Of a DNA stretch of 64,000 bases, positions 1 through 64,000 are shown piece by piece. This DNA is from Acidobacteria bacterium Mor1 (GTDB taxonomy: Bacteria > Acidobacteriota > Polarisedimenticolia > Polarisedimenticolales > Polarisedimenticolaceae): positions 2,845,263 to 2,909,262 of the forward strand of contig CP011806.1 of the NCBI GenBank assembly GCA_001664505.1, read 5' to 3'. The notes under the pieces were generated by a model. That model had not been told where the DNA came from and ran no database searches. It saw only the letters and a list, made by a program, of their open reading frames with translations. A program made the translations under genes and the position numbers. Every line of letters starts with the position of its first letter. Within the stretch, counting starts at the first letter, position 1.

Positions 1-205
1 CCAGGCCATCGCAGAGTTCGAGGGCACCGGGGAAGATGCCGGCGGATGCGTCATTGCAATCAAGGGGAGCCGGGCAACCGTCGCCGGCGAAAAAGCCGTC
101 CAGGTCGTCGTCGACACACTGGCTCATGGCCGGTGAGAAGGCCGCCAGGAGGATCAGGCCGGCGACGCAGGACAATCCCAGGGAATCGAAAATCAGACGG
201 ACCAT
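1..205 (-). CDS. Partial MopE-like exported metal-binding-motif protein
   Basis: Only the first 68 codons are inside the window; the gene runs off the left edge. The ATG at 203-205 is preceded by a good GGGGAGG ribosome site. The product starts with a signal peptide (hydrophobic stretch GLILLAAFSPAMS, about residues 16-28). It then has an acidic, cysteine-bearing pattern: CVDDDLDGFFAGDGC, then DCNDASAGIFPGALE, then LCDG. D-x-D-x-D-G followed by D-C-N-D and P-G-A-x-E is the signature of the MopE-type 'putative metal-binding motif' repeat found in exported proteins of Acidobacteriota and Myxococcota. A calcium- or copper-binding surface protein is likely, but the full domain layout cannot be seen. 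Confidence 0.7.
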   Translation of the reverse strand, partial: MVRLIFDSLGLSCVAGLILLAAFSPAMSQCVDDDLDGFFAGDGCPAPLDCNDASAGIFPGALELCDGL

Positions 206-263
206 GGTGGTACCTCCCCTTTGAGGAAAGGCTACCACGAGTGGAACCGGCCCCTGCCGCTGC

Positions 264-1673
264 CTAATCCGTGAGGGAACCGGCCGACGAGGGCGCGCCG
301 ATGCGTGCGAGCAAAGCGGCAAACTCCGGACGCCCTCGCAAGGGGTCGACCTGGGGGTCCACGCCGAGGGGCAGCGCGCAGGAGGAGCGGCCGGCGACCG
401 CCTCTTCGAACAAGTCCAGCGCGCCCTCGAGGTCCCCCATCCCGAGACGGGCGAGACCGGTGTGGGTCGGCGAAGCAGCCGGCACTCCGAGATCCCGCCG
501 CGATGCGTACCAGCGCCAGAAATCGGAACCGGTCTCGAACCGCTCCCGAGACGCCGGGTCGATCGCTCGAGCCAGCGCGTGAGCGGCTTCCAACAGGTCG
601 CGATCGCGCCCCTGCTGCTGGTAGACCTGAAGCAAGCACCACCACGCGTTCTGGTTCGCCGGATCGAGCCCGACGGTGGTGCGGCAGAGAGCCTCGGCGG
701 CATCGAACCGGCGCGCGAGGTAGTAGTACCAGCCACCGTCCGCTTTCAGTGCCGTCGAGACAGGCTCCAGGCTCATCGCCTTATCGATCTGGAAGATCGC
801 TTCTTCGTGACGCCCTGCGAGAGACAGGTAGCGTGCGAAAGCATGACGGAACCCCGCGCTCTCGGGGCTCAGCTCGACGGCGCGAGAAAGAGCCTCCTCG
901 GCGCCGGCCCAGTCCCAATCGAGGTCCAGCCGCATCACGCCGCGCATGGCCCAGGCCTCGGCGAGGTACGGGTCCGCGTCGAGGGCGCGGTCCAGGGCGG
1001 AACGTGCCTCGGATACGGTGTCCTCGGAAGCCTCTCCCATGTAGCTGCGTGCCAGGGCCAGGTGCGCCTGGGCCAGCTCCGGGGCGATCTCCGTCGCTCG
1101 CCGCAGCAGTTCGCGGCCCTGCTCCAACCCCTCGGAGGTGCCCTGCTGAAGCGCGTGCTGCCCGCGTAGGAACATGTCCGTCGCCGCCGGGTCGACCGGG
1201 GCATCCCGTGAGGCCGCCGAACCGAACCACCAGGTGACTCCCAGGGTCAGCAGCACGACCCCGACGGCGGCGGCGGCAACCGTCGACGCCCGGCGCATCG
1301 AGCCGGCGGCGGGCGCGGCCTTCAGACTGTCCGCCGATTCCACCTCTGCGACGAAGCGATACCCCCGCCGGGGCAAGGTGCGGATGAAGCGGGGCTCGGC
1401 GGCATCGTCCCCCAGAGCCCTGCGGACCTGCTTGATGCAGAAGTTGAGACCACGGTCGAAATCCACATGGGTCTCCCGGCCCCAGATCTCGTCCCGCAGT
1501 TGATCCCGGGTCACCAACTCGCCGGCTCGCCGCACCAGCAGGGTCAACACCTTGAAGGGTTGCGGCTGCAGCTCGACCGTTTCGCTCCCCCGGCGGAGTT
1601 CACCCTGATCGACTCGCAGCTCGAAACCCGCGAAGCGGTAGCGCTCGGAGCTGGGTGGGTGCAGCGAGTTCAT
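264..1673 (-). CDS. CadC-type transcriptional regulator: winged helix, one membrane segment, TPR sensor
   Basis: A 469-residue protein read from the ATG at 1671-1673. Residues about 12-110 form an OmpR/PhoB-type winged helix, with the family pattern L-x-P-x-x-F-x-V-L-x-x-L and the ending LPRRGYRFVAEVE. A hydrophobic segment at about 130-150 anchors it in the inner membrane. The remaining ~300 residues are helical TPR-like repeats (AWAMRGVMRLDLDWDWAGAEEAL and similar). This ToxR/CadC-like layout with an extracytoplasmic TPR region is very common in Acidobacteriota. A longer reading from a TTG at 1722-1724 is possible. The ATG is preferred because a -10-like TATTCT lies seven bases before it. 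It is divergent from the DUF1579-like gene at 1829, a plausible target. The ligand is unknown. Confidence 0.8.
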   Translation of the reverse strand: MNSLHPPSSERYRFAGFELRVDQGELRRGSETVELQPQPFKVLTLLVRRAGELVTRDQLRDEIWGRETHVDFDRGLNFCIKQVRRALGDDAAEPRFIRTLPRRGYRFVAEVESADSLKAAPAAGSMRRASTVAAAAVGVVLLTLGVTWWFGSAASRDAPVDPAATDMFLRGQHALQQGTSEGLEQGRELLRRATEIAPELAQAHLALARSYMGEASEDTVSEARSALDRALDADPYLAEAWAMRGVMRLDLDWDWAGAEEALSRAVELSPESAGFRHAFARYLSLAGRHEEAIFQIDKAMSLEPVSTALKADGGWYYYLARRFDAAEALCRTTVGLDPANQNAWWCLLQVYQQQGRDRDLLEAAHALARAIDPASRERFETGSDFWRWYASRRDLGVPAASPTHTGLARLGMGDLEGALDLFEEAVAGRSSCALPLGVDPQVDPLRGRPEFAALLARIGAPSSAGSLTD

Positions 1674-1680
1674 GCCATCG

Positions 1681-1686
1681 AGAATA
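1681..1686 (-). promoter_or_regulatory. Candidate -10 box (TATTCT) of the wHTH-TPR regulator
   Basis: Read on the minus strand, TATTCT is followed by seven bases and then the ATG of the regulator. No Shine-Dalgarno sequence is present. The spacing would put the transcript start at or next to the start codon, a leaderless mRNA. There is no convincing -35 box. This is inference from spacing only. Confidence 0.35.
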
Positions 1687-1828
1687 CCGGCGGAATCGAG
1701 CGGGAACGACGGTGAAACCACCAACTCACCGAAAACTCACCTGGGATTCGCGGGATGAGGGTGCGTTCGCTCCGTAGGGTGCGCAGGTGGCCCGGGCGGT
1801 CCGGCAGCCACCCTGAGCGGAGTCAACC

Positions 1829-2518
1829 ATGATGCGTGTGATCCTGATCCTTACCGGGTTTCTGATTCCAGTGCTGTTCGGCTTCAGCGACGTTGCCGTC
1901 GCGGGCACCCCCGCCGAGACCAGGCCCGCAGCCGGCATCCAGGCCTCGGCGGCAACCGCCGCGGCATCGACCGCGATCCGCGCCTTCCTCGCCGACGGCT
2001 TCGGCAAGGCCCACCCGGACGCCCCGAAGGAGCTGGTCCAGTTCGGCCGGCTGGCGGGGCTGTGGCACGTCGAGACCGAAATGGCGACGCGCAGCGGGGA
2101 TTTCGTCGCCGGCGCCCCGGGCATCTGGGCCTGGAAGTACACCCTGGACGGTTTCGCCGTGACCGACCTGTGGTTCCAGCCCGAAGACGGCCTGCCCGCC
2201 TACATGGCAGCGCTGGGCCGGGACTATCACCTGCGCTCCAACCGGGTGTTCGACATGGCCAAGAAGCAGTGGCGGGTTGCCTGGATGGCCAACGGCGCGG
2301 GCAAGAGCCCGGGGATGGACTTCGGCACCTTCCACGCCCGGCTCGCCGGAGATGCTGTGGTGATGACCGCCGATGACACCGGGGGCATGGGCCTGCAGCG
2401 GGTGGTGTTCTCCGGCTTCACCGCCGACAGCTTCCGCTGGAGCAGCGATTTCTCCCGGGACGAGGGCAAGACCTGGTCGACGATCATGCGCATGACCGCG
2501 AGACGCATCGCGCCCTGA
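1829..2518 (+). CDS. Exported DUF1579-like protein
   Basis: A 229-residue protein with tandem ATG codons at 1829 and 1832, preceded by a GGAG ribosome site. The N-terminus (MMRVILILTGFLIPVLFGF) is a signal peptide, followed by an Ala-rich linker to about residue 60. The mature part resembles DUF1579-type beta-barrels: an LxxLxGxW-like start (FGRLAGLWHVETEM), Trp and aromatic residues in WAWKYTLDGF and YHLRSNRVFD, and a C-terminal DEGKTWSTIMRMTARR. It has no catalytic motif that I can name. It is divergent from the wHTH-TPR regulator, with 155 bases between the two start codons. Binding of a hydrophobic ligand is possible by fold only. Confidence 0.6.
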   Translation: MMRVILILTGFLIPVLFGFSDVAVAGTPAETRPAAGIQASAATAAASTAIRAFLADGFGKAHPDAPKELVQFGRLAGLWHVETEMATRSGDFVAGAPGIWAWKYTLDGFAVTDLWFQPEDGLPAYMAALGRDYHLRSNRVFDMAKKQWRVAWMANGAGKSPGMDFGTFHARLAGDAVVMTADDTGGMGLQRVVFSGFTADSFRWSSDFSRDEGKTWSTIMRMTARRIAP

Positions 2519-2530
2519 CGCCGGCGAGGC

Positions 2531-4879
2531 GTGCCGAAGCGGCCGCGGGAAGTTGAGCGACAGCCTCCAGCACTTGCCGGTATGGCAGCGGCGTGCATCA
2601 ATAGCTGCATGGCACTCACGCTCTTGCTGCTCACGCTGCTCGGCGCCGGCTCGGCGGTGATCGACGACACCCCGAGTGTTTCGCCTGCTCCGTCGCAAGC
2701 GGCCGCGAAACCGCCGGCGAAGGAGCAACGGCACCGGGAGTCGCTAGACGTGCGCCGGGTCCGGCTCCCGGTCTACTTCACACCGAAGCGCGCAGGCAGC
2801 TGCGACGGCGTCAACGCGGCATCGATCACTCTCTCCGAGGATGGCCAGGAACTCGAGGTGCTGCACCTCGATGATGCCAGGCTGCCGGCGCTCCACGCGC
2901 TGCTGCTGGATACCAGCGAGAGTATGGCGGACCACGTGCAGGTCCTGCGCAACTCGGCGATCGACTACGCCCGTAAGCTGCCGGAGAACGAACCGGCGAT
3001 GCTGACCTCCTTCGATGACGACTTGCTGCTGATCAGCGGACCGACCTCGAACCGCGCACTGTTCGAACGGCGCGCGAGAAACCTCTCGTTCGGGTATCGC
3101 AGCAATCTCTGGGATTCGGTGGAGCGGGCGGTCGACTACCTCGACGCCCAGGATCGCCGCACCCTGCTGCTCGTCGTGAGCGACGGCTGCGACAGCGAGC
3201 CGGGTAGCTACACGCGGCGCAAGGCGCTGCTGGATCGCGCGGCACGGGCAGAGTCGCTGACGATCCACACCATCGGGATGCAGCTTCCGAAGCGTTGTTC
3301 CGACGAGAGTCACCCGGGCACCGCCCTGACCGAACTGGCCCAGGTGACCGGTGGCCGCCTGCACCCGATCGAACGCGCCGAGCAGCTTCCCGCAGCCCTC
3401 GACTCCGTTCGCCGCACTCTCGAGCTGGAACGGTTCATCGGCTACGACCCGCCGCGATTCGGAGCGGGCCGGCTCGACCGCCCGGCACGAGAAGAGCGGC
3501 GCTGGCGCAGGGTCGAGGTCGGCCTGCGGGACCGGCCGGGCTGCCGCATCAGTCTCGGCACCGGAGCGTTGCGTCTCGAACCACCGCTGCCGGCAGCACC
3601 CGAGACCCCGAGCCCCTTCTCCCTCGACCCGGGATCGTCACTGCTTCAGGGGACGCTGACCGATGTGGTGCGAGGGCGCGGACCGCTGGTGCTGCGCAAG
3701 CGTGGTGGTGCCAAGCTGGAGTGGCCCGAGGAAGAGTGGATCGATGAACGCCGCTTGACCATCGGCATCCCTCCCCACGATCAAGTGCTCGCGCGGGGCG
3801 ACCGGATGGAGTACGGATGGTTCCACGCCGTGACCCACCTGACCGAGGACGCCCGGGAGTTGAATCTGTTCGCCATGCCCGGCGGCTTCGAGAGCTGGAG
3901 CGACGCGCCGTTCCTGATGCACGGCCGCACGCTGCTGGAGCGGCGTCACGAACTGGGGGCCGCCCTGGCGGCACAGCCGGCTTACCGCCGTTGGGCGACG
4001 GACCGGCTGCGTGACCAGCGACTGGCGGCCCTGAAAGACCTCGCCACCGATCCGGCCAGCGCGGCGACCCTGGCCGCCGTGCGCAGCTACCTCGAGAGCC
4101 CGGACTGGCAGCCCGACGACCGGGAGCTCGCGCCCTTTCTCGGAGATTGGTTGGAGGATGTGCCGGCGCTTCGGCTCCACCGGGCCTCGGAGGCCTGGCT
4201 GACCGGCCGCTTGATTCGCGGCGCCTTGCGCAACGACGCCGTCAGCCCTCCCGAGCAGTGGATCCGCGGCAGCGAATCGCTCTGGCGTGATCTCGGCACC
4301 ATGTTGTTCGAGGCGCGGGAAGCGCGAGTGCTCGGCTTCGCGATTCCGGGCTACGACCCCGACCGCGACCGGATCGGCTTCCGGCGTATCGTGCTGCCCC
4401 GCCCCAACACCATCGTCAACGTCTGGCATCACTCGCCGGAGCAACCGCGCGGGTTCTACCTGGCCCTGTGGGCGATCGGCCAACCGGCCTTTCGCGAGGT
4501 GCTCGCAACCTGGCCATTGGAGGTTACCGGGGTCAAGTACGAACCGACCCTGCTGACCGCCGGGCCGCTGCTCACCCGCCTCGACCTCCCGGCCTCGCGG
4601 GAGATTGCCGAAACCCGGTTGCTGCGCGTCGAACTGCGGCTGCGCACGCGACGAGAAGGTGCGGAGCCGGTGCGCCTGCGGGCGATCTTCCCGGAGGGCC
4701 CGATTCCCGGCGTCGGACCGCGGGAACCGCTGTGCCTCGAGATTCCTGACGGGGCCGTCCCCGAGCAGGACCCGTTCCTCAGAACCCTGCTCGACGCGTG
4801 GGCCGCACGGCAGGTCCCCTGCATCATCGACCAGGAGGTCGTCGACACCTGGCGGGATCACCCGCTGACTGACCGCTAG
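2531..4879 (+). CDS. Large exported VWFA-domain protein
   Basis: Up to 782 residues from a GTG at 2531, 12 bases after the previous stop; ATGs at 2582 and 2609 are alternative starts. The GTG gives positively charged residues ahead of the hydrophobic signal core (ALTLLLLTLLGAG, about residues 28-40). Residues ~115-290 form a von Willebrand A domain. The MIDAS metal-site motif DTSES is at 127-131, and a second-site Asp is in LLLVVSDG (~213-219). This matches the VWFA-related family typical of Acidobacteriota, but here the domain is followed by about 480 residues without a recognised domain. That tail may be an extracytoplasmic recognition region. The stop overlaps the convergent gene's stop inside one CTAG. 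Confidence 0.75.
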   Translation: MPKRPREVERQPPALAGMAAACINSCMALTLLLLTLLGAGSAVIDDTPSVSPAPSQAAAKPPAKEQRHRESLDVRRVRLPVYFTPKRAGSCDGVNAASITLSEDGQELEVLHLDDARLPALHALLLDTSESMADHVQVLRNSAIDYARKLPENEPAMLTSFDDDLLLISGPTSNRALFERRARNLSFGYRSNLWDSVERAVDYLDAQDRRTLLLVVSDGCDSEPGSYTRRKALLDRAARAESLTIHTIGMQLPKRCSDESHPGTALTELAQVTGGRLHPIERAEQLPAALDSVRRTLELERFIGYDPPRFGAGRLDRPAREERRWRRVEVGLRDRPGCRISLGTGALRLEPPLPAAPETPSPFSLDPGSSLLQGTLTDVVRGRGPLVLRKRGGAKLEWPEEEWIDERRLTIGIPPHDQVLARGDRMEYGWFHAVTHLTEDARELNLFAMPGGFESWSDAPFLMHGRTLLERRHELGAALAAQPAYRRWATDRLRDQRLAALKDLATDPASAATLAAVRSYLESPDWQPDDRELAPFLGDWLEDVPALRLHRASEAWLTGRLIRGALRNDAVSPPEQWIRGSESLWRDLGTMLFEAREARVLGFAIPGYDPDRDRIGFRRIVLPRPNTIVNVWHHSPEQPRGFYLALWAIGQPAFREVLATWPLEVTGVKYEPTLLTAGPLLTRLDLPASREIAETRLLRVELRLRTRREGAEPVRLRAIFPEGPIPGVGPREPLCLEIPDGAVPEQDPFLRTLLDAWAARQVPCIIDQEVVDTWRDHPLTDR

Positions 4880-5454
4880 CGGTAGCGTCTGCCGTCGTGG
4901 TCGATCCAGCCGCCTTCCCGGCGGCCGCGTGGATCGTGGTGGGTCCAGTGCACGACTCCGCCGCGGTCATTCCACTCGTACTCGCCGCGGAAGGCGACGG
5001 CGTCTCCCACTTGCAGATCGATGTACGGCGCCAGGTCGATGTTATGGCTGATCAGGATCGTGTGGTCGTTGGCCAGGCGCACGATGAACTTCTGGTGCCG
5101 CGAGCCCTCGTTGTCGTCGGGCAGCAGACGGGAAACACGCCCGGCGGCTTCGACCCAGCGGTCGGACTGTCCGTTGCGGTACGCCTCCAGGATCTCGTCG
5201 TGGCCTCGAGGTTTGCTGTTTCCTCCGGACGCTCCGGAGGACGCTCCGGAGTCCGAGGGCCCTCCGGTCGACGGCGTGCGCCCCGGATTCGCGGGCCGGG
5301 ACTCCGCGGGCCGGGATTCCGCCGGACTCGAATCTACAGACTGGGCCGGAGACTGGCCGGATGCCGGCGTCGATTCGGCGCTCCCCTGGTAGTACCAGTA
5401 GGCGGCGAAGACCAGAACGAGCAACAGGGTCGAGACGATGCGTGCGGCTTTCAT
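4876..5454 (-). CDS. Exported DUF3465-domain protein
   Basis: A 192-residue protein. Residues 7-23 (VSTLLLVLVFAAYWYYQ) are a membrane anchor or uncleaved signal. Residues ~25-85 are a low-complexity Ser/Pro/Ala/Gly linker with tandem PAESR units. From residue 85 on the sequence matches the DUF3465 pattern: HQKFIVRLANDHTILISHNIDLAP, then a GDAVAFRGEYEWN-like core, then GGVVHWTHHDPRGRREGGWI. DUF3465 proteins are small OB-fold-like envelope proteins; their biochemical role is not established. It converges on the VWFA gene, and its stop (CTA on the plus strand, 4876-4878) shares bases with that gene's TAG. Confidence 0.7.
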   Translation of the reverse strand: MKAARIVSTLLLVLVFAAYWYYQGSAESTPASGQSPAQSVDSSPAESRPAESRPANPGRTPSTGGPSDSGASSGASGGNSKPRGHDEILEAYRNGQSDRWVEAAGRVSRLLPDDNEGSRHQKFIVRLANDHTILISHNIDLAPYIDLQVGDAVAFRGEYEWNDRGGVVHWTHHDPRGRREGGWIDHDGRRYR

Positions 5455-5515
5455 CGGGTCAGTCTAGCTCGATGCCCCCGAGTTCGCAGCGGTCTCGCAG
5501 GTCCGCGCCCGGCGG

Positions 5516-6811
5516 TCAGGGCACGAAGCGAACGCCGAAGCGAACGAAGGGGCCATCGTCGACGGGCCGGCCCGGCCAGTGGCCGGCGGTCTTGACCCCG
5601 ATATCGGCAAAGGCGCCTCTGAAACGGCCGCGCACCACCCGGCCCCGGACCCGCACCCCGCCACCCACACCTCCGTCGGGACGGTCCCAGATCTCGAGAT
5701 CGCCGCCGAGGCGGAACACGCCGGCCTCGGCGAAGGCCTCGGTCGCCGCACCGACCGCGCCGATGCGGCCGTCGAACCCGCGGCCGTGGCGCACCACCAG
5801 CGAGTACCAGGCGGCAGCGCTGCGTGATCCGGACGCCGCGGACCCGCGAGCGCCTCCGGACCCTCCCGCGTGGTCGCTCCCGGGCAGCGGCTGCCCGAAG
5901 ACGAGTTCCAGCGAAGCCACCGGCCCCCGAGGCAGCCAGTCGGCGCTCAACACCGGCAGGGTGCGGCGGCCCGCCAGGCGAAAGCCGGGAAGCTGCGCCG
6001 TCGATTCTCCGCGCACCACCGCCCGCCAACCGACCGCCAGCGCCAACCAGGCCGCCGGATCGAGGCCGTTCCAATAAGCGTGGCGCTCCATGCGCTCGTA
6101 GACGTCGAGCACCGAGGGATCGACGCCGTCGGCACGAATGCCCTCATCTCCGAATCGATCCCGGTGGAGGTATCCGATGTAGTTGGCCACGTCGCCGCCG
6201 CCGCTCCACTCAGCAAAGAAGCCGCCCGGCTCGGTGACGGGATCGGGTGTGGTGCGCAGCACGTAGCGGCTGGTCACCGCGCGGTTGGCGGTGAGATAGA
6301 AGAGCTCCATCGGACGCAGTTCGCGACCGGCCAGGGCTTCACGGGTCAATAGGGTTGCGGCGTGTCCGTTGGACTCAGGCCCGGCGGCGTAGACCCGCAG
6401 CAGATCGACGTCGCTCATCCCCGATGCGTCGAAGGTCGCGTAGGAACTGCGCCGCTTCCAGGGAGATCCCATGCGGGCGCCGGCGCCCGACGATCCCAGT
6501 TCCCGTGCCCGGCCGGCGTGTCCGTAGGCTTCGTGCTGCAGGACGCCGAACCACCAGGCCACCGGTACGTCGAAGGCCAGTGCCCAGAAGCTACGAAGGG
6601 GCACCCGCGCGGCCGGCCGGTCCTCGAGAGGTCGAAAGGCCCAGGCCTCCGCCCGCGCGGTCAGCGAGACCAGCGAGAAGGTCAGGTCGGCGCCGGACTC
6701 CACCGACAGATAGGGGTCGAGAGAGACCGTCAGCGCGTCGCTGGACTCCGGCTCACCGGCAGCGTTGGACGGCACGCCACAAACGGAGACGAAGGCTGCC
6801 GCCAGCAACAT
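5516..6811 (-). CDS. Exported protein with an HEAYGH motif, probably outer-membrane
   Basis: A 431-residue protein from the ATG at 6809-6811, which has a GAGG ribosome site and opens a signal peptide (MLLAAAFVSVCGVPSNAAG). Upstream ATGs at 6871 and 6889 would give an arginine-rich extension and are less likely. Residues 93-98 read HEAYGH in a hydrophobic context (WWFGVLQHEAYGHAGRA), an HExxxH pattern compatible with a zinc site. The C-terminal half has alternating glycine- and arginine-rich strands (GGGVRVRGRVVRGRFRGAFADIG) and ends in FVRFGVRFVP, like the last strand of an outer-membrane barrel. I do not recognise a named family. Peptidase activity is only a hypothesis from the motif. Confidence 0.6.
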   Translation of the reverse strand: MLLAAAFVSVCGVPSNAAGEPESSDALTVSLDPYLSVESGADLTFSLVSLTARAEAWAFRPLEDRPAARVPLRSFWALAFDVPVAWWFGVLQHEAYGHAGRARELGSSGAGARMGSPWKRRSSYATFDASGMSDVDLLRVYAAGPESNGHAATLLTREALAGRELRPMELFYLTANRAVTSRYVLRTTPDPVTEPGGFFAEWSGGGDVANYIGYLHRDRFGDEGIRADGVDPSVLDVYERMERHAYWNGLDPAAWLALAVGWRAVVRGESTAQLPGFRLAGRRTLPVLSADWLPRGPVASLELVFGQPLPGSDHAGGSGGARGSAASGSRSAAAWYSLVVRHGRGFDGRIGAVGAATEAFAEAGVFRLGGDLEIWDRPDGGVGGGVRVRGRVVRGRFRGAFADIGVKTAGHWPGRPVDDGPFVRFGVRFVP

Positions 6812-7050
6812 CAGCACCTCGGCCCGGCCGCGACAGGTCGTCGGGAAACCCCGGGCTCCGCTGGTTCTCATGCCGTGTCTCCGCAGCACAGGGGTGGTCC
6901 TGCGCGGTTTTGCCTTCGCGTCGGGTTTTCACCGTACCGTCTGGGTTTCGCCGTATAAGTATGCTCGATTCCCATCGAGACCCCCGCCTCAGAATCGACA
7001 CCGGGTCCGATCGGTGGATCGCCCATCGAGTGCCGAAACAGGAGGAGGGG

Positions 7051-8928
7051 ATGGTGGCGAACCTGCGCAAGGAAGGATGCGGCCGGCTGTGGATCGCGGG
7101 GCTGTGGATCGCGGAGCTGTGGATCGTGGGGCTGCTGTTGACGGCCCTGCTCGGAAGCTTCGGATGCAGCGCGCGCCGCTCGGCGCTGGATCCGGCCGAC
7201 CCTGCGGATCCGGCCGCCGCCGCGAATCCGGCCAACCCGGCCGAAGCGCCCATGCCCAGCGCCGAAGAGATCGACCGCATGGCGCGGATTCACCGCGGCA
7301 TGGACCCGGACTCCACCGGCGCGATCCCGCCTCAGGACCGCTGGATCGGCGTGGCCAAGCAGCCACCGACCCGCCCCTTCGGCACCGATGACGGCAGCAA
7401 TATCCGGGTCAACCAGGACTCCAGCGGCCAGGACCAGAACGAGACGGTGATCTCGATCAACCCGCAGGATCCGCTCAACCTGGTCGGCGGAGCCAACGAC
7501 TACCGCACCGGGAACGTCAAGTGCGGCTACTACGCCAGCCTCGATGGTGGCCTGACCTGGACCGACGGCGTGCTCCCCGAGAACACCTATCCGTTCCAGG
7601 GGGACCCGGTCACCGCGTTCTGTAACGACGGCAGCGCGATCTTCATCTGCCTCTCGTTCACCGGCGCGTTCCAGCCCCACGGTCTGTTCTCCTACACCAG
7701 CACCGACGGCGGCCAGACCTGGACGGCACCGGCGACGGTGGTCAACCGGCCGACCGGTTTCCCCTTCGCCGACCGCCCCTGGGCCGAGTGCGACCGCACC
7801 TCGGGCCCCTTTGCCAACCGCGCCTACGTGAGCTGGAGCGAGTTCGGCGCGGGCACTCGAATCGTGCTGCGCTTCAGCACCGACGGCGGCCAGACCTGGT
7901 CGACCAACCGCAACGTGTCCGACGGCTCCAGCACCCAGGGATCCCACATCGCCATCGGCCCCGCCGGCGAGGTCTACGTCGCCTGGTCGGACTCGGGGCG
8001 CATCGGGTTCGATCGCTCGACCAACGGCGGCGCCAGCTTCGGCACCGACGTGTTCCCCTCCACGGTGGACTCGATCTCCAGCGATCCTGTGTTCCGCCGC
8101 AACTCCCACCCGGCCATCGCCGCCGACCGTTCGGCCGGAGACTCCTCGGGCAACGTCTACATCGCGTGGGCCGACGACCGCAACGGTGATCCGGACATCC
8201 TGTTCGTTCGCTCGACCGACGGAGGCAGCACCTGGAGCGCGCCGATCGTGGTCAACGACGACCTGCCCGGCACCGGCGCCGACCAGTGGTTCCCCTCGCT
8301 CTACGTCGATCCCCTCGGCCGGGTGATCGTCACCTTCTACGACCGGCGCAAGAACCCCGGCGGCAGGCCCTACGAGATCTGGGGCGCCATCTCCCGGGAC
8401 GGCGGCCTCGAGTTCGACACCAACTTCGTGCTGACCGAGGAACTCAGCGACGGCTCGCTCAACGGCTTCATCGGCGACTACTCGGATACCACCGCCAGCG
8501 AGGACCGGCTCTACGCGCTGTGGACCGACCTGCGCGCCGGCACCGGCGAGACCGACGCCTACACCGACAACTACCCCAACACCTTCGTCTTCGACGAGGT
8601 TCGGGGGTTGCGCTTCACCGATCCGGACACTCTGGACTTCGATGCCCAGGACGCCCGCTTCGGCGTCGACATCGACTACGACGTCACGTCGGGGAACGTG
8701 CTGGACCTGCTGGCGGACCGGGACTACTCCCAGGCATCTTGCCTGGCGCCGGCCTGGGGCAGCCCGCCCTTCGTCGACACCCGGGTGCCGGCGGTTGGCG
8801 ACGGCTACTACTACCTGATCCGGGCCAACGGGGCCGACGGCGTCGGCACCTACGGCTACGGCGCGCCCCAGCAGCGCCAGGACGTTCGCGGGCCGCTGGA
8901 CGAAACCGGCTCGAGCACCTGCCCCTGA
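7051..8928 (+). CDS. Sialidase/BNR-fold lipoprotein with Asp-box repeats
   Basis: A 625-residue lipoprotein. The ATG at 7051 directly follows GGAGGAGGGG. The reading frame is open further upstream, but that part lacks a start with a ribosome site and looks non-coding. The signal peptide contains a triple LWIxx repeat and ends in the lipobox GSFG-C. After a DPA/NPA linker comes a beta-propeller with at least six Asp-box motifs (SLDGGLTW, STDGGQTW twice, STNGGASF, STDGGSTW, SRDGGLEF), as in the sialidase/BNR superfamily. Catalytic sialidase residues cannot be assigned, so a glycan-binding or structural propeller is equally possible. The 239 bases upstream hold a TATAAG at 6954-6959 that may be part of its promoter. 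Confidence 0.75.
   Translation: MVANLRKEGCGRLWIAGLWIAELWIVGLLLTALLGSFGCSARRSALDPADPADPAAAANPANPAEAPMPSAEEIDRMARIHRGMDPDSTGAIPPQDRWIGVAKQPPTRPFGTDDGSNIRVNQDSSGQDQNETVISINPQDPLNLVGGANDYRTGNVKCGYYASLDGGLTWTDGVLPENTYPFQGDPVTAFCNDGSAIFICLSFTGAFQPHGLFSYTSTDGGQTWTAPATVVNRPTGFPFADRPWAECDRTSGPFANRAYVSWSEFGAGTRIVLRFSTDGGQTWSTNRNVSDGSSTQGSHIAIGPAGEVYVAWSDSGRIGFDRSTNGGASFGTDVFPSTVDSISSDPVFRRNSHPAIAADRSAGDSSGNVYIAWADDRNGDPDILFVRSTDGGSTWSAPIVVNDDLPGTGADQWFPSLYVDPLGRVIVTFYDRRKNPGGRPYEIWGAISRDGGLEFDTNFVLTEELSDGSLNGFIGDYSDTTASEDRLYALWTDLRAGTGETDAYTDNYPNTFVFDEVRGLRFTDPDTLDFDAQDARFGVDIDYDVTSGNVLDLLADRDYSQASCLAPAWGSPPFVDTRVPAVGDGYYYLIRANGADGVGTYGYGAPQQRQDVRGPLDETGSSTCP
7081..7125 (+). repeat. In-frame 15-bp tandem repeat in the signal peptide
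   Basis: Three consecutive copies of a 15-base unit (CTGTGGATCGCGGGG with one or two changes per copy) encode LWIAG-LWIAE-LWIVG in the hydrophobic core of the lipoprotein signal peptide. This looks like a recent tandem duplication. Similar 12-18 bp in-frame repeats occur in other exported or membrane proteins of the window, at about 5290-5330, 13630-13670, 27260-27300 and 42690-42745. Confidence 0.8.
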
Positions 8929-8986
8929 TTGGGGGCGGCCCTGATTGGGGTCGACCCTGACGGGGGTCGGCCCTGACGGGGTTCGC
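8923..8986 (+). repeat. Four-copy 16-bp tandem repeat starting at the lipoprotein stop codon
   Basis: Exactly four units of 16 bases, each CCCTGA followed by a G-rich core (first unit CCCTGATTGGGGGCGG). The TGA of unit 1 is the stop codon of the sialidase-like lipoprotein. Every unit keeps TGA, and because 16 is not a multiple of three the four stops fall in all three frames. The array ends 40 bases before the next gene. Confidence 0.9.
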
Positions 8987-9026
8987 CCATGGTAGGCTCC
9001 GGCTTCGAAAACGCCGGGAGGCCACT

Positions 9027-10181
9027 GTGAGCGACGGGAATCAAAAGCGCAGCGCCGAAACGAAACGGAACGACAGGCCCGGCGACCGAAGACGGGCCCT
9101 GCGGGCGATGACCGCGGGCGCCGCCGGCCTGGTGGTCGGCTGCTCCACGACCTCCGAGAACGCCGGACCGGCGGTGCAGACGCGCAAACGGGTCCAGTGG
9201 CGTCTGGCCTCGAGCTTCCCCCGCTCGCTGGATACGCTCTACGGCGCTTCGGAGGAGCTGGCGGTAAGGGTCGAGGCGTTGAGCGACGGCGCCTTTACGA
9301 TTCGCTGCTATCCCGGCGGCGACATGATTCCGGCCCTCGGAGTACTCGACGGCGTCCAGTCGGGAACGGTTCAGGCCGGACACACCGCCAGCTACTACTA
9401 CAAGGGCAAGAACCCGGCGCTCTCCTTCGATGCCGGCGTTCCCTTCGGCCTCACGGCACGTCAGCAGTTCGCCTGGCTCTACCACGGCGGCGGCCTGGAA
9501 TTGATGCGCGAGGTGTTCGCCGACTTCAACGCGGTCAACTTCCCCGGCGGCAGCACCGGCGCCCAGATGGGCGGGTGGTTCCGGCGAGAGGTTCCCGGCA
9601 TCGCCGACCTCAAGGGGCTGCGCATGCGCATTCCCGGCCTCGGCGGCGAGGTCATGCAGCGCCTGGGCGTGGAGTGCCAGGTGCTGGGTGGTGGAGACAT
9701 CTACCCGGCTCTGGAGCGGGGCGCCATCGACGCCACCGAGTGGGTCGGCCCCTACGACGACGCCAAGCTCGGCTTCGACAAGGTCGCCAGGTACTACTAC
9801 GCGCCCGGTTGGTGGGAGCCCGGCCCGACCCTCTCCTTCCTGGTGAACCGCAAGGCCTGGGAAGAACTCCCGGCGGAATACCAGCGGATCGTGGAGGTCG
9901 CTGCGGCGGAGTCGTCGATGAAGATGACCGCCAAGTACGACAGCCTCAATCCGCCGGCGCTGCGCCAGCTGATCGATGGGGGCACCCAGGTGCGGACATT
10001 CTCCGACGAGATCATGGCCGCTGCCCGGGACGCCTCGTTCGCCCTCTACCAGGAGCAGGCGGCCTCGGACCCCGGATTCCGCAAGGTGTTCGAGGCCTGG
10101 GAACGCTTCCGGCAGGAGAGCACCGCCTGGTTCGCCGTCTCCGAAGGCAGCTTCACCCGCTTCGCCTTCCAGCAGGGCTAG
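9027..10181 (+). CDS. dctP: TRAP transporter solute-binding protein, DctP/TakP-like, lipidated
   Basis: A 384-residue protein from the GTG at 9027, preceded by GGGAGG. The N-terminus carries a twin-arginine-like RRALRAM followed by a lipobox (GLVVG-C at ~39), so the protein is probably anchored to a membrane. The body is the DctP/TakP family of TRAP extracytoplasmic binding proteins. It has the pattern DLKGLRMRIPGLGGEVMQRLG with the conserved Arg that binds substrate carboxylate, then GAIDATEWVGPYDDAKLGF and the aromatic YYYAPGWWEPG. These segments resemble alpha-keto-acid binders such as TakP; the true ligand is not provable here. The DctQ and DctM partners lie inverted at 14168-12271, beyond two unrelated genes. 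Confidence 0.9.
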   Translation: MSDGNQKRSAETKRNDRPGDRRRALRAMTAGAAGLVVGCSTTSENAGPAVQTRKRVQWRLASSFPRSLDTLYGASEELAVRVEALSDGAFTIRCYPGGDMIPALGVLDGVQSGTVQAGHTASYYYKGKNPALSFDAGVPFGLTARQQFAWLYHGGGLELMREVFADFNAVNFPGGSTGAQMGGWFRREVPGIADLKGLRMRIPGLGGEVMQRLGVECQVLGGGDIYPALERGAIDATEWVGPYDDAKLGFDKVARYYYAPGWWEPGPTLSFLVNRKAWEELPAEYQRIVEVAAAESSMKMTAKYDSLNPPALRQLIDGGTQVRTFSDEIMAAARDASFALYQEQAASDPGFRKVFEAWERFRQESTAWFAVSEGSFTRFAFQQG

Positions 10182-10195
10182 CGCCGGCCCACGGC

Positions 10196-10235
10196 CCCGG
10201 AGCAAACCCGGGAGCAATCCCGGGAGCAATCCCGG
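10196..10235 (+). repeat. 12-bp tandem repeat after dctP
   Basis: Three units of CCCGGGAGCAAT-type sequence (11, 12 and 12 bases) plus a partial fourth begin 14 bases after the dctP TAG. They belong to the class of short gene-end repeats seen at 8923, 12215, 14931, 41162 and 43268, but the unit sequence is unrelated to the others. Confidence 0.85.
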
Positions 10236-10292
10236 CCTAAAGAGCTCCGGCCGTCATCCGATGAGCCTCTCCTGGAAACCGCGGAGAGGTGT

Positions 10293-11351
10293 GTGCACGA
10301 AAGCCCGGAACAGCGACAGGTAGAGCGAGAATCCCCCCCGGCGGGAGCCCCCCTGGGGGCCCTGGCCGAGGCAATCGACCGGATCCGGGCCGGGAACGGC
10401 CCGACGGACAAAACCTGCTTACGGGGAGCGGTTCTCCGCGGCCACGACCTCTCGGGGCTGAATCTGGCCGGCTTCGACCTGGAGCAGGCCGACCTCTCCA
10501 ACGCAAACCTCAGCGGCGCCAATCTGGCCGGAGCCCGGCTGCGCAACTGCAACCTCTACGCGGCGAACCTGGACGACGCGGAACTGCTGGGAGCCGACCT
10601 CAGCGAGTCGGATCTGACCGAGTGCTCGGCGAACCGCACCGGATTCAGCGGCGCCACCCTACGCGGCACGACCTTCTTCCACGCCAGGGCGGCGGCGGCG
10701 AGCTTCACCCGGGCGGACCTCCAGGGAGCCGACCTGCGCGCGGCCAATGCCCCGGGCGCCCGCTTTCGCGAAGCCCGGCTCCAGGGCGCGGACCTCTGTC
10801 ACGCCGTGCTCACCGATTGCGATCTCGACGAGACACACGTCGAAGGCGCGAACTTCGGCGACGCGGACCTGTCGGCGGCGTCGTTCCGCGCCATGCACGG
10901 GGGGACCGCCGCCAACTGGGTCGGCGCCATCATCCGCAACGTCGACTTCTGCGGCGCCTACATGGTCCGCCGCCACATCCTCGACGAGAACTACCTGCAC
11001 GAGTTCCGCAGTTCCTCGCGAACCCACCGCTGGATCTACTGGGTCTGGTGGGCCACCTCGGACTGCGGCCGGAGCTTCGGACGCTGGGGCTTCCTTACCA
11101 TGGTGATCGGGATGGCCTACGCCCTGCTGTTCCTGGCGATCGACCTGAAGATGCCCGACGGGGGCGGGCACGACCTGATCGACACGACGTACTTCAGTTT
11201 CGTGACCCTGACCACCCTGGGCTACGGCGATATCGTCGCCACCACCGGCCTGGGGCGCATGGTTGCTCTTTCGGAGGTGCTGATCGGCTACATGATGATC
11301 GGCGGCCTACTGAGCATCTTCGCCAACAAGATGGCGCGGAGGGCCGAATAG
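10293..11351 (+). CDS. Pentapeptide-repeat protein fused to a two-helix potassium-type ion channel
   Basis: A 352-residue protein from a GTG at 10293 with GGAGAGG just upstream. Residues ~40-220 are pentapeptide repeats of the A(D/N)LxG type (LSGLNLAGFDLEQADLSNAN and many more), which fold as a right-handed quadrilateral beta-helix. After a short aromatic linker, residues ~260-350 hold two membrane helices around a pore loop with the filter TTLGYGDI (about 305-312). This is the Ion_trans_2/KcsA-like signature, with T-x-G-Y-G-D. The beta-helix precedes the pore in sequence and is presumably cytoplasmic. The HDOD gene follows after one base, so the two are co-transcribed. A potassium-selective channel is likely; its gating signal is unknown. 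Confidence 0.85.
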   Translation: MHESPEQRQVERESPPAGAPLGALAEAIDRIRAGNGPTDKTCLRGAVLRGHDLSGLNLAGFDLEQADLSNANLSGANLAGARLRNCNLYAANLDDAELLGADLSESDLTECSANRTGFSGATLRGTTFFHARAAAASFTRADLQGADLRAANAPGARFREARLQGADLCHAVLTDCDLDETHVEGANFGDADLSAASFRAMHGGTAANWVGAIIRNVDFCGAYMVRRHILDENYLHEFRSSSRTHRWIYWVWWATSDCGRSFGRWGFLTMVIGMAYALLFLAIDLKMPDGGGHDLIDTTYFSFVTLTTLGYGDIVATTGLGRMVALSEVLIGYMMIGGLLSIFANKMARRAE

Positions 11352-11352
11352 C

Positions 11353-12204
11353 ATGCTGCGCCTTTTCGCACGCAAGAAGGTCGACCCCAAGGAGAAGCTG
11401 GGCGAGATTCTCGAGGGCTTCGAGCTGCCGACCTTTCCGGCCATCCACCTCGAGGCATTGCGTCTGGCGCGGGACGTCGATTCGGACACCGCGGAACTTG
11501 CCGACGCACTCTCGGCGGACCCCGGTCTGACCGGGCAGGTCCTCTCCACCGTCAACGCCTCGGCGTTCGGCCTGCGTAGCCGGGTGCGCAGCGTGCACCA
11601 CGCGGTGTCGCTGCTGGGTCGAAGCCAGATCGAATCCCTCGTGGTTGCCCTGGCCAGCCGCGCCTGCCTCCCGGCCGACGCCATGCCCGGCTTCGATCCG
11701 AAGAGCTTCTGGTCCATCGCCGCGCGGCGAGCCGCGGTGGCTCGCGGCCTCAACGAGCGCATCGACCCTTCTCAACGCTCCGAGGTGTTCAGCGCCTCGC
11801 TGCTGCAGGACATGGCGATCCCGTTGCTTTGCCGGAGCTACGGGGAGCGGTACGGCGGGCTGGTGGAGCGCTCGCAGTCCGAGGACTGCGACCTCATTCC
11901 GCTGGAGCAGGAGGCCTTCGGCTGGGACCACGCCCAGGTCGCGGCGATGATGTGCTCGATCTGGGGCTTTCCAGAGGCGATCGGTGAGGCGATCGCGGTC
12001 CATCACGGAAGCGAAGATTCCGAGGCGCAGCCGCTGGTCGCCGTCAGCCTGGTCGCGGAACTCTGCGAGACCCGGCTCGAAGAGAGTTCCGAGCGCCTGA
12101 TCGGGCGGGCCACCGAAGAGCTGGGACAACCCGCGGAACAGGTTCGGCAGTGGGTCGAGGACGGACTGGCCGACGGGGAAGAGTTGGCCGGCCACTTCGC
12201 CTAG
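11353..12204 (+). CDS. HDOD-domain signalling protein
   Basis: A 283-residue cytoplasmic protein whose ATG lies one base after the stop of the channel gene. It is almost entirely one HDOD domain. The pattern includes LPTFPAIHLEALRLARD, then ADPGLTGQVLSTVNASAFGL, then SVHHAVSLLGRSQIESLV, and the C-terminal GWDHAQVAAMMCSIWGFP and AVHHG segments. HDOD proteins are HD-related domains that usually lack phosphodiesterase residues and act in signalling. The tight coupling to a pentapeptide-repeat channel suggests the two work together, perhaps in sensing ionic or redox state. This is inference from gene order only. Confidence 0.85.
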   Translation: MLRLFARKKVDPKEKLGEILEGFELPTFPAIHLEALRLARDVDSDTAELADALSADPGLTGQVLSTVNASAFGLRSRVRSVHHAVSLLGRSQIESLVVALASRACLPADAMPGFDPKSFWSIAARRAAVARGLNERIDPSQRSEVFSASLLQDMAIPLLCRSYGERYGGLVERSQSEDCDLIPLEQEAFGWDHAQVAAMMCSIWGFPEAIGEAIAVHHGSEDSEAQPLVAVSLVAELCETRLEESSERLIGRATEELGQPAEQVRQWVEDGLADGEELAGHFA

Positions 12205-12214
12205 CGACAGCGCG

Positions 12215-12274
12215 GGAGCCCGGACGTGGGTATCCCGATCCTGGGCAACCCGGTCCTGGGGAACCCAGTCCTAG
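12215..12274 (-). repeat. Four-copy 15-bp tandem repeat starting at the dctM stop codon
   Basis: Read on the minus strand, four 15-base units follow one another: CTAGGACTGGGTTCC, CCAGGACCGGGTTGC, CCAGGATCGGGATAC and a more diverged fourth. The TAG in unit 1 is the dctM stop; in units 2-4 the same position reads CAG or CAC. Units are in frame with dctM, so reverting that one base would extend the protein. Confidence 0.9.
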
Positions 12275-13593
12275 TCGAGCAGGAAGCGGACGATCTCCGG
12301 ACGGACCACGATCAGGGTCAGCCCGATCAGCTGGATCACGATGAAGGGCACGACCCCACGATAGATCGCCGGCGTGCTCACCGACGGTGGGCAGACTCCG
12401 CGCAGATAGAAGAGCGCGAACCCGAAAGGCGGCGTCAGGAATGACGTCTGCAGGTTGACCGCAATCATCACCCCGAACCAGACCGGATCGATGCCGAGCA
12501 GTTGCGCCGCCGGGGAAACCAACGGCACGACGATGAAGGCGATCTCGAAGAAGTCGATGAAGAAGCCGAGCAGGAACACGGCGACGTTGACCACCACGAG
12601 AAAACCGACGACCCCTCCGGGCAACCCGGTCAGCAGCTCCTCGATCCACAGATCACCGTTCAGCCCGCGGAACACCAGGGTGAAGGCGGTGGAACCGATC
12701 AGCAGGAACACCACCATCGAGGTCAACCGCGTGGTGCGGTCCGCGGACTCACGCAACGTATCGAGGGTCAAACGCCGGGAGACCGCGGCCAGCAGGATCG
12801 CGCCGACCGCGCCCAGTGCGCCTGCCTCGGTCGGAGTCGCCACGCCGGCGAAGATGCTGCCCAGCACCAGCAGAATGAGCAGGAGCGGCGGCACCAATAC
12901 GCCGAACACCTGACGCCCCAGATCCTTCAGGTCGGCCGGGCGCTCCTCCTGCGGAATCGGCGGCGCCATTCCGGGACGGACCCAGGCGGCACCGACGGCG
13001 TAGAGCGCGTACATCCCGGCGAGCATCAGGCCGGGCAGCAGCGACCCGACGAACAGATCGCCGACCGAAATGCCGAGCTGATCGGCCAGGACGACCAGCA
13101 CCACGCTTGGGGGCACGATCTGCCCCAGGGTGCCCGAAGCCGCGATGACCCCGGTGGCCAGCGGCACCGAATAGCCGTAGCGCAGCATCACCGGGAGCGA
13201 GATCATCCCCATGGCCACGACCGAGGCTCCGACCACGCCGGTCGCCGCGGCCAGCAGCGCGCCGACCAGCACCACCGCCAGGGCCAGGCCGCCGCGCAAG
13301 CCTCCGAACAGCTTGCCGATCGTCGTCAACAAATCCTCGGCTAACCGGGTGCGCTCGAGCATCGTGCCCATGAAGACGAAGAAGGGCACGGCGAGCAGCA
13401 CGTAGTTGGACATGATGCCGAAGATCCGCTCGGGGAAGGCGTAGAGCAGTCCCCACTCGAAGTGGCCGAAGGCCACGCCGAGTGCTCCGAACAATACGGC
13501 GGTACCGCCCAGGGAAAACGCGACCGGGTAGCCGGCGAAGATCAACGCCAGCGCGGCGAGGAACATCAGCGGCGCGAGAAGTTCGCCGCTCAC
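12271..13593 (-). CDS. dctM: TRAP transporter large permease, DctM
   Basis: A 440-residue, very hydrophobic inner-membrane protein with about 11-12 helices. It matches the DctM/TRAP large subunit (IT superfamily): an N-terminal ALALIFAGYPVAFSLGG, the conserved VPFFVFMGTMLERT, then ASGTLGQIVPPSVVLVVLAD, and near the C-terminus NLQTSFLTPPFGFALFYLRGV. This subunit forms the sodium-coupled elevator transport path. Its ATG overlaps the dctQ stop by four bases (ATGA), so translation is coupled. It is encoded opposite to the dctP binding protein and separated from it by the channel and HDOD genes. Confidence 0.93.
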   Translation of the reverse strand: MSGELLAPLMFLAALALIFAGYPVAFSLGGTAVLFGALGVAFGHFEWGLLYAFPERIFGIMSNYVLLAVPFFVFMGTMLERTRLAEDLLTTIGKLFGGLRGGLALAVVLVGALLAAATGVVGASVVAMGMISLPVMLRYGYSVPLATGVIAASGTLGQIVPPSVVLVVLADQLGISVGDLFVGSLLPGLMLAGMYALYAVGAAWVRPGMAPPIPQEERPADLKDLGRQVFGVLVPPLLLILLVLGSIFAGVATPTEAGALGAVGAILLAAVSRRLTLDTLRESADRTTRLTSMVVFLLIGSTAFTLVFRGLNGDLWIEELLTGLPGGVVGFLVVVNVAVFLLGFFIDFFEIAFIVVPLVSPAAQLLGIDPVWFGVMIAVNLQTSFLTPPFGFALFYLRGVCPPSVSTPAIYRGVVPFIVIQLIGLTLIVVRPEIVRFLLD

Positions 13594-14168
13594 GCCCCCA
13601 CCTGCTCGCCGGGATGATCGTAGCCTCCGCCCTCCGGATGACCGCCGGAGTCGTCGCCGGAGTCGTCGCCGGAGCCTTCGAGGCCGCGGGCACGCCGATA
13701 GCTACGGCGCAACTCCGCGAGCCCCTGCAGCAACAGCAAGACGAAGGCGATCGGGACGAACGCCTTCAGCGGGTAGCGCCATAGCCCGCCGGGATCCGGC
13801 GACTTCTCCAGCACCGCCCACGAGTTGCGGACGAAGGGCCAGGAGGACCAGATGCCGAGAAGACAGAACGGAATCAACAGCAGCGCGGACCCGAGCAGAT
13901 CGACCCGCCCGCGTCCGCGGATTCCCATCCGGCCGTAGAGGACGTCGACCCGAACGTGGTCGTTCCGCCGCAGCGCATCGGCGGCGCCCAGCAGGAACAC
14001 CAGACTGAACAGGTACCACTGCAGCTCGATCAGGGTGTTCGAGCCGAGATGAACACCGAGATAGCGGCCGGCCCAGCGCGCCAGGGCGTTGAACGCACCG
14101 ATGGTGACCATCGCAAGCGTCAGCCAACGCACACCGCGGCCGATGCCGCCATTGAGTCGGTCGATCAC
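13590..14168 (-). CDS. dctQ: TRAP transporter small permease, DctQ
   Basis: A 192-residue membrane protein with four helices, read from a GTG at 14166-14168. Typical DctQ features are the W-rich second and third helices (LIELQWYLFSLVFLLGAADAL) and the following RRNDHVRVDVLYGRM, which matches the family's conserved N-x-H-V-R-V-D. The C-terminus carries a short in-frame 12-bp tandem repeat (GDDSGDDSGG). DctQ stiffens and anchors the DctM elevator domain. The gene overlaps dctM by ATGA. The start has only a G-run as ribosome site, and I see no strong alternative. Confidence 0.88.
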   Translation of the reverse strand: MIDRLNGGIGRGVRWLTLAMVTIGAFNALARWAGRYLGVHLGSNTLIELQWYLFSLVFLLGAADALRRNDHVRVDVLYGRMGIRGRGRVDLLGSALLLIPFCLLGIWSSWPFVRNSWAVLEKSPDPGGLWRYPLKAFVPIAFVLLLLQGLAELRRSYRRARGLEGSGDDSGDDSGGHPEGGGYDHPGEQVGA

Positions 14169-14186
14169 CCCCCGGTCGATTCGAGC

Positions 14187-14924
14187 CTAGCCGCCCATCA
14201 TCGCGGACAGGTCCATCACCTGCACTCCCTCGGGAGGCGTGAAGGTGAAGTCCGAGGCGGAGAGGTCGGGCATCTTCTGGAAACCGTTGAACTGCATGTC
14301 GACCATGGCCGGGTCGCCCATGGTCATACGCCGGGGGAAGCCGGTCTTCTTGTCGAAGGTCAGGGTGACCTCCTTCGCCTCGGCGGGGATCCCCTCCTGG
14401 CCGTCGACCGGCGCCCGGAGCACCACCAACTCGTCGGTTTCCTCGACGACGTCGAAGGCGAACTTGTCCGCCATCTCACGGATCTCGGCCAGCGGGTCCT
14501 GCCCGCCCATGCCGCTACCGCCGCCCATCGGGTTCTCGAAGTTGACCGGCATCTTGATCACCTGGCGTCCCATCATCGGGATCTCGGTGTCGATGTAGGT
14601 GTGGGTGCCGTCGGACACCATGGCCATCTTGACGTCGGTCTCTCCGGTGGGCATCGCCATGGTGCCTTCCATCGTCATCCGCATGTGGGTCTCGTCCATG
14701 AAAACCATGGTGCCGGAGACGTTGCCGTTTTCCTGCTGCCCGTAGGCCGACCCGTTCATGCTCATGCTGAAATCGGACTTGAAGGCGGTGCCCTCGGCCA
14801 TGTTGGCGGCCAGCTTGTCGAACCACTTGCGGGCGGCCTCGGTGGAACCGGCCTGGACCGTGGTTGCCGTGGTCACCAGCAGCAGCATCAGCGCAGCAAT
14901 CCAGAGGTGTTTCGTGTACTTCAT
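14187..14924 (-). CDS. Exported LolA-fold-like protein of unknown role
   Basis: A 245-residue protein with a clear signal peptide (MKYTKHLWIAALMLLLVTTATTVQA) and an AGGAG ribosome site. The mature part has beta strands typical of outer-membrane lipoprotein-sorting (LolA/LolB-like) folds: FKSDFSMSMNGS, then a GTMVFMDETHMRMTMEG strand, then KEVTLTFDKKTGFPRRM, then FTFTPPEGVQVMDL near the end. It is unusually rich in methionine (about 30 residues), including MPMM-like clusters. Periplasmic methionine clusters can bind copper or protect against oxidation, which is only a suggestion here. It lies 70 bases downstream of the LysE gene on the same strand. Confidence 0.65.
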   Translation of the reverse strand: MKYTKHLWIAALMLLLVTTATTVQAGSTEAARKWFDKLAANMAEGTAFKSDFSMSMNGSAYGQQENGNVSGTMVFMDETHMRMTMEGTMAMPTGETDVKMAMVSDGTHTYIDTEIPMMGRQVIKMPVNFENPMGGGSGMGGQDPLAEIREMADKFAFDVVEETDELVVLRAPVDGQEGIPAEAKEVTLTFDKKTGFPRRMTMGDPAMVDMQFNGFQKMPDLSASDFTFTPPEGVQVMDLSAMMGG

Positions 14925-14930
14925 CGGTAT

Positions 14931-15003
14931 CTCCTAATCCGGAATCCTGCTCCGGAATTCGCCTGGTCCGGAAACGCCTGGACCGGAATGGGCCCTATCC
15001 GGG
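14931..15003 (-). repeat. Five-copy degenerate repeat joining the LysE stop to the next ribosome site
   Basis: On the minus strand, units of the form CCGGA-N-CAGGCG-TT (13-16 bases) run five times through the whole gap. Copy 1 contains the TAG stop of the LysE gene. Copies 2-4 have CAGG at that place, and copy 5 reads TTAGGAG and supplies the Shine-Dalgarno sequence of the LolA-like gene. The array therefore carries signals for both neighbours. Confidence 0.85.
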
Positions 15004-15621
15004 TGGGGCCATTAAGCGGAAGGCTTCGCGTCCGAGGATGGCCGCATAGGCACAAAGCGCGAGCGCGAGAATTCTCATCAACCATCGGTAAGCGGACCCG
15101 GTGACCCAGGAACGCCCGCGCGCCGAAGCAAACGCCACCAGAATTTTCGCACCAACCAGTCCCGCGTACAACCCGACCAGAAATCCCGCCACGGCGATGG
15201 CGCCGAGTTCGATGCCCCGAGCCAGGCTGCTCGCACCGAGGGTCAGCCAGAAGAGCCAGGGGTGGGGGTTGAAGAAGTTGGCCAGCATGCCGCGCAAGAC
15301 CGAGCGCGCCTCCCCCGGCTGGTCGGAAACCTCCGGAGGATCGGCGTTCAGCAGATCGAACGCCAGGTAGAGCAGAACGATCGCCCCGACCGCCGATACC
15401 GCGCCCAGCAGGCGGTCCTGGGTCAGGAAACCGGCGACGAGCCACGAAACGAGAACGATCGGCAGGTCGGTCAACAGGGGCGCGATCGCCACCTTGAGCC
15501 CCTCCCCGACCCCGTAGCGCAGGGTCTGGGCGATCACCAGGGTCATGGTCGGGCCGGGTGAAAACCCGCCGCTCAGCCCGAAGATCAAGCCGGCAGCCCA
15601 GAGGCTCAGGGTCTCATCCAC
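14995..15621 (-). CDS. LysE-family amino-acid exporter
   Basis: A 208-residue inner-membrane protein with about six helices, read from a GTG at 15619-15621. The N-terminal LIFGLSGGFSPGPTMTLVIAQTLRYGVGEG matches the LysE/RhtB signature (G-x-x-PGP followed by a helix). The middle has the family's NPHPWLFWLTLGA segment after the second helix pair. Members export basic or neutral amino acids; the substrate cannot be assigned. Upstream lies the long non-coding gap 15622-16166. The stop codon is the first element of a five-copy tandem repeat. Confidence 0.85.
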   Translation of the reverse strand: MDETLSLWAAGLIFGLSGGFSPGPTMTLVIAQTLRYGVGEGLKVAIAPLLTDLPIVLVSWLVAGFLTQDRLLGAVSAVGAIVLLYLAFDLLNADPPEVSDQPGEARSVLRGMLANFFNPHPWLFWLTLGASSLARGIELGAIAVAGFLVGLYAGLVGAKILVAFASARGRSWVTGSAYRWLMRILALALCAYAAILGREAFRLMAPPG

Positions 15622-16166
15622 GATGGAGCGGCACGGTCAGGCGAGGGCGGGATCAGGCGGTGACGTCGAGCAGGACCGGCTCGTCGCCGCCCAGCCCCTG
15701 ACCGAAGGAAAAGCGGCCCACCCGCAGGGCGTCGGCGACGAAAGGCCCGGTCGGGCTCGGAGGGCGCGTGGGCAGACTCCGGCGCGAGGCCCGAGGCCTC
15801 GACGGAAGCTCGAGATCCGCTCTAGGGCGCCTCCCCTGTCCGGGGGTCACCTCACCACGAATATCGGCTTCCCTGGTGGGTGGTTCCGCTACCCCCGGAA
15901 ACCCGCCGGTTACCGCGGGAGACTGGAGGTCGGCACCCACCGCAAAGAGGAGCCGTAACTGCATTTTCGTCCGATTCTGGGTTTAGCCTTTGAAAGTTTA
16001 CGTCCCTTTCGGGTACCGGACCAGCAAGCGGGGACCCAGACCAATAAGTTACTTGTTCTGTTGGACTTAGCAAGACAGATTTACGGGTCCGAAATCGGAG
16101 TTACCGTTCTGGCAGTCTGACCTCAAGGCTGCCCGTCCGCCGCCGATGTTCCGTACACAGGCACCA
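15622..16166. other. 545-base gap without a convincing gene
   Basis: No open frame here has a start signal and coding character throughout. A 103-codon frame on the minus strand (15964-15653) has gene-like codon use only in its last ~37 codons, ending GDEPVLLDVTA; it could be the remnant of a broken gene. Positions about 15955-16090 are noticeably richer in A+T than the surroundings. A cloverleaf-like fold lies at 15875-15941. No terminator or clear promoter was identified. Confidence 0.6.
15875..15941. ncRNA. Candidate structured RNA or dispersed repeat with cloverleaf-like fold
   Basis: An 8-bp perfect outer stem (GGTGGGTG at 15875-15882 with CACCCACC at 15934-15941) encloses three hairpins. 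These are TTCCG/CGGAA (15884-15888 with 15896-15900), CCCGC/GCGGG (15902-15906 with 15915-15919) and GAC/GTC (15921-15923 with 15929-15931). It lacks tRNA landmarks such as a T-loop GTTCRA. On the minus strand it would lie ~250 bases before the LysE gene; on the plus strand, ~310 bases before the aldolase. The strand is undecided, and no riboswitch class fitted convincingly. Confidence 0.4.
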
Positions 16167-16256
16167 ATGACTAGACTCGCCGACCTGCGATTGGCCGTCC
16201 TGCGATCGGCCGTCCCGCGATTGGCCGACCTGCAATTGGAGAGCATCGACCCATGA
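16167..16256 (+). CDS. Possible 29-residue leader peptide overlapping the aldolase start
   Basis: An ATG at 16167 opens 29 codons (M-T-R-L-A-D-L-R-L-A-V-L-R and on to SIDP) ending in a TGA that overlaps the aldolase ATG as ATGA. Nearly all of it is made of a 15-base tandem repeat in frame, giving pentapeptides LADLR, LAVLR, SAVPR, LADLQ. The perfect ATGA coupling argues that it could be translated. The lack of a clear ribosome site and the repeat content argue against. It may only reflect the repeat. Confidence 0.3.
   Translation: MTRLADLRLAVLRSAVPRLADLQLESIDP
16181..16240 (+). repeat. Four-copy 15-bp tandem repeat before the aldolase gene
   Basis: Exactly four 15-base units: CGACCTGCGATTGGC, CGTCCTGCGATCGGC, CGTCCCGCGATTGGC and CGACCTGCAATTGGA. 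The last one leads into the GGAGAGC ribosome site of the aldolase. Unlike the other arrays it lies at a 5' end rather than after a stop codon. Confidence 0.9.
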
Positions 16257-17164
16257 ATCTGTCCGGAATCATCCTGCCGCTGGCGACCCCGCTCAACGAC
16301 GACCGGCTCGACCTGGGCGCACTGAAGGCCAACCTGGAGATTTACGAATCGGTTGGCGTGAACGGCTACCTGGCGATGGGGTCGTCCGGCGAGGCGGTGC
16401 TGTTCGACGAGAGCGAGAAGCTGCAGACGATCAAGCAGGTCCGCGCCTCCATTCCGTCGGACCGGCCGCTGATCGCCGGCACCGGGATGGAGTCGACCCC
16501 GGCGACGATTCGGTTGACCAAGCAGGCCGCCGACGCCGGCGCCAACTTCGCACTGATCTCGATTCCGTTCTACTACCGTTCGCAGATGACCGAACAGGTG
16601 ATCGTGCGCCACTACAGCAACGTGGCCAAGGCGTCGCCGATCCCGATCCTGCTCTACCACGCGCCCCAGTTCACCCGGATCCAGTTCTCCCTCAGCCTGA
16701 TGTCCAAGCTCGCCGAATTCGACAACGTGGCCGGGGTCAAGGACAGCGCCGGCAACATCGACTGGCTGGGCAACCTCCCGCTGCGGGTTCCAGAGAACTT
16801 CGAGATCCTCTGCGGCAACGCGAGGATTTTCGAGGCCGGCCTGCAGAAGGGCGCGACCGGCGGCGTGCTCGCAGCCGGCAACATCTTCCCCGAGGTGTTC
16901 AAGGGGATCTATGACAAGGCCAAGGCGGGCAAGGGCCCCGAGGCCGGCGAGCTGCAGGCCAAGATCAGCGGCCCGGCGATGCTGCTGGGCACCCAGCAAG
17001 GCGTGGCCGGACTTAAGGCGGCGATGGATCTGCGCGGCCTGCGCGGCGGCGACCCGCGTCTCCCGCTGGTTCCCCTGGACGAAGGGACGAAACAGCAGTA
17101 CAAACGTGAGCTGGAGAAGTTGATCAAGGAAGACGTGATCGCGTCCCTCTCGCTCAAGGACTGA
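16253..17164 (+). CDS. DapA-superfamily aldolase, 4-hydroxy-2-oxoglutarate aldolase-like
   Basis: A 303-residue class I aldolase of the DHDPS/NAL family. Visible features are GSSGE (residues 43-47, carboxylate-binding loop), the catalytic Tyr in LLYHAPQ (Y135) and the Schiff-base Lys in GVKDSAGN (K163). Several stretches read like mitochondrial-type HOGA rather than DapA: AGTGMESTPATIRL, FYYRSQM, KASPIPILLY and GLKAAMDLRGLRGG. The likely reaction is cleavage of 4-hydroxy-2-oxoglutarate to pyruvate and glyoxylate, a step in hydroxyproline degradation, but substrate range is uncertain. GGAG lies eight bases before the ATG. The PLP ammonia-lyase follows after one base. Confidence 0.8.
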   Translation: MNLSGIILPLATPLNDDRLDLGALKANLEIYESVGVNGYLAMGSSGEAVLFDESEKLQTIKQVRASIPSDRPLIAGTGMESTPATIRLTKQAADAGANFALISIPFYYRSQMTEQVIVRHYSNVAKASPIPILLYHAPQFTRIQFSLSLMSKLAEFDNVAGVKDSAGNIDWLGNLPLRVPENFEILCGNARIFEAGLQKGATGGVLAAGNIFPEVFKGIYDKAKAGKGPEAGELQAKISGPAMLLGTQQGVAGLKAAMDLRGLRGGDPRLPLVPLDEGTKQQYKRELEKLIKEDVIASLSLKD

Positions 17165-17165
17165 A

Positions 17166-18137
17166 TTGCCCACACAAGCCGCCTCGATCGACCTGCAGGC
17201 CGTCCGCGCCGCTGCAGACCGCATCCGTCCGTACATCGTTCGCACCCCGGTCCTGCGCTCTGCCCGCATCGACGAGAGCCTCGGCGCCGAGCTGTTCTTC
17301 AAGTGCGAGAACCTGCAGCGCGTCGGCGCGTTCAAGGCGCGGGGTGCGACCAACGCGGTCCTGAGCCTCGACAGCCGGGGGTCCGCCAACGGCGTGATCG
17401 CCCATTCCTCGGGGAACCACGCGGCGGCCCTGGCCTACGCCGCCGGCATTCGCGGCATCGCCTGCACCATCGTCATGCCCGAGAGCGCCTCCCCGGTGAA
17501 GATCGCTGCGGTCCGCCGGCGGAGAGCGGAGATCGTGTTCTGCGCCCAGGCCGAGCGGGAGTCGACGACTCAGAAGCTGATCGAAGAGCGCGGGGCGACG
17601 TTGATCCACCCGTTCGAACACCCGGACGTGATCGCCGGCCAGGGTACGGCGGCGCTGGAGCTTCTCGAGCAGGCGCCGGATCTCGACGCCGTCGTCACAC
17701 CGGTCGGCGGCGGAGGGTTGTTCGCGGGAACGTCGATCACGGTCAAGACCATGCGCCCGGAGATGGAGATCCTCGGCGCGGAGCCCGAGGCGGTCGATGA
17801 CGCCTACCGGTCCTTCGCCACCGGGGTGCGCCAACCGGCAGTCCGCGACCCGCAGACCGCCTGCGACGGCCTGCTGACGGGCATCGGCGAGATCAACTTC
17901 GAGATCCTGCGTGCCCGGGATGCCCAGGTGCTGACCGCCGGTGAAGATGCGATCCTCGACGCCGGGGTCGAGTTGATGCGCACGCTGCGAATCGTTCCGG
18001 AACCGTCGGCGGCGGTGGCGTTGGCCGCGATCCGCGCTCAGGCGGAACGCTTCCGCGGCAAACGCGTCGGAGTGGTGCTCACCGGCGGCAACAGCGACTT
18101 CGCCTGGCTCACCGGCCACCTGCCTCTCGCGGAGTAG
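17166..18137 (+). CDS. PLP-dependent serine racemase / threonine dehydratase-like enzyme
   Basis: A 323-residue fold-type II PLP enzyme. The start is a TTG at 17166, chosen because AAGGA lies just upstream and no better codon fits. The Schiff-base Lys is in VGAFKARGA (K57), the SSGNHAA loop contacts substrate carboxylate (~81-87), and a GGGGL loop (~181-185) holds the PLP phosphate. The spacing fits serine racemase, catabolic threonine dehydratase or threo-3-hydroxyaspartate ammonia-lyase. There is no C-terminal ACT regulatory domain, so a biosynthetic feedback-regulated IlvA is excluded. Coupling to the aldolase suggests a shared role in hydroxy-amino-acid breakdown. Confidence 0.8.
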   Translation: MPTQAASIDLQAVRAAADRIRPYIVRTPVLRSARIDESLGAELFFKCENLQRVGAFKARGATNAVLSLDSRGSANGVIAHSSGNHAAALAYAAGIRGIACTIVMPESASPVKIAAVRRRRAEIVFCAQAERESTTQKLIEERGATLIHPFEHPDVIAGQGTAALELLEQAPDLDAVVTPVGGGGLFAGTSITVKTMRPEMEILGAEPEAVDDAYRSFATGVRQPAVRDPQTACDGLLTGIGEINFEILRARDAQVLTAGEDAILDAGVELMRTLRIVPEPSAAVALAAIRAQAERFRGKRVGVVLTGGNSDFAWLTGHLPLAE

Positions 18138-18183
18138 CCGGCGACGCTCCCTCGCGGCGCAAGAAGAGCCGGCGGCCTGGGCG

Positions 18184-19554
18184 CTACCCCTTGCTCAGGA
18201 GACGACGGCTCCAGACGGCGACGAGGCTGCTGCAACCGAGCATCAGCGCGCCGACCCACTGGTGCGCCGTGGCCACCGAGACCTCCACGGTCTTCGACAC
18301 ATGGGTCGCACCGATGGCACCGGTGACGACGAAAGCGCCCATGCCGAGCATGACCTGAAGCCCGGTGATCGACGCCAGGCCGACCCCGATCCGCTTGAGC
18401 AGCGGCTCATCATCATTGAGGCCCCAAGCCCGCATTCCGACGAGCACCGCCAGCGGGGCGACGACACAGGCCAGGGCGATGTGCACGGCGAGCAGGTTGG
18501 CGGTGTGACGCTGGATCGCGCCGAGCACGAGCTGCAGGATCAAGAGCCCGACGAGGGCCGCCGTCAGGGTGTGGTCGGTCGCAGCGTTCTCCCGGGTAGC
18601 CGCGGCGGGGCCTTCCCGAAAGCGCGTCGTGCAGATCGCCGCCAGCGCCACCAGGAGCGCGAAGAACACCTGGCCGAACACTCCGTGCACCACCGCGAGG
18701 GTGATCGACGGCGCCATGTCCGCAATGTCGGTGCTGGTGGTGAAACTGCCGGTTACGCGCAAGCCGCCGAGGATGCCCTGCACGATGACCATCACCAGGG
18801 CCAGCCAGCCGAGCCCCTTGACCCAGCGCCGGGTTTCGACCCGCTGAAGGAACACGGCCAGCACCAGCGTCGTGAGCCCGACGAGGGCGCCGAACAGCCG
18901 GTGAGCGTGCTCGTAGTAGATGCCGCCGGTCATTCGCGACAGCGGATACAGGAACATGTTGTAGCCGTAGGAGTTCGGCCAATCGACCACGGCGAGTCCG
19001 GTCTCGGTACTGGTGACGAGCCCGCCGACCGCCAACAACAACATGGTCGCGACTACGGCCACACCCGCCAGGCCGGCGGTCCAATCGAGCCCGCGCGTTG
19101 CCTGACGGCCGGCGAAGGCCGCGCCGACTGCCGCCAGTACGGCGGAGATACCGACCGAACCGGGAATCCACCAGAGTGCCGAGGGGACGATCTGGTTCGG
19201 CTCGCTTCCGGTGAGCAGACTGCCGAGCACCAGCAGGTTCAGCAGGCCGCAGACGCCGCCGGCCAACGCTCCCGCCTTCCAACCGGCGCCGGTCCGATGC
19301 CCGATGTACCAGCCGCCGCCGACGAGGCAGATCAGGAAGGCACCGAGCAGCCCTGCCGCAGGCAGCATCACGGCGGGGAGCCGCCCGATGTAGCCGACCG
19401 CCCACATCGCCACGGTGGTGCCGAAGGCGACGGTCAGGACGGCGCCGGCGGTCAGGCCCGGCGCCGGCGTGAGCCCGGCGGCGGACGTGAGCCCGGGGCC
19501 TGTCGGCTCGCTCGAACGGGGACGTGGAATCTGCGCTGTGTGACCGGAACTCAT
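18184..19554 (-). CDS. ctaA: Heme A synthase (CtaA/COX15) with extra N-terminal membrane domain
   Basis: About 456 residues from the ATG at 19552-19554; an ATG three codons upstream is also in frame. Residues ~155-455 are the COX15/CtaA core: GGLVTSTETGLAVVDWP, the family motif YYEHAHRLFGALVGL with paired histidines, further histidines in VVHGVFGQ and LLAVHIALA, and ATAHQWVGA near the end. It converts heme O to heme A for the oxidase at 41-46 kb. The first ~150 residues form an additional domain with four predicted helices not needed in CtaA, preceded by a PGLTx-repeat linker. TGCTAGAAT, an extended -10, lies seven bases before the chosen ATG. Confidence 0.88.
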   Translation of the reverse strand: MSSGHTAQIPRPRSSEPTGPGLTSAAGLTPAPGLTAGAVLTVAFGTTVAMWAVGYIGRLPAVMLPAAGLLGAFLICLVGGGWYIGHRTGAGWKAGALAGGVCGLLNLLVLGSLLTGSEPNQIVPSALWWIPGSVGISAVLAAVGAAFAGRQATRGLDWTAGLAGVAVVATMLLLAVGGLVTSTETGLAVVDWPNSYGYNMFLYPLSRMTGGIYYEHAHRLFGALVGLTTLVLAVFLQRVETRRWVKGLGWLALVMVIVQGILGGLRVTGSFTTSTDIADMAPSITLAVVHGVFGQVFFALLVALAAICTTRFREGPAAATRENAATDHTLTAALVGLLILQLVLGAIQRHTANLLAVHIALACVVAPLAVLVGMRAWGLNDDEPLLKRIGVGLASITGLQVMLGMGAFVVTGAIGATHVSKTVEVSVATAHQWVGALMLGCSSLVAVWSRRLLSKG

Positions 19555-19561
19555 GTCGGTC

Positions 19562-19567
19562 ATTCTA
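19562..19567 (-). promoter_or_regulatory. Extended -10 box (TGC-TAGAAT) of ctaA
   Basis: On the minus strand TAGAAT is preceded by TGC, forming an extended -10, and is followed by seven bases and the ATG at 19554. It overlaps the alternative upstream ATG, which argues for the shorter start and a leaderless mRNA. No -35 box is needed for an extended -10, and none is evident. Confidence 0.45.
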
Positions 19568-19755
19568 GCAGCGCGGTCGGGTCCCGCCCCTGCGGTGGCA
19601 CAGCGGTAGAACCGCGAAGCCGGCCCCGTTCAAACTCAATGAATTCAAGGGCTTGCGGTGGTTACGGTTTCGACGTTTGCCGGGCCCCGGGCCAGACAGT
19701 AACTTCGATCCTCACGGGTCCATTCGCAAAACTTTCGCCTTCAGGGAAACGAACG

Positions 19756-20328
19756 ATGTCCACGATTCTCGTCGTCCGCAAAGGGAAATCCATCGCCATC
19801 GGAGCGGACACGCTGAGCAAGCACGGCTACACCAAACAGGGTGCCGACGTGATCGAGAACTCCTCGAAGATCATCAAGGTCGGCCGCACCTACATGGGTT
19901 TCACCGGAGAGGCCTCCTGGGGCCTGGTGATGTCCCACTACATGAGCCGGTTCAAGCGGCTGCCGAAACTGGATTCGCCCCGGGCCATCTTCGACTTCGC
20001 CCTGAAGGCTCACGTGAAACTCAAGGACGACTACTTCCTCAACCCCAAGGAAGACGACAAGGACGAGTTCGAGTCGACCCGCATCGACTGCATGATCGCC
20101 AACCCGTCGGGCATCTTCGGGCTGTACAGCCTGCGCTCGGTGGACGAGTACAAGCGGTTCTACTCCTTCGGCAGCGGCTCCTCCTACGCGGTCGGCGCCA
20201 TGCACGCGGTCTACGACACCCACTCGGTGCGCGAGATCGCCAAGGCCGGGCTGGAAGCCGCCGCGGCCTGGGACGACGCGACCGGCGGCCCCTTCGAGAT
20301 CCACGTCTTCAAACAGAAGGCACGCTAG
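19756..20328 (+). CDS. Orphan HslV/20S-proteasome-like Ntn hydrolase with Ser nucleophile
   Basis: A 190-residue protein starting M-S-T-I-L-V-V-R-K-G-K. It aligns with the HslV start T-T-I-L-V-V-R, so after Met removal the N-terminal nucleophile would be Ser rather than Thr, as in Bacillus CodW. Further support comes from AIGADTLSK (the conserved Asp), VGRTYMGFTGEASWGLVM (HslV has GFAG at this place) and the late SFGSGSSYAVGAMHAVYDTH (HslV IGSGGPYA). Length is close to HslV (about 175). No hslU-type ATPase is nearby. It may be an HslV paralogue or another Ntn family. The frame is open far upstream, but only this ATG has a ribosome-like CAGGGA. Confidence 0.7.
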   Translation: MSTILVVRKGKSIAIGADTLSKHGYTKQGADVIENSSKIIKVGRTYMGFTGEASWGLVMSHYMSRFKRLPKLDSPRAIFDFALKAHVKLKDDYFLNPKEDDKDEFESTRIDCMIANPSGIFGLYSLRSVDEYKRFYSFGSGSSYAVGAMHAVYDTHSVREIAKAGLEAAAAWDDATGGPFEIHVFKQKAR

Positions 20329-20397
20329 GACTGAGACCGCTCTCGGGTTACCCTCCTCCGATACGCGACCTTTCCGCTTCGCGTCCCAGGAGGGCCG

Positions 20398-20922
20398 ATG
20401 ACTCGCGAGCAAGAGAAGTCCTGGTTCCAGAAAAACTGGTGGTGGGCCGTTCCCGGCTGCGGTTGCCTGAGCCTCTTGCTGCTCGGAGCGATCACCTGCG
20501 GGGGGCTCGGTTTCTTCGGCCTGCAGAAGCTCGAGGAGATCAACAACGAGGTCTTCGGGGCCGCCTTCGAGCAGGCCAAGTCCCACCCCGCGGTGATCGC
20601 CGTGACCGGCGAGCCGATCGAGGTCGACTTCGGCGGTTCGTTCAATATCGAGATGCAGGGGGGCAAGTCCGTCGGCGAGCGGAATGCCCGGCTGAGCGGG
20701 CCCGACGGCTCCGGGACGCTGTTCATCGAGATGATCAAGCGCGGCGAACTCTGGGAGGTCGAGGGCCTCTGGTTCGAGCCCGACGGATCAGGCGGTCAGG
20801 ATATCGACCTGCTCAACGACGGATCGCCGGATGACTCGTCGATGAACGAAGGCGCATCGGCGGGAGAGGCGGCGATCAGCGGCGCTGCCGCCGGTGAAGA
20901 CAGCGCCGGCGAGAGTCCGTAA
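20398..20922 (+). CDS. Coa1-like membrane protein, possible oxidase assembly factor
   Basis: A 174-residue protein with AGGAGG before the ATG. A glycine/cysteine-rich membrane helix covers residues ~18-40 (WAVPGCGCLSLLLLGAITCGG). Behind it is a small alpha/beta domain with AVIAVTGEPIEVDFGGSFNIEM and GERNARLSGPDGSGTLFIEMIKRG. This is the pattern of the cytochrome c oxidase assembly factor Coa1/Tim21-like family, in which a single helix is followed by a G-x-P-I and a GPxGxG-like strand pair. A ~40-residue acidic, low-complexity tail ends the protein. Given ctaA nearby and the oxidase in this window, a role in oxidase assembly is plausible. Confidence 0.65.
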   Translation: MTREQEKSWFQKNWWWAVPGCGCLSLLLLGAITCGGLGFFGLQKLEEINNEVFGAAFEQAKSHPAVIAVTGEPIEVDFGGSFNIEMQGGKSVGERNARLSGPDGSGTLFIEMIKRGELWEVEGLWFEPDGSGGQDIDLLNDGSPDDSSMNEGASAGEAAISGAAAGEDSAGESP

Positions 20923-20978
20923 CGGGCGTCGTCGATTCGGCCGCCTCATCGCGCGGGGCCCTCGTCCCGCTCGCGCAG

Positions 20979-22439
20979 CTAGTTCGCGCGGAGTCCCGCC
21001 GGTGGAGCCGGTACCTGGCGTTGGGCAGCGGCCGGGGGGAACCACAGCTGCAGCCTCAGCTGCGAGAAGTGGGGGGTCAGCGGCGGTAGCCGCTCGGCAT
21101 CGTCGAAATCCGGATCGTAGTCCCAGTCCCGCTTGGGCGCGTAGTACTGGTAGCCGCCGTAGACCCAGGCTCCGTCCACGTGCCGGGGCGGCCCGATGCT
21201 GACCAGCGAGCCGCGGACGCGCAGTTGCTTGCCGCTCCAGTCCTCGTGCAGGCGCGGATAGTTGTGCAGCCCACCGCTGAAGCGCCCGAGATCCTGGCCT
21301 CCGGGCCCTTCGATGCCGCCGGTGGTATCGGTGCCGGCCAGAAGCGCGGCATGGACGATGGTGTCCTCGGCGGTGCGGAACCAGAGCGAGCGGGTGCTGG
21401 CCTCGTCATCCCAGGCGTTGGACAGCACGTTCAACGAATCGGCCATCACCGCGGCCGGCCGCTTCTCCACGGCGTTGAAGTCCCCCTGCAGGTACATGGC
21501 CTGATCGGTGACGAGGGTCAGTCCGCGTACCGGCGGCGCCGACGGATCCGAGGCGCCCAGCCGCGCGGCGTTGCTGACCCGCACTCCGTAGCCGTTGATC
21601 CCGGCGCTCTGGGGACCGCGCACGCTGAAGTAGGTCACCAACCCGCCGTCGGTGGCGTCGTCGAGCCCTCCCCTCCCTGACAGGAGCGGCTCCCGGTGAA
21701 TACAGTCGAGCAACTTGCCCGCGTCGATCTCGAGCATGTCGATGAAACGCCCTTCGCGGTTGTTGAAGAACGTGTCCGAGTAGGAGGCGGCCTCGCAGCC
21801 CTCGAGCAGCTTGGTGTGCGCCGGCAGCCGCCGGTTGTCGGCGTCGGCGACCTCGATCTCCGGCGTCCCGTCGCTCAGGCTCAGCACCACCCGCAGATCG
21901 GCGCGTTCCCAGAGCGCCGATCCGGGCGCCGCCTCGAGAATGCTCTCGGCGGGAACCTCGAGGGGTTCGACGTGAGCCCTCACCGCGGCCCGCTGCTCCC
22001 GGAGTTGATCGGCATCCAGGGTCTCCCGCCCGATCCAGCAACTCGGAAGCCCCGCGTCTCCCAGCGCGTCCCGCACCACGACGTCGCCCCACATGCAAAC
22101 ATCGGCGTTCTTGCGTCCCCGATAGACGTACCCGGCGGCGCTGACCGGGCCGTCGAGCCGCAACGTGCTGCCCGAATCCAGATACAGATCGCCGTTGGTG
22201 TGGACCGCTCCCGAGAGTTGCATAGGCGGCCCGGGCAAGATCTCCAGGTCCTTGTCGTAGAACACGGCAAACTGGAAAACCGGGACGGAACGGGTGGGGA
22301 GCTCCAGTTGGGCCGGCTCCAGTGCGACGACCCCGCCTCGGGTCTCGAGATGCAAAGCCCGGGCGGGAGCGCTCACGGAGAGCGCGATCACCGCCGCCAG
22401 TCCTCCCGATAGGATCGTCGCTCTGGAACCGAACCGCAT
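20979..22439 (-). CDS. Large exported protein resembling the C-terminal region of PilX-like proteins
   Basis: A 486-residue protein with an AGGAG ribosome site and a Sec signal peptide (LSGGLAAVIALSVSAPARA). No prepilin-type N-terminus is present. The mature sequence contains FAVFYDKDLEILPGPPMQLSG followed by VHTNGDLYLDSG. It ends with a YYAPKRDWDYDPDF and LPPLTPHFSQLRLQLW pattern. I associate these segments with large exported or type IV pilus-associated proteins of GC-rich bacteria, but cannot name a family with certainty. It has four scattered cysteines (CMWGD, CWIG, CEAAS, CIHRE) that could form disulfides. There are no operon partners. Confidence 0.55.
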   Translation of the reverse strand: MRFGSRATILSGGLAAVIALSVSAPARALHLETRGGVVALEPAQLELPTRSVPVFQFAVFYDKDLEILPGPPMQLSGAVHTNGDLYLDSGSTLRLDGPVSAAGYVYRGRKNADVCMWGDVVVRDALGDAGLPSCWIGRETLDADQLREQRAAVRAHVEPLEVPAESILEAAPGSALWERADLRVVLSLSDGTPEIEVADADNRRLPAHTKLLEGCEAASYSDTFFNNREGRFIDMLEIDAGKLLDCIHREPLLSGRGGLDDATDGGLVTYFSVRGPQSAGINGYGVRVSNAARLGASDPSAPPVRGLTLVTDQAMYLQGDFNAVEKRPAAVMADSLNVLSNAWDDEASTRSLWFRTAEDTIVHAALLAGTDTTGGIEGPGGQDLGRFSGGLHNYPRLHEDWSGKQLRVRGSLVSIGPPRHVDGAWVYGGYQYYAPKRDWDYDPDFDDAERLPPLTPHFSQLRLQLWFPPAAAQRQVPAPPAGLRAN

Positions 22440-22617
22440 TCGCTCTCCTCTTCGAGGTTGCGGAGATACGGAGCGCTTCGGCGGTTCTCAACGGCGAAAC
22501 CCGAGATTCGGGCCGGAAAACGGGGGTTCTGTGCCGGTGCCGACGTGGAAAACGCCGCCTAACCGGGGCACAATGTCTCCCTTCGAATCCGCCTATACAG
22601 CTTGAGCGAGGACCCCA

Positions 22618-23931
22618 ATGAACGTGCCCTTTGACCGTGAAGCCCTGGCCGGTATCGCCCGGGAGCTCGACGTGGACGTGCGCCGTGCCTCGATTCGCGA
22701 CATGGACCGGCTGGTCAACGCCGTCGAAGAGCGGCTCGGGGTGCGCTACATCCGCATGGAGTTCGGCATCCCCGGTTTGCCCACGCCGGAGGTCGCTATC
22801 GAGGCGGAAACCCGGGCGCTACGGGAGCGGAAGCTGGGCCACATCTACGCCCCCTTCGCCGGCGTCCCCGCGCTCAAGCAGGAGATCTCTCGGTTCGCCC
22901 GGCTGTTCATGGGGGTCGACATCCCCGCCGACTGCTGCATCCCCACGGTCGGAGCGATGCAGGGCTGCTTCGCCTCCATCGCCCTGGCGTCGCGCATGCG
23001 CGACGACGCGCGGACGGTGCTGTTCCTCGAACCCGGCTTCCCGGTGAACAAGCGCCAGGTAAAACTGCTCGGCATCGAGTCGGACTCCATCGACTTCTAC
23101 GATCATCGCGGCCCGGCATTGATCGAGGCGATCGAGCGCAGGGCGCAACAGGGTGACCTCTGCGCGATCATCTGGTCGAGCCCGAACAACCCCTGCTGGA
23201 TCGTGCTCAACGAGGAGGAGTTGGCGGGGATCGGACGCATCTGTGACGAGCACGGGCTGCTGGCTATCGAGGACCTGGCCTACTTCGGCATGGATACCCG
23301 GCAGAACTACTTCGTTCCCGGCGAACCGCCCTACCAGCCGACGGTGCTGCGGCACACCCGCCGGGGTATCAGCATCATCAGCAGCTCCAAGATCTTCAGC
23401 TACGCCGGGCAGCGCATCGCCATGGCGATTCTCTCGCCAGAACTCTGGGATACCGACGCGCCGGATCTGGAAGGGTACTGCGGCACCGAGAAGATCGGCC
23501 GCGCCTTCGTTCCGGGCCTGCTCTACCCGTTGACCGCCTGCTGTCCCGAGAGCCCCCAGTACGGGTTGATGGCGATCCTCCAGGCGGCCAACAGCGGCGA
23601 TCGCTCACTGTTCGAACCGGCGTTCGAGTACAGCCGGCGAGCCCGTGAGATGAAGCGACTGTTCCTCGAGAACGGCTTCCGGCTGGTCTACGACAACGAC
23701 CTGGGCGAGCCCCTGGCCGACGGCTTCTACTTCACCATCGCCCACCCGGCCTACGACGACGGCGCCGACCTGATCGCCGAATTGCTGCACTACGGCATCA
23801 GCGCGATCACCCTGGAGACAACCGGCAGCGTGCGCCGGGAAGGCCTGCGCGCCTGCGTGTCGCTGACCGGCCAAGAGCTGTTTCCGCTGCTCGAGGAACG
23901 TTTGCGGCGTTTCGCCGCGGCCCATTCCTGA
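22618..23931 (+). CDS. PLP-dependent aminotransferase, class I/II
   Basis: A 437-residue fold-type I enzyme with GAGCGAGG before the ATG. The substrate/PLP residues are the Asn in WSSPNNPCW (~187-195), the Asp in AIEDLAYFGMD (D219), the Schiff-base Lys in ISSSKIFSYAGQR (K258) and the Arg in the same motif. The C-terminal domain ends with GLRACVSLTGQE, matching the carboxylate-binding Arg segment of this family (R-x-x-x-S). A 45-residue N-terminal helix precedes the usual start. The amino donor and keto substrate cannot be deduced. It stands alone, with 178 and 117 bases of non-coding flanks. Confidence 0.85.
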   Translation: MNVPFDREALAGIARELDVDVRRASIRDMDRLVNAVEERLGVRYIRMEFGIPGLPTPEVAIEAETRALRERKLGHIYAPFAGVPALKQEISRFARLFMGVDIPADCCIPTVGAMQGCFASIALASRMRDDARTVLFLEPGFPVNKRQVKLLGIESDSIDFYDHRGPALIEAIERRAQQGDLCAIIWSSPNNPCWIVLNEEELAGIGRICDEHGLLAIEDLAYFGMDTRQNYFVPGEPPYQPTVLRHTRRGISIISSSKIFSYAGQRIAMAILSPELWDTDAPDLEGYCGTEKIGRAFVPGLLYPLTACCPESPQYGLMAILQAANSGDRSLFEPAFEYSRRAREMKRLFLENGFRLVYDNDLGEPLADGFYFTIAHPAYDDGADLIAELLHYGISAITLETTGSVRREGLRACVSLTGQELFPLLEERLRRFAAAHS

Positions 23932-24048
23932 GCGACGGACGTTCCAGGGTTTCCCGGGCTTCCCAAAATCGACTTTGCACCGGCCTGCGACAGATGGGAT
24001 GATCGGAGCGGGCGGATTCCCATTTTCAGGCGAGGAGCGAGACCCCCG

Positions 24049-24444
24049 ATGAAGAAAGCCTTGATCGCAACGATGCTCGGAATGGCCCTGTTGGCCCTGA
24101 CCGCGGCCCCGGCCATCTCCGGAGACGCCCGCACCCTCAAGGGGGAGTACGTCTGGAACGCCATGGACGGCGGCGGCCCGCTGGAAGCGGTGTTCACCCC
24201 CACCGGCGAGGGCCAGTGGCAGGTCGACTTCAACTTCAGCTTCCGCGGCGAGGACCACACCTACAGCGGAACCGCCGAGGGAGCCCTCGGCAGCGGAACC
24301 CTGAAGGGCGAGGTCATGAACGAGAGCAAGAAGCGGACCTTCACCTTCGAGGGCAGCTTCGAGGATGGAACGTTCTCCGGGACCCACGCCGAGACGACCC
24401 CCGGACGCGCCCGGGATACCGGGACCCTGACCCTGTCGCTCTAG
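24049..24444 (+). CDS. Small exported beta-rich protein, unknown function
   Basis: A 131-residue protein with a strong GAGGAG ribosome site and a signal peptide (MKKALIATMLGMALLALTAAPAISG). The mature ~105 residues alternate aromatic and polar residues: GEYVWNAMDGGGPLEAVF, then WQVDFNFSFRGEDHTYSG, then KKRTFTFEGSFEDGTFSG. This suggests a small antiparallel beta-sandwich or lipocalin-like fold. It has no cysteines after the signal and no known motif. It converges on the gene ending at 24466, with only 21 bases between the two stop codons. Confidence 0.6.
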   Translation: MKKALIATMLGMALLALTAAPAISGDARTLKGEYVWNAMDGGGPLEAVFTPTGEGQWQVDFNFSFRGEDHTYSGTAEGALGSGTLKGEVMNESKKRTFTFEGSFEDGTFSGTHAETTPGRARDTGTLTLSL

Positions 24445-24465
24445 TAGGCCCCGCGCTCTAGGCGG

Positions 24466-25104
24466 TCAGCTTCCGCCATCCCACTGGATCTCGCCGGGAG
24501 GCGAGAACAGCGCTTCGTCCAGGGGCAGGCCGGTGTCGTAGCGGCGGTACTGCACCAGGTGCCGCAGGATCTCTCCTTCGTAGAGAGCCAGCGCAGACGG
24601 AGTGTTCTTGTCCGGGCGCACCAGCAGCCGCGCCTCGAGGGGCGGAATCGCCAGGGTGAACTCGTCGTAGTCGAGCCCCTGCACCTGGATGCGCTTGGGC
24701 GCGATGCCCTGGCTCTTCATGTAGGCGACTTCGCATCCCAGCTCGATGGCGTACACCGGCTGCGGGAAGCCCTGGACCGCAATCACCGGCGCCACCAGCG
24801 GCGGATCCCCTGCCTGCTTGACGAAGTGGCTGCCGGTCTTGGCCACCAGATCGGCCATCCAGGTTTCTTCGCCCCGGACGACGACGAGGGCCTGCATGTT
24901 GTTGACCGTATCCTTCGGCTCTTCCCAGCGGGCCATGCCGGCGCCTTGCCGGTAGAACACCTTGGAGAGTGCGTCGAAGGAATCCGGATCGGTTCCGGGG
25001 GTCAGGTTGCGGAACTCGATCCGCACCAGCGATTCCGGCGCACACTGAGCCGCGGCGGGCAGCACCGCGAGGAAACCGGCAAACAGCAACAAGATGGCTT
25101 TCAT
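24466..25104 (-). CDS. Exported protein of unknown function, partner of the ActB-like lipoprotein
   Basis: A 212-residue protein read from the ATG at 25102-25104, which opens a signal peptide (MKAILLLFAGFLAVLPAAA). An ATG ten codons upstream would spoil it. The mature protein has two cysteines (QCAPE and ELGCEVAY) that could pair. It shows mixed alpha/beta character with PDSFDALSKVFYRQGAGM and GLDYDEFTLAIPPLEARLLV. I do not recognise a family. It lies 67 bases downstream of the ActB-like lipoprotein on the same strand, with a hairpin between, so co-transcription with partial attenuation is possible. An extended -10-like TGT-TAGGCT seven bases before the ATG could give it its own leaderless transcript. 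Confidence 0.55.
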   Translation of the reverse strand: MKAILLLFAGFLAVLPAAAQCAPESLVRIEFRNLTPGTDPDSFDALSKVFYRQGAGMARWEEPKDTVNNMQALVVVRGEETWMADLVAKTGSHFVKQAGDPPLVAPVIAVQGFPQPVYAIELGCEVAYMKSQGIAPKRIQVQGLDYDEFTLAIPPLEARLLVRPDKNTPSALALYEGEILRHLVQYRRYDTGLPLDEALFSPPGEIQWDGGS

Positions 25105-25111
25105 GGCAAAA

Positions 25112-25117
25112 AGCCTA
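25112..25117 (-). promoter_or_regulatory. Candidate extended -10 (TGT-TAGGCT) before the 24466-25104 gene
   Basis: On the minus strand TAGGCT is preceded by TGT and followed by seven bases and the ATG. This is the same geometry as ctaA and hemH. The hexamer matches the -10 consensus at only three or four positions, so this is weak. Confidence 0.25.
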
Positions 25118-25154
25118 ACACGCAGGGTCGCCACCGGCTAACCGGCGCGACCAG

Positions 25155-25171
25155 TGTCCCGTACCGGGACA
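25155..25171 (-). terminator. Hairpin directly after the ActB-like lipoprotein stop
   Basis: TGTCCCG-TAC-CGGGACA is a perfect 7-bp stem with a three-base loop. On the minus strand it begins at the base after the TGA of the lipoprotein gene. There is no T-run, so it is more likely an mRNA-stabilising or attenuating stem than a full intrinsic terminator. Confidence 0.5.
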
Positions 25172-27325
25172 TCAGCGCGCCAGGTCCAACTTCGCCTTGC
25201 CCTCCACCTTGGAGATCCGGGCCTCCAGGGTGTGGTCCCATCCACGTTCGGTGCGGATCCGATAGGTGTCGTAGCCGATGCCGTCGGCGGTCTTGCCCAA
25301 CCCGTCGCGTCCGAACCCCACGGGCAGGGTCACCGACCAGTCGGGCTGACCGTCGATGACGATCACCGGCAGCTGCATGGTGTGCTTCAGCACCTTGACC
25401 TCGATCATGTCCCCGGTACGCAGCTTGAAATGCTTGGCCGCGGCCTTGCTGATCCAGGCGGCGTTGCCGTTGCGCTGGCCGCTGATGGGATCGGGCTGGG
25501 AGACCAGTTCCGGGATGTTGGCGAAGCGTCCGTCGTAGGCCTGGGATGCGCGGAACAGCAATTCCATGTTGTTGGCGGTGGGAGAAGGCAGCACCAGGGA
25601 ACCGAGCATCGCCAGCTCCCGGCGTTCCAGGTCGAAGGGAGGGTACTCGGAACCCGGGACCAGGCCGGTCTTGCGCGCCTCGCTCCACACCTTGTCGAAG
25701 TCGGCGCCGAAGCGCTGCTTCCAGGTGTCCTTGACCCAGTCCTCGTCGCTCCGGTTCTCGCCGTCCACGACCAACCCCAGCAGCTCCACCGGGGACTTGC
25801 GATCGCCCTTGCGCTCGACCGCCGGCTGGGTCAGGCCGAGCATGCCGCCCACCGCCCGGGCATCGCCGAAGGATTCGAGAAAGTGCGCCATCGGTATATG
25901 CCAGGTCGCCTCCCGGGCGGTCTCGTCGCGGTGGGAGGCCAGCACGATGGTGCGGTCGGTCTTCTCCGGGATCAACGGGGCGAGATTCAGATCGAGGGGG
26001 AAGTCGTAGTACGGATTGACCCCGACCATCACCACGGTGTTGAAGTAGTTGCCTCGCAGGCCGAAGGAGAACTTCATGAAGTCGCGCCGGTAGGCGATCA
26101 ACGAGTCGGTGAACTCGTGGTGCATGATCGTCTTGCCGGCGTTCCCCAGCACGACGTTGAGCTGCGAACCGACCACGTGGGTCGGGCCCGCCTGGTGCCG
26201 CCCGGTGATGATCACCGCCTCGCCCCGATGTTCCATCAGCTTGTCGGCGATGCGGGTGACCCAGGCGGGGTCGACCTCGTCCGGGGCATAGCCCTGGGAG
26301 ATGTCCAGTTCCACACCCCGGGAAACGACCTCATTGGCCACCGCGGTGATCAGGCGATTGATCTGGTGCGAGTACATCGTGATGCGCTCGTCGGCAGCGC
26401 GTCCGGTGACCGTCGGCGTGGACTCGACCACCCACAACTCGGCACCATTCTTCTTGGCCTCGGCGAAGCGGCGCCGGTGCGCCAGGCTCTCGGCGGAATC
26501 CCCGAGAAAGTCGGACTCGATCGAGAGGATGAACTTGGCCTTGTCCAACCGTTCGTCGGCCTGGACCGCCTTGCCGAAGCCGGACATCGCCCAGCCCAGG
26601 TAGACCATCTCCTCACCGACGGCGTCGTAGGCCAGCCAGCGCGCCCGGGGCATCTCGGCGCGGACCTGTTTCCAGAAGCGGTGGATCGTCGGCGAGGTGA
26701 ACGAGGGGGTGACGATCACCAATCCTTCACCCTGCAGATTGGCGTGCTCGAGGTAGATCTCTTGCCACGCTTCGAGGAACGCGTCGTAGCTCGACGGCTG
26801 CCCTTCGTGCAGCACCCGGTCCACCCGGTCGGCGTCGTACAGATGGGTCAGCTGGGCGCGCATCCGCGCGTCGGTCTCGCCGCGGGTGCTGGGATGATCG
26901 GGATTGCCCTTGATGGCGACCGCCTTGCCGTCGCGGACATCGACATGCAGGCCGTAGGCGCTGGTGCCGAAGGGCATGGTCGTCGGGATCGTGGTGACAC
27001 TGGGCGCCGCCGCGGCTGCGGGCTCGGCGTCCGGGCTCGCGGCTACCGCAGAAGCCGCCTCGGCGCCGTCCGGCGGGGCCTCGGTGGAGTCGGCGCTCTC
27101 GGCGCCTCCCTCGGGCTCGGGGGTCTCGGCCGGAACCGGCGCGGCGTCGCTCACGGACCCGGACGGGGTCTCGGCAGCCCTTTCGGTCTCCGCGGGAGCG
27201 CTCTCGTCTTTTCCGCCGGCGCAGCCGGCGAGCAACAGAAGCGCGGTCAGCAACAGTACCCAGACCGGTGTGGCCCAGACCGGCGTGGCGCGGAGCCCCA
27301 CCAGGCTCCGAATCGACTTGTCCAT
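25172..27325 (-). CDS. Cysteine-free lipoprotein paralogue of the ActB molybdopterin-like domain
   Basis: A 717-residue protein from the ATG at 27323-27325, with GAGGGGG upstream. The lipobox LLLAG-C is the only cysteine in the protein. An acidic Ala/Glu/Pro linker runs to about residue 115. The rest is colinear with the first domain of ActB (51065-54232): KGNPDHPSTRGETDARM, the HFLESFGDARA motif (ActB HYLESWGDARA), SQAYDGRFAN (ActB SLYDGRYAN) and PVGFGRDGLGK near the end. No iron-sulphur motif is present, and the canonical cofactor Cys/Ser cannot be seen. It is thus a stand-alone, membrane-anchored, probably cofactor-free relative of a respiratory subunit. Its N-terminus carries a tandem ATPVW pair. 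Confidence 0.8.
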   Translation of the reverse strand: MDKSIRSLVGLRATPVWATPVWVLLLTALLLLAGCAGGKDESAPAETERAAETPSGSVSDAAPVPAETPEPEGGAESADSTEAPPDGAEAASAVAASPDAEPAAAAAPSVTTIPTTMPFGTSAYGLHVDVRDGKAVAIKGNPDHPSTRGETDARMRAQLTHLYDADRVDRVLHEGQPSSYDAFLEAWQEIYLEHANLQGEGLVIVTPSFTSPTIHRFWKQVRAEMPRARWLAYDAVGEEMVYLGWAMSGFGKAVQADERLDKAKFILSIESDFLGDSAESLAHRRRFAEAKKNGAELWVVESTPTVTGRAADERITMYSHQINRLITAVANEVVSRGVELDISQGYAPDEVDPAWVTRIADKLMEHRGEAVIITGRHQAGPTHVVGSQLNVVLGNAGKTIMHHEFTDSLIAYRRDFMKFSFGLRGNYFNTVVMVGVNPYYDFPLDLNLAPLIPEKTDRTIVLASHRDETAREATWHIPMAHFLESFGDARAVGGMLGLTQPAVERKGDRKSPVELLGLVVDGENRSDEDWVKDTWKQRFGADFDKVWSEARKTGLVPGSEYPPFDLERRELAMLGSLVLPSPTANNMELLFRASQAYDGRFANIPELVSQPDPISGQRNGNAAWISKAAAKHFKLRTGDMIEVKVLKHTMQLPVIVIDGQPDWSVTLPVGFGRDGLGKTADGIGYDTYRIRTERGWDHTLEARISKVEGKAKLDLAR

Positions 27326-27444
27326 GCTCGTAACCCCCTCGTCTCCGACTCGATTCAGGCGGGATCCCGCCATCGAACGTCCCAAGATACTGCGCCCGAA
27401 TGGGCGGTCAAGCAAACGTCCGGGCGCCGGATCCGGGGGGTCGG

Positions 27445-27473
27445 TTGACAGCGCCCGCCACAACCGCAACGAT
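27445..27473 (+). promoter_or_regulatory. Candidate promoter of the SCO-like gene
   Basis: A perfect -35 TTGACA at 27445-27450, a 17-base spacer and a weak -10 AACGAT at 27468-27473. The SCO-like ATG is ten bases further on without a Shine-Dalgarno sequence, so the transcript would be nearly leaderless. The lipoprotein at 27325 is divergent. Confidence 0.4.
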
Positions 27474-27483
27474 CCTCGGCGCC

Positions 27484-28179
27484 ATGGCGAACGAGACGAA
27501 CTCCAGCGAACAAGAACCCCGGCAGAATTCCAGGCCGGAAGCCGAGGCCTCGGGGCCCCGGGCGCTGCTGCGGAGCCCCTTCTTCTGGGCTTTCGTCATC
27601 GGCGCGGTGACCCTGACCCTGCTGCGCCCCTTCCTGATCCGGAGGGTCGAAGCCCCCGAGGTCACGGGCAAGGCTCCGATCTACCGCTTGATCGACCGGG
27701 AGGGCTCGGCCTTCGGGCCGGCGGACCTCGAGGGTCAGGTCGCGATTCTCACCCTGTTCGATCCCCTTTGCGCCGACCCCTGCCCGGACCTGATGAAGCA
27801 CCTGGGCCTTGTCCAGGCGCAGTACGTCCAACGCCGGATCGAGGGGGTCGTGCTGCTGAGCGTCAGCGCCGACCCCGAGAACACCACCCCGGAGCGGCTG
27901 GCGGAGCTGGCGGAGACCTACGGCGCCGAGAGCGGCCGCTGGGAGCTTCTGACCGGCTCCCTGGAGGAGGTCCGAGGTCTGGCCGAGGGCGTCGGCCTCG
28001 GCCCGCTGGAGGAGGGCGTGGAGGGTCTCCAGGAGGCTGCCCGCGCCCAGCGCCAGGCCCTGCTCGACGGCGGCGGCGGCCTCCGCGGCGTCTACGAGCG
28101 GCACCCGACCTACGTACTCGACGAGGTCTTTCACCGGGCCCAGCACGTGCTTCGGGAACAGCAGCGGGAAGAGCGCTAG
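27484..28179 (+). CDS. SCO1/SenC-type copper-binding thioredoxin-fold protein
   Basis: A 231-residue protein from the ATG at 27484. A membrane anchor at ~32-52 (PFFWAFVIGAVTLTLLRPFLI) precedes a SCO-like thioredoxin fold. The copper-binding cysteines are in LFDPLCADPCPDLM (C96 and C100, CxxxC), and the third ligand His is in ERHPTYVLDE (family pattern DH-T-x-x-x-x-x-D). Compared with the second SCO protein at 46038-46865 it carries an N-terminal rather than C-terminal anchor and a Leu/Gln-rich insert near residues 160-200. SCO proteins load CuA in oxidase subunit II. It lies 63 bases upstream of hemH on the same strand. No Shine-Dalgarno sequence is visible. Confidence 0.75.
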   Translation: MANETNSSEQEPRQNSRPEAEASGPRALLRSPFFWAFVIGAVTLTLLRPFLIRRVEAPEVTGKAPIYRLIDREGSAFGPADLEGQVAILTLFDPLCADPCPDLMKHLGLVQAQYVQRRIEGVVLLSVSADPENTTPERLAELAETYGAESGRWELLTGSLEEVRGLAEGVGLGPLEEGVEGLQEAARAQRQALLDGGGGLRGVYERHPTYVLDEVFHRAQHVLREQQREER

Positions 28180-28213
28180 AGGCGGCCGCGGGCGGGCCGC
28201 GCCCTACCGGTCG

Positions 28214-28236
28214 AAAGGGGCCCCCTTTGCTAAACT
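28214..28236 (+). promoter_or_regulatory. Palindrome and extended -10 before hemH
   Basis: AAAGGGG-C-CCCCTTT is a perfect 15-base inverted repeat at 28214-28228. It runs directly into TGC-TAAACT, an extended -10 whose hexamer lies at 28231-28236, six bases before the ATG. The palindrome fills the -35/-10 spacer region, where a repressor or activator could bind. The short distance suggests a leaderless hemH mRNA, although GAGGGC also touches the ATG. Confidence 0.4.
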
Positions 28237-28242
28237 GAGGGC

Positions 28243-29331
28243 ATGCTCCACCCGGAAAAAACCGGCCTCCTACTGCTCAATCTGGGGACCCCCGAGAGCC
28301 CTGCCCCTTCGGACGTGCGCCCCTACCTGCGCCAGTTCTTGTCGGATCCGCGGGTGCTCGATATCCCGGGCTGGAAGCGTTGGCTGATCCTCAACCTGTT
28401 CATCCTGCCCTTTCGCCCCAAGGAATCGGGCGAGGCCTACGAGAAGGTCTGGACCGACGAGGGATCTCCCCTGCTGGTCTACGGCCGTCAACTGACGAAC
28501 AAGGTCCAGGAACGTCTGGGAGAAGAGATCGTCGTCGATCTGGCGATGCGCTACGGAGAGCCGTCGATTCCCGGGACCTTGCGCCGCATGCGGGAGCAGG
28601 GGGTCGACCGGATCGTGGTCTTCCCGCTCTACCCCCAGTACAGCTCCGCGGCGACCGGCTCCTCGCTGGAAGAGGTGTTCCGCGAGGCGGGCAAGCTGTG
28701 GAACACGCCGTGGATCCAGGTGGTGCCCCCGTTCTACCACGAGGATGTCTACCTGGACGTCCAGGCCCGGGTGGCCCGGCCGCACCTCGAGGAGATCGAT
28801 CCCGAGGTGGTGTTCTTCAGCTTCCACGGCCTGCCCGAGCGGCACATGCGCAAGAGCGACGAGACCGGCCGGCATTGCCTCGAAACCCCGGGCTGCTGCG
28901 AGAAGATCGTCGAGGCCAACCGCAATTGCTACAGCGCCCAGTGCTACCACACCGCCGGCAAGCTGGCGGACAAGCTGGGCATCCCGATGGAAAAGCGGGT
29001 GATCTGTTTCCAATCCCGGCTGGGGCGCGACCCCTGGATCAAGCCCTACACCGACGAGCTGATCGTCGAGCACGCGAAAGCGGGTAAAAAGCGGGCGGTG
29101 ATTCTCAGTCCGGCCTTCGTGGCCGACTGTCTGGAGACCCTGGAAGAGCTGGCCATGCGCGGCCGGGAGGACTGGGAAGAGCATGGTGGCGAGCTTTTCC
29201 GTCTGGTACCCTCGGTAAACGCCGAGGATGACTGGGCGGACGCCGTCGTAGAACTGGCTGTCCGCACGACCGGGTTCCTCAAACCGGCGGCCGAGTCCGC
29301 CGACGAACCCTCCGCCGCGGCGAATCACTGA
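28243..29331 (+). CDS. hemH: Ferrochelatase
   Basis: A 362-residue ferrochelatase that inserts iron into protoporphyrin IX. Family features are GLLLLNLGTPESP at the start, the porphyrin pocket YPQYSSAATGSS, the catalytic His in FSFHGLPERH, and the late SPAFVADCLETLEEL containing the conserved acidic residues. Around residues 208-233 there is a cysteine-rich insertion (CLETPGCC, then NCYSAQC), reminiscent of ferrochelatases that bind a [2Fe-2S] cluster within the chain. With ctaB downstream (68 bases) and the SCO gene upstream it forms a heme/oxidase biogenesis cluster. The C-terminal ~25 residues are low complexity. Confidence 0.95.
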   Translation: MLHPEKTGLLLLNLGTPESPAPSDVRPYLRQFLSDPRVLDIPGWKRWLILNLFILPFRPKESGEAYEKVWTDEGSPLLVYGRQLTNKVQERLGEEIVVDLAMRYGEPSIPGTLRRMREQGVDRIVVFPLYPQYSSAATGSSLEEVFREAGKLWNTPWIQVVPPFYHEDVYLDVQARVARPHLEEIDPEVVFFSFHGLPERHMRKSDETGRHCLETPGCCEKIVEANRNCYSAQCYHTAGKLADKLGIPMEKRVICFQSRLGRDPWIKPYTDELIVEHAKAGKKRAVILSPAFVADCLETLEELAMRGREDWEEHGGELFRLVPSVNAEDDWADAVVELAVRTTGFLKPAAESADEPSAAANH

Positions 29332-29399
29332 GTCGGGGAATAACGGTAGCCATCGGATCCGGGAAACGGATCGAGAGAATCAGGTCAGGGAAGTCGAGT

Positions 29400-30296
29400 A
29401 TGTCGGGTCAGATCGCCACCAGCAGCGTCACCGCGAGCCGTAGCCGGCTGGCGGATTTCTACGCGCTGACCAAGCCGGGCATCACCCTGACCGTGACCCT
29501 GACCGCCGCCGTCGGCTACTGGCTCGGCATCGCCGACAACAACTTCGCGTTCTGGACCTTCCTCCACGTGCTCGGCGGCACCGCGCTGTCGTCGGCGGGT
29601 GCCTGCGCCCTGAACATGGCGATCGAATACCGCGTCGACGCCCGCATGGGGCGCACGGCCAAGCGCCCGATCCCCGACGGCCGCATCGACGTGCTCGAAG
29701 GCACCGCCTTCGGGTTCGCCCTGGCGGTGGGGGGCGTGTTCTGGCTCGGCCTGGGCGTCGGCATCATGGCCGGACTGATCGCCGCGTTGATCACCGTCGG
29801 CTACCTGTTCGCCTACACCCCGCTCAAACCGATGACCTCGATCTCGACGCTGGTCGGCGCTCTGGTCGGCGCTGCACCGCCCCTGATCGGTTGGTTCGCC
29901 GCCACCGGCGCCCTCTCGCTGGGCGGCTGGATCCTGATGGCGATCGTCGTCTTCTGGCAGTGGCCGCACATCCTGTCGATGGCATGGATGAACCGCGAGG
30001 ACTACCAGGAGGTCGACTACAAGCTGGCTCCGGTCGCCGACGGCACCGAGCGCAGCGTCGCCGGCCAGATGCTGTTCTCGCTTGTGACCCTGGGCGTGGT
30101 CAGCGTTCTGCCCTTCTGGCAAGGCATGGTCGGCTGGATCTACCTGGTCCCGGCCACCGCGGTCGGTTGTTGGTTCGCCTACCTGGGCGTGCGCTTCGCC
30201 ATGGAACGCAGCCGGGCCCGGGCGCGGGCGACCTTCTTCGCGTCGCTCGTTTACCTGCCGGTGATCCTGGTCGCTCTGGTCTTCGGCAAGCTGTAG
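29400..30296 (+). CDS. ctaB: Protoheme IX farnesyltransferase (heme O synthase)
   Basis: A 298-residue UbiA-family prenyltransferase with about nine membrane helices that adds a farnesyl group to heme b. The first motif reads ALNMAIEYRVDARMGRT, where the usual N-x-x-x-D is N-M-A-I-E (Asp replaced by Glu) and the second Asp is kept. The second loop has AWMNREDYQEVDYKLAP, and YTPLKPMTS is also typical. Heme O feeds CtaA at 18184-19554. GGGA lies upstream of the ATG at 29400. The gene follows hemH in the same direction. Confidence 0.93.
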   Translation: MSGQIATSSVTASRSRLADFYALTKPGITLTVTLTAAVGYWLGIADNNFAFWTFLHVLGGTALSSAGACALNMAIEYRVDARMGRTAKRPIPDGRIDVLEGTAFGFALAVGGVFWLGLGVGIMAGLIAALITVGYLFAYTPLKPMTSISTLVGALVGAAPPLIGWFAATGALSLGGWILMAIVVFWQWPHILSMAWMNREDYQEVDYKLAPVADGTERSVAGQMLFSLVTLGVVSVLPFWQGMVGWIYLVPATAVGCWFAYLGVRFAMERSRARARATFFASLVYLPVILVALVFGKL

Positions 30297-30331
30297 CGCA
30301 CCCGCGTCAGCGCTTCTCCCGGAGCGGCCCC

Positions 30332-30730
30332 CTACAGATACGGATCTTCGTCGGAATCCACCGGCTGCCACAGCTCGATCTTGTTGCCGTCCGGATCGAG
30401 CACCCAGGCGAACTTGCCGTTCTCGTGCTGTTCGGTCTCGCCGACCACCTCGACGCCATTGGCCTTCATGTCGGCGATCATCCCGTCGATGTCATCGACG
30501 CGGTAGTTGACCATGAAGGACTTGCCACCGGGCTCGAACTTGTCGGCGCCGTGAGGGAAGACGCTCCAGACGGTGTAACCGGTCTTCTCGGGGCGCTCAT
30601 GCTCCCGCCAGAGATAGACCTTGCCCCAGCTCTCGGAGTCGATCCCCATCCGCTCGCGGTACCACTGCATCGACTTCTTGCGGTCGGGTGAGATGAAGAA
30701 GACGCCGCCGATTCCGGTCACTCGTGCCAT
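30332..30730 (-). CDS. VOC/glyoxalase-family protein
   Basis: A 132-residue protein read from the ATG at 30728-30730 with GGGAGG upstream; the frame stays open further upstream but without a start signal. It is a single vicinal-oxygen-chelate unit: MARVTGIGGVFFISPDRKKSMQWYRERMGI at the start (a beta strand, then the x-F-Y helix), a middle FMVNYRVDDIDGMIADMKANGVEV, and the terminal FAWVLDPDGNKIELWQP with the metal-ligand Glu. Such proteins act in detoxification, antibiotic resistance or dioxygenase reactions; this one cannot be assigned. It lies 109 bases downstream of the photolyase-like gene and may be the last gene of that operon. Confidence 0.85.
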   Translation of the reverse strand: MARVTGIGGVFFISPDRKKSMQWYRERMGIDSESWGKVYLWREHERPEKTGYTVWSVFPHGADKFEPGGKSFMVNYRVDDIDGMIADMKANGVEVVGETEQHENGKFAWVLDPDGNKIELWQPVDSDEDPYL

Positions 30731-30839
30731 GGATGCCTCCCTTCGGGTTGGCCTCGATCCTACACGTCCCGACCGGAGACAGGTGACTCGAAACATCGGA
30801 TTCGACGATTGCCCGGAGTCGGCCGGGTTCCGCCGGGGC

Positions 30840-32069
30840 TCAGACAAGACCCAGACGCGAGAGCACCACGGGGATCGATTTCTTGAGGCGGAAGAAGCCT
30901 GCCGTAGCCTCGGGAAAGAACGCGGCGTCCCAACTGGAGCGCAGCTCCGTCCAGAGGCCGCCGGCGGCTTCCCAATCGGACTTCAGCCTGGCGAACAGTG
31001 CCGCCAGAAAGCCGACGCAGGGCCGGAACGCAACGATGCTGGATCCGGCTTCGATACCGATCTCGCTCAGGGCGGGGAGGTCCAGTGCCCGGAGGCGGGC
31101 CGGCGCCCGGCCGGTAACCGCCTCGATCCGGGAAAGCGCATTCGCCGTCGCGCCCGCTGCGAAGGTGGTCACCGGCGCCGCGGCTTCGAACCCGGGGCCG
31201 CGCTCCAGCCCGTCGAAGATGACCACTCGGTCGTAGCCGGCCGGATCCAACCCGGCCGGCTCGGGGGCCAACATCTCCGAGTGCAGCAGCAGCACGTCCC
31301 CTTCCGCGCGGCCGGCCAACGCCTCCAGCGGGTCGCGGCCGTAGGGCGCTTCATCCAACGGCATCGGGAGATCGGCGAGCCCCGGCGTCGACGGGAAACG
31401 GCCGGCGGAATAGCGAGCGATATTGCCGGAGATAGCCAGATAGGCCTTGCCGCGAGTTTGCAGCCCGGCGACCCAGCGCCAACTCAACGTATTCGAGGCG
31501 GAGTCGGCATCGAGTAATTCACGGTGAAACAGCGCAGCACCGAGGGGCCAGGGCAGTTCGAGGGTATGGATCCAGATGCTGGCGAACCACATGCGCGCGT
31601 GATTGTGCAGGTAGCCCTCGTCGCGCAGTTCCTCGCGCCACGCGTCGAAGCAGTCGATCCCGGTTTCGCCTGCGAGAGCACGCCGGTAGCGATCATCGTG
31701 CTGGAAACGCTGGTGCTGAAGCGCAACCGACTGGACGTAGTCGGACCACACGCCGGGCCGCATCTCGAGCCATCCCTTCCAGTAGGTGCGCCAGCAAACC
31801 TCCTGCACGAACTTCTCGGCGGCGCGCGGCGCGTGTTCCTCGAGTACCGCCGCGACGATCTCCCGTTCATGGAGCAGCCGGTACGACACGTAGGGGGACA
31901 GCGCACTGACGTTGCTCCGGTCACCCGGGCCGCGGTCCTCGTTGCGTGTGGCCGCGTAGGCCCGGCCGGCTCGGGGAACGAACGCCTCGAGCCGGCGTAG
32001 CGCCTCTTCACGGGTGGGCGTCCATGCCGTTCCGTTCGCCCCGTCTCCGGACACGCCGGACGCGCTCAT
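30840..32069 (-). CDS. Photolyase/cryptochrome-like FAD-binding protein with reversed domain order
   Basis: A 409-residue protein whose ATG (32067-32069) overlaps the SGNH stop as ATGA. Residues ~25-230 correspond to the C-terminal FAD-binding helical domain of photolyases: RSNVSALSPYVSYRLLHERE, EVCWRTYWKGWLEMRP, the FAD-pocket pattern RDEGYLHNHARMWFASIW, and NTLSWRWVAGLQTRGKAYL. The usual N-terminal photolyase (Rossmann) domain is absent. Instead an alpha/beta-like region of ~160 residues follows (VLLLHSEMLAPEP, VVIFDGLERGPGF). It is thus not a canonical DNA photolyase. A FAD-dependent light or stress function is likely; DNA repair is unproven. Confidence 0.75.
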   Translation of the reverse strand: MSASGVSGDGANGTAWTPTREEALRRLEAFVPRAGRAYAATRNEDRGPGDRSNVSALSPYVSYRLLHEREIVAAVLEEHAPRAAEKFVQEVCWRTYWKGWLEMRPGVWSDYVQSVALQHQRFQHDDRYRRALAGETGIDCFDAWREELRDEGYLHNHARMWFASIWIHTLELPWPLGAALFHRELLDADSASNTLSWRWVAGLQTRGKAYLAISGNIARYSAGRFPSTPGLADLPMPLDEAPYGRDPLEALAGRAEGDVLLLHSEMLAPEPAGLDPAGYDRVVIFDGLERGPGFEAAAPVTTFAAGATANALSRIEAVTGRAPARLRALDLPALSEIGIEAGSSIVAFRPCVGFLAALFARLKSDWEAAGGLWTELRSSWDAAFFPEATAGFFRLKKSIPVVLSRLGLV

Positions 32070-32794
32070 TTCGTTTCCTGCCGGCGAATCCCTTCGACGA
32101 CGAGTTCCGCCCACCGGGCATAGATCCGAGGCCCGGGGTGAAAACCGTCGGAGGCCATGGCGTCGCTGCCCGCGTCACCGGTTTGGTCACTGATCGGCAC
32201 GTGGGTGCATCCGCGACGGCCTTCCGCGAGTCGAGCCAGAGCCCGATCGAAACGCCTGGTCTGGGCACCGAGGTACCACCGCAGCGGTTGAGGCAACGCC
32301 GGAAAGCGATGCACCGGCGGCAGGCCGGAGAGCATCGTGCGGCGCACCGCGTAGCGCTCTTCCAGCAGGGTGACCAGCGCGGCCTGTTCCTCGAGCCACC
32401 CGTCGAGGGAGCGGCCGCGGGTTACGTCGTTGACCCCGAGGGCCGTGACTGCGATATCGAAGGAACCCGCGGCCTCCCGGGACAACCGGGCCAACGTATC
32501 GCGAGTGGTCGCCCCGGTGCGGCCGATCAGGCGCCAGTCGGTTTCATGGTCGCTCGCCAGGCCCGCGACCACCCGGCCGGGCAGGGCATCGTCAAGGGTC
32601 GAAACGCCCACGCCCACCGCCGAGGAATCACCGACGAAGAGGACTCGCAGGTGCGGCCCCCGGCCGGCGCGACCCTCCCGGGCTCCAGGTGGTTCCGGCA
32701 GTTTCTCGATGCTGCCGCGCACGTGGCGGCCCTGGACCAGGAGCAGCGGTCCCAGCGTCACGGTCGCCAACAGATGAAGCCAACCTCCAGACAT
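32066..32794 (-). CDS. SGNH/GDSL-type hydrolase
   Basis: A 242-residue esterase/lipase-like protein. The short N-terminus (LHLLATVTLGPLLLVQG) is hydrophobic and may be a membrane anchor or signal. Block I is VLFVGDSSAVG with the nucleophile Ser, the Gly block is RTGATTRDTL, the Asn block is ALGVNDVTRG, and block V is SDGFHPG with the catalytic Asp and His. The natural substrate (acyl ester, phospholipid or glycan acetyl group) is unknown. It is coupled by ATGA to the photolyase-like gene, and its start lies nine bases after the SDR gene stop. There is no Shine-Dalgarno sequence; a TAGACT lies six bases before the ATG. Confidence 0.87.
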   Translation of the reverse strand: MSGGWLHLLATVTLGPLLLVQGRHVRGSIEKLPEPPGAREGRAGRGPHLRVLFVGDSSAVGVGVSTLDDALPGRVVAGLASDHETDWRLIGRTGATTRDTLARLSREAAGSFDIAVTALGVNDVTRGRSLDGWLEEQAALVTLLEERYAVRRTMLSGLPPVHRFPALPQPLRWYLGAQTRRFDRALARLAEGRRGCTHVPISDQTGDAGSDAMASDGFHPGPRIYARWAELVVEGIRRQETK

Positions 32795-32803
32795 GGGACG
32801 AGT

Positions 32804-34360
32804 CTAGTGTCGACTTTGCAGCGGGCGAAGGGGGGTGGAGTTCGGTGCGTCCACGGCGTCGGGAACGGCGTCGTCGGGGAGGGCGCCGCCGCCGGGCCCG
32901 CCGGACTCCATGGCCTCGGCGCAACGGCGAATACCGTTCATCATGCCGCTGAATACGACGTGGTGCAGCGGCAGCACCGAGTACCAGTAGGCCAACCCGA
33001 AGAGCCCCTTGGGTTGGAAGCGGGCGGTCTGCTCGAGGCGCGTCCCCTGCTCCGTCGGCGTCAATTCGAAAGTAAGCTCCGCCTCGCCTGGAAGCTTCAT
33101 CTCGGCGCGGAGCACCAGCCGGCGGCCGTGTTCGATCCCCGCCACTCGCCAGAAGTCGAGGGCGTCCCCGTAGGCGACGGTCTCCGGATCGCGGCGGCCG
33201 CGACGTAGCCCGGGGCCTCCGACCAACCGGTCCATCCAGCCGCGGACCCGCCATAGCCAATCGGCGGCGTACCAGCCGTTCCCGCCGCCGATACGACAAA
33301 CAGCACGGAACACCTGTTCGGGCCGGGCGTCGATCTCGGTCTCCCGGCGATCGACGAACAAGGTGCCGCCGGCCCAGTCCGGATCGCCCGGTACCCGGCC
33401 GCTGCTGGACCAGGTGGAAACCAGATTGCCTTGCTCGGTGCGCTGAACGGCGCGCTCGATCGACTCGCGCACGCTGTACAGCTTCTGGGGCATCAGGCGC
33501 CGGGCGTCGTCATCTCGACAGACCACCCGGTTGCGCAGACCCTCGGCCAGCGGCCGGGCGATGCGATGACCGATCGGCGTGACCAGGTGGATCCAGAGAG
33601 AGCTGAGCTTGGGAGTCAACACCGGAACCGGAATCACCACCCGGCGGCTCAGCCCCCGCACCGCGGCCATCTCCTGCATCAGCTGCTTGTAGGTCAGAAC
33701 GTCGGGGCAGCCGATGTCCAGATCCCGTCCGGCGGTTTCGGGCACCGAGAGGCAGTCCACCAGATAGTTCAGAACGTTGGCCACCCCTATCGGCTGGCAT
33801 TCGGTGGCGACCCACTTCGGCGTCAACATGACCGGAAGGTGTTCGACCAGGTAACGCAGGATCTCGAAGGACGCCGATCCGGAACCGATGATCATCGCTG
33901 CGCGGAAGGCGGTCAGAGGAATGTCGGTGGAACCGAGAATCGCCTCGACCTCCCGCCGCGATGCAAGATGCTCCGACAGGGATTCGCCCAACTCGCCGAG
34001 TCCACCCAGATAGATGATGCGCTGAAGCTTGGTGCGCTCCGCAGCCTGCACGAAGTTCTCGGCGAGACGGCGGTCGCGGACCGCGTAGTCCCCGCCCGCG
34101 CTGATCATCGAGTGAACCAGGTAGTAGGCCGCGAAGCAGCCTTTCAGCGCCTCGTCGAGTTGCTCCGGATTGTTCAGATCTCCCTGGACGACCTCGACGC
34201 GAGGATCGTCGAACCAGGGTTGGCGCGCGAGCTTTTGGGGAGCCCGGGCCAGCGCCCGAACCGACCAGCCCTTTTCCAGCAGGCGCGGGATCAGGCGTCC
34301 GCCGATGTAGCCGGTGGCACCGGTGACGAGGACCGGCCCCTTGGTCAGCGGGGCCTTCAT
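32804..34360 (-). CDS. NAD(P)-binding SDR protein fused to a DUF2867 lipid-binding-like domain
   Basis: A 518-residue protein. Residues 8-260 are an extended-type SDR/NmrA-like Rossmann domain with the nucleotide motif VTGATGYIGGRL. The middle has YYLVHSMISAGGDY and then GGLGELGESLSEHLASRREVE, where a typical YxxxK is not obvious. Residues ~350-490 match DUF2867, a START-like domain (RPEQVFRAVCRIGGGNGWY, then LPGEAELTFELTP). This fusion recurs in bacterial light- and stress-response clusters together with photolyases. Its ATG overlaps the stop of the preceding gene by ATGA. The C-terminal ~35 residues are low complexity. Confidence 0.83.
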   Translation of the reverse strand: MKAPLTKGPVLVTGATGYIGGRLIPRLLEKGWSVRALARAPQKLARQPWFDDPRVEVVQGDLNNPEQLDEALKGCFAAYYLVHSMISAGGDYAVRDRRLAENFVQAAERTKLQRIIYLGGLGELGESLSEHLASRREVEAILGSTDIPLTAFRAAMIIGSGSASFEILRYLVEHLPVMLTPKWVATECQPIGVANVLNYLVDCLSVPETAGRDLDIGCPDVLTYKQLMQEMAAVRGLSRRVVIPVPVLTPKLSSLWIHLVTPIGHRIARPLAEGLRNRVVCRDDDARRLMPQKLYSVRESIERAVQRTEQGNLVSTWSSSGRVPGDPDWAGGTLFVDRRETEIDARPEQVFRAVCRIGGGNGWYAADWLWRVRGWMDRLVGGPGLRRGRRDPETVAYGDALDFWRVAGIEHGRRLVLRAEMKLPGEAELTFELTPTEQGTRLEQTARFQPKGLFGLAYWYSVLPLHHVVFSGMMNGIRRCAEAMESGGPGGGALPDDAVPDAVDAPNSTPLRPLQSRH

Positions 34361-34734
34361 CGACTCGTCGGCCCGGCGGTTCCGAACCAGGCGGGACGGA
34401 GCGGCGACCGGACCAGGAGTCGGTCGAGGAGACGCGCGAATGGCGGGAAGCGGCGCTGGTCTCCCTGCTCCGACCCGAGATACGCCAGCGGCTTCCGTCC
34501 CCGCCGGACTTCCAGGGTCAGCGCCATCGCCCGCAGCACGCGGTCGAGCCGCCTGAGCGGCCCGCTGCCGGGAAGGCCGCCCCGCAAGAGGGTGGACCAG
34601 CGCGTGTTTGCAGGCGCCTCGCAGGAGACCGTCGAACCGTCTCCGACGAGGCGCCAGGTCACGCCGGGGCCCTGAAGCCGGGCCTCCCCGGCCACACTCA
34701 GCGGGCAGCGACCAGCCTCAACTCGAGAGATCAC
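34357..34734 (-). CDS. Small protein of unknown function in the photolyase-like operon
   Basis: A 125-residue, arginine-rich cytoplasmic-looking protein. It overlaps the gene before it by 17 bases and the SDR gene after it by four (ATGA), which is the main evidence that it is real. The first half has beta-like segments (GVTWRLVGDGSTVSC), and the second half is basic (RLLDRLLVRSPLRPAW). No family was recognised. Its high arginine and lack of motifs leave some doubt, but codon use and coupling agree with the neighbours. Confidence 0.55.
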   Translation of the reverse strand: MISRVEAGRCPLSVAGEARLQGPGVTWRLVGDGSTVSCEAPANTRWSTLLRGGLPGSGPLRRLDRVLRAMALTLEVRRGRKPLAYLGSEQGDQRRFPPFARLLDRLLVRSPLRPAWFGTAGPTSR

Positions 34735-34912
34735 GAGTCCGGATGCGCAGAGTGCCGTCGACCTTCCACGTGGCGTGGGTGGCGTCTTCGGATGCGCTAC
34801 TGGGAACCTTGACGTCCAGGTTCTGCATCTCGTAGGTGATCTCGGCGTTGCGGCCGGTCAGGCGGTCGTAGAGGCCGACGGCGAGGTCGGGCCAGGTCTT
34901 GGTGTCTTCCAT
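34718..34912 (-). CDS. First small gene of the photolyase-like operon
   Basis: A 64-residue protein from the ATG at 34910-34912, preceded by AGGAGG (AGGAGGATCCGAGATG). It is acidic and soluble: MEDTKTWPDLAVGLYDRLTG, then ITYEMQNLDVKVP, then ATWKVDGTLRIRTRDL. An earlier in-frame ATG at 34975 lies inside the promoter and can be excluded. It has no recognised domain; residues 25-60 look like a short beta-sheet unit. Its position just behind a strong promoter with an operator suggests it is the most highly expressed gene of the operon. Confidence 0.65.
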   Translation of the reverse strand: MEDTKTWPDLAVGLYDRLTGRNAEITYEMQNLDVKVPSSASEDATHATWKVDGTLRIRTRDLSS

Positions 34913-34951
34913 CTCGGATCCTCCTGTCAGGTTTTGGGGTCTGATGGAGGA

Positions 34952-34980
34952 AATATAGTCGCTCAATCTGGACATGTCCA
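34952..34980 (-). promoter_or_regulatory. Promoter with operator palindrome of the photolyase-like operon
   Basis: On the minus strand: -35 TGGACA (34975-34980), a 17-base spacer, and -10 TATATT (34952-34957), about 40 bases before the first ATG. The -35 lies inside a perfect 12-base palindrome TGGACATGTCCA (34969-34980). Just upstream, AGGACAAATAC and AAGACAAACCC on the plus strand form an 11-base direct repeat (34980-35001). A repressor dimer at the palindrome is likely. Light- or stress-control would fit the genes but is not shown. Confidence 0.6.
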
Positions 34981-34998
34981 GGACAAATACAAGACAAA

Positions 34999-35013
34999 CC
35001 CAAAAATTTTGGG
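34999..35013 (-). terminator. Likely terminator of the TetR-PPOX-DUF1835 operon
   Basis: CCCAAAA-N-TTTTGGG is a perfect 7-bp stem with a one-base centre, just after the DUF1835 stop. On the minus strand it is followed by TTTGTCTTGT, a T-rich tract. The tiny loop means the middle A/T pairs would open in RNA. Confidence 0.5.
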
Positions 35014-35020
35014 ACGCAGC

Positions 35021-36007
35021 CTAGACAAGGCCCTCTCCGGAAGGCCGAAAACGCTGCTCGCGCGGGTCCCATCGCCAGGGATCGGGCGCCTCGAGATGGA
35101 CACCACCCCTCCATCGATCGAGGCCGTTGAGTTCGATCCGGTCCGCCTCTCCGGCGAGCACGCGGTGACCGGTGGCGGTCAGCCTGACCGTCGCGCCGGC
35201 GAAGGCCTGGTGAGTCGCGTGCTCGATCTCGATGACCGGATCAACCCCGGCGGCCAGGTCCCGCAGCACACACCAGTAGCCGGCATCCCCGAGAAACGGA
35301 TGTTCCTCGACCTCCTGCTGATGCCGAAACAGCCCCGCCGCCGTGTCGATCCCGGACGCAAGCCCCTCGAGGGTGAACCGCTCGGTGAGATCGATGCCCG
35401 CCTCGACGTCGGGATACGCCCGGCAGAAGCGCGCCAGCGCGGCGGGCAGAAACGAGAGCGGCGGGTTCTTCTCCGAGGCCAGCTCGGCGAGCGCGCGGGG
35501 ATCTTCCGAGGTGAACGCGGCCCAGCCTCTCGCCGCGTGATCGAAGCCCGCGGCGCCGAGAGTTCTCTTGCCCGGGTAGAGGCCGGCCAGTTGCTCGGGC
35601 CCCAACTGCCCCAGGCCGTGGAACGGCTCGATCCCCGGATAGCGGTCGATGCAGATCATGCTGCAGCTCGCGGCGCGGCCCGCCAGACGAGGCAGGATCT
35701 CGATCAGCTGCAGTTGATCGTAGAGGTCGTGCTCGAACCAGAGCACGATCTCGGCGCCGCCGGTGATCGCGGCTTCGAGGGTGGCGTTGCGGCGGCGCAG
35801 GTCGGCGAGGATCCCTTCCTGCGATGCGAAACCGCAACTCGCCAGGAAACGGGCGCGGTGAACGGCAAGTGCTTCCGGCGGCTCCGGCGGCACCGGGCCG
35901 TCGTGGAGTACGTCCCGCCAGGGCAGCACCTCACCTTCGATTCCGGCCCCCTGCAGTCCGCGGCGGATCCCGTCGGCAGCAGCATCTCCGTTGGTCACGT
36001 GCAGCAT
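35021..36007 (-). CDS. DUF1835-domain protein
   Basis: A 328-residue cytoplasmic protein. The start MLHVTNGDAAADGIRRG followed by GIEGEVLPWRDVLHDGPVP is the DUF1835 signature. Further family features are ILADLRRRNATLEAAI, IVLWFEHDLYDQLQLIEIL and DLTERFTLEGLASG. DUF1835 proteins have no established enzymatic role; their conserved Asp, Arg and His residues suggest an unknown hydrolase or ligand-binding function. The gene lies one base after the PPOX stop and is the last of the three-gene TetR operon. Confidence 0.85.
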   Translation of the reverse strand: MLHVTNGDAAADGIRRGLQGAGIEGEVLPWRDVLHDGPVPPEPPEALAVHRARFLASCGFASQEGILADLRRRNATLEAAITGGAEIVLWFEHDLYDQLQLIEILPRLAGRAASCSMICIDRYPGIEPFHGLGQLGPEQLAGLYPGKRTLGAAGFDHAARGWAAFTSEDPRALAELASEKNPPLSFLPAALARFCRAYPDVEAGIDLTERFTLEGLASGIDTAAGLFRHQQEVEEHPFLGDAGYWCVLRDLAAGVDPVIEIEHATHQAFAGATVRLTATGHRVLAGEADRIELNGLDRWRGGVHLEAPDPWRWDPREQRFRPSGEGLV

Positions 36008-36008
36008 G

Positions 36009-36512
36009 TCAGGCTCCTATCCTCGCGGGCCAGAGATGCTTGGTCATCGGACCGATGCGCACCGGCTCGATCGACTCGATGGTCACCTCCCTGACGTGAG
36101 GCAGCTTCTCCCAGATCATCTTGGAGCCCCGGGTCCAACGCACGCCGCGGATCCGGCGGAACCAGATCCGGCGCTCGACCTCGGTGGAGTCCCGCAGCTC
36201 GCCGATGCGGGCGCGCAGCCGCGCCCCGGGGACGGTGCGGAAGCGGCCGCGGATCAGCGCGTCGAGCCAGAGCCACTTGCTGGCCGAGACCGCGAGGATC
36301 GTCACCCGGTCGTCCCGGTCGACGTTCTTGCCCAACCCGTGGGCGAACAGCTCGCCGTAGCAACCGGTGCCGTCCCGCTTGAGCATCAGCGACCCGATCG
36401 GAGTGACTCTCGGATGTCCGTCGGGGTCGGTGGAGGCCATCGAGACGTAGCGGCTGCGCATCACCAGGCGGCGCACGTCGGGCCAGCGGGGATGATCTTG
36501 TACGGAGGTCAT
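36009..36512 (-). CDS. Pyridoxamine 5'-phosphate oxidase-family (split-barrel FMN) protein
   Basis: A 167-residue protein coupled to the TetR gene by ATGA at 36509-36512. The start has RRLVMRSRYVSMASTDPDGHPRVTPIGS, the typical beta-barrel opening of flavin-binding PPOX-like proteins. It continues with a DRDDRVTILAVSASKWLWLDALI strand-helix and WFRRIRGVRWTRGSKM. Members use FMN, F420 or heme and often act on reactive small molecules. The adjacent TetR and DUF1835 genes suggest a small inducible detoxification operon. Confidence 0.75.
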   Translation of the reverse strand: MTSVQDHPRWPDVRRLVMRSRYVSMASTDPDGHPRVTPIGSLMLKRDGTGCYGELFAHGLGKNVDRDDRVTILAVSASKWLWLDALIRGRFRTVPGARLRARIGELRDSTEVERRIWFRRIRGVRWTRGSKMIWEKLPHVREVTIESIEPVRIGPMTKHLWPARIGA

Positions 36513-37057
36513 AGCAGTCTCTCCCGGAGGGTGCGGTACAGCTTGCGTTGTTTCTGCGGCGAGATCGCCGGCTGCATCTGCTGGGCGCCGACGAACAGTC
36601 CGTAGACGATATGGGCGATCAGATCGGCTTCCCCCGCGTCGAGCCCGGACTCACGGCAGAGCTGCTTGACGTAGGCCAGGCGCCGCCGGTCGACCCGGCG
36701 CTGGTACTCGGCGGCCACCAGATCCCGCTGGGCCCAGGCGCGGACCGCGTTCGCCGGCGATGCCGGGAGATCCACGGTCAAATCGGTCAGGCGATCCATC
36801 TTCTCGACGGCGCTTCGCCCCTGTTCCGCCAACTCGATGATCTGGAGGGTGTTGTGTTCTTCCCAGTGGGCCAGCAGCGCCTCGGCGAACTGCTGCCAGT
36901 CGCGAAAGTGGTGGTAGAACGAGCCTTTTGTGCGCCGGCGGCGCTGGGCCAGCGCGTCGATGGTCAGCCCGTCGACCCCCTGCTCCCCGAGCAGTTCGAG
37001 GCCGGTCTCGAGCCAGGCCGCGCGGGCCCGGGAAGGTGTCGCGGTCGTCGTCGGCAT
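36509..37057 (-). CDS. TetR-family repressor
   Basis: A 182-residue regulator read from the ATG at 37055-37057. Residues ~8-55 form the TetR helix-turn-helix (RAAWLETGLELLGEQGVDGLTIDALAQ, then RRRTKGSFYHHFRDWQQF), with the usual G-S-F-Y-H-H-F. The C-terminal ligand domain is short and helical. A palindromic operator just before the start indicates autoregulation, and the two downstream genes are translationally coupled. The inducing ligand is unknown. An in-frame upstream ATG at 37174 lies beyond the operator and is not used here. Confidence 0.88.
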   Translation of the reverse strand: MPTTTATPSRARAAWLETGLELLGEQGVDGLTIDALAQRRRRTKGSFYHHFRDWQQFAEALLAHWEEHNTLQIIELAEQGRSAVEKMDRLTDLTVDLPASPANAVRAWAQRDLVAAEYQRRVDRRRLAYVKQLCRESGLDAGEADLIAHIVYGLFVGAQQMQPAISPQKQRKLYRTLRERLL

Positions 37058-37063
37058 GGGCAA

Positions 37064-37084
37064 AACATACCATACGGTATGGTA
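37064..37084 (-). promoter_or_regulatory. TetR operator overlapping a -10 box
   Basis: TACCATAC-G-GTATGGTA (37068-37084) is a perfect 17-base palindrome of the kind bound by TetR-family dimers. On the minus strand it overlaps TATGTT (37064-37069), a -10-like hexamer six bases before the repressor ATG. Repressor binding would therefore block its own promoter. The geometry implies a leaderless transcript. Confidence 0.65.
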
Positions 37085-37207
37085 CGGCGCCACGGATTTC
37101 CGGGGCCGTTTCCGATCGAGAACCACGAACCCGGGCGTCCCACCACCACTCCCCGCCGCGGCGCCCATCTTCAACCGGGTCCCGACGCCTTCCGAACGGA
37201 GCGTTTC

Positions 37208-37726
37208 ATGCGACGACTATCCGGCGTTGCCGTCCTGTTGACTCTGCTGGCCCTGGGGGCTCCCCTGCACGCGGGAGGCGAGGCATCCTTCCTCGTCGAC
37301 GGCGTGACCTACACCCTGTCAACCGGCACCGGAGCCGGGAGCTGTGTGGTGGAGTCCATGGGGACCTACCTCGGCACCGAGGTCATCTGCAGGGACGGAG
37401 TGCAGGGTGAGGCACGAGGCAACACCCGCTTCGGCTGCGTCTCCAGCCAAGGGCTGGGCTCCTGCCAGACCGGGCCGATCGGCACGCTGACCCCGCAGTT
37501 CGACGTCAACTGCCACGACGGGCACTCCTTCCGGATCGACCGTGATGAAGACGACAAAGTTGGAGCGTGCAGCCTTCAGGTGAAGGGCGACAAGATCACG
37601 GGAGGCGGATGCGACGATGGAGCGGGCAACTCTGCCACCGTGAACTGTGGCCTCAACGAAAACAGTGGAGGCTGCGAGAGCGAGCGCGGCACGACCCGCT
37701 GTAGCTGCACCACCTGCCAGCCGTGA
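37208..37726 (+). CDS. Exported cysteine-rich protein, unknown function
   Basis: A 172-residue protein with GGAG before the ATG and a signal peptide (RRLSGVAVLLTLLALGAPLHAG). The mature part has about 13 cysteines: single ones in GSCVVES, VICRDG, FGCVSS and GSCQTG, and a C-terminal cluster GGCDDG, VNCGLN, GGCESE, TRCSCTTC. It is glycine- and threonine-rich, suggesting a small, disulphide-stabilised extracellular domain. The final CSCTTC could bind metal. No family was recognised. It is divergent from the TetR gene but has its own start signals. Confidence 0.6.
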   Translation: MRRLSGVAVLLTLLALGAPLHAGGEASFLVDGVTYTLSTGTGAGSCVVESMGTYLGTEVICRDGVQGEARGNTRFGCVSSQGLGSCQTGPIGTLTPQFDVNCHDGHSFRIDRDEDDKVGACSLQVKGDKITGGGCDDGAGNSATVNCGLNENSGGCESERGTTRCSCTTCQP

Positions 37727-37776
37727 CATCGCGGGTCCCGGCCTGAACAGGGGCCGGGGCCCGGATACGCGCCCTT

Positions 37777-37792
37777 CCGACAGTCCTGTCGG
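37777..37792. terminator. Dyad between convergent genes
   Basis: CCGACAG-TC-CTGTCGG is a perfect 7-bp inverted repeat in the 76-base gap between the convergent genes ending at 37726 and 37803. It could end transcription from both sides, but there is no T-run on either strand. Confidence 0.4.
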
Positions 37793-37802
37793 CCACTCTG
37801 CG

Positions 37803-39191
37803 TCAGCGGGTCGGCGGCCAGCGGGTGATGTCCGGATCGAGCATCCCGTGGAGCGCAACCGCCGGCACCTGAAGCGAACCTTCAAGGTCCTCGTCGAGCA
37901 ACACATCGAGGGAACCGGCATCGACCGCCTCGGCCAGAAGTTCTCGCAGCGCCTCGCCGGTTTCGAGGTCCTGGAACCATTGCACCATGCGGACCAGGTC
38001 CGAGGCTTCGAAATCTCGACGGGCCCCCAGGCGCACCAACGCGTCCCGGTGCAGTTCGACGGTTTCCACCGAGAGTTCCGCGCCGATGCGCATGTCGTCG
38101 TTCTGCAGGTACCACAGGCACCCATCCTCGACGGGGGTCCCGTTGGTGCGAATCAACGTGCCGGGCAGCTCGACCCGGTACTCGAAATGGAACGAGGGAA
38201 CGCTGCCGTCGCCGTAGTAACCGGACATCGACTGCAGCAGCCGGCGGCTCAGTCTCCCGAACTCCTCGAGGTGCGGCGGCAGGTCGTCGGCTTCGAGATC
38301 GAAGGCCGCGCCGAAGGCCTCTCCCAGGCTCTCCTCGTCGGGCCAGAAATCGAGACTCTCGGCAGAGATCGGGCCGTCGCCGTCGCGCAGCGATGCGGCG
38401 GCCCGGCCGCGCGCCCAATCGACCAGGTGGAGGATCATGCCGCCGGTAGCGTCATCGTCGTCGCCGGAGGGTGGTAGCGGCGGCACGCCGAACGAGGCCA
38501 GGACCTGGGCCAGCTCCTCGGCAGCCCGCGGATCCTCCTCGGCTCGATCCATCAGCGGCCCCGCGGTCGATCCCTCGCCGAACAGCCGGCCGGCCAACCG
38601 GCGGGCATCCCCGCGCAGGAACGCCTGGGCCGGTGACGGATCCACCCTGCCCCCGAACTCCCGGTCGAGCTCCTCGGCGAACTGCTCGACGGACCACTCG
38701 GCCAGGGCCTCGAGGGCCGCGGTCAGGTCGGCGCGGTCGAAGGGGTCGCCGATGCGCTCGACGTAGCGGCTGTGGGTCAGGATCACCTGGTCGGACCGGT
38801 CGAAGCGGATCTCGCTCCGGTCGAACACGGTGCCGTAGTCGGTCTCGTGGGCCAGGGTCGAGGGCACCTCGCTCACGTCATGGAAGCGCGCCTCGGCGGC
38901 GAGGTGCCCCGGCTCCCGGTCACGCACCCGCCAGGACTCGGGCTCGGCGAGGCGGATGCGGGCCTTGTCGGCCAGCCACCCCGCCTCCTTGGGGGTCTCC
39001 CGATCTCCGGTGCGGCCCCAGATCTCGACGGAGCGCTCGACGGTGCCGTCACCGAAGACCACGGTGCTCTGGCTGACCTCGATCTCTTCGCCACAGGCGG
39101 CGAGCAACAGCACGGCGATCAACAGGATGGCGATCTGCAGGATGGAGGCAGGCCGGGCCTGCCGGGGCGCGTGGGACCAGGATTGATTCAT
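37803..39191 (-). CDS. Lipoprotein of unknown function
   Basis: A 462-residue lipoprotein: ILQIAILLIAVLLLAA-C with a +2 Gly (about residue 33). The mature protein is acidic and helical. An N-terminal region of short beta-type segments (STVVFGDGTVERSVEIWG, then IRFDRSDQVILTHSRYVERIGDPF) is followed by a long alpha-helical part with many Glu/Leu repeats. The only further cysteine is in DGCLWYLQNDD. I recognise no domain. It is transcribed alone. A TAGAAT six bases before the ATG with a GCGACA at the right distance suggests a leaderless mRNA. Confidence 0.7.
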   Translation of the reverse strand: MNQSWSHAPRQARPASILQIAILLIAVLLLAACGEEIEVSQSTVVFGDGTVERSVEIWGRTGDRETPKEAGWLADKARIRLAEPESWRVRDREPGHLAAEARFHDVSEVPSTLAHETDYGTVFDRSEIRFDRSDQVILTHSRYVERIGDPFDRADLTAALEALAEWSVEQFAEELDREFGGRVDPSPAQAFLRGDARRLAGRLFGEGSTAGPLMDRAEEDPRAAEELAQVLASFGVPPLPPSGDDDDATGGMILHLVDWARGRAAASLRDGDGPISAESLDFWPDEESLGEAFGAAFDLEADDLPPHLEEFGRLSRRLLQSMSGYYGDGSVPSFHFEYRVELPGTLIRTNGTPVEDGCLWYLQNDDMRIGAELSVETVELHRDALVRLGARRDFEASDLVRMVQWFQDLETGEALRELLAEAVDAGSLDVLLDEDLEGSLQVPAVALHGMLDPDITRWPPTR

Positions 39192-39197
39192 CCAGAG

Positions 39198-39226
39198 ATT
39201 CTAGGCCGGGTCCGGCCGCCTGTCGC
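39198..39226 (-). promoter_or_regulatory. Promoter of the 37803-39191 lipoprotein
   Basis: On the minus strand: -35 GCGACA (39221-39226), a 17-base spacer and -10 TAGAAT (39198-39203), followed by six bases and the ATG. No Shine-Dalgarno sequence lies between, so transcription would begin at the start codon. Confidence 0.5.
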
Positions 39227-39310
39227 AAACGCTGCGGGGACGGTTGACCCGGGCGCCCGCCGATGACAGCCTAGGCCTTCACCGCCAGCCCCATGGAGAT
39301 CGGAGACTCG

Positions 39311-40822
39311 ATGACGCCCTACGAAAAGCTGATGGCTCGCGTTCAGGAAACCCAGTTGCTGGCGGGGGCCAGTTCGATCCTGGCGTGGGACCAGGAGGTC
39401 AAGATGCCCAAGGGCGGGCTGCCCTACCGGGGCAAACAGCTGGCGCTCCTGGCCCAGCTGGCTCACGAGCGCTCGGTGGCAACCGAGTACCAGGACCTGT
39501 TGGCCGAGTGCGAGCAAGACCCGGCCCTGACCGGCGATCCTGCTTCACCTCAGGCCTCCAACCTGCGCGAGTTGCGTCGTTCCCTCGATCGGCTGACGAA
39601 GTTGCCCGGGTCGCTGGTCGCTGAAGAAGCCGCTCTCGCCAGCGAGGGCCAGGCTGTCTGGGCCGAGGCCCGCAAGGCGGACGACTTCTCCAAGTTCGCG
39701 CCGGTACTGGAACGGGTGGTCAGCCTGCTGCGGCGCAAGGCGGAGTGCTTCGGCTGGGCCGAAGGGGGCGAGATCTGGGACGCCCTGGCTGACGACTACG
39801 AACCGGGATGCACGGCCCGGGAGGTCGAGAACATCTTCACGCCGCTGAGAGAGCGACTGTCCGGATTGATCCGGGAGATCGCCGAGGCACCCCGGCGTCC
39901 CAGCGACCGGTTCCAGCGGATCAAGCTGCCGGTCGACAAGCAGCGCAGCTTCGTCGAAGAACTCGTCGGCGCCATCGGCTTCGATTTCAAACGAGGCCGG
40001 CTGGACGTCTCGACCCATCCGTTCTGTAGCGGCAACCACCCCGGTGACGTGCGGCTGACGACCCGGTTCCACGAGGACAACCTCTCCGACGCCATCGGCT
40101 CGACGATGCACGAGGCGGGCCACGGACTCTACGAGCAAGGCCTTCCCTTCGAACATCAGGGAACGCCACGAGGCTCGGCGGTATCCCTGGGCATCCACGA
40201 GTCTCAGAGCCGCATGTGGGAGAACCAGGTGGGCCGCAGCGCTTCGTTCTGGCGCTGGTGCCTGCCGCGGCTCAAGGAACACTTCGGCGGCGAGGTCGCC
40301 GCGCTGAGCTTCGATGACGTCTACGGCGGCGTCAACCGGGTCGAGCCGAGCCTGATCCGGGTCGAGGCGGACGAGGCGACCTACAACCTGCACATCATGA
40401 TCCGCTTCGAGTTGGAGCGGCGGATGCTGTCGGGGGATCTCGCGGTTCGCGACCTGCCGGCGGCCTGGAAGGCCGAGTACAAGGACGCCCTGGGACTCGA
40501 CGTCCCCGACGACGCCCGTGGGTGCCTCCAGGATATCCACTGGTCGATGACCGCAATGGGCTACTTCCCGACCTACACGTTGGGGAATCTGTACTGCGCC
40601 CAATTCTACGAGAAGGCCGACGAGGACCTGGGCGGGCTCGACGCCGCCTTCGAACGCGGCGAGTTCGATGGGCTTCTGACCTGGCTCCGGGAGCATGTCC
40701 ACGAGCCCGGGTCGAGCCGCCCCGCCGCGGAGCTGTGCGTTCACGTCACCGGCAAGCCGCTCTCCGCCGATCCGCTGATGCGTCACCTGGAAGGCAAGCT
40801 GCGTCCGCTCTACGGGATCTGA
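39311..40822 (+). CDS. M32-family metallocarboxypeptidase
   Basis: A 503-residue carboxypeptidase of the Taq/Pfu CP (M32) family. The start at 39311 has GGAG six bases upstream; an ATG 18 bases earlier has none. The zinc site is MHEAGHGLYEQG (HEAGH at 267-271), with the third ligand Glu in SLGIHESQSRMWEN and the family motif HPFCSGNHPGDVRLTTRF just before it. ASSILAWDQEVKMP near the start and GYFPTYTLGNLYCAQFY near the end are also typical. It removes C-terminal residues from peptides in the cytoplasm. The YjbR gene follows after four bases. Confidence 0.95.
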   Translation: MTPYEKLMARVQETQLLAGASSILAWDQEVKMPKGGLPYRGKQLALLAQLAHERSVATEYQDLLAECEQDPALTGDPASPQASNLRELRRSLDRLTKLPGSLVAEEAALASEGQAVWAEARKADDFSKFAPVLERVVSLLRRKAECFGWAEGGEIWDALADDYEPGCTAREVENIFTPLRERLSGLIREIAEAPRRPSDRFQRIKLPVDKQRSFVEELVGAIGFDFKRGRLDVSTHPFCSGNHPGDVRLTTRFHEDNLSDAIGSTMHEAGHGLYEQGLPFEHQGTPRGSAVSLGIHESQSRMWENQVGRSASFWRWCLPRLKEHFGGEVAALSFDDVYGGVNRVEPSLIRVEADEATYNLHIMIRFELERRMLSGDLAVRDLPAAWKAEYKDALGLDVPDDARGCLQDIHWSMTAMGYFPTYTLGNLYCAQFYEKADEDLGGLDAAFERGEFDGLLTWLREHVHEPGSSRPAAELCVHVTGKPLSADPLMRHLEGKLRPLYGI

Positions 40823-40826
40823 GCGG

Positions 40827-41171
40827 ATGGGTCGCCAACGCATCAACAAGATTTGCGCCGGCTTTCCCGGCGCCGAGGTGTCGGACCCCTGGGGCGGCGG
40901 CCACGACGCCTGGAAGGTCGGGGGCAAGATGTTCGCGTGCATCGGCGCCGAGACTCCCGGGGTCTCGGTCAAGACAGACAGCATCGAGACCGCGGCGTTC
41001 CTGATCGAGGCGGGCGTCGGCGAGAAGGCGCCCTACTTCCATCGCTCGTGGGTCAAGCTGCCCTTCGACACGCCGGCCGCCGAGCTACGCCATCGGCTCG
41101 AGGAGTCCTACCGCATCGTGCGCAAGGGGTTGACCAAGAAGGTCCAGGCCGGTCTCGACCCGTTCGACTAG
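40827..41171 (+). CDS. MmcQ/YjbR-family protein
   Basis: A 114-residue protein with the YjbR pattern: ICAGFPGAEVSDPWGGGHDAWKVGGKMFACIG, then VSVKTDSIETAAFLIEAG, then APYFHRSWVKLPFD and EESYRIVRKGLTKK at the end. These proteins have a CyaY-like fold and are thought to bind DNA or other partners; their exact role is not settled. It starts four bases after the carboxypeptidase stop, so the two are co-transcribed. Its own stop codon is the first element of a three-copy 11-bp repeat. Confidence 0.85.
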   Translation: MGRQRINKICAGFPGAEVSDPWGGGHDAWKVGGKMFACIGAETPGVSVKTDSIETAAFLIEAGVGEKAPYFHRSWVKLPFDTPAAELRHRLEESYRIVRKGLTKKVQAGLDPFD

Positions 41172-41194
41172 GGTTCGACCAGGGTTCGACCCCG
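41162..41194 (+). repeat. Three-copy 11-bp repeat starting at the YjbR stop
   Basis: GTTCGACTAGG, GTTCGACCAGG and GTTCGACCCCG follow one another exactly. The TAG of unit 1 (41169-41171) is the stop codon; in the second unit the same position reads CAG. It adjoins a different repeat belonging to the convergent oxidase gene. Confidence 0.88.
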
Positions 41195-41245
41195 GCCGGC
41201 CGGGCAGGGCCGGTCGGGCAGGGCCGGCGAGGCCGATCAGCCGGT
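41195..41245 (-). repeat. 14-bp repeat starting at the stop of the last oxidase gene
   Basis: On the minus strand the sequence after the TGA at 41237-41239 contains two near-identical 14-base units, CCGGCCCTGCCCGA and CCGGCCCTGCCCGG. A diverged unit carrying the stop precedes them and a truncated one follows. The two convergent genes therefore each end in their own repeat family. Confidence 0.7.
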
Positions 41246-41908
41246 GATGAACAGCACCCCGTAGAGGATCAGCCAGATCACTCCGAGGAAATGCCAGTAG
41301 ATCGCGCTCTGCTTGACCCCGGGGTAGTAGGCCCAGGTGTACTTGCCTTTGAACGCGTTGCCCATCACGACCCCGAGCGGGATCAGCCCGCCGAGGATAT
41401 GGAGCGCATGGAGCCCGGTCAGCACCACGAAGAAGACGGTGTACGGGTTGCGTTCGGGAACGTAGGTCGCCGTGCGGCGGTCGAGGATGTCGGCGGGGAG
41501 CCAGTTGTACCAGTTGAGCGACTGGGCGATCAGGAAGCCGAACGCCAGCGCGAACGCAAAGGCCAATCCAGCCCGCAGGCCCTTCTGATCCCCTTTGCGG
41601 ATTCTCACCAGCGCCCACTGAATGCCCGCGCTACAGCCGGCCAGCACCGCGGTGCTGACCACCATGCCCCAGGGCAGCGGCTTGACCCCCTCGGGAGGCC
41701 AGGGATCGGTCTGGAAGCGAATCCAGAGGTAGCCGATCAGCGAGGCGAAGAAGAGAAAGGCGAGCCCGGCACAGAAGATCTGCACACCCAGGGTGCCGGT
41801 GCCGGGGTGCTCTACACCCTGCTCGCCATCAGGCGCGACGACGGTGGGATCGTCGTCCGGGGCAGGAACCGGCCGGGGGCGGTCCCCCGGACCGGAGCCT
41901 CCGGTCAC
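41237..41908 (-). CDS. Second cytochrome c oxidase subunit III-like protein
   Basis: A 223-residue inner-membrane protein with about five helices and a ~40-residue polar N-terminus. It shows subunit III (CtaE) features: FTVLTGLHALHILGGLIPL-type helix (VVLTGLHALHILGGLI), then AIYWHFLGVIWLILYGVLFITG at the end. It is thus a paralogue of the larger subunit III at 42276-43253. It is the last gene of the act-cox operon and starts directly at the previous stop. Two subunit III genes in one operon are unusual; one may replace part of the other or stabilise the ACIII contact. Confidence 0.8.
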   Translation of the reverse strand: MTGGSGPGDRPRPVPAPDDDPTVVAPDGEQGVEHPGTGTLGVQIFCAGLAFLFFASLIGYLWIRFQTDPWPPEGVKPLPWGMVVSTAVLAGCSAGIQWALVRIRKGDQKGLRAGLAFAFALAFGFLIAQSLNWYNWLPADILDRRTATYVPERNPYTVFFVVLTGLHALHILGGLIPLGVVMGNAFKGKYTWAYYPGVKQSAIYWHFLGVIWLILYGVLFITG

Positions 41909-42259
41909 CTACGGCACCACGCCGCCCGCGGCGGTGTAGCCCGGGATCATCGTCGGCTGGTACTGACCGGTATCGAGCAGCGCCAGGATGATGAACAGGC
42001 CTACGAAGGCGAGGGCTGATACGAAGATGACCGTGTTGAACGGGCGGTCCCAGACCAGGTGCATGAAGAACATGACCACCAGAGCCGCCTTGATCACGGC
42101 GATCACCATGGCGACCACCAGGTTCATGTTGCTACCGAAGTCGAAGCTGGTGACGGCCACGGTGGCCCAGGTCAGAATCAGCAGGATCGCCAGAACCCCG
42201 ATGAGGATCCAAAGGGGGACGACGTGAGGTACGTGCTTTCCGTCTGTCGATGACGCCAT
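41909..42259 (-). CDS. Cytochrome c oxidase subunit IV-like protein
   Basis: A 116-residue protein with three membrane helices (PLWILIGVLAILLILTWATVAV, then LVVAMVIAVIKAALVVMFFMHL, then IFVSALAFVGLFIILALLD). The IKAALVVMFFMHL segment is the conserved core of prokaryotic oxidase subunit IV (CtaF/CyoD-like, COX4_pro), which supports assembly of subunit I. It lies between the two subunit III genes, 16 bases from the upstream one and directly abutting the downstream one. Confidence 0.85.
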   Translation of the reverse strand: MASSTDGKHVPHVVPLWILIGVLAILLILTWATVAVTSFDFGSNMNLVVAMVIAVIKAALVVMFFMHLVWDRPFNTVIFVSALAFVGLFIILALLDTGQYQPTMIPGYTAAGGVVP

Positions 42260-42275
42260 GAGTCCTCTCCTCGGA

Positions 42276-43253
42276 TCAGTGAATCAGGTAGAGCAGCGGG
42301 AACAGGAAGATCCAGATCAAGTCGACCAAGTGCCAGTAGAGCCCGACGAGATCCACCGGCGTGTAGTACTCGGGCCCGAAGGCACCACCCAGCGACTTGA
42401 ACAGGAGCCAGAAGATCACGACGATCCCGCCCAGGACGTGGATCCCGTGCAGCCCGGTCATCAGGAAGTAGATACTGAAGAAGACCTTGGTCTTTTCCGG
42501 CTCGGGCCCGTGATGTTCTCCGTGGCCGTCGTCGGAGACGGTCAACACCGTGCCGCTGGGCGCCGAGCCCGGCGGAGCGATGGTGCTCTTCTCGACCTTG
42601 AGCCCCGAAGGCAGAATCTCCAGCACACCGTCGGGGAGCGCCTCGGCCTGCTCGCCGCCATGATCACCGGCAGCGGCTTCGTGGGCGGCATCTCCGTTGT
42701 GATCGGAAGCTCCGTTGTGATCGGCTGCGCCGTTGTGATCGGCGTCTCCGTGGTCATCTCCGCCGTCGTGGGCGGCGCCATGGTCGGCCGCGCCCGCCTC
42801 ATGGCCGTCGCCATGATCGTCGCCGTGATGCCCTTCCTCGTGGGGCTCGTAGGCCCGGGCCCAGAGCAGGCCGTGGTCGAACTTGGAGCTGTACTCGATG
42901 TACTTGATGCCCATGAAGCCGAAGGCGCCGGCGAGGGTCAGGATCAACATGAAGGGCAACAGTCTCTTCTGGCCCAGCTGGGCGGCACGCACCGCCCAGG
43001 CCATGGTCAGACTGCTGCAGAGCAGGACCACGGTGTTGATCGCACCCAGCTTGGTGTCGAGGAACTGATGGGCGTACATGAAGATCTCGGGGTGGTTGCC
43101 CCGGTAGACCGAGTACGCGCAAAACAGCCCACCGAACATCAGGACTTCGGTCGCGAGGAACAGCCACATCCCGAGCTTGCTCGAGGTGAACTGCTGTTCC
43201 GGCGTATCGAAGTGATGCTGTAGATACGACGGATGATCGTGGTCGTGACTCAC
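42276..43253 (-). CDS. coxC: Cytochrome c oxidase subunit III with a His-rich insertion
   Basis: A 325-residue subunit III. The N-terminal half has [21 protein letters not shown], the family's hallmark, and the C-terminal half has [15 protein letters not shown] and [20 protein letters not shown]. Between them, at residues ~136-255, is a hydrophilic insertion absent from normal subunit III. It contains about 19 histidines, many Asp/Gly, and three tandem 18-bp units encoding [18 protein letters not shown]. The N-terminus is also His-rich (MSHDHDH). The insertion would hang in an aqueous compartment and could bind copper, zinc or nickel. The ribosome site is GGGGAGAGG. Confidence 0.9.
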
Positions 43254-43267
43254 GGCCCTCTCCCCTA

Positions 43268-43281
43268 ATCGTTACGCGTCG

Positions 43282-43287
<6 letters not shown>
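43268..43287 (-). repeat. Two-copy 10-bp repeat at the coxA stop
   Basis: On the minus strand GCGTAACGAC is followed at once by GCGTAACGAT. The TAA of the first copy (43282-43284) is the coxA stop; the second copy repeats TAA in another frame. The array leads into the coxC ribosome site. Confidence 0.8.
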
Positions 43288-44970
<1,683 letters not shown>

Positions 44971-44991
44971 CTGTTCTCCTCCAGTCCCTCT

Positions 44992-45013
44992 GAGCCCGTC
45001 GCGCAGCGGGCTC
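44992..45013 (-). promoter_or_regulatory. Hairpin between coxB and coxA
   Basis: GAGCCCG-TCGCGCAG-CGGGCTC is a perfect 7-bp stem with an eight-base loop in the 58-base gap between coxB and coxA, the longest gap within the operon's cox part. There is no T-run. It could stabilise the coxA message or set subunit stoichiometry. The coxB stop itself starts a loose two-copy GCAAC-type repeat. Confidence 0.5.
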
Positions 45014-45028
45014 TACGTTGCGTGCTCA

Positions 45029-46036
45029 CTAGTTGCCGAGCGACTTCAAGTAGGCGATCAATGCCGAGATATCCTGCTCGCTGAGGCGGCCCTGATAGGT
45101 CGGCATCACCGGGTCGTAGCCCGCCACGATGGTGGCCTGGGGCTCGAGGATTGACTCTCGGACGTAATTCTCATCGACCACGGCGGTGCCTCCGCCGACC
45201 AGGGCATGCTCGATGCCGTAGAGGCCGAGGAAGGTCGGACCGGTGCCGTTGACTCCGTCCACCGAGTGGCAGGTCTTGCAGCCGCGGGTGTTGTAGAGCT
45301 TCTCGCCGATCTCTTCCATCGACCAGCCCTTGTTGTAGTAGTCGGATTCTTCCTTGAGCCAGGGTTCGAACCCACCCGGCTCGTGCACCGTGACCTTGGC
45401 CAGCATGGCCGAGTGGTCCTTGCCGCAATACTCGGTGCACATCAGGTCATAGTCGCCGGCCTCGGTGGCCTCGAACCAGAGGTTCGAATAGCGGCCGGGC
45501 ACGATGTCCTTCTTGACCCGGAACTCCGGCACGAAGAACGCGTGCAACACATCGGACGAGGTCATGACCAGCTCGATCGGCGTGTCGATCGGCACGTGCA
45601 GCTCGTTGGTCACCGCCCCGTTGGGATAGGTGAACAGCCAGCTCCACTTCATCGCCGAGACCTGGATCTCGTAGGTGTCCTGGGGCGGGGTGGCCATATT
45701 CACGTACTGGGCGAAGCCCTGCCAGAACAACACGACCACGATGCCCAGGGGCAGCACCGACCAGGCGATCTCGATGGGGAGATGGTGGTCGGGCGCGGGC
45801 AGCGCCTCTTGATCCGGCGTGCGCCGCTTGTAGCGGAACATGAAGTACACGGTGATCAGCGTGATCAACACGAAGAAGAACACCGACAGCCAGAAGACCA
45901 CGTCCCAGGCGAAGTCGATGTCACCGGCGAAGGTGGATACCGAGCGGGGTAGCCAGACACGCTCGCTTGCCGCTGCGGCGATACCGGCAGGGATGGAGAT
46001 CACCCGCTGGAGAATTGAGGCCAACACGTCGATCAT
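45029..46036 (-). CDS. coxB: Cytochrome c oxidase subunit II with fused heme c (caa3-type)
   Basis: A 335-residue protein from the ATG at 46034-46036, one base after the sco stop, with GGAAGG upstream. Two membrane helices (~45-65 and ~92-108) anchor a periplasmic cupredoxin domain. The CuA ligands are H165 (SDVLHAFFVPEF) and C200, E202, C204, H208 and M211 in MCTEYCGKDHSAM. A C-terminal cytochrome c domain follows with heme motif CKTCH (253-257) and distal Met in YDPVMPTYQG. The fused heme accepts electrons from ACIII. The short gap to coxA contains a hairpin. Confidence 0.97.
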   Translation of the reverse strand: MIDVLASILQRVISIPAGIAAAASERVWLPRSVSTFAGDIDFAWDVVFWLSVFFFVLITLITVYFMFRYKRRTPDQEALPAPDHHLPIEIAWSVLPLGIVVVLFWQGFAQYVNMATPPQDTYEIQVSAMKWSWLFTYPNGAVTNELHVPIDTPIELVMTSSDVLHAFFVPEFRVKKDIVPGRYSNLWFEATEAGDYDLMCTEYCGKDHSAMLAKVTVHEPGGFEPWLKEESDYYNKGWSMEEIGEKLYNTRGCKTCHSVDGVNGTGPTFLGLYGIEHALVGGGTAVVDENYVRESILEPQATIVAGYDPVMPTYQGRLSEQDISALIAYLKSLGN

Positions 46037-46037
46037 C

Positions 46038-46865
46038 TCAGGCAACCTTCCGCTTCCTTCTGAGCTCGCGGGCCCAGAAAACGAGCAAAGCAACCCCAAG
46101 GACAGCCACGGTCAGCGCGCCGCCCACACGCATGATGTTCTTGGCCACTGGAGCGTACCGGCCTGCGGTAGCGTCGTAATGATAGCAATATAGGAGGAAG
46201 CGATCCAAAGTGGATCCGACCTTCCCCTCCGACGCTTCGACCAGGCCCAGCCGCAGGTCACGTGGCTCGAACTTGATGCCGTACAAATACCGCGAAACCA
46301 CCCCTCCAGGGGTGGACAGAGTCAGGACAGCGGGGTGTGCATATTCATCCCGAGCTTCCACGTACCGGTACTTGAAGCCGACCGCGTCGGCCAGAGCCCG
46401 GACATCCGCCTCCTGCCCGGTGAGGAAGTGCCAGCCGTTTTCGGCACCGGGCAATTTCAGTTCGCGCAGATACTCCTGCTTTTTGAACCGGGCCAGATCG
46501 GGTCCCTCCCGGGGATCGATACTGACCGTGACGATTTCGAACTTCTCACCGGGGACCCAGTCCAGTCCCTTGAGGCCCTTGGCCATCCCGTTCAGCACCA
46601 GGCTGCACAGCATCGGGCACTCGTAGTAGGCCAGCACCAGGATCACCGGGCGTTCCTTGCCGAAGTAATCTCCGAGACGGATCGTCCGGCCCCGCTCATT
46701 CTTGAATTGGAGGTCGAGGGGCAGGGTGTCGCCGAGATGCTCGACGACGTCGACCCCTTCGAGGTCCGCGGGCTGGTCCTGGAGCAACTGGGCCTGGGCC
46801 GGTCCCGCTACCAGGAAGAGCACCAGGCAGATCGGGGTCAGGACTTGGCGCGGGCTCGGTTGCAT
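46038..46865 (-). CDS. SCO1/SenC copper chaperone of the oxidase operon
   Basis: A 275-residue protein from the ATG at 46863-46865, which begins a signal peptide (ICLVLFLVAGPAQAQ). The thioredoxin-like domain carries LAYYECPMLCSLVLNGM (copper ligands in CPMLC), the family's VTVSIDPREGPDLA, and the third ligand His in DEYAHPAVLTLSTPGG. A C-terminal helix (ALTVAVLGVALLVFWARELRRKRK) anchors it in the membrane. It delivers copper to the CuA centre of CoxB, whose gene starts one base downstream. Upstream frames without start signals were not included. Confidence 0.92.
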   Translation of the reverse strand: MQPSPRQVLTPICLVLFLVAGPAQAQLLQDQPADLEGVDVVEHLGDTLPLDLQFKNERGRTIRLGDYFGKERPVILVLAYYECPMLCSLVLNGMAKGLKGLDWVPGEKFEIVTVSIDPREGPDLARFKKQEYLRELKLPGAENGWHFLTGQEADVRALADAVGFKYRYVEARDEYAHPAVLTLSTPGGVVSRYLYGIKFEPRDLRLGLVEASEGKVGSTLDRFLLYCYHYDATAGRYAPVAKNIMRVGGALTVAVLGVALLVFWARELRRKRKVA

Positions 46866-46881
46866 GGCGCCGCCTCGGGGG

Positions 46882-47214
46882 CTACTCCCCGCCCTGGGTC
46901 TCGTAGTCTTCGACCACGAGATCGATGGCCCGTTCCAGCGGGATCGCCGCAACGCCATCCTGTTCGTTGATCCAGCGGTATCCGTCGAGCGCCTCGGACT
47001 GCGCGACCCGCATCTCACCCAGTTCAGCCGGCTTGGCCGCGATGATCTTCTTTTGATGCTCGGCGTCGATGGTCACGAGGAAGATCGTGTGCAGCAGGAT
47101 CACGATGACGAACAGCAGAACGAAACCGACGAGCCCGACGAGGATCGTGCTCCACGACTGAGGATCGTCGTCCTTCATCGTGATGTCGGTGTGGTAGTGG
47201 TGCGTATCGGCCAT
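46882..47214 (-). CDS. Small single-helix membrane protein in the ACIII-oxidase operon
   Basis: A 110-residue protein from the ATG at 47212-47214, with GAGG six bases upstream; a GTG at 47226 overlapping the actF stop is less likely. The N-terminus is His-rich (MADTHHYHTDITM). One membrane helix covers ~28-50 (ILVGLVGFVLLFVIVILLHTIFL). The remainder is a soluble tail with EMRVAQSEALDGYRWINEQDG, ending EDYETQGGE. Its fixed place between actF and sco suggests a small accessory ACIII or oxidase subunit, comparable in position to the extra small subunits of known ACIII. No homology was recognised. A PQSW pattern precedes the helix. Confidence 0.65.
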   Translation of the reverse strand: MADTHHYHTDITMKDDDPQSWSTILVGLVGFVLLFVIVILLHTIFLVTIDAEHQKKIIAAKPAELGEMRVAQSEALDGYRWINEQDGVAAIPLERAIDLVVEDYETQGGE

Positions 47215-47222
47215 ATCGATCC

Positions 47223-48449
47223 TCACGCGTTCTCGAAGCTGAGCGATTCATGCAGGCGCGGATCGCCCACCGGGATCAGCGCCTGACGTCCGAGCTGCCA
47301 CAGGCCGAAGCCCAGGAAGATGCCTCCGACCCCGAGGAAGCAGAGGACATCCATCAGCCCCAGCGAGGGACCTGCGGGATGCAGCTGCGGCATGACCATC
47401 CAGTGCATGTCGATCCAGTGCATCACCAGCAGCCAGGCGGCGCCGAAGATCAGGGTGATGCCGCGGCGCTTGAGATGGCGCGACATCAGGAAGAAGAACG
47501 GGAAGATGAAGTGACCGACCAGGAGCAGCGCGCTCACGTCGGCCCAACCGCCCTCGCCGAAGCCGATCATGCGGGCCTTGTACCACATGGTCTCTTCGGG
47601 GATGTTCCCGTACCAGATCAGCATGAACTGGGAGAAACCGATGTAGGCCCAGAAGACGACGAAGGCGAACATCAGCTTGCCGAGATCCTGGAAGTGCTCG
47701 GCGGTGACCACGTTCTGCAGGACGCCGGTGCGCTGCAGGAAGTGGAACAGCAACACCATCATCGACACGGCGCCGAGGAAGGAGCCGGCGAAGAAGTAGA
47801 CCCCCCAGATGGTGCTGTACCAGTGGGGATAGAGCGACATCAGCAGGTCGAAGGCGGCCATCGTGACGCTGAGCGCGAAGATGAACATCGCGGGAGCGGC
47901 GAGCCCCTCGAGCCTGTTGGTGATCTTGTGGTCCTTGCTCTGGTCCTGGCGGATCGAGCCGCGGGCGAAGAACCAGGCCATTCCGGCCCAGAGCAGGCCG
48001 TAGAACACCAGGCGGAACTTGAAGAAGCCTTCGTTGAGCCAGGGCGCCTTGCCCTGGAGGATCTTGTCCCCTTCGACGTGATCGGCGTGGCTCCACTCGT
48101 AGAGGTCGTGGATGCCCGGAATGATCAGCAGCATCAGGAGAGCCAGCGGGATCAGCGTCATCGAGAAGATCTCGGCCATGCGGCGGAGTGAAACACTCCA
48201 GCCGGCGCGGCAGAGGCGCATGATCAGCACGAAGAACAGGCAGCCGACCGCGAGCGACAGGAAGTAGCTGAAGTTCTGCAGGTACGAGCGGAAGAACTGC
48301 TCGCGCGTCTCGTCGCTACCCTGCCCCATGAAGTAGCCGGCGCCGAGCGCCACCACCCCGATCAGCAGGAACACGATCCAGAGCTTGCTGACGCCCGATC
48401 CGAGCCGCAGCTGCTCGTCCGGAATCTCGACTTTGTGATGAGCACTCAT
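47223..48449 (-). CDS. actF: Alternative complex III subunit ActF (NrfD-like membrane protein)
   Basis: A 408-residue membrane protein with about ten helices, related to ActC/NrfD. Visible segments are GCLFFVLIMRLCRAGWSVSLRRMAE, then WFFARGSIRQDQS, then FQDLGKLMFAFVVFWAYIGFSQFMLIWYGNIPEET, and the C-terminal LGVGGIFLGFGLWQLG. The FSQ-x-x-x-I-W-Y-G-N-x-P-E-E pattern is characteristic of ActF. The N-terminus is His-containing (MSAHHKVEIP). It completes the membrane part of the quinol-oxidising complex. It overlaps actE by ATGA. Confidence 0.92.
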   Translation of the reverse strand: MSAHHKVEIPDEQLRLGSGVSKLWIVFLLIGVVALGAGYFMGQGSDETREQFFRSYLQNFSYFLSLAVGCLFFVLIMRLCRAGWSVSLRRMAEIFSMTLIPLALLMLLIIPGIHDLYEWSHADHVEGDKILQGKAPWLNEGFFKFRLVFYGLLWAGMAWFFARGSIRQDQSKDHKITNRLEGLAAPAMFIFALSVTMAAFDLLMSLYPHWYSTIWGVYFFAGSFLGAVSMMVLLFHFLQRTGVLQNVVTAEHFQDLGKLMFAFVVFWAYIGFSQFMLIWYGNIPEETMWYKARMIGFGEGGWADVSALLLVGHFIFPFFFLMSRHLKRRGITLIFGAAWLLVMHWIDMHWMVMPQLHPAGPSLGLMDVLCFLGVGGIFLGFGLWQLGRQALIPVGDPRLHESLSFENA

Positions 48450-49087
48450 CGCAGGGTCCCGCGCACTTCATTGGGAACATCTTCGACCGTGGCCGCCTGG
48501 CTTCGCTGAAGCGCGCGAATGTAGGCGACGATCGCCCAGCGATCCTTCTCTTCGATGCTGGACGCGTAGGGCGACATGGTGCGGATGCCGTTGGTGATCG
48601 TGTTGTACAGGTGGCCGTCGGAGCGGGTGTTTGCCGGGGCGTCGTGGAACGACGAAGGCGGCACCCAGGCACCCTCCTGGAGCTGCTCGGCCCGGCGGGA
48701 GACCATGCCGTCTCCGTAGCCCGAGAGTCCGTGGCAGGGGGTGCAGAAGATCTCGTAGCGTTCCTGGCCCCGCAGGATCAGGTCGCGGTCGACTTCCATC
48801 GGCAGGGTCGTGGCCCACTGGCCGTCGACGATTCCGCGATAGAAGTGATCGTCCTCCTTGAGCCAGCCGCGGGCGACGGTGCCGGGCACGTGGGCGCGCA
48901 TGGCGCGGCCGTCAACGAACAGCGGGTTGCCCTTTTGCGTCTTGAACTTCGGCTGGCTGTCCATGTCGGGGATGAGATGGACGCGCGGCTTCGGCGAGGT
49001 GTCGACGCGGGCGCGGGCGATGCAGGCGTAGGGCACCATCGCGATGGCGATGACCAGGGCGACGGTCCAGAAGAGCCAGCGAGGCAT
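48446..49087 (-). CDS. actE: Alternative complex III subunit ActE (mono-heme cytochrome c)
   Basis: A 213-residue membrane-anchored cytochrome c. The N-terminal helix (WLFWTVALVIAIAMVPYACIA) is followed by a periplasmic domain with one heme motif, CTPCH in YEIFCTPCHGLSGYGDGM. A distal Met is likely in IRTMSPYASSIEEKDRWAIVAYIRALQ, the family's typical ending. ActE passes electrons from the pentaheme ActA toward the oxidase or a soluble cytochrome c. The alanine of the signal is followed by a Cys at residue ~18 (YACIA), so lipidation is possible. It overlaps actF by four bases. Confidence 0.93.
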   Translation of the reverse strand: MPRWLFWTVALVIAIAMVPYACIARARVDTSPKPRVHLIPDMDSQPKFKTQKGNPLFVDGRAMRAHVPGTVARGWLKEDDHFYRGIVDGQWATTLPMEVDRDLILRGQERYEIFCTPCHGLSGYGDGMVSRRAEQLQEGAWVPPSSFHDAPANTRSDGHLYNTITNGIRTMSPYASSIEEKDRWAIVAYIRALQRSQAATVEDVPNEVRGTLR

Positions 49088-49090
49088 CGA

Positions 49091-49630
49091 TCAGTCCTCC
49101 AGCGACTGCACGTCGGTGCAATGCATCGAGCGCAGCAGTTCCTCGGTGCGCGCCTGATCGAACCGAGGGTCGGCCGCCTCGATTGCCAGGAAGAAGCGGT
49201 CGGTGGTGACCCGCTTGAACGCCTTGGAACGGAAGGTCGGGTGGTAGAACTTCGGCAGATCGTTGAGGAACATCATGCCGCCGAAGGTCGACAGCGCCGC
49301 GAACAGCACCGTCAGCTCGAAGGCCACCGGAATGTTCGCCGGAAGACTCCACATCGGCTTACCACTGATGTTGATCGGATAGTCGACGGCGTTCATCCAC
49401 CACTGCATCAGGATCGCCACCGCGGTTCCGGTGATGCCGGCCCCGAGGGTGATGAAGGGCAGCCACGAGTCCTTGAGGCCCATCGCCTTTTCCAGCCCGT
49501 GGACCGGGTACGGCGTGTAGGTGTCCCACTTGGTGTAGCCGGCGTCGCGAACCGCCTCGGAAGCCTTCATCAGCTTGAGCGGATTGTCGAACTCGGCGAG
49601 GACGCCCCAGAGCTTGGTCTGTTCGGCCAT
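49091..49630 (-). CDS. actD: Alternative complex III subunit ActD (DUF3341)
   Basis: A 179-residue protein with the DUF3341 pattern. It begins WGVLAEFDNPLKLMKASEAVRDAGYTKWDTYTPYPVHGL, then two closely spaced helices (PFITLGAGITGTAVAILMQWW and ANIPVAFELTVLFAALSTFGGMMFL) and a soluble end with RFDQARTEELLRS. ActD is a peripheral/membrane subunit without cofactors that contacts ActB and ActC. It starts directly at the actC stop and is followed after three bases by actE. Confidence 0.93.
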   Translation of the reverse strand: MAEQTKLWGVLAEFDNPLKLMKASEAVRDAGYTKWDTYTPYPVHGLEKAMGLKDSWLPFITLGAGITGTAVAILMQWWMNAVDYPINISGKPMWSLPANIPVAFELTVLFAALSTFGGMMFLNDLPKFYHPTFRSKAFKRVTTDRFFLAIEAADPRFDQARTEELLRSMHCTDVQSLED

Positions 49631-51064
<1,434 letters not shown>

Positions 51065-54000
51065 TTAGTGCCCCGCACCGTGAGCGTCGGAGGAATGATC
51101 GCCGCCGCCGTGACCGTCGCCATGACCGTCACCGTGGCCGCCGCCATGTCCGTCACCGTGGTGGTCGTCGTGAAGCACGACCCCCTCGCCCAGGCCTTCC
51201 CCCTTGCGGTTGCGCAGCCGCGCCAGGTAGCGCGTCCGCGGCTTGACCTTGATTTCGTCGAGCATCGCATAGGCCCGCGCGTCGGCCTGAAGCTCCGCCA
51301 CGTGGCTATGCGAATCGTTGAGATCGCCGAAAGTGATCGCCTGCGTCGGGCAGGCCTGCGCGCAGGCCGGCACGACCTCGCCGTCGTGCAGCTCGCGCTT
51401 TTCGTTCTTCGCCGTGATCTTGGCGGTGGTGATGCGCTGCACGCAGTAGGTGCACTTTTCCATCACGCCGCGGCTGCGGACCGTGACCTCGGGGTTCATC
51501 ACCATCATCTCGGTGGTGGTCCGCTTGCGTCCGCCGGCGAACTTGTCCTTCTGGTTGTTGAACCAGTTAAAACGGCGCACCTTGTACGGGCAGTTGTTCA
51601 GGCAGTAGCGGGTCCCGACGCAACGGTTGTAGACCATCACGTTCAACCCCTCGTCGTCGTGGACGGTGGCCGCGACCGGGCAAACCTGCTCGCAGGGCGC
51701 GTTCTCGCAGTGATGGCAGGTCAACGGCTGCATGGCGACGTCGACCTTGTCGGCCTCGATCGAGGCCATATCGAGATTCATCGTGTCGTCGTCGGGTTGC
51801 TCGACCTTGAAGTAGCGGTCGACCCGCAGCCAGTGCATCTCGCGGCCGTTGTAGATCTCGTCCTTGCCGACGATCGGGATGTTGTTCTCGGCCTGACAGG
51901 CGATGATGCAGGTGTTGCAGCCGGTGCAGGCCGACAGATCGATCGCCATGCCCCACTTGTGGCCTTCGTAGGTCGCCTCTTTCCACAGCTCCACCGGGTG
52001 GTGCTGCAGATCGACGGCGGCCACCGAGGCGGCTCCGTACTTGACGAAGTCGGGCAGGTTCACCTCGCGGGCGTGAACCTCGGCGCGACGCTGGGTCTGC
52101 TGGCGTCCGCCCTCGATCTTTCCGAGAACCGGCAGGCTGACGCCATCGTCGATGGCCCAGTGGTTCTGGGTCGTCGCAAGCTTGTAATTGCGGCCGGTCT
52201 TGCTCAGGCCGACCTTGACGAAACCGGGGTTGGCGCTCCCGCGCAGCGGGTAGACGTCGACTCCCCGTCCGGTGCCGATGCGGCCCGCCGCGGCGCGGCC
52301 GTAGCCCAGCCAGACGGCAACGGTGCCGTCGGCCTGTCCCGGGGTGACCGTCACCGGCAGGTCGAGGCTGGTTCCACCCTGATCGACGGCGACCAGGCTG
52401 CCGTCGCGGACGCCCATGGCGGCGGCATCCTTGGGCGACATCATCAGGACGTTGTCCCAGGTGACCTTGGTCAGCGGCTCGGGCAACTCCATCAACCAAC
52501 CGTTGTTGGCGTAGCGGCCGTCGTAGAGCGACGGATCGGGCAGGAAAGTCAGTTCGAAGTCGCCGCTACCGCCGGCGCCGCCCTGAACCGAAGAGCCCCA
52601 ACCGTCGGTGACCGTCGGCTCCTGTGCGGCGAAACCGGTTCCGGCCCGCAGCCCGTCGTGGAGCGCGCGGCGCCACGAAGCTTCGAAGTCGTGGTCGGTG
52701 TCCATGCCGCGATAGGTCTCGCGAACCAGGTCGTAACCCTTGGCGGCGGTGTTGCCCATCAAGCCGGCGAGCACTTCCACGGCGCTCTTGCCGTTGAACA
52801 GCGGCTCGATCAGCGGCTGGACGACGCTGTAGGTGCCGTCCCAGGCGCGGGCATCGCCCCACGACTCGAGGTAGTGGGCGGCAGGCAGGCACCAGTCGCA
52901 GGCCTGGCCGGTCTCGTCGTGGTAGAAGCCCCAGTGGATCTTGTTGGCGACCTTGGCCAGCTTGCCGCCGAAGTCGATATCGGCGGGCGCGTCGTAGACC
53001 GGGTTGGAATCGAGAACCAGCAGGGTCTCGACCCGTCCCGCGTCCATCTCCGCCGCGAGACTCTTGATCGCCTCGAGATGGTGCGGCCGCGACGGCTCGG
53101 GATCGTCACTGTAGACCACCGAATTGCCGACGTTGCCCAGCGCCACGTTGAGGGCGTGGGCCAGAGCGTGCACCGCGGCAGGTTGACGCGGGCCGGCGGT
53201 GATCAGGCTGTGCCCCCGGTTGCTGACCAGCGCCTCGACCAGTTCGTCGTCGATGGCCGCGGCGTTGCCGCCGGAGAGCCCGGCGGGAACCGCGATGCCG
53301 CGAGCGGCGAGCTTGGAACCGAGGGCGGCGGCGGCGCCGGCCACATCGGCCGAGGCCATCGGGACCCGTTTGTCGGCGGCGATGCCGGTCAGGCTGAAGG
53401 CGCTCTCGAACACATGAAGCTGGTTCATGTGATCGCCGCGACGGTGCGCGGCAAAGTCGCGGGCGTTGCGCACTGCAGTCGGATGGTCTTTGAGCAGGTC
53501 GTCTTCGAAGGAGACGATCACCTTGGCCTGGTCGAGCTTGAGGTGCGGGCGCATCGGACGGCCGAAGGCCATCTTGGTGCCGTCACGCTCGTTGTCCCGG
53601 GAGAGCGCCTCGTACTCGTACCAGCGGGCGTCCGGGAAACGCTGCTGCATCCGGCTGCGCAGGCGGCGCAGGCTCGGCGACGACTGGGCGCGGGAGAGCA
53701 CCGCGAAGCCCTGGCCGTCCCCCTTCGGAGCAGCCGCACCGAAGAAGCCGTCCCAGCTATCGGCGGAGTAGGTCTCGCCGTCACGCTTGAGCACCCGGGA
53801 GTTGCGGTCCGGGTCGTAGAGATCGAGAACACTCGCCTGGGCCGTGGTGTCGGTGCCGCCGAGGCTCGCCGGGTGCGAGGGGTTGCCCTCGACCTTGACC
53901 GGGCGGCCGTCGTAACTGGTAACCGTGACACCCAGGGCCGACCCGCCCACATCCATCGCCGTGGCGAACTGGAGCGGCACGCCCGGGACGTATCCCTCGG

Positions 54001-54232
54001 GGCGTGAGGCGAAGGGCAGGATTTCTTCGACCGGCCAGCGGCAGGCGGTCATGCCCGCCAGGCCCATCGAAGCACCCATGAACTTGAGGAAATGGCGCCG
54101 GGAAGTCGGCGCCATCATCTCGTCGGCCGGGGCCGGGAACTCGTTGTCGACGAAACGTCGGAACTCGTCGTTGTCGGCGAGCTCGTCGAGGCTACGCCAG
54201 TAGGTCTTCCCGGAAGGCTTTAACGATGACAT
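51065..54232 (-). CDS. actB: Alternative complex III subunit ActB (molybdopterin-like plus iron-sulphur)
   Basis: A 1055-residue protein starting at the ATG at 54230-54232, overlapping actA by 13 bases, with GAGG upstream. SRRHFLKFMGAS (RR at 45-46) is a twin-arginine signal. Residues ~80-780 are a molybdopterin-oxidoreductase-like domain without visible cofactor Cys, as in known ActB. Residues ~790-1010 are ferredoxin-like. Cluster motifs include CTGCNTCIIACQAEN, CHHCENAPCEQVCP, CVGTRYCLNNCPYK, CTYCVQRI and CAQACPTQ, enough for four clusters. The C-terminus ends in a tail with about 13 histidines (GHGDGHGDGHGGGDH-like) on the periplasmic side. Confidence 0.96.
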   Translation of the reverse strand: MSSLKPSGKTYWRSLDELADNDEFRRFVDNEFPAPADEMMAPTSRRHFLKFMGASMGLAGMTACRWPVEEILPFASRPEGYVPGVPLQFATAMDVGGSALGVTVTSYDGRPVKVEGNPSHPASLGGTDTTAQASVLDLYDPDRNSRVLKRDGETYSADSWDGFFGAAAPKGDGQGFAVLSRAQSSPSLRRLRSRMQQRFPDARWYEYEALSRDNERDGTKMAFGRPMRPHLKLDQAKVIVSFEDDLLKDHPTAVRNARDFAAHRRGDHMNQLHVFESAFSLTGIAADKRVPMASADVAGAAAALGSKLAARGIAVPAGLSGGNAAAIDDELVEALVSNRGHSLITAGPRQPAAVHALAHALNVALGNVGNSVVYSDDPEPSRPHHLEAIKSLAAEMDAGRVETLLVLDSNPVYDAPADIDFGGKLAKVANKIHWGFYHDETGQACDWCLPAAHYLESWGDARAWDGTYSVVQPLIEPLFNGKSAVEVLAGLMGNTAAKGYDLVRETYRGMDTDHDFEASWRRALHDGLRAGTGFAAQEPTVTDGWGSSVQGGAGGSGDFELTFLPDPSLYDGRYANNGWLMELPEPLTKVTWDNVLMMSPKDAAAMGVRDGSLVAVDQGGTSLDLPVTVTPGQADGTVAVWLGYGRAAAGRIGTGRGVDVYPLRGSANPGFVKVGLSKTGRNYKLATTQNHWAIDDGVSLPVLGKIEGGRQQTQRRAEVHAREVNLPDFVKYGAASVAAVDLQHHPVELWKEATYEGHKWGMAIDLSACTGCNTCIIACQAENNIPIVGKDEIYNGREMHWLRVDRYFKVEQPDDDTMNLDMASIEADKVDVAMQPLTCHHCENAPCEQVCPVAATVHDDEGLNVMVYNRCVGTRYCLNNCPYKVRRFNWFNNQKDKFAGGRKRTTTEMMVMNPEVTVRSRGVMEKCTYCVQRITTAKITAKNEKRELHDGEVVPACAQACPTQAITFGDLNDSHSHVAELQADARAYAMLDEIKVKPRTRYLARLRNRKGEGLGEGVVLHDDHHGDGHGGGHGDGHGDGHGGGDHSSDAHGAGH

Positions 54233-54882
54233 GCGCTGCAATCCTCGGGAGGATTGATGTTGTGATCCGCCTTGAGCTGGGCGCCAAGCGCCTCGCGATC
54301 TTCGGCGGTCCAATCCATCGTGGTCACGTATTCGACAGGACGCAGGTGCGGTTCCGGGTTGCGGTGGCACTCGAGGCACCAGCCCATGCTGAGCCGCTCT
54401 TCCTGGTACACAACTTCCATCTTGTCGACGCGACCGTGACACTCGACGCAGCCGACGCCGCGATTGACGTGCACGGAGTGGTTGAAGTAGGCGTAGTCGG
54501 CAAGGTCGTGAACCTTGACCCACTCCACCGGCTCACCACTGGCGTAGCTCTCGCGCACCGGCAACAAGTCGGCGCTGTCGACCTTGATGTTGGTGTGGCA
54601 ATTCATGCAGGTCTGGGTCGGCGGGATTGCTGCGAAACCCGCTTTCTCGACGGTCGTATGGCAGTAACGACAGTCGATGCCCAGTTCACCGGCATGGAGC
54701 GCATGGCTGTACGGAACCGGCTGAGCCGGCGCGTAGCCAACATCGGTCGCGCGTGGAGAGAAACCGAAGTAGACGATGCCCCCGATGTAGAGCGGAGCAA
54801 CAAGCAGAACGACGCCGACGATCGGTCGGAGCCGGTCGAGCCACTTCGGAAAAATGAGCGAGGTTTGGTGGTCTTTGCTCAT
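54220..54882 (-). CDS. actA: Alternative complex III subunit ActA (pentaheme cytochrome c)
   Basis: A 220-residue protein with one N-terminal membrane helix (RPIVGVVLLVAPLYIGGIVYF) and a periplasmic domain carrying five heme c motifs: CRYCH, CMNCH, CVECH, CLECH and CSACH. Extra His residues such as YSHALHAG and FNHSVHV provide axial ligands. It receives electrons from ActB and passes them to ActE. It is the first gene of the 13-gene operon. The ATG has no Shine-Dalgarno sequence (CCACCTCCCC precedes it) but lies ten bases after a TAGAAT -10 box. The stop lies inside actB. Confidence 0.96.
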   Translation of the reverse strand: MSKDHQTSLIFPKWLDRLRPIVGVVLLVAPLYIGGIVYFGFSPRATDVGYAPAQPVPYSHALHAGELGIDCRYCHTTVEKAGFAAIPPTQTCMNCHTNIKVDSADLLPVRESYASGEPVEWVKVHDLADYAYFNHSVHVNRGVGCVECHGRVDKMEVVYQEERLSMGWCLECHRNPEPHLRPVEYVTTMDWTAEDREALGAQLKADHNINPPEDCSACHR

Positions 54883-54892
54883 GGGGAGGTGG

Positions 54893-54921
54893 ATTCTAGC
54901 GAGGCCCTAGATGGGCCGCAA
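54893..54921 (-). promoter_or_regulatory. Promoter of the act-cox operon
   Basis: On the minus strand: -35 TTGCGG (54916-54921), a 17-base spacer and -10 TAGAAT (54893-54898; five of six consensus bases). The actA ATG begins ten bases after the -10, so the predicted mRNA starts about three or four bases before it, effectively leaderless. The 246-base gap to the divergent gene at 55129 also holds a TTGACG and an AT-rich block near 54961-54990. Confidence 0.6.
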
Positions 54922-55128
54922 GGCCCTCTCTGCGTGCTTTCGACACCCTCGGGGCGGCGAAATACAGCACTAAAAAAGTACGGATAGATCCTTCGCGACC
55001 GTCAACGGGACCTTTATCTCACAACCGGGCGTCCGTGCCTGCAGAAAGAGTGGACGGTATGCTGGTTTCCCCATCCGGTTTCGAGTCGCCGCCCCCCGCT
55101 ATCCGGCGGCGAGCATGAGGAGTCCACG

Positions 55129-55722
55129 ATGAAAAGCAGCATCTCGACATTGTTCCACCGTGTCGGCCTCGGGCTTGCCCTCCTGCTCGCCTTCGCTCCT
55201 GCGTCCCAGGCCTCGGTGGAAGTCGCCGTCGACGCCACCACGATCAGCGAGTTTCTCGGCGCGGTGATGCCCGACCGAATCGACGTCCCCGTGGCGGGAA
55301 CGACGGTCCCCGTGCGGATCAAGGACTTTCAGGTCCTTGGGTTCACCCAGGCCAGCGCCGGCACCAACGTCAAGGGCTACATCGACACGGCGCTGGTCGT
55401 TTCCAGCGTCGACTACGGCCTTTCCCTGACCCTGCGGCCGAAACTCTCGGTGCGGGTCGTCGAGCGCAACGGGTTCCGGATGTGCGAACTGCGCTTCGAG
55501 AAGGTCCCGTTCTCCATCCCGCTGGTGGGATCGGCCAATCTGGCGCCGATGTTCCCGCCGGTGGTCCTGCCGGCGGACTACCTCTCCCAGGTGCCTACCG
55601 GGGGGCGGGATGTCCCGGTCCGCACCCGGCTCTCCGACGTGACCATGGGGCGCGATTCCGTCCGGATGCACTTCGATTTGATCGTCAATCCCGACGTTTC
55701 CGGCCTGCTCCGCGGGCGCTAG
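55129..55722 (+). CDS. Exported protein of unknown function
   Basis: A 197-residue protein with AGGAG before the ATG and a signal peptide (VGLGLALLLAFAPASQAS). The mature sequence is strand-rich: VPVAGTTVPVRIKDFQVLGFT, then LSVRVVERNGFRMCELRF, then VRTRLSDVTMGRDSVRMHFDLIV. It has one cysteine. It is reminiscent of small beta-sandwich (LEA2/SMP-like) proteins, but I cannot name a family. It is divergent from the act-cox operon, so shared regulation is possible. A TATGCT at 55058-55063 may be its -10. Confidence 0.6.
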   Translation: MKSSISTLFHRVGLGLALLLAFAPASQASVEVAVDATTISEFLGAVMPDRIDVPVAGTTVPVRIKDFQVLGFTQASAGTNVKGYIDTALVVSSVDYGLSLTLRPKLSVRVVERNGFRMCELRFEKVPFSIPLVGSANLAPMFPPVVLPADYLSQVPTGGRDVPVRTRLSDVTMGRDSVRMHFDLIVNPDVSGLLRGR

Positions 55723-55813
55723 CCGCCCTCCTGAAGGTCTTCCGGGCTTCGGTTCGGGTTAAAGTGCCCCCGTTTCGGCGGCACGCGGCCGCCCACGCAC
55801 ACGGGAAACGGCC

Positions 55814-57541
55814 ATGCCTCGAATCTCCCACGCCTCGCTCCTCCTGATCGTTCTCCTGTCCCTCGCCGCGGTGATGCTCACCGGATGCAGCGGCGACGTG
55901 GCACCCGGCGGGCCCGCAGATCTGGTCCTGCGGGGCGGAAAGATCGCGACCGTCGATCCCGAGAGCCGGATCGTCGAGGCGCTGGCCGCCCGGGAGGGGC
56001 GCATCGTCGCCCTCGGCAGCAACGCCGAGATCGAGCGCTGGATCGGCCCCGAGACCCGTACCGTCGAACTCGACGGGGCCCTGGCGATTCCGGGGTTCAT
56101 CGAGGGGCACGCCCACCTGACCGGTCTCGGCCAGTCCCTGATGAACGTCGAGCTCGGCAGCGCCGAGACCTGGGAAGAGGTCCTCGAACGGGTCGCCGAC
56201 GCGGTGGCCAAGAGCGAGCCGGGCCAGTGGATCGTCGGCCGGGGTTGGCATCAGGAGAAATGGTCCGAGGCCCCGGCCCGCACCGTCGAGGGCAACCCGG
56301 TCCACGACCGGCTCAGTGAGACCGCGCCGGACAACCCGGTGCTGCTGACCCACGCATCGGGCCACGCCGCCATCGCCAACGCCCTGGCGATGGAACTCGC
56401 CGGGATCGACGGCTCCACACCGGACCCCGACGGAGGCACCATCGTCCGTGACGCCGGCGGCGATCCCACCGGCCTGCTGCGTGAGACCGCCGAGGATCTG
56501 GTGCACCGGCTCTACGATCGCAGCCGGGACTCGATGACCGCGGAGCAGAAGCGGGACGAGATGCGCCGGGCGGTGCGCCGGGCGGTGGACGATTGCCTGG
56601 CCAAAGGGGTCACCAGTTTCCAGGATGCCGGCTCCGACTTCGAGACCTTCGAACTGCTGCGGGAAATGGCCGACGACGGAGACCTGGGCCTCCGGGTCTG
56701 GATGCTGCTTCGGGTTCCCAACGACATCTTGCGGGAGAAGCTGCCCACGGCCAAGGTCGTCGACTACGGCGGCCACCGGCTGACTCTGGGAGGGATCAAG
56801 CACTCGATCGACGGCGCTCTCGGATCCCATGGCGCCTGGCTGCTCGAGCCCTACACCGACATGCCGGATACGGCGGGCCTCAACACCGTGGACATCCCGA
56901 CGATCGAAGAGAGCGCGGGGCTCGCTCTGGAGCACGACATCCAGCTCTGCGTCCACGCCATCGGCGACCGGGCCAACCGGGAGACCCTGGACATCTTCGA
57001 GCGCACCCTGGGCGACGACCCGGCATCCAAGCGCTGGCGGGTCGAACACGCTCAGCACCTGCACCCGGACGACCTGCCCCGCTTCGCCGAATTGGGGGTC
57101 GTCGCCTCGATGCAGGGAGTGCACTGCACCTCCGACGCCCCCTGGGTGCCCAAGCGGTTGGGAAGCGAGCGGGCGGCGAGCGGCGCCTACATGTGGCGTT
57201 CGCTGATCGACAGCGGCGCCGTCGTGACCAACGGCACCGACGCGCCGGTCGAGAACGTCGACCCGATCCCCAGCTTCTACGCCAGCGTGACCCGCAACAT
57301 CGGAGGCCGCGCCTTCTACCCGGAGCAGGTGATGACCCGGGAGGAAGCGCTCCGGTCGTACACCTGGAACGCCGCATACGCGGCCTTCGAGGAGGACGAC
57401 AAGGGCTCCCTCGAGGTCGGCAAGCTGGCGGACATCACCGTGCTGGACCGGGACATCCTGACGGTTCCCGACGACCGGATCCTCGGCACCCGGGTGCTCC
57501 ACACGATCCTCGACGGCGAGGTGGTGTTCAGCCGGGAGTAG
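55814..57541 (+). CDS. YtcJ-like amidohydrolase lipoprotein
   Basis: A 575-residue lipoprotein: IVLLSLAAVMLTG-C with a Ser at +2, so it is probably outside the cytoplasm. The rest is an amidohydrolase 3 (YtcJ/NfdA-like) enzyme: LRGGKIATVDP at the start, metal-binding HAH in FIEGHAHLTGLG, the Lys region GGIKHSIDGALGSHGA, then CVHAIGDRANRETLD, RVEHAQHL and TNGTDAPVEN with the catalytic Asp. Members hydrolyse N-substituted formamides and related amides; the substrate here is unknown. The ATG lacks a strong ribosome site (GGGAAACGGCC). It is monocistronic. Confidence 0.9.
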   Translation: MPRISHASLLLIVLLSLAAVMLTGCSGDVAPGGPADLVLRGGKIATVDPESRIVEALAAREGRIVALGSNAEIERWIGPETRTVELDGALAIPGFIEGHAHLTGLGQSLMNVELGSAETWEEVLERVADAVAKSEPGQWIVGRGWHQEKWSEAPARTVEGNPVHDRLSETAPDNPVLLTHASGHAAIANALAMELAGIDGSTPDPDGGTIVRDAGGDPTGLLRETAEDLVHRLYDRSRDSMTAEQKRDEMRRAVRRAVDDCLAKGVTSFQDAGSDFETFELLREMADDGDLGLRVWMLLRVPNDILREKLPTAKVVDYGGHRLTLGGIKHSIDGALGSHGAWLLEPYTDMPDTAGLNTVDIPTIEESAGLALEHDIQLCVHAIGDRANRETLDIFERTLGDDPASKRWRVEHAQHLHPDDLPRFAELGVVASMQGVHCTSDAPWVPKRLGSERAASGAYMWRSLIDSGAVVTNGTDAPVENVDPIPSFYASVTRNIGGRAFYPEQVMTREEALRSYTWNAAYAAFEEDDKGSLEVGKLADITVLDRDILTVPDDRILGTRVLHTILDGEVVFSRE

Positions 57542-57609
57542 CCCGGGCCTGACCGAAAACCTGGGAAATCCTCGCCGGAATCTGGCGATTGCTGAAACCA
57601 GGGCCTAGT

Positions 57610-57640
57610 ATCAAACGTACGATTCAAACAAACGTTTGAT
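57610..57640 (+). promoter_or_regulatory. Operator region of the RND efflux operon
   Basis: ATCAAACGT (57610-57618) and ACGTTTGAT (57632-57640) form a perfect 9-bp inverted repeat. Nested in its right arm, TCAAAC-AAAC-GTTTGA (57624-57639) is a second dyad. TAGTAT at 57606-57611 may be a -10. The site sits directly before the GGAGG ribosome site of the TetR gene, so autorepression is likely. Confidence 0.6.
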
Positions 57641-57649
57641 GGAGGCCCC

Positions 57650-58315
57650 ATGCCCCCTGGCGATACCAAGGAAAAGATCCTCGACGAGGCTGAGCGGCTG
57701 TTCGCCGACCACGGCTTCTCGGACACCTCGCTGCGGGACATCACCGCCGGCGCCGGGGTGAACCTGGCCGCGGTGAACTACCACTTCGGCTCGAAGGAAG
57801 AGCTGATCAAGGCGGTCTTCGAGCGCCGTGTCGGGCCGCTCAACCGGCAGCGGCTCGAGATCCTCGACCGGCTCGAAACGTCATCGGAACCACCGGCCCT
57901 CGCCGAGGTGGTCGACGCCTTCATCGACCCGCCCCTTCGCATCTGCTGCGAGGGCAGCCCGATCTTCATGCGGCTGTTCGGGCAAACCTACAGCCATCCC
58001 GACGCCAACCTGACCCGCATCATGGTCGAACAGTTTCGCGAGGTCGCCTTCCGCTTCGGCCGGGCGATCCACCGCGCGGTGCCCCACCTGGATGAGCACG
58101 ACGTGTTCTGGCGGCTGGTGTTCATGGTCGGCTCGATGGCCCACTCGCTGGCGCTGACCGAGATGGTGCCCAAGATCGCCGGCGAACAGCATCGCATCGA
58201 GAGCGTCGAAGAGTTCAAGGCGCATCTGATCCCGTTCCTGGTCGCCGGGCTGTCGGCGCCGGCCACGCCACGCCAAGCCTCTGCGAAGACCACCGACCGA
58301 GGAGGCAACCGATGA
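57650..58315 (+). CDS. TetR-family repressor of the RND efflux operon
   Basis: A 221-residue regulator with GGAGG before the ATG. The helix-turn-helix is typical: KEKILDEAERLFADHGFSDTSLRDITAGAGVNLAAVNYHFGSKEELIKAVF. The C-terminal domain (about residues 80-205) resembles the CerR/TetR_C type found with efflux pumps, with two adjacent cysteines (RICCEGSP). The stop overlaps the start of the outer-membrane factor gene as ATGA, placing the repressor first in the pump operon. The inducer is unknown. Confidence 0.9.
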   Translation: MPPGDTKEKILDEAERLFADHGFSDTSLRDITAGAGVNLAAVNYHFGSKEELIKAVFERRVGPLNRQRLEILDRLETSSEPPALAEVVDAFIDPPLRICCEGSPIFMRLFGQTYSHPDANLTRIMVEQFREVAFRFGRAIHRAVPHLDEHDVFWRLVFMVGSMAHSLALTEMVPKIAGEQHRIESVEEFKAHLIPFLVAGLSAPATPRQASAKTTDRGGNR

Positions 58316-59775
58316 AGCACGCGCTCCCCATCGTTCTGTTGGCCCTGACCTGCGCCGCCTGCGTTCCCGCGCCGGCAAAGCGCACGCTGCCGACGACTCA
58401 ATCGGTGCCTGACCGCTGGGCCGCAGCCGAGAGCGCTGCGACCGGCGAAGCTCGCGCCGACTGGTGGGCGGGCTTCGAGAGCCCGCAACTGGACGACGTG
58501 GTTCGCCAGGCGTTGACCGGAAACTACGACCTGCAGGCGGCCGCAGCGCGGTTGGCCCAGGCCGAAGCCCAGGCGCGCATCGCCGGCGCCGAGTTGAAAC
58601 CGCAGGTCTCCGGCTCGTTGAACGGCAACCGCAGCAAGCAGATCTTCATCGGACTGCCGATCCCCGGCTCCACGCCGGGGCAGCCGGCATCGACCACCGC
58701 GACCACCCTCGGGCTCTCCTTCGGCGTTTCCTGGGAACCGGATCTGTGGGGCCGGATTCGCGCCGGCGCCCGGGCCGCCGTCGCCGACTTCGAAGCGGCC
58801 GCGGCAGATCTCGAAGCCGCTCGACTGTCCCTCGCCGCCGGCACGGCCAAGGCCTACTTCCGCGTTACCGAGGCGACGCAACAACTCGCCCTGGCCGAGA
58901 CCAGCGCCGAGAGCTTCCGGCGCACCGCCGAGCAGGTGCGGGCGCGCTACGCGTCGGGCGTGCGCACCGCGGTCGACCTGCGCCTGGCGCTGAACAATCT
59001 GGCTCGGGCCGAGGCGTTGATCGAACAGCGTCGCGCCGAACTCGATGCCCAGACCCGCAACCTCGAGACCCTGCTCGGCCGCTATCCGTCGGGGGCGCTG
59101 CAGGCAGCTACTTCCCTGCCCGATCTGCCTCCGCCGGTCCCGGCCGGCCTTCCCGCGGACCTCGTCGCGCGACGGCCCGATCTGGTCGCCGCCGAACGCC
59201 GTCTGCGCGCCGCCGATGAACGAGTCGTCGCGGCCAAACGGGCGCTCTACCCGAGCCTCAATCTGACCGGCAGCACCGGAAGCACCAGTTCGGAACTGGG
59301 CGATCTGCTGGACGGCGACTTCAGCGTGTGGAGTCTCGTCGCCGGTCTGACCCAACCGATCTTCCAGGGCGGCCGGCTGCGGGCCAACGTGGCGCTCAAC
59401 GCCGCGGCGGGTGAACAGGCGGTCGCGGCCTACGCGTCGGCGGTGCTGGCGGCCTACTCGGAGGTCGAAACCTCTCTGGCCGCCGAGAACTTCCTCGCCG
59501 ACCAGGAGGCCCACACCCGGGAAAGCGCCGAACAGGCTCGCGCAGCCCGGGAACTCTCCGAGGAACGCTACCGCCGCGGACTGACCGGCTACATCACCGT
59601 GCTCGAATCCCAACGCTCGGCCCTCAACGCCGAAACCGAGTTGCTCTCGATCCGCCGGCGGCGGCTGGAAAACCGGATCGACCTGCATCTGGCCCTGGGC
59701 GGCGGCTTCGCCGCCAGCCCCGCCTCTCCCCCGCTGCAAACGGCCCAGGCCGTGAAGAAGGATCCCGCCTCATGA
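58312..59775 (+). CDS. RND-type outer-membrane factor, TolC/NodT-family lipoprotein
   Basis: A 487-residue lipoprotein (LALTCAA-C, lipidated) of the NodT/OprM class. It contains two repeated OEP domains: ADWWAGFESPQLDDVVRQAL and YDLQAAAARLAQAEAQARIAGAE in the first, LPADLVARRPDLVAAERRLRAADERVVAAKRALYPSLNLTGS in the second. SWEPDLWGRIRAGARA is typical of the barrel-tunnel transition. It forms the trimeric exit channel. It is coupled by ATGA to both neighbours (TetR before, adaptor after). Confidence 0.93.
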   Translation: MKHALPIVLLALTCAACVPAPAKRTLPTTQSVPDRWAAAESAATGEARADWWAGFESPQLDDVVRQALTGNYDLQAAAARLAQAEAQARIAGAELKPQVSGSLNGNRSKQIFIGLPIPGSTPGQPASTTATTLGLSFGVSWEPDLWGRIRAGARAAVADFEAAAADLEAARLSLAAGTAKAYFRVTEATQQLALAETSAESFRRTAEQVRARYASGVRTAVDLRLALNNLARAEALIEQRRAELDAQTRNLETLLGRYPSGALQAATSLPDLPPPVPAGLPADLVARRPDLVAAERRLRAADERVVAAKRALYPSLNLTGSTGSTSSELGDLLDGDFSVWSLVAGLTQPIFQGGRLRANVALNAAAGEQAVAAYASAVLAAYSEVETSLAAENFLADQEAHTRESAEQARAARELSEERYRRGLTGYITVLESQRSALNAETELLSIRRRRLENRIDLHLALGGGFAASPASPPLQTAQAVKKDPAS

Positions 59776-60968
59776 AGCGCCCCCTCGCCATCCTCCTGCC
59801 GCTGTTGATCGTCGCGCTGGGTCTCGCCGGCGCCTGGGCGATGTTCGCCACCCGTCCCGAAGCCAAGACCCAGATCCCCGAGACACCGGCTCCGCTCGTC
59901 AGGGTGCACCCGGTCGTGCTCGAGGACGTTCAGCTGCGGGTCGCGAGCCAGGGCACCGTGACTCCGCGCACCGAGAGCACCCTGACCGCCGAGGTCAGCG
60001 GCCGGGTGATCGAGGTCGCTCCATCCTTCGAGTCCGGCGGCTTCTTCGAGAAGGGCCAGACTCTGCTTCGCATCGAACCCTTCGACTACGAGCAGGCGGT
60101 GATTCGCGCCGAGGCCGAAGTCGCCCAGGCCCGGCTGGCCATCGCCCAGGAAGAGGCCGAGGCCGAGGTCGCCCGGCGGGAATGGGAATCGCTGGGTGAA
60201 GGGGAAGCGCCGCCGCTGACCCGGCGGGCGCCGCAACTGGCCCGGGCCCGGGCCGCGCTCCAGGCCGCCGAGGCGGCGCTGTCTCAGGCGAAGCGCAATC
60301 TGGAACGGACTGCCGTGCGCGCCCCCTACGCCGGCCGCGTGCGCAGCAAGCAGGTGGATGTCGGCCAGTTCGTCACCGCCAACGTCGTGCTCGCCACCCT
60401 CTACGCCGTGGACTATGCCGAGGTCCGATTGCCGCTGGCCGACAAGGACCTGGCCTTCCTCGACGTGCCCTACGGCTACCGGGGTGAAGGCGCGCGGAAC
60501 GGCCCGCGGGTCCAACTCAAGACCGAGTTCGCCGGCGCGGAACATGCCTGGGAAGGGCGCATCGTCCGCACCGAAGGGGAGATCGATCCCCAGAGCCGCC
60601 TGGTCCACGTGGTCGCCCGGATCAAAAACCCCTACGGCCGCGGAAAGAGTGGTGACCGCCCTCCGCTGTCGGTCGGCATGTACGTCGAGGCCGCCATCGA
60701 GGGACGCCTGTTCGAGGATGTGGCGGCGATTCCCCGGGGCGCGCTCCGCGAGGGAGACCGGGTGCTGGTGGTCGACGCAGACAACCGCCTCCGCTTCCGG
60801 GAGGTCGACGTGCTGCGCACCGACGCCACTACCGCGTTGATCCGTTCCGGGCTGCGCGGGGGCGAGCAGGTCTGCCTGTCGAACATCGGCGCAGTCACCG
60901 ACGGGATGAAGGTCAGCGTCTCCGACGCGCCCGAGACCGAGCCGGTCCGGTCCAGGGAGGCTGCATGA
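59772..60968 (+). CDS. RND-type periplasmic adaptor (membrane fusion protein)
   Basis: A 398-residue adaptor with an N-terminal anchor or signal (AILLPLLIVALGLAGAWAMFA). It has the usual lipoyl half-motif VASQGTVTPRTESTLTAEVSGRVIEV, a coiled-coil hairpin rich in Ala/Glu (about residues 105-185), then AVRAPYAGRVRSKQVDVGQFV and a beta-barrel ending GLRGGEQVCLSNIGAVTDGM. It links the RND pump to the outer-membrane factor. Stop and start codons overlap those of its neighbours. Confidence 0.93.
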   Translation: MKRPLAILLPLLIVALGLAGAWAMFATRPEAKTQIPETPAPLVRVHPVVLEDVQLRVASQGTVTPRTESTLTAEVSGRVIEVAPSFESGGFFEKGQTLLRIEPFDYEQAVIRAEAEVAQARLAIAQEEAEAEVARREWESLGEGEAPPLTRRAPQLARARAALQAAEAALSQAKRNLERTAVRAPYAGRVRSKQVDVGQFVTANVVLATLYAVDYAEVRLPLADKDLAFLDVPYGYRGEGARNGPRVQLKTEFAGAEHAWEGRIVRTEGEIDPQSRLVHVVARIKNPYGRGKSGDRPPLSVGMYVEAAIEGRLFEDVAAIPRGALREGDRVLVVDADNRLRFREVDVLRTDATTALIRSGLRGGEQVCLSNIGAVTDGMKVSVSDAPETEPVRSREAA

Positions 60969-63900
60969 ACCGCATGATCTCCTGGTTCGCCGGCAACTCC
61001 GTTGCCGCCAACGTGTTGATGATCCTGATCCTGGCCGCGGGCCTGATCACCGCGTTCACCATCACCCTCGAGGTCTTCCCCGAGATCTCGATGGACATGA
61101 TCACGGTGACCGTCGAATACCCCGGCGCCGCTCCCGAGGAGGTCGAGGAAGCGGTCTGCGCGCGAATCGAGGAAGCGGTCGACGGGTTGGAGGGCATCAA
61201 GAAGATCACGTCGACGGCCAACGAGAACGTGGGCATGGTGCGCATCCAGCTGGAGATCGGCGCCGACCTGCGGGATGTGCTGGACGACGTCAAGAACCGG
61301 GTCGACGGCATTACCAGCTTCCCCGCCGAGACCGAAGAGCCGGTGATCCAGGAGCTGGACAATCGCCAGCAGGTGATCAACATCGCGCTCTACGGCGACA
61401 TCGAGGAGAAGCCGCTGCGCCAACTGGGCGACCGGGTTCGCGACGACCTCGCCGCCCTCGACGGGATCACCCTGGTCAGCCTGGTCAACGCCCGGCCCTA
61501 CGAGATCTCGATCGAGGTTTCTGAGGACGACCTGCGCCGCCACGGCCTGACCATGAGCCGCATCGCCGACGCGGTGCGCCGCTCTTCGGTCGACCTTCCC
61601 GGCGGGTCGGTCCGCACCGAGGGAGGCGAGATCCTGCTGCGCACCATCGGCGAGGCGGAGGTCGGCCGGGAATTCGAACAGATCGTGCTCCTGACCCGGC
61701 CCGACGGCACCCAGCTGCGGGTCGGCGACGTGGCCGAGGTGCGGGACGGTTTCGCCGAAACCGATCAATCGAGCCTGTTCGACGAACGCCCGGCGGTGAT
61801 CCTCGAGGTGTTCCGCACCGGCGACCAGAACGCGCTGGAAGTCGCGGACAAGGTCAACCGCTACATCGAGGAATCGGTGGCGTGGCTGCCCCCCGGCATG
61901 CGCATGGCGCCCTGGAACGACAACTCGATCATCCTGCAGCAGCGGCTCAATCTGCTGCTGTCCAACGGCCTCCTGGGATTCATCCTGGTCTTCATCGTGC
62001 TGGCGCTGTTCCTGCGATTCCGCCTGGCGTTCTGGGTCAGCCTCGGCATCCCGATCTCGTTCCTCGGCGCGCTGTGGATGCTGCCGATGGTCGACGTGAC
62101 CATCAACATGCTTTCGATGTTCGCCTTCATCGTCGTGCTCGGCATCGTGGTCGACGACGCGATCATCGTCGGCGAGAACATCTACTCCCATCAGCAGCGT
62201 GGGGCGGGTGGACTGCGCGGTGCGATCTCCGGCGCCCAGGAGGTGGGTAAGCCGGTCGTCTTCGCCATCCTGACGACCATCGCCGCCTTCGCCCCGTTGA
62301 TGGCGATCGAGGGCACCATGGGCAAGTTCATGCGCGTGGTCCCGCTGGTGGTGATCCCCTGCCTCGTGTTCTCGTTGATCGAGTCGCTGCTGATTCTTCC
62401 GGCGCACCTGTCTCACCGGAAGGAGATCGCCGACGCCGACCGCAACGCCTTCTCCCGGGCCTGGAGACGGTTCCAGGGACGCTTCGCCGACGGGCTGATG
62501 ACCGCGGTGCGGCGTTTCTACGCTCCCGGGCTCGAGATCGCGATCCGCTGGCGCTACGTCACCGTCGCCCTCGGGATCGCGACCCTTTCGCTGACCATGG
62601 GCCTGTGGGCCGGCAAGTACGTCGGCTTCGTCTTCTTCCCCGACGTGCCGGCGGACTTCCTGACCGCCGGCGTGACCATGCCTCTCGGCACTCCGGTGGA
62701 AACCACCGCCCAGGCGGCGGACCGGATCGAACGGAGCGCCGCGCGGCTGCGCCAGGAAGTGCTGGACGAAACCGGCGAGGATGTGGTGGTCCACACCCTG
62801 ACCGCCATCGGCTCCCAACCGACCGCCGAGCAGCAGGCGCGCAACGGCGGACAGATCGGAACGACGGTCTCGGCGGGGCATGTCGCCGAGGTCACCATCG
62901 AACTGACCCCTTCAGAAGGCCGGGCCATCGACTCCGACTACCTGGTCAACCGCTGGCGTGAACTCACCGGCGCGATCCCCGACGCCGAGGAGGTGGTCTT
63001 CGGTGCCAGCATCTTCTCCGCCGGCGAACCGATCAACGTGCAGCTCGCCGGCCCGGACATTCAGCAGCTCGAGGCAGCCGCCGAAGAGCTCAAGAGAAAG
63101 CTCGCCGGTTACGACGGGGTCTACGAGATCGCCGACTCCTTCCTCGAGGGCAAGCGCGAACTGAAACTGGGCATCCGGCCCCAGGCGGAGTTGGTCGGGC
63201 TGAGCATGTCCGACCTGGGCCGCCAGGTGCGCCAGGCGTTCTACGGGGAAGAGGCCCAACGTATCCAGCGGGGCCGGGATGAACTCAAGGTCATGGTGCG
63301 CTACCCCGAGGCGGAGCGTCGCTCCCTGGACGATGTGGAGAGCATGCGCATCCGCACCGCCACCGGGCTCGAGGTCCCCTTCTCCGAGGTGGCCGACGTC
63401 GAGGCGGGCCGCGGCTACGCCACGATCACCCGGGTCGACCGGCGGCGGGCGATCAACGTCACCGCCGACGTCGACGAATCCCTGACCAACGCCTCCGACG
63501 TGCTGGCCGATCTGGGCGAGGGGTTCCTGCCCCAGCTGACCGACCGTTACGTCGGCATGACCTTCTCGTTCGAAGGGCAGAACGCGGAACAACGGGACAC
63601 CATGGCAGGGCTGTTCGTCGGTCTGATCCTGGCCTCGATCGGCATCTACGCGCTGCTCGCGATCCCGTTGCGGTCGTACATCCAACCGGCGCTGATCATG
63701 GCGGCGATCCCCTTCGGCCTGGTCGGCGCGGTCTGGGGACACGTGATCATGGGGATGGATCTGACGATCCTCTCGATGTTCGGCATCGTGGCCCTGGCCG
63801 GGGTCGTGGTCAACGACAGCCTGGTGATGGTCGACTTCATCAACCGCTACCGCGAGGAGCACGGCTCGCTGCACGATGCGGTGCGGGAGGCGGGCGTCGC

Positions 63901-64000
63901 CCGTTTCCGGCCGATCCTGCTGACCTCGCTGACCACCTTCGTCGGGCTGAGCCCGCTGATGTTCGAAGAGAGCATGCAGGCGCGCTTCCTGATCCCGATG
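60965..64000 (+). CDS. RND efflux transporter permease, partial
   Basis: The first 1012 codons are present; the gene runs off the right edge. Features are the N-terminal helix (MNRMISWFAGNSVAANVLMILILAAG), porter domains with VTVEYPGAAPEEVEEAV, TM4 with GIVVDDAIIVGENI (the proton-relay Asp pair), and TM10 with GVVVNDSLVMVDFINRYRE, where the relay Lys of AcrB-type pumps is replaced by Asn. This places it closer to the broader HAE-type exporters without the AcrB lysine. Substrate cannot be deduced; drugs, lipids or metals are all possible. It is coupled to the adaptor by ATGA. Confidence 0.95.
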   Translation, partial: MNRMISWFAGNSVAANVLMILILAAGLITAFTITLEVFPEISMDMITVTVEYPGAAPEEVEEAVCARIEEAVDGLEGIKKITSTANENVGMVRIQLEIGADLRDVLDDVKNRVDGITSFPAETEEPVIQELDNRQQVINIALYGDIEEKPLRQLGDRVRDDLAALDGITLVSLVNARPYEISIEVSEDDLRRHGLTMSRIADAVRRSSVDLPGGSVRTEGGEILLRTIGEAEVGREFEQIVLLTRPDGTQLRVGDVAEVRDGFAETDQSSLFDERPAVILEVFRTGDQNALEVADKVNRYIEESVAWLPPGMRMAPWNDNSIILQQRLNLLLSNGLLGFILVFIVLALFLRFRLAFWVSLGIPISFLGALWMLPMVDVTINMLSMFAFIVVLGIVVDDAIIVGENIYSHQQRGAGGLRGAISGAQEVGKPVVFAILTTIAAFAPLMAIEGTMGKFMRVVPLVVIPCLVFSLIESLLILPAHLSHRKEIADADRNAFSRAWRRFQGRFADGLMTAVRRFYAPGLEIAIRWRYVTVALGIATLSLTMGLWAGKYVGFVFFPDVPADFLTAGVTMPLGTPVETTAQAADRIERSAARLRQEVLDETGEDVVVHTLTAIGSQPTAEQQARNGGQIGTTVSAGHVAEVTIELTPSEGRAIDSDYLVNRWRELTGAIPDAEEVVFGASIFSAGEPINVQLAGPDIQQLEAAAEELKRKLAGYDGVYEIADSFLEGKRELKLGIRPQAELVGLSMSDLGRQVRQAFYGEEAQRIQRGRDELKVMVRYPEAERRSLDDVESMRIRTATGLEVPFSEVADVEAGRGYATITRVDRRRAINVTADVDESLTNASDVLADLGEGFLPQLTDRYVGMTFSFEGQNAEQRDTMAGLFVGLILASIGIYALLAIPLRSYIQPALIMAAIPFGLVGAVWGHVIMGMDLTILSMFGIVALAGVVVNDSLVMVDFINRYREEHGSLHDAVREAGVARFRPILLTSLTTFVGLSPLMFEESMQARFLIPM

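Follow-up and report, generated by a model that had tools for sequence, protein, structure and literature searches.

We found that P0002, an orphan gene of Acidobacteria bacterium Mor1, encodes the cofactor-free B1 domain of ActB as a lipoprotein without the B2 iron-sulphur domain, and that the predicted fold of this domain is intact. The gene very probably derives from an ActB, and it is most likely the last piece (B1) of a second ActB operon that has been lost. We place this origin, together with a present-day role as a scaffold, at slightly better than even odds (roughly 55%), with the weight on the origin. On this reading, P0002 illustrates how a complex can lose its redox half and keep a structural one.

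The gene and its protein

In the window (the whole stretch of Mor1 DNA analysed, 64,000 nucleotides), P0002 occupies positions 25172-27325 on the minus strand and encodes 717 aa; in the window's list of open reading frames, its frame opens with the ATG at 27325 and closes with the stop codon at 25172-25174. Its assignment as an ActB1 gene comes from this reading frame, BLASTP against the genome's own ActB, and codon statistics. A Shine-Dalgarno-like GAGGGGG precedes the ATG, as does a promoter-like site about 60 nt upstream (TTGACC-16-TATCTT, 27384-27411, minus strand; a consensus match only). The promoter-like site is downstream of an alternative in-frame TTG (27469), which makes the ATG the better start. 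GC3 is 0.89, and the coding statistics resemble those of the neighbours and are normal for the genome. A 764-aa open reading frame is also present antisense to P0002 in this high-GC DNA.

As the original prediction stated, P0002 lies next to a SCO gene and a ferrochelatase gene, both of them conserved neighbours. The divergent SCO1/SenC-like gene (SCO_b, 27484-28179, plus strand; Pfam SCO1-SenC and synteny) starts about 160 bp from the start of P0002, and the ferrochelatase gene (HemH, 28243-29331, plus strand; family-model matches and synteny) lies beyond it. The window also contains a complete canonical actABCDEF-SCO-cox operon (41909-54882, minus strand; family matches and synteny), which includes the full-length ActB reading frame of this genome (B1 plus iron-sulphur B2; 51065-54523, minus strand, true start probably near 54240). 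The proposed distance of 24 kb to the act operon holds for actB (about 24 kb), but the nearest of the act genes, ActF at 47223, is only about 20 kb away. Directly downstream of P0002 is a gene for a 212-aa secreted protein with no Pfam family (24466-25104, minus strand). We rejected it as a partner of P0002, since homologs (32-37%) occurred in just three of the 41 genomes of the class and in the order member with a copy (G007) this homolog and the ActB slot are on separate contigs. Another secreted protein, at 20979-22439 on the minus strand, weakly resembles HpsA, a cyanobacterial hormogonium polysaccharide protein, with a score below the cut-off (1.2e-15).

BLASTP aligned P0002 with the first domain of the genome's own ActB at 2e-66 (30% identity over 586 aa). 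The four motifs quoted in the original prediction correspond in the same order in the two proteins: KGNPDHP with EGNPSHP, FLESFGDARA with YLESWGDARA, YDGRFAN with YDGRYAN, and GFGRDGLGK with GYGRAAAGR. An AlphaFold model built with 51 sequences had a pLDDT of 85 and a pTM of 0.83, with blocks mostly above pLDDT 90 in the molybdopterin-oxidoreductase-like, cofactor-free B1 domain (residues 107-717; 25175-27007, minus strand). VIA-align superposed residues 108-717 of the model on residues 102-711 of R. castenholzii ActB (6lod_B) over 599 residues, with a Z score of 47.4 and an rmsd of 1.8 Å. Five ActB entries ranked first by Foldseek and VIA-align, followed by respiratory arsenate reductase (Z 28.8) and polysulfide reductase (Z 27.5). 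The C-terminal end of P0002 coincides with the B1 boundary in solved ActB structures (6lod, 6f0k, 8k9e/9ilt, 6btm), to which its identity is 23-30% and with which it shares a cofactor-free domain; the B2 3Fe-4S/4Fe-4S domain is absent. Sequence and structure comparisons thus bear out the proposal of a stand-alone, iron-sulphur-free relative of the first domain of ActB.

ActB was also a better match than other molybdopterin families. The four best PDB sequences were all ActB (2.8e-80 to 3.7e-32), against an E value of 0.04 for the next, and the best NCBIfam model, QrcB (NF041783), reached 59.6 bits where the cut-off is 440. QrcB of sulfate reducers offers a likeness as a molybdopterin-binding-like subunit of an ACIII-related complex, but there are no qrc-like partner genes beside P0002. 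The Pfam models Molybdop_Fe4S4 and Molydop_binding fell under their gathering scores (19.6 vs 22.7 and 16.5 vs 26.8 bits, respectively), and PF00384 was not reported in the Pfam search.

We compared P0002 with 85 positions that show 90% conservation or more across 117 ActB N-domains. P0002 retains 63 of these and has lost 22, while other ActBs retain at least 75 (median 83). All 16 conserved glycines are retained (Fisher p 0.009) and the losses cluster in loops (p 0.02), although both tests were picked after the data had been seen and are suggestive only. The clusters fall in GRPxKIEG (134-139), QPLIxPL (505-506), WLQE (606-609) and at W619, and the replaced loop residues comprise R134, P135, K137, E139, R291, R296, W606, E609 and W619. 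The polar motifs GNPDHP, YDADR and HFLE...DAR are retained.

The only cysteine of P0002 is, as claimed, in the lipobox: inspection of the sequence placed Cys35 (27221-27223, minus strand; Ala at +2) in LLLLAGC (residues 29-35). Before it stands a Sec-type lipoprotein signal peptide that lacks a twin-arginine motif (residues 1-34; 27224-27325, minus strand), and after it an Ala/Glu/Pro-rich linker of about 70 aa (residues 36-106; 27008-27220, minus strand), recognised from composition, pLDDT and comparison with ActB N-termini. Residues 1-95 are predicted to be disordered (pLDDT below 50). The RR motif, absent from P0002, is found in all 115 ActB relatives with upstream sequence, and 111 of the 115 carry a lipobox-like Cys. 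The conserved segment after this Cys, CRRPVEKIVPY..PE..VPG, is replaced in P0002 by the linker. The genome's own ActB combines a Tat signal and a lipobox-like Cys, and the ActB of F. johnsoniae, likewise exported, is described as lipid-anchored (PMC8552683). P0002 can therefore be called a lipoprotein, but the contrast with ActB in the original phrase "lipoprotein version" is misleading. Because ActBs share the lipobox-like Cys and one is lipid-anchored, the anchor of P0002 is, judging from these sequences, ancestral, while the change from Tat to Sec and the tether are new.

P0002 thus departs from ActB in having no B2 iron-sulphur domain, Tat motif, post-Cys segment or act operon. As a variant of ActB, an isolated B1 with a Sec lipoprotein signal, it is real and well supported. 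For a single gene in a single genome, however, the "new cofactor-free family" of the original prediction claims too much.

Distribution and origin

None of the 10 genomes of the order, the 41 of the class or the 396 sampled from the phylum yielded another stand-alone relative. The other ActB matches in these genomes are frames of about 950-1300 residues that span B1 and B2, save for fragments at contig ends. Two short ActB frames in the phylum (G340 and G188) were considered as stand-alone B1 domains and rejected, since both are cut by contig ends. With P0002 as the query, no relative turned up among 84,980 species genomes, and at 80 named loci from these genomes the ActB N-domain is followed by the iron-sulphur domain unless the contig stops (L074, L080). 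As far as we have searched, the stand-alone form is so far unique to the Mor1 genome. One of the named loci, L068 (JAIEMQ010000072.1), is titled Cyanobacteria bacterium; it is apparently the same contig as G191:C21, from a genome of Mor1's own phylum (97,692 bases, same match position), and probably a mislabelled MAG.

The divergent slot beside the SCO and ferrochelatase genes holds a full-length ActB operon in six relatives. In four of them this is an ActA-ActB-ActE-cytochrome-bd-like cluster: three order or family relatives (G007, G004, G002) have HemH-SCO_b opposite ActA-ActB-ActE, a cytochrome-bd-subunit-I-like gene and c-type cytochromes, and a Thermoanaerobaculia MAG (L079) has SCO_b opposite an ActA-ActB-ActE-bd-like cluster. 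The other two slots hold canonical ACIII: HemH-SCO_b faces ActA-ActB in G001, while in G005 it faces ActA, which stands at the end of its contig, with ActB and the rest of the operon on another one. In Mor1 the slot holds P0002 as a single gene, with no actA or other act genes beside it. The position beside SCO and ferrochelatase, which the original prediction took as a hint of an assembly function, is thus inherited and therefore gives no evidence for such a role. This neighbourhood can mislead, as it came from the lost operon.

Several further observations point to such a loss. The Mor1 genome has one ActB-type iron-sulphur domain, which is fused in the canonical ActB; another iron-sulphur match near 263 kb adjoins its own molybdopterin subunit. 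We found no ortholog of the bd-like subunit in this genome, where the search gave just a partial match (24%) to a different frame of 528 aa. Around the P0002 locus, searches for remnants of the iron-sulphur domain, ActA, ActE and the bd-like gene returned chance-level matches only. The branch of P0002 is very long (2.0 changes per column against a median of 0.5), so the phylogeny is weak and the placement unsure. AU tests mildly rejected a grouping with own-type canonical ActBs (p-AU 0.038), and with it a recent duplicate of the genome's own ActB, but did not reject a grouping with the ActBs linked to bd-like genes (p-AU 0.19). The second ActBs of this kind in L049, L050, L056 and L079 share the slot opposite SCO_b (and HemH) and are among the ActB sequences closest to P0002 (33-35%), but they are full length and stand in complete operons.

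Given the ActB operons in the slot of relatives, the single iron-sulphur domain, the missing bd-like ortholog and the p-AU values, we consider an origin from a second ActB operon most likely. In an ancestor, this slot would have held a second ActA-ActB operon, most likely of the ActA-ActB-ActE-bd-like type, although two relatives have canonical ACIII there instead. ActA, the iron-sulphur domain and the remainder would then have been deleted and B1 alone kept. Tat exports folded, cofactor-loaded proteins, so the change from Tat to Sec fits the loss of the iron-sulphur clusters: without clusters to insert before export, Tat would no longer have been needed.

Possible roles in the periplasm

For the present role of P0002, we tentatively favour a passive periplasmic module for docking or scaffolding, tethered to the membrane, as suggested by the predicted structure. 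Because it has no recognisable redox centre, P0002 should not carry electrons. Its retained B1 core would instead bind a partner protein, the simplest mode of action for a tethered, folded domain that comes from a multi-subunit complex and has no cofactor. Plausible partners, and natural candidates by descent, are c-type cytochromes or the cell's own canonical ACIII-caa3 assembly. Against this, the tether could equally put the protein in the outer membrane, away from ACIII, since by the E. coli sorting rule an Ala at +2 directs lipoproteins there. A molybdopterin-fold protein that acts as a scaffold without a cofactor has a precedent in FhcB, which, like ActB, is a cofactor-free MopB protein (PMC10100899), although FhcB is cytoplasmic, belongs to a formyltransferase/hydrolase complex and represents another branch of the superfamily. 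More specifically, P0002 might have been domesticated, through the Tat-to-Sec switch and the new tether, into a cofactor-free periplasmic protein that scaffolds or regulates the ACIII-caa3 chain that remains. In this somewhat more doubtful version of the same idea, a new accessory protein would have arisen as a pseudo-enzyme. A naturally isolated, still-folded B1 would in any case be a tractable handle on what this domain can do without the iron-sulphur wire.

A relic is a serious rival to the scaffold, if an unlikely one: the domain would have been left after the loss of the second operon and would still be translated while drifting without a selected function. The occurrence of P0002 in one genome only (among the order, class and phylum sample searched), its long branch and the loss of 22 of 85 conserved positions agree with this, and high GC makes long frames cheap, as the antisense frame illustrates. 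A drifting relic is harder to reconcile with an intact 717-codon frame of normal codon usage, a plausible new Sec lipoprotein signal and Shine-Dalgarno sequence, and a confident fold in which 16 of 16 conserved glycines persist.

Assembly, scaffolding or regulation of ACIII by P0002, as raised in the original prediction, is possible. As a dedicated assembly factor or regulator, the lipoprotein would mimic B1 and transiently hold ActA, ActE or the nascent complex in the periplasm. We regard this, too, as unlikely. It draws on the intact B1 fold of the model, on the full canonical act operon in the same genome and on the R. marinus ACIII, in which ActB touches all other subunits (PMC5928083). 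However, other ACIII genomes were searched and lack P0002, so there is no conserved association, and the SCO and HemH position is inherited. The features that hold ActB in its complex, namely the B2 domain and the conserved post-Cys segment, are missing from P0002 along with several conserved loops; in R. marinus the N-terminal segment is intertwined with ActE (PMC5928083).

A ligand-, haem- or copper-binding periplasmic protein that uses the empty cofactor cleft and acts with SCO_b in oxidase biogenesis seems improbable. P0002 and SCO_b/HemH share the 160-bp divergent intergenic region and the polar motifs are kept, but the neighbourhood descends from that of an electron-transfer operon and gives no independent link. 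P0002 also lacks a free Cys, and we recognised no metal-binding motif in it. A split ActB, in which P0002 would be the B1 subunit and join an iron-sulphur subunit encoded elsewhere, is largely refuted and very improbable. Such a split into actB1 and actB2, with an OR-N5 bd-like oxidase downstream, is documented in Nitrospirales (PMC12342949), where B1 is likewise encoded on its own, but there the ActB2 iron-sulphur gene and other act genes accompany it. Beside P0002 there is no act gene and no iron-sulphur gene or remnant; the sole ActB-type iron-sulphur domain of the genome is fused in the canonical ActB, and the 263-kb match has its own molybdopterin subunit. Finally, a catalytic Mo/W enzyme of the DMSO-reductase superfamily would have the same overall fold, but is hardly credible given the sub-threshold or unreported Pfam models, the closest structures being cofactor-free ActBs, the absence of any Cys besides that of the lipobox and the lack of a Tat signal for a cofactor-loaded protein.

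Second ActB clusters in relatives

The searches also revealed a second type of cluster in Acidobacteriota relatives, represented by L049:6835-15879 and also seen in L050, L051, L054, L055, L056, L058, L059, L066 and L079. It comprises ActA-ActB(FeS)-ActE and, immediately after these, a cytochrome-bd-subunit-I-like gene, two c-type cytochromes and a cytochrome/EB_dh-domain protein; ActC, ActD and ActF were not detected in these clusters. Apparently, the periplasmic module of an ACIII is here joined to a bd-like membrane subunit rather than to NrfD. A related actABCDE-OR-N5 arrangement is known from Nitrospirales, but with ActC (PMC12342949). L161 (G001:C176) and L162 (G004:C233) hold yet another ActA-F cluster, which is divergent, shares little identity with the canonical one and has an additional iron-sulphur-protein match upstream; G004 thus carries three ActB genes.
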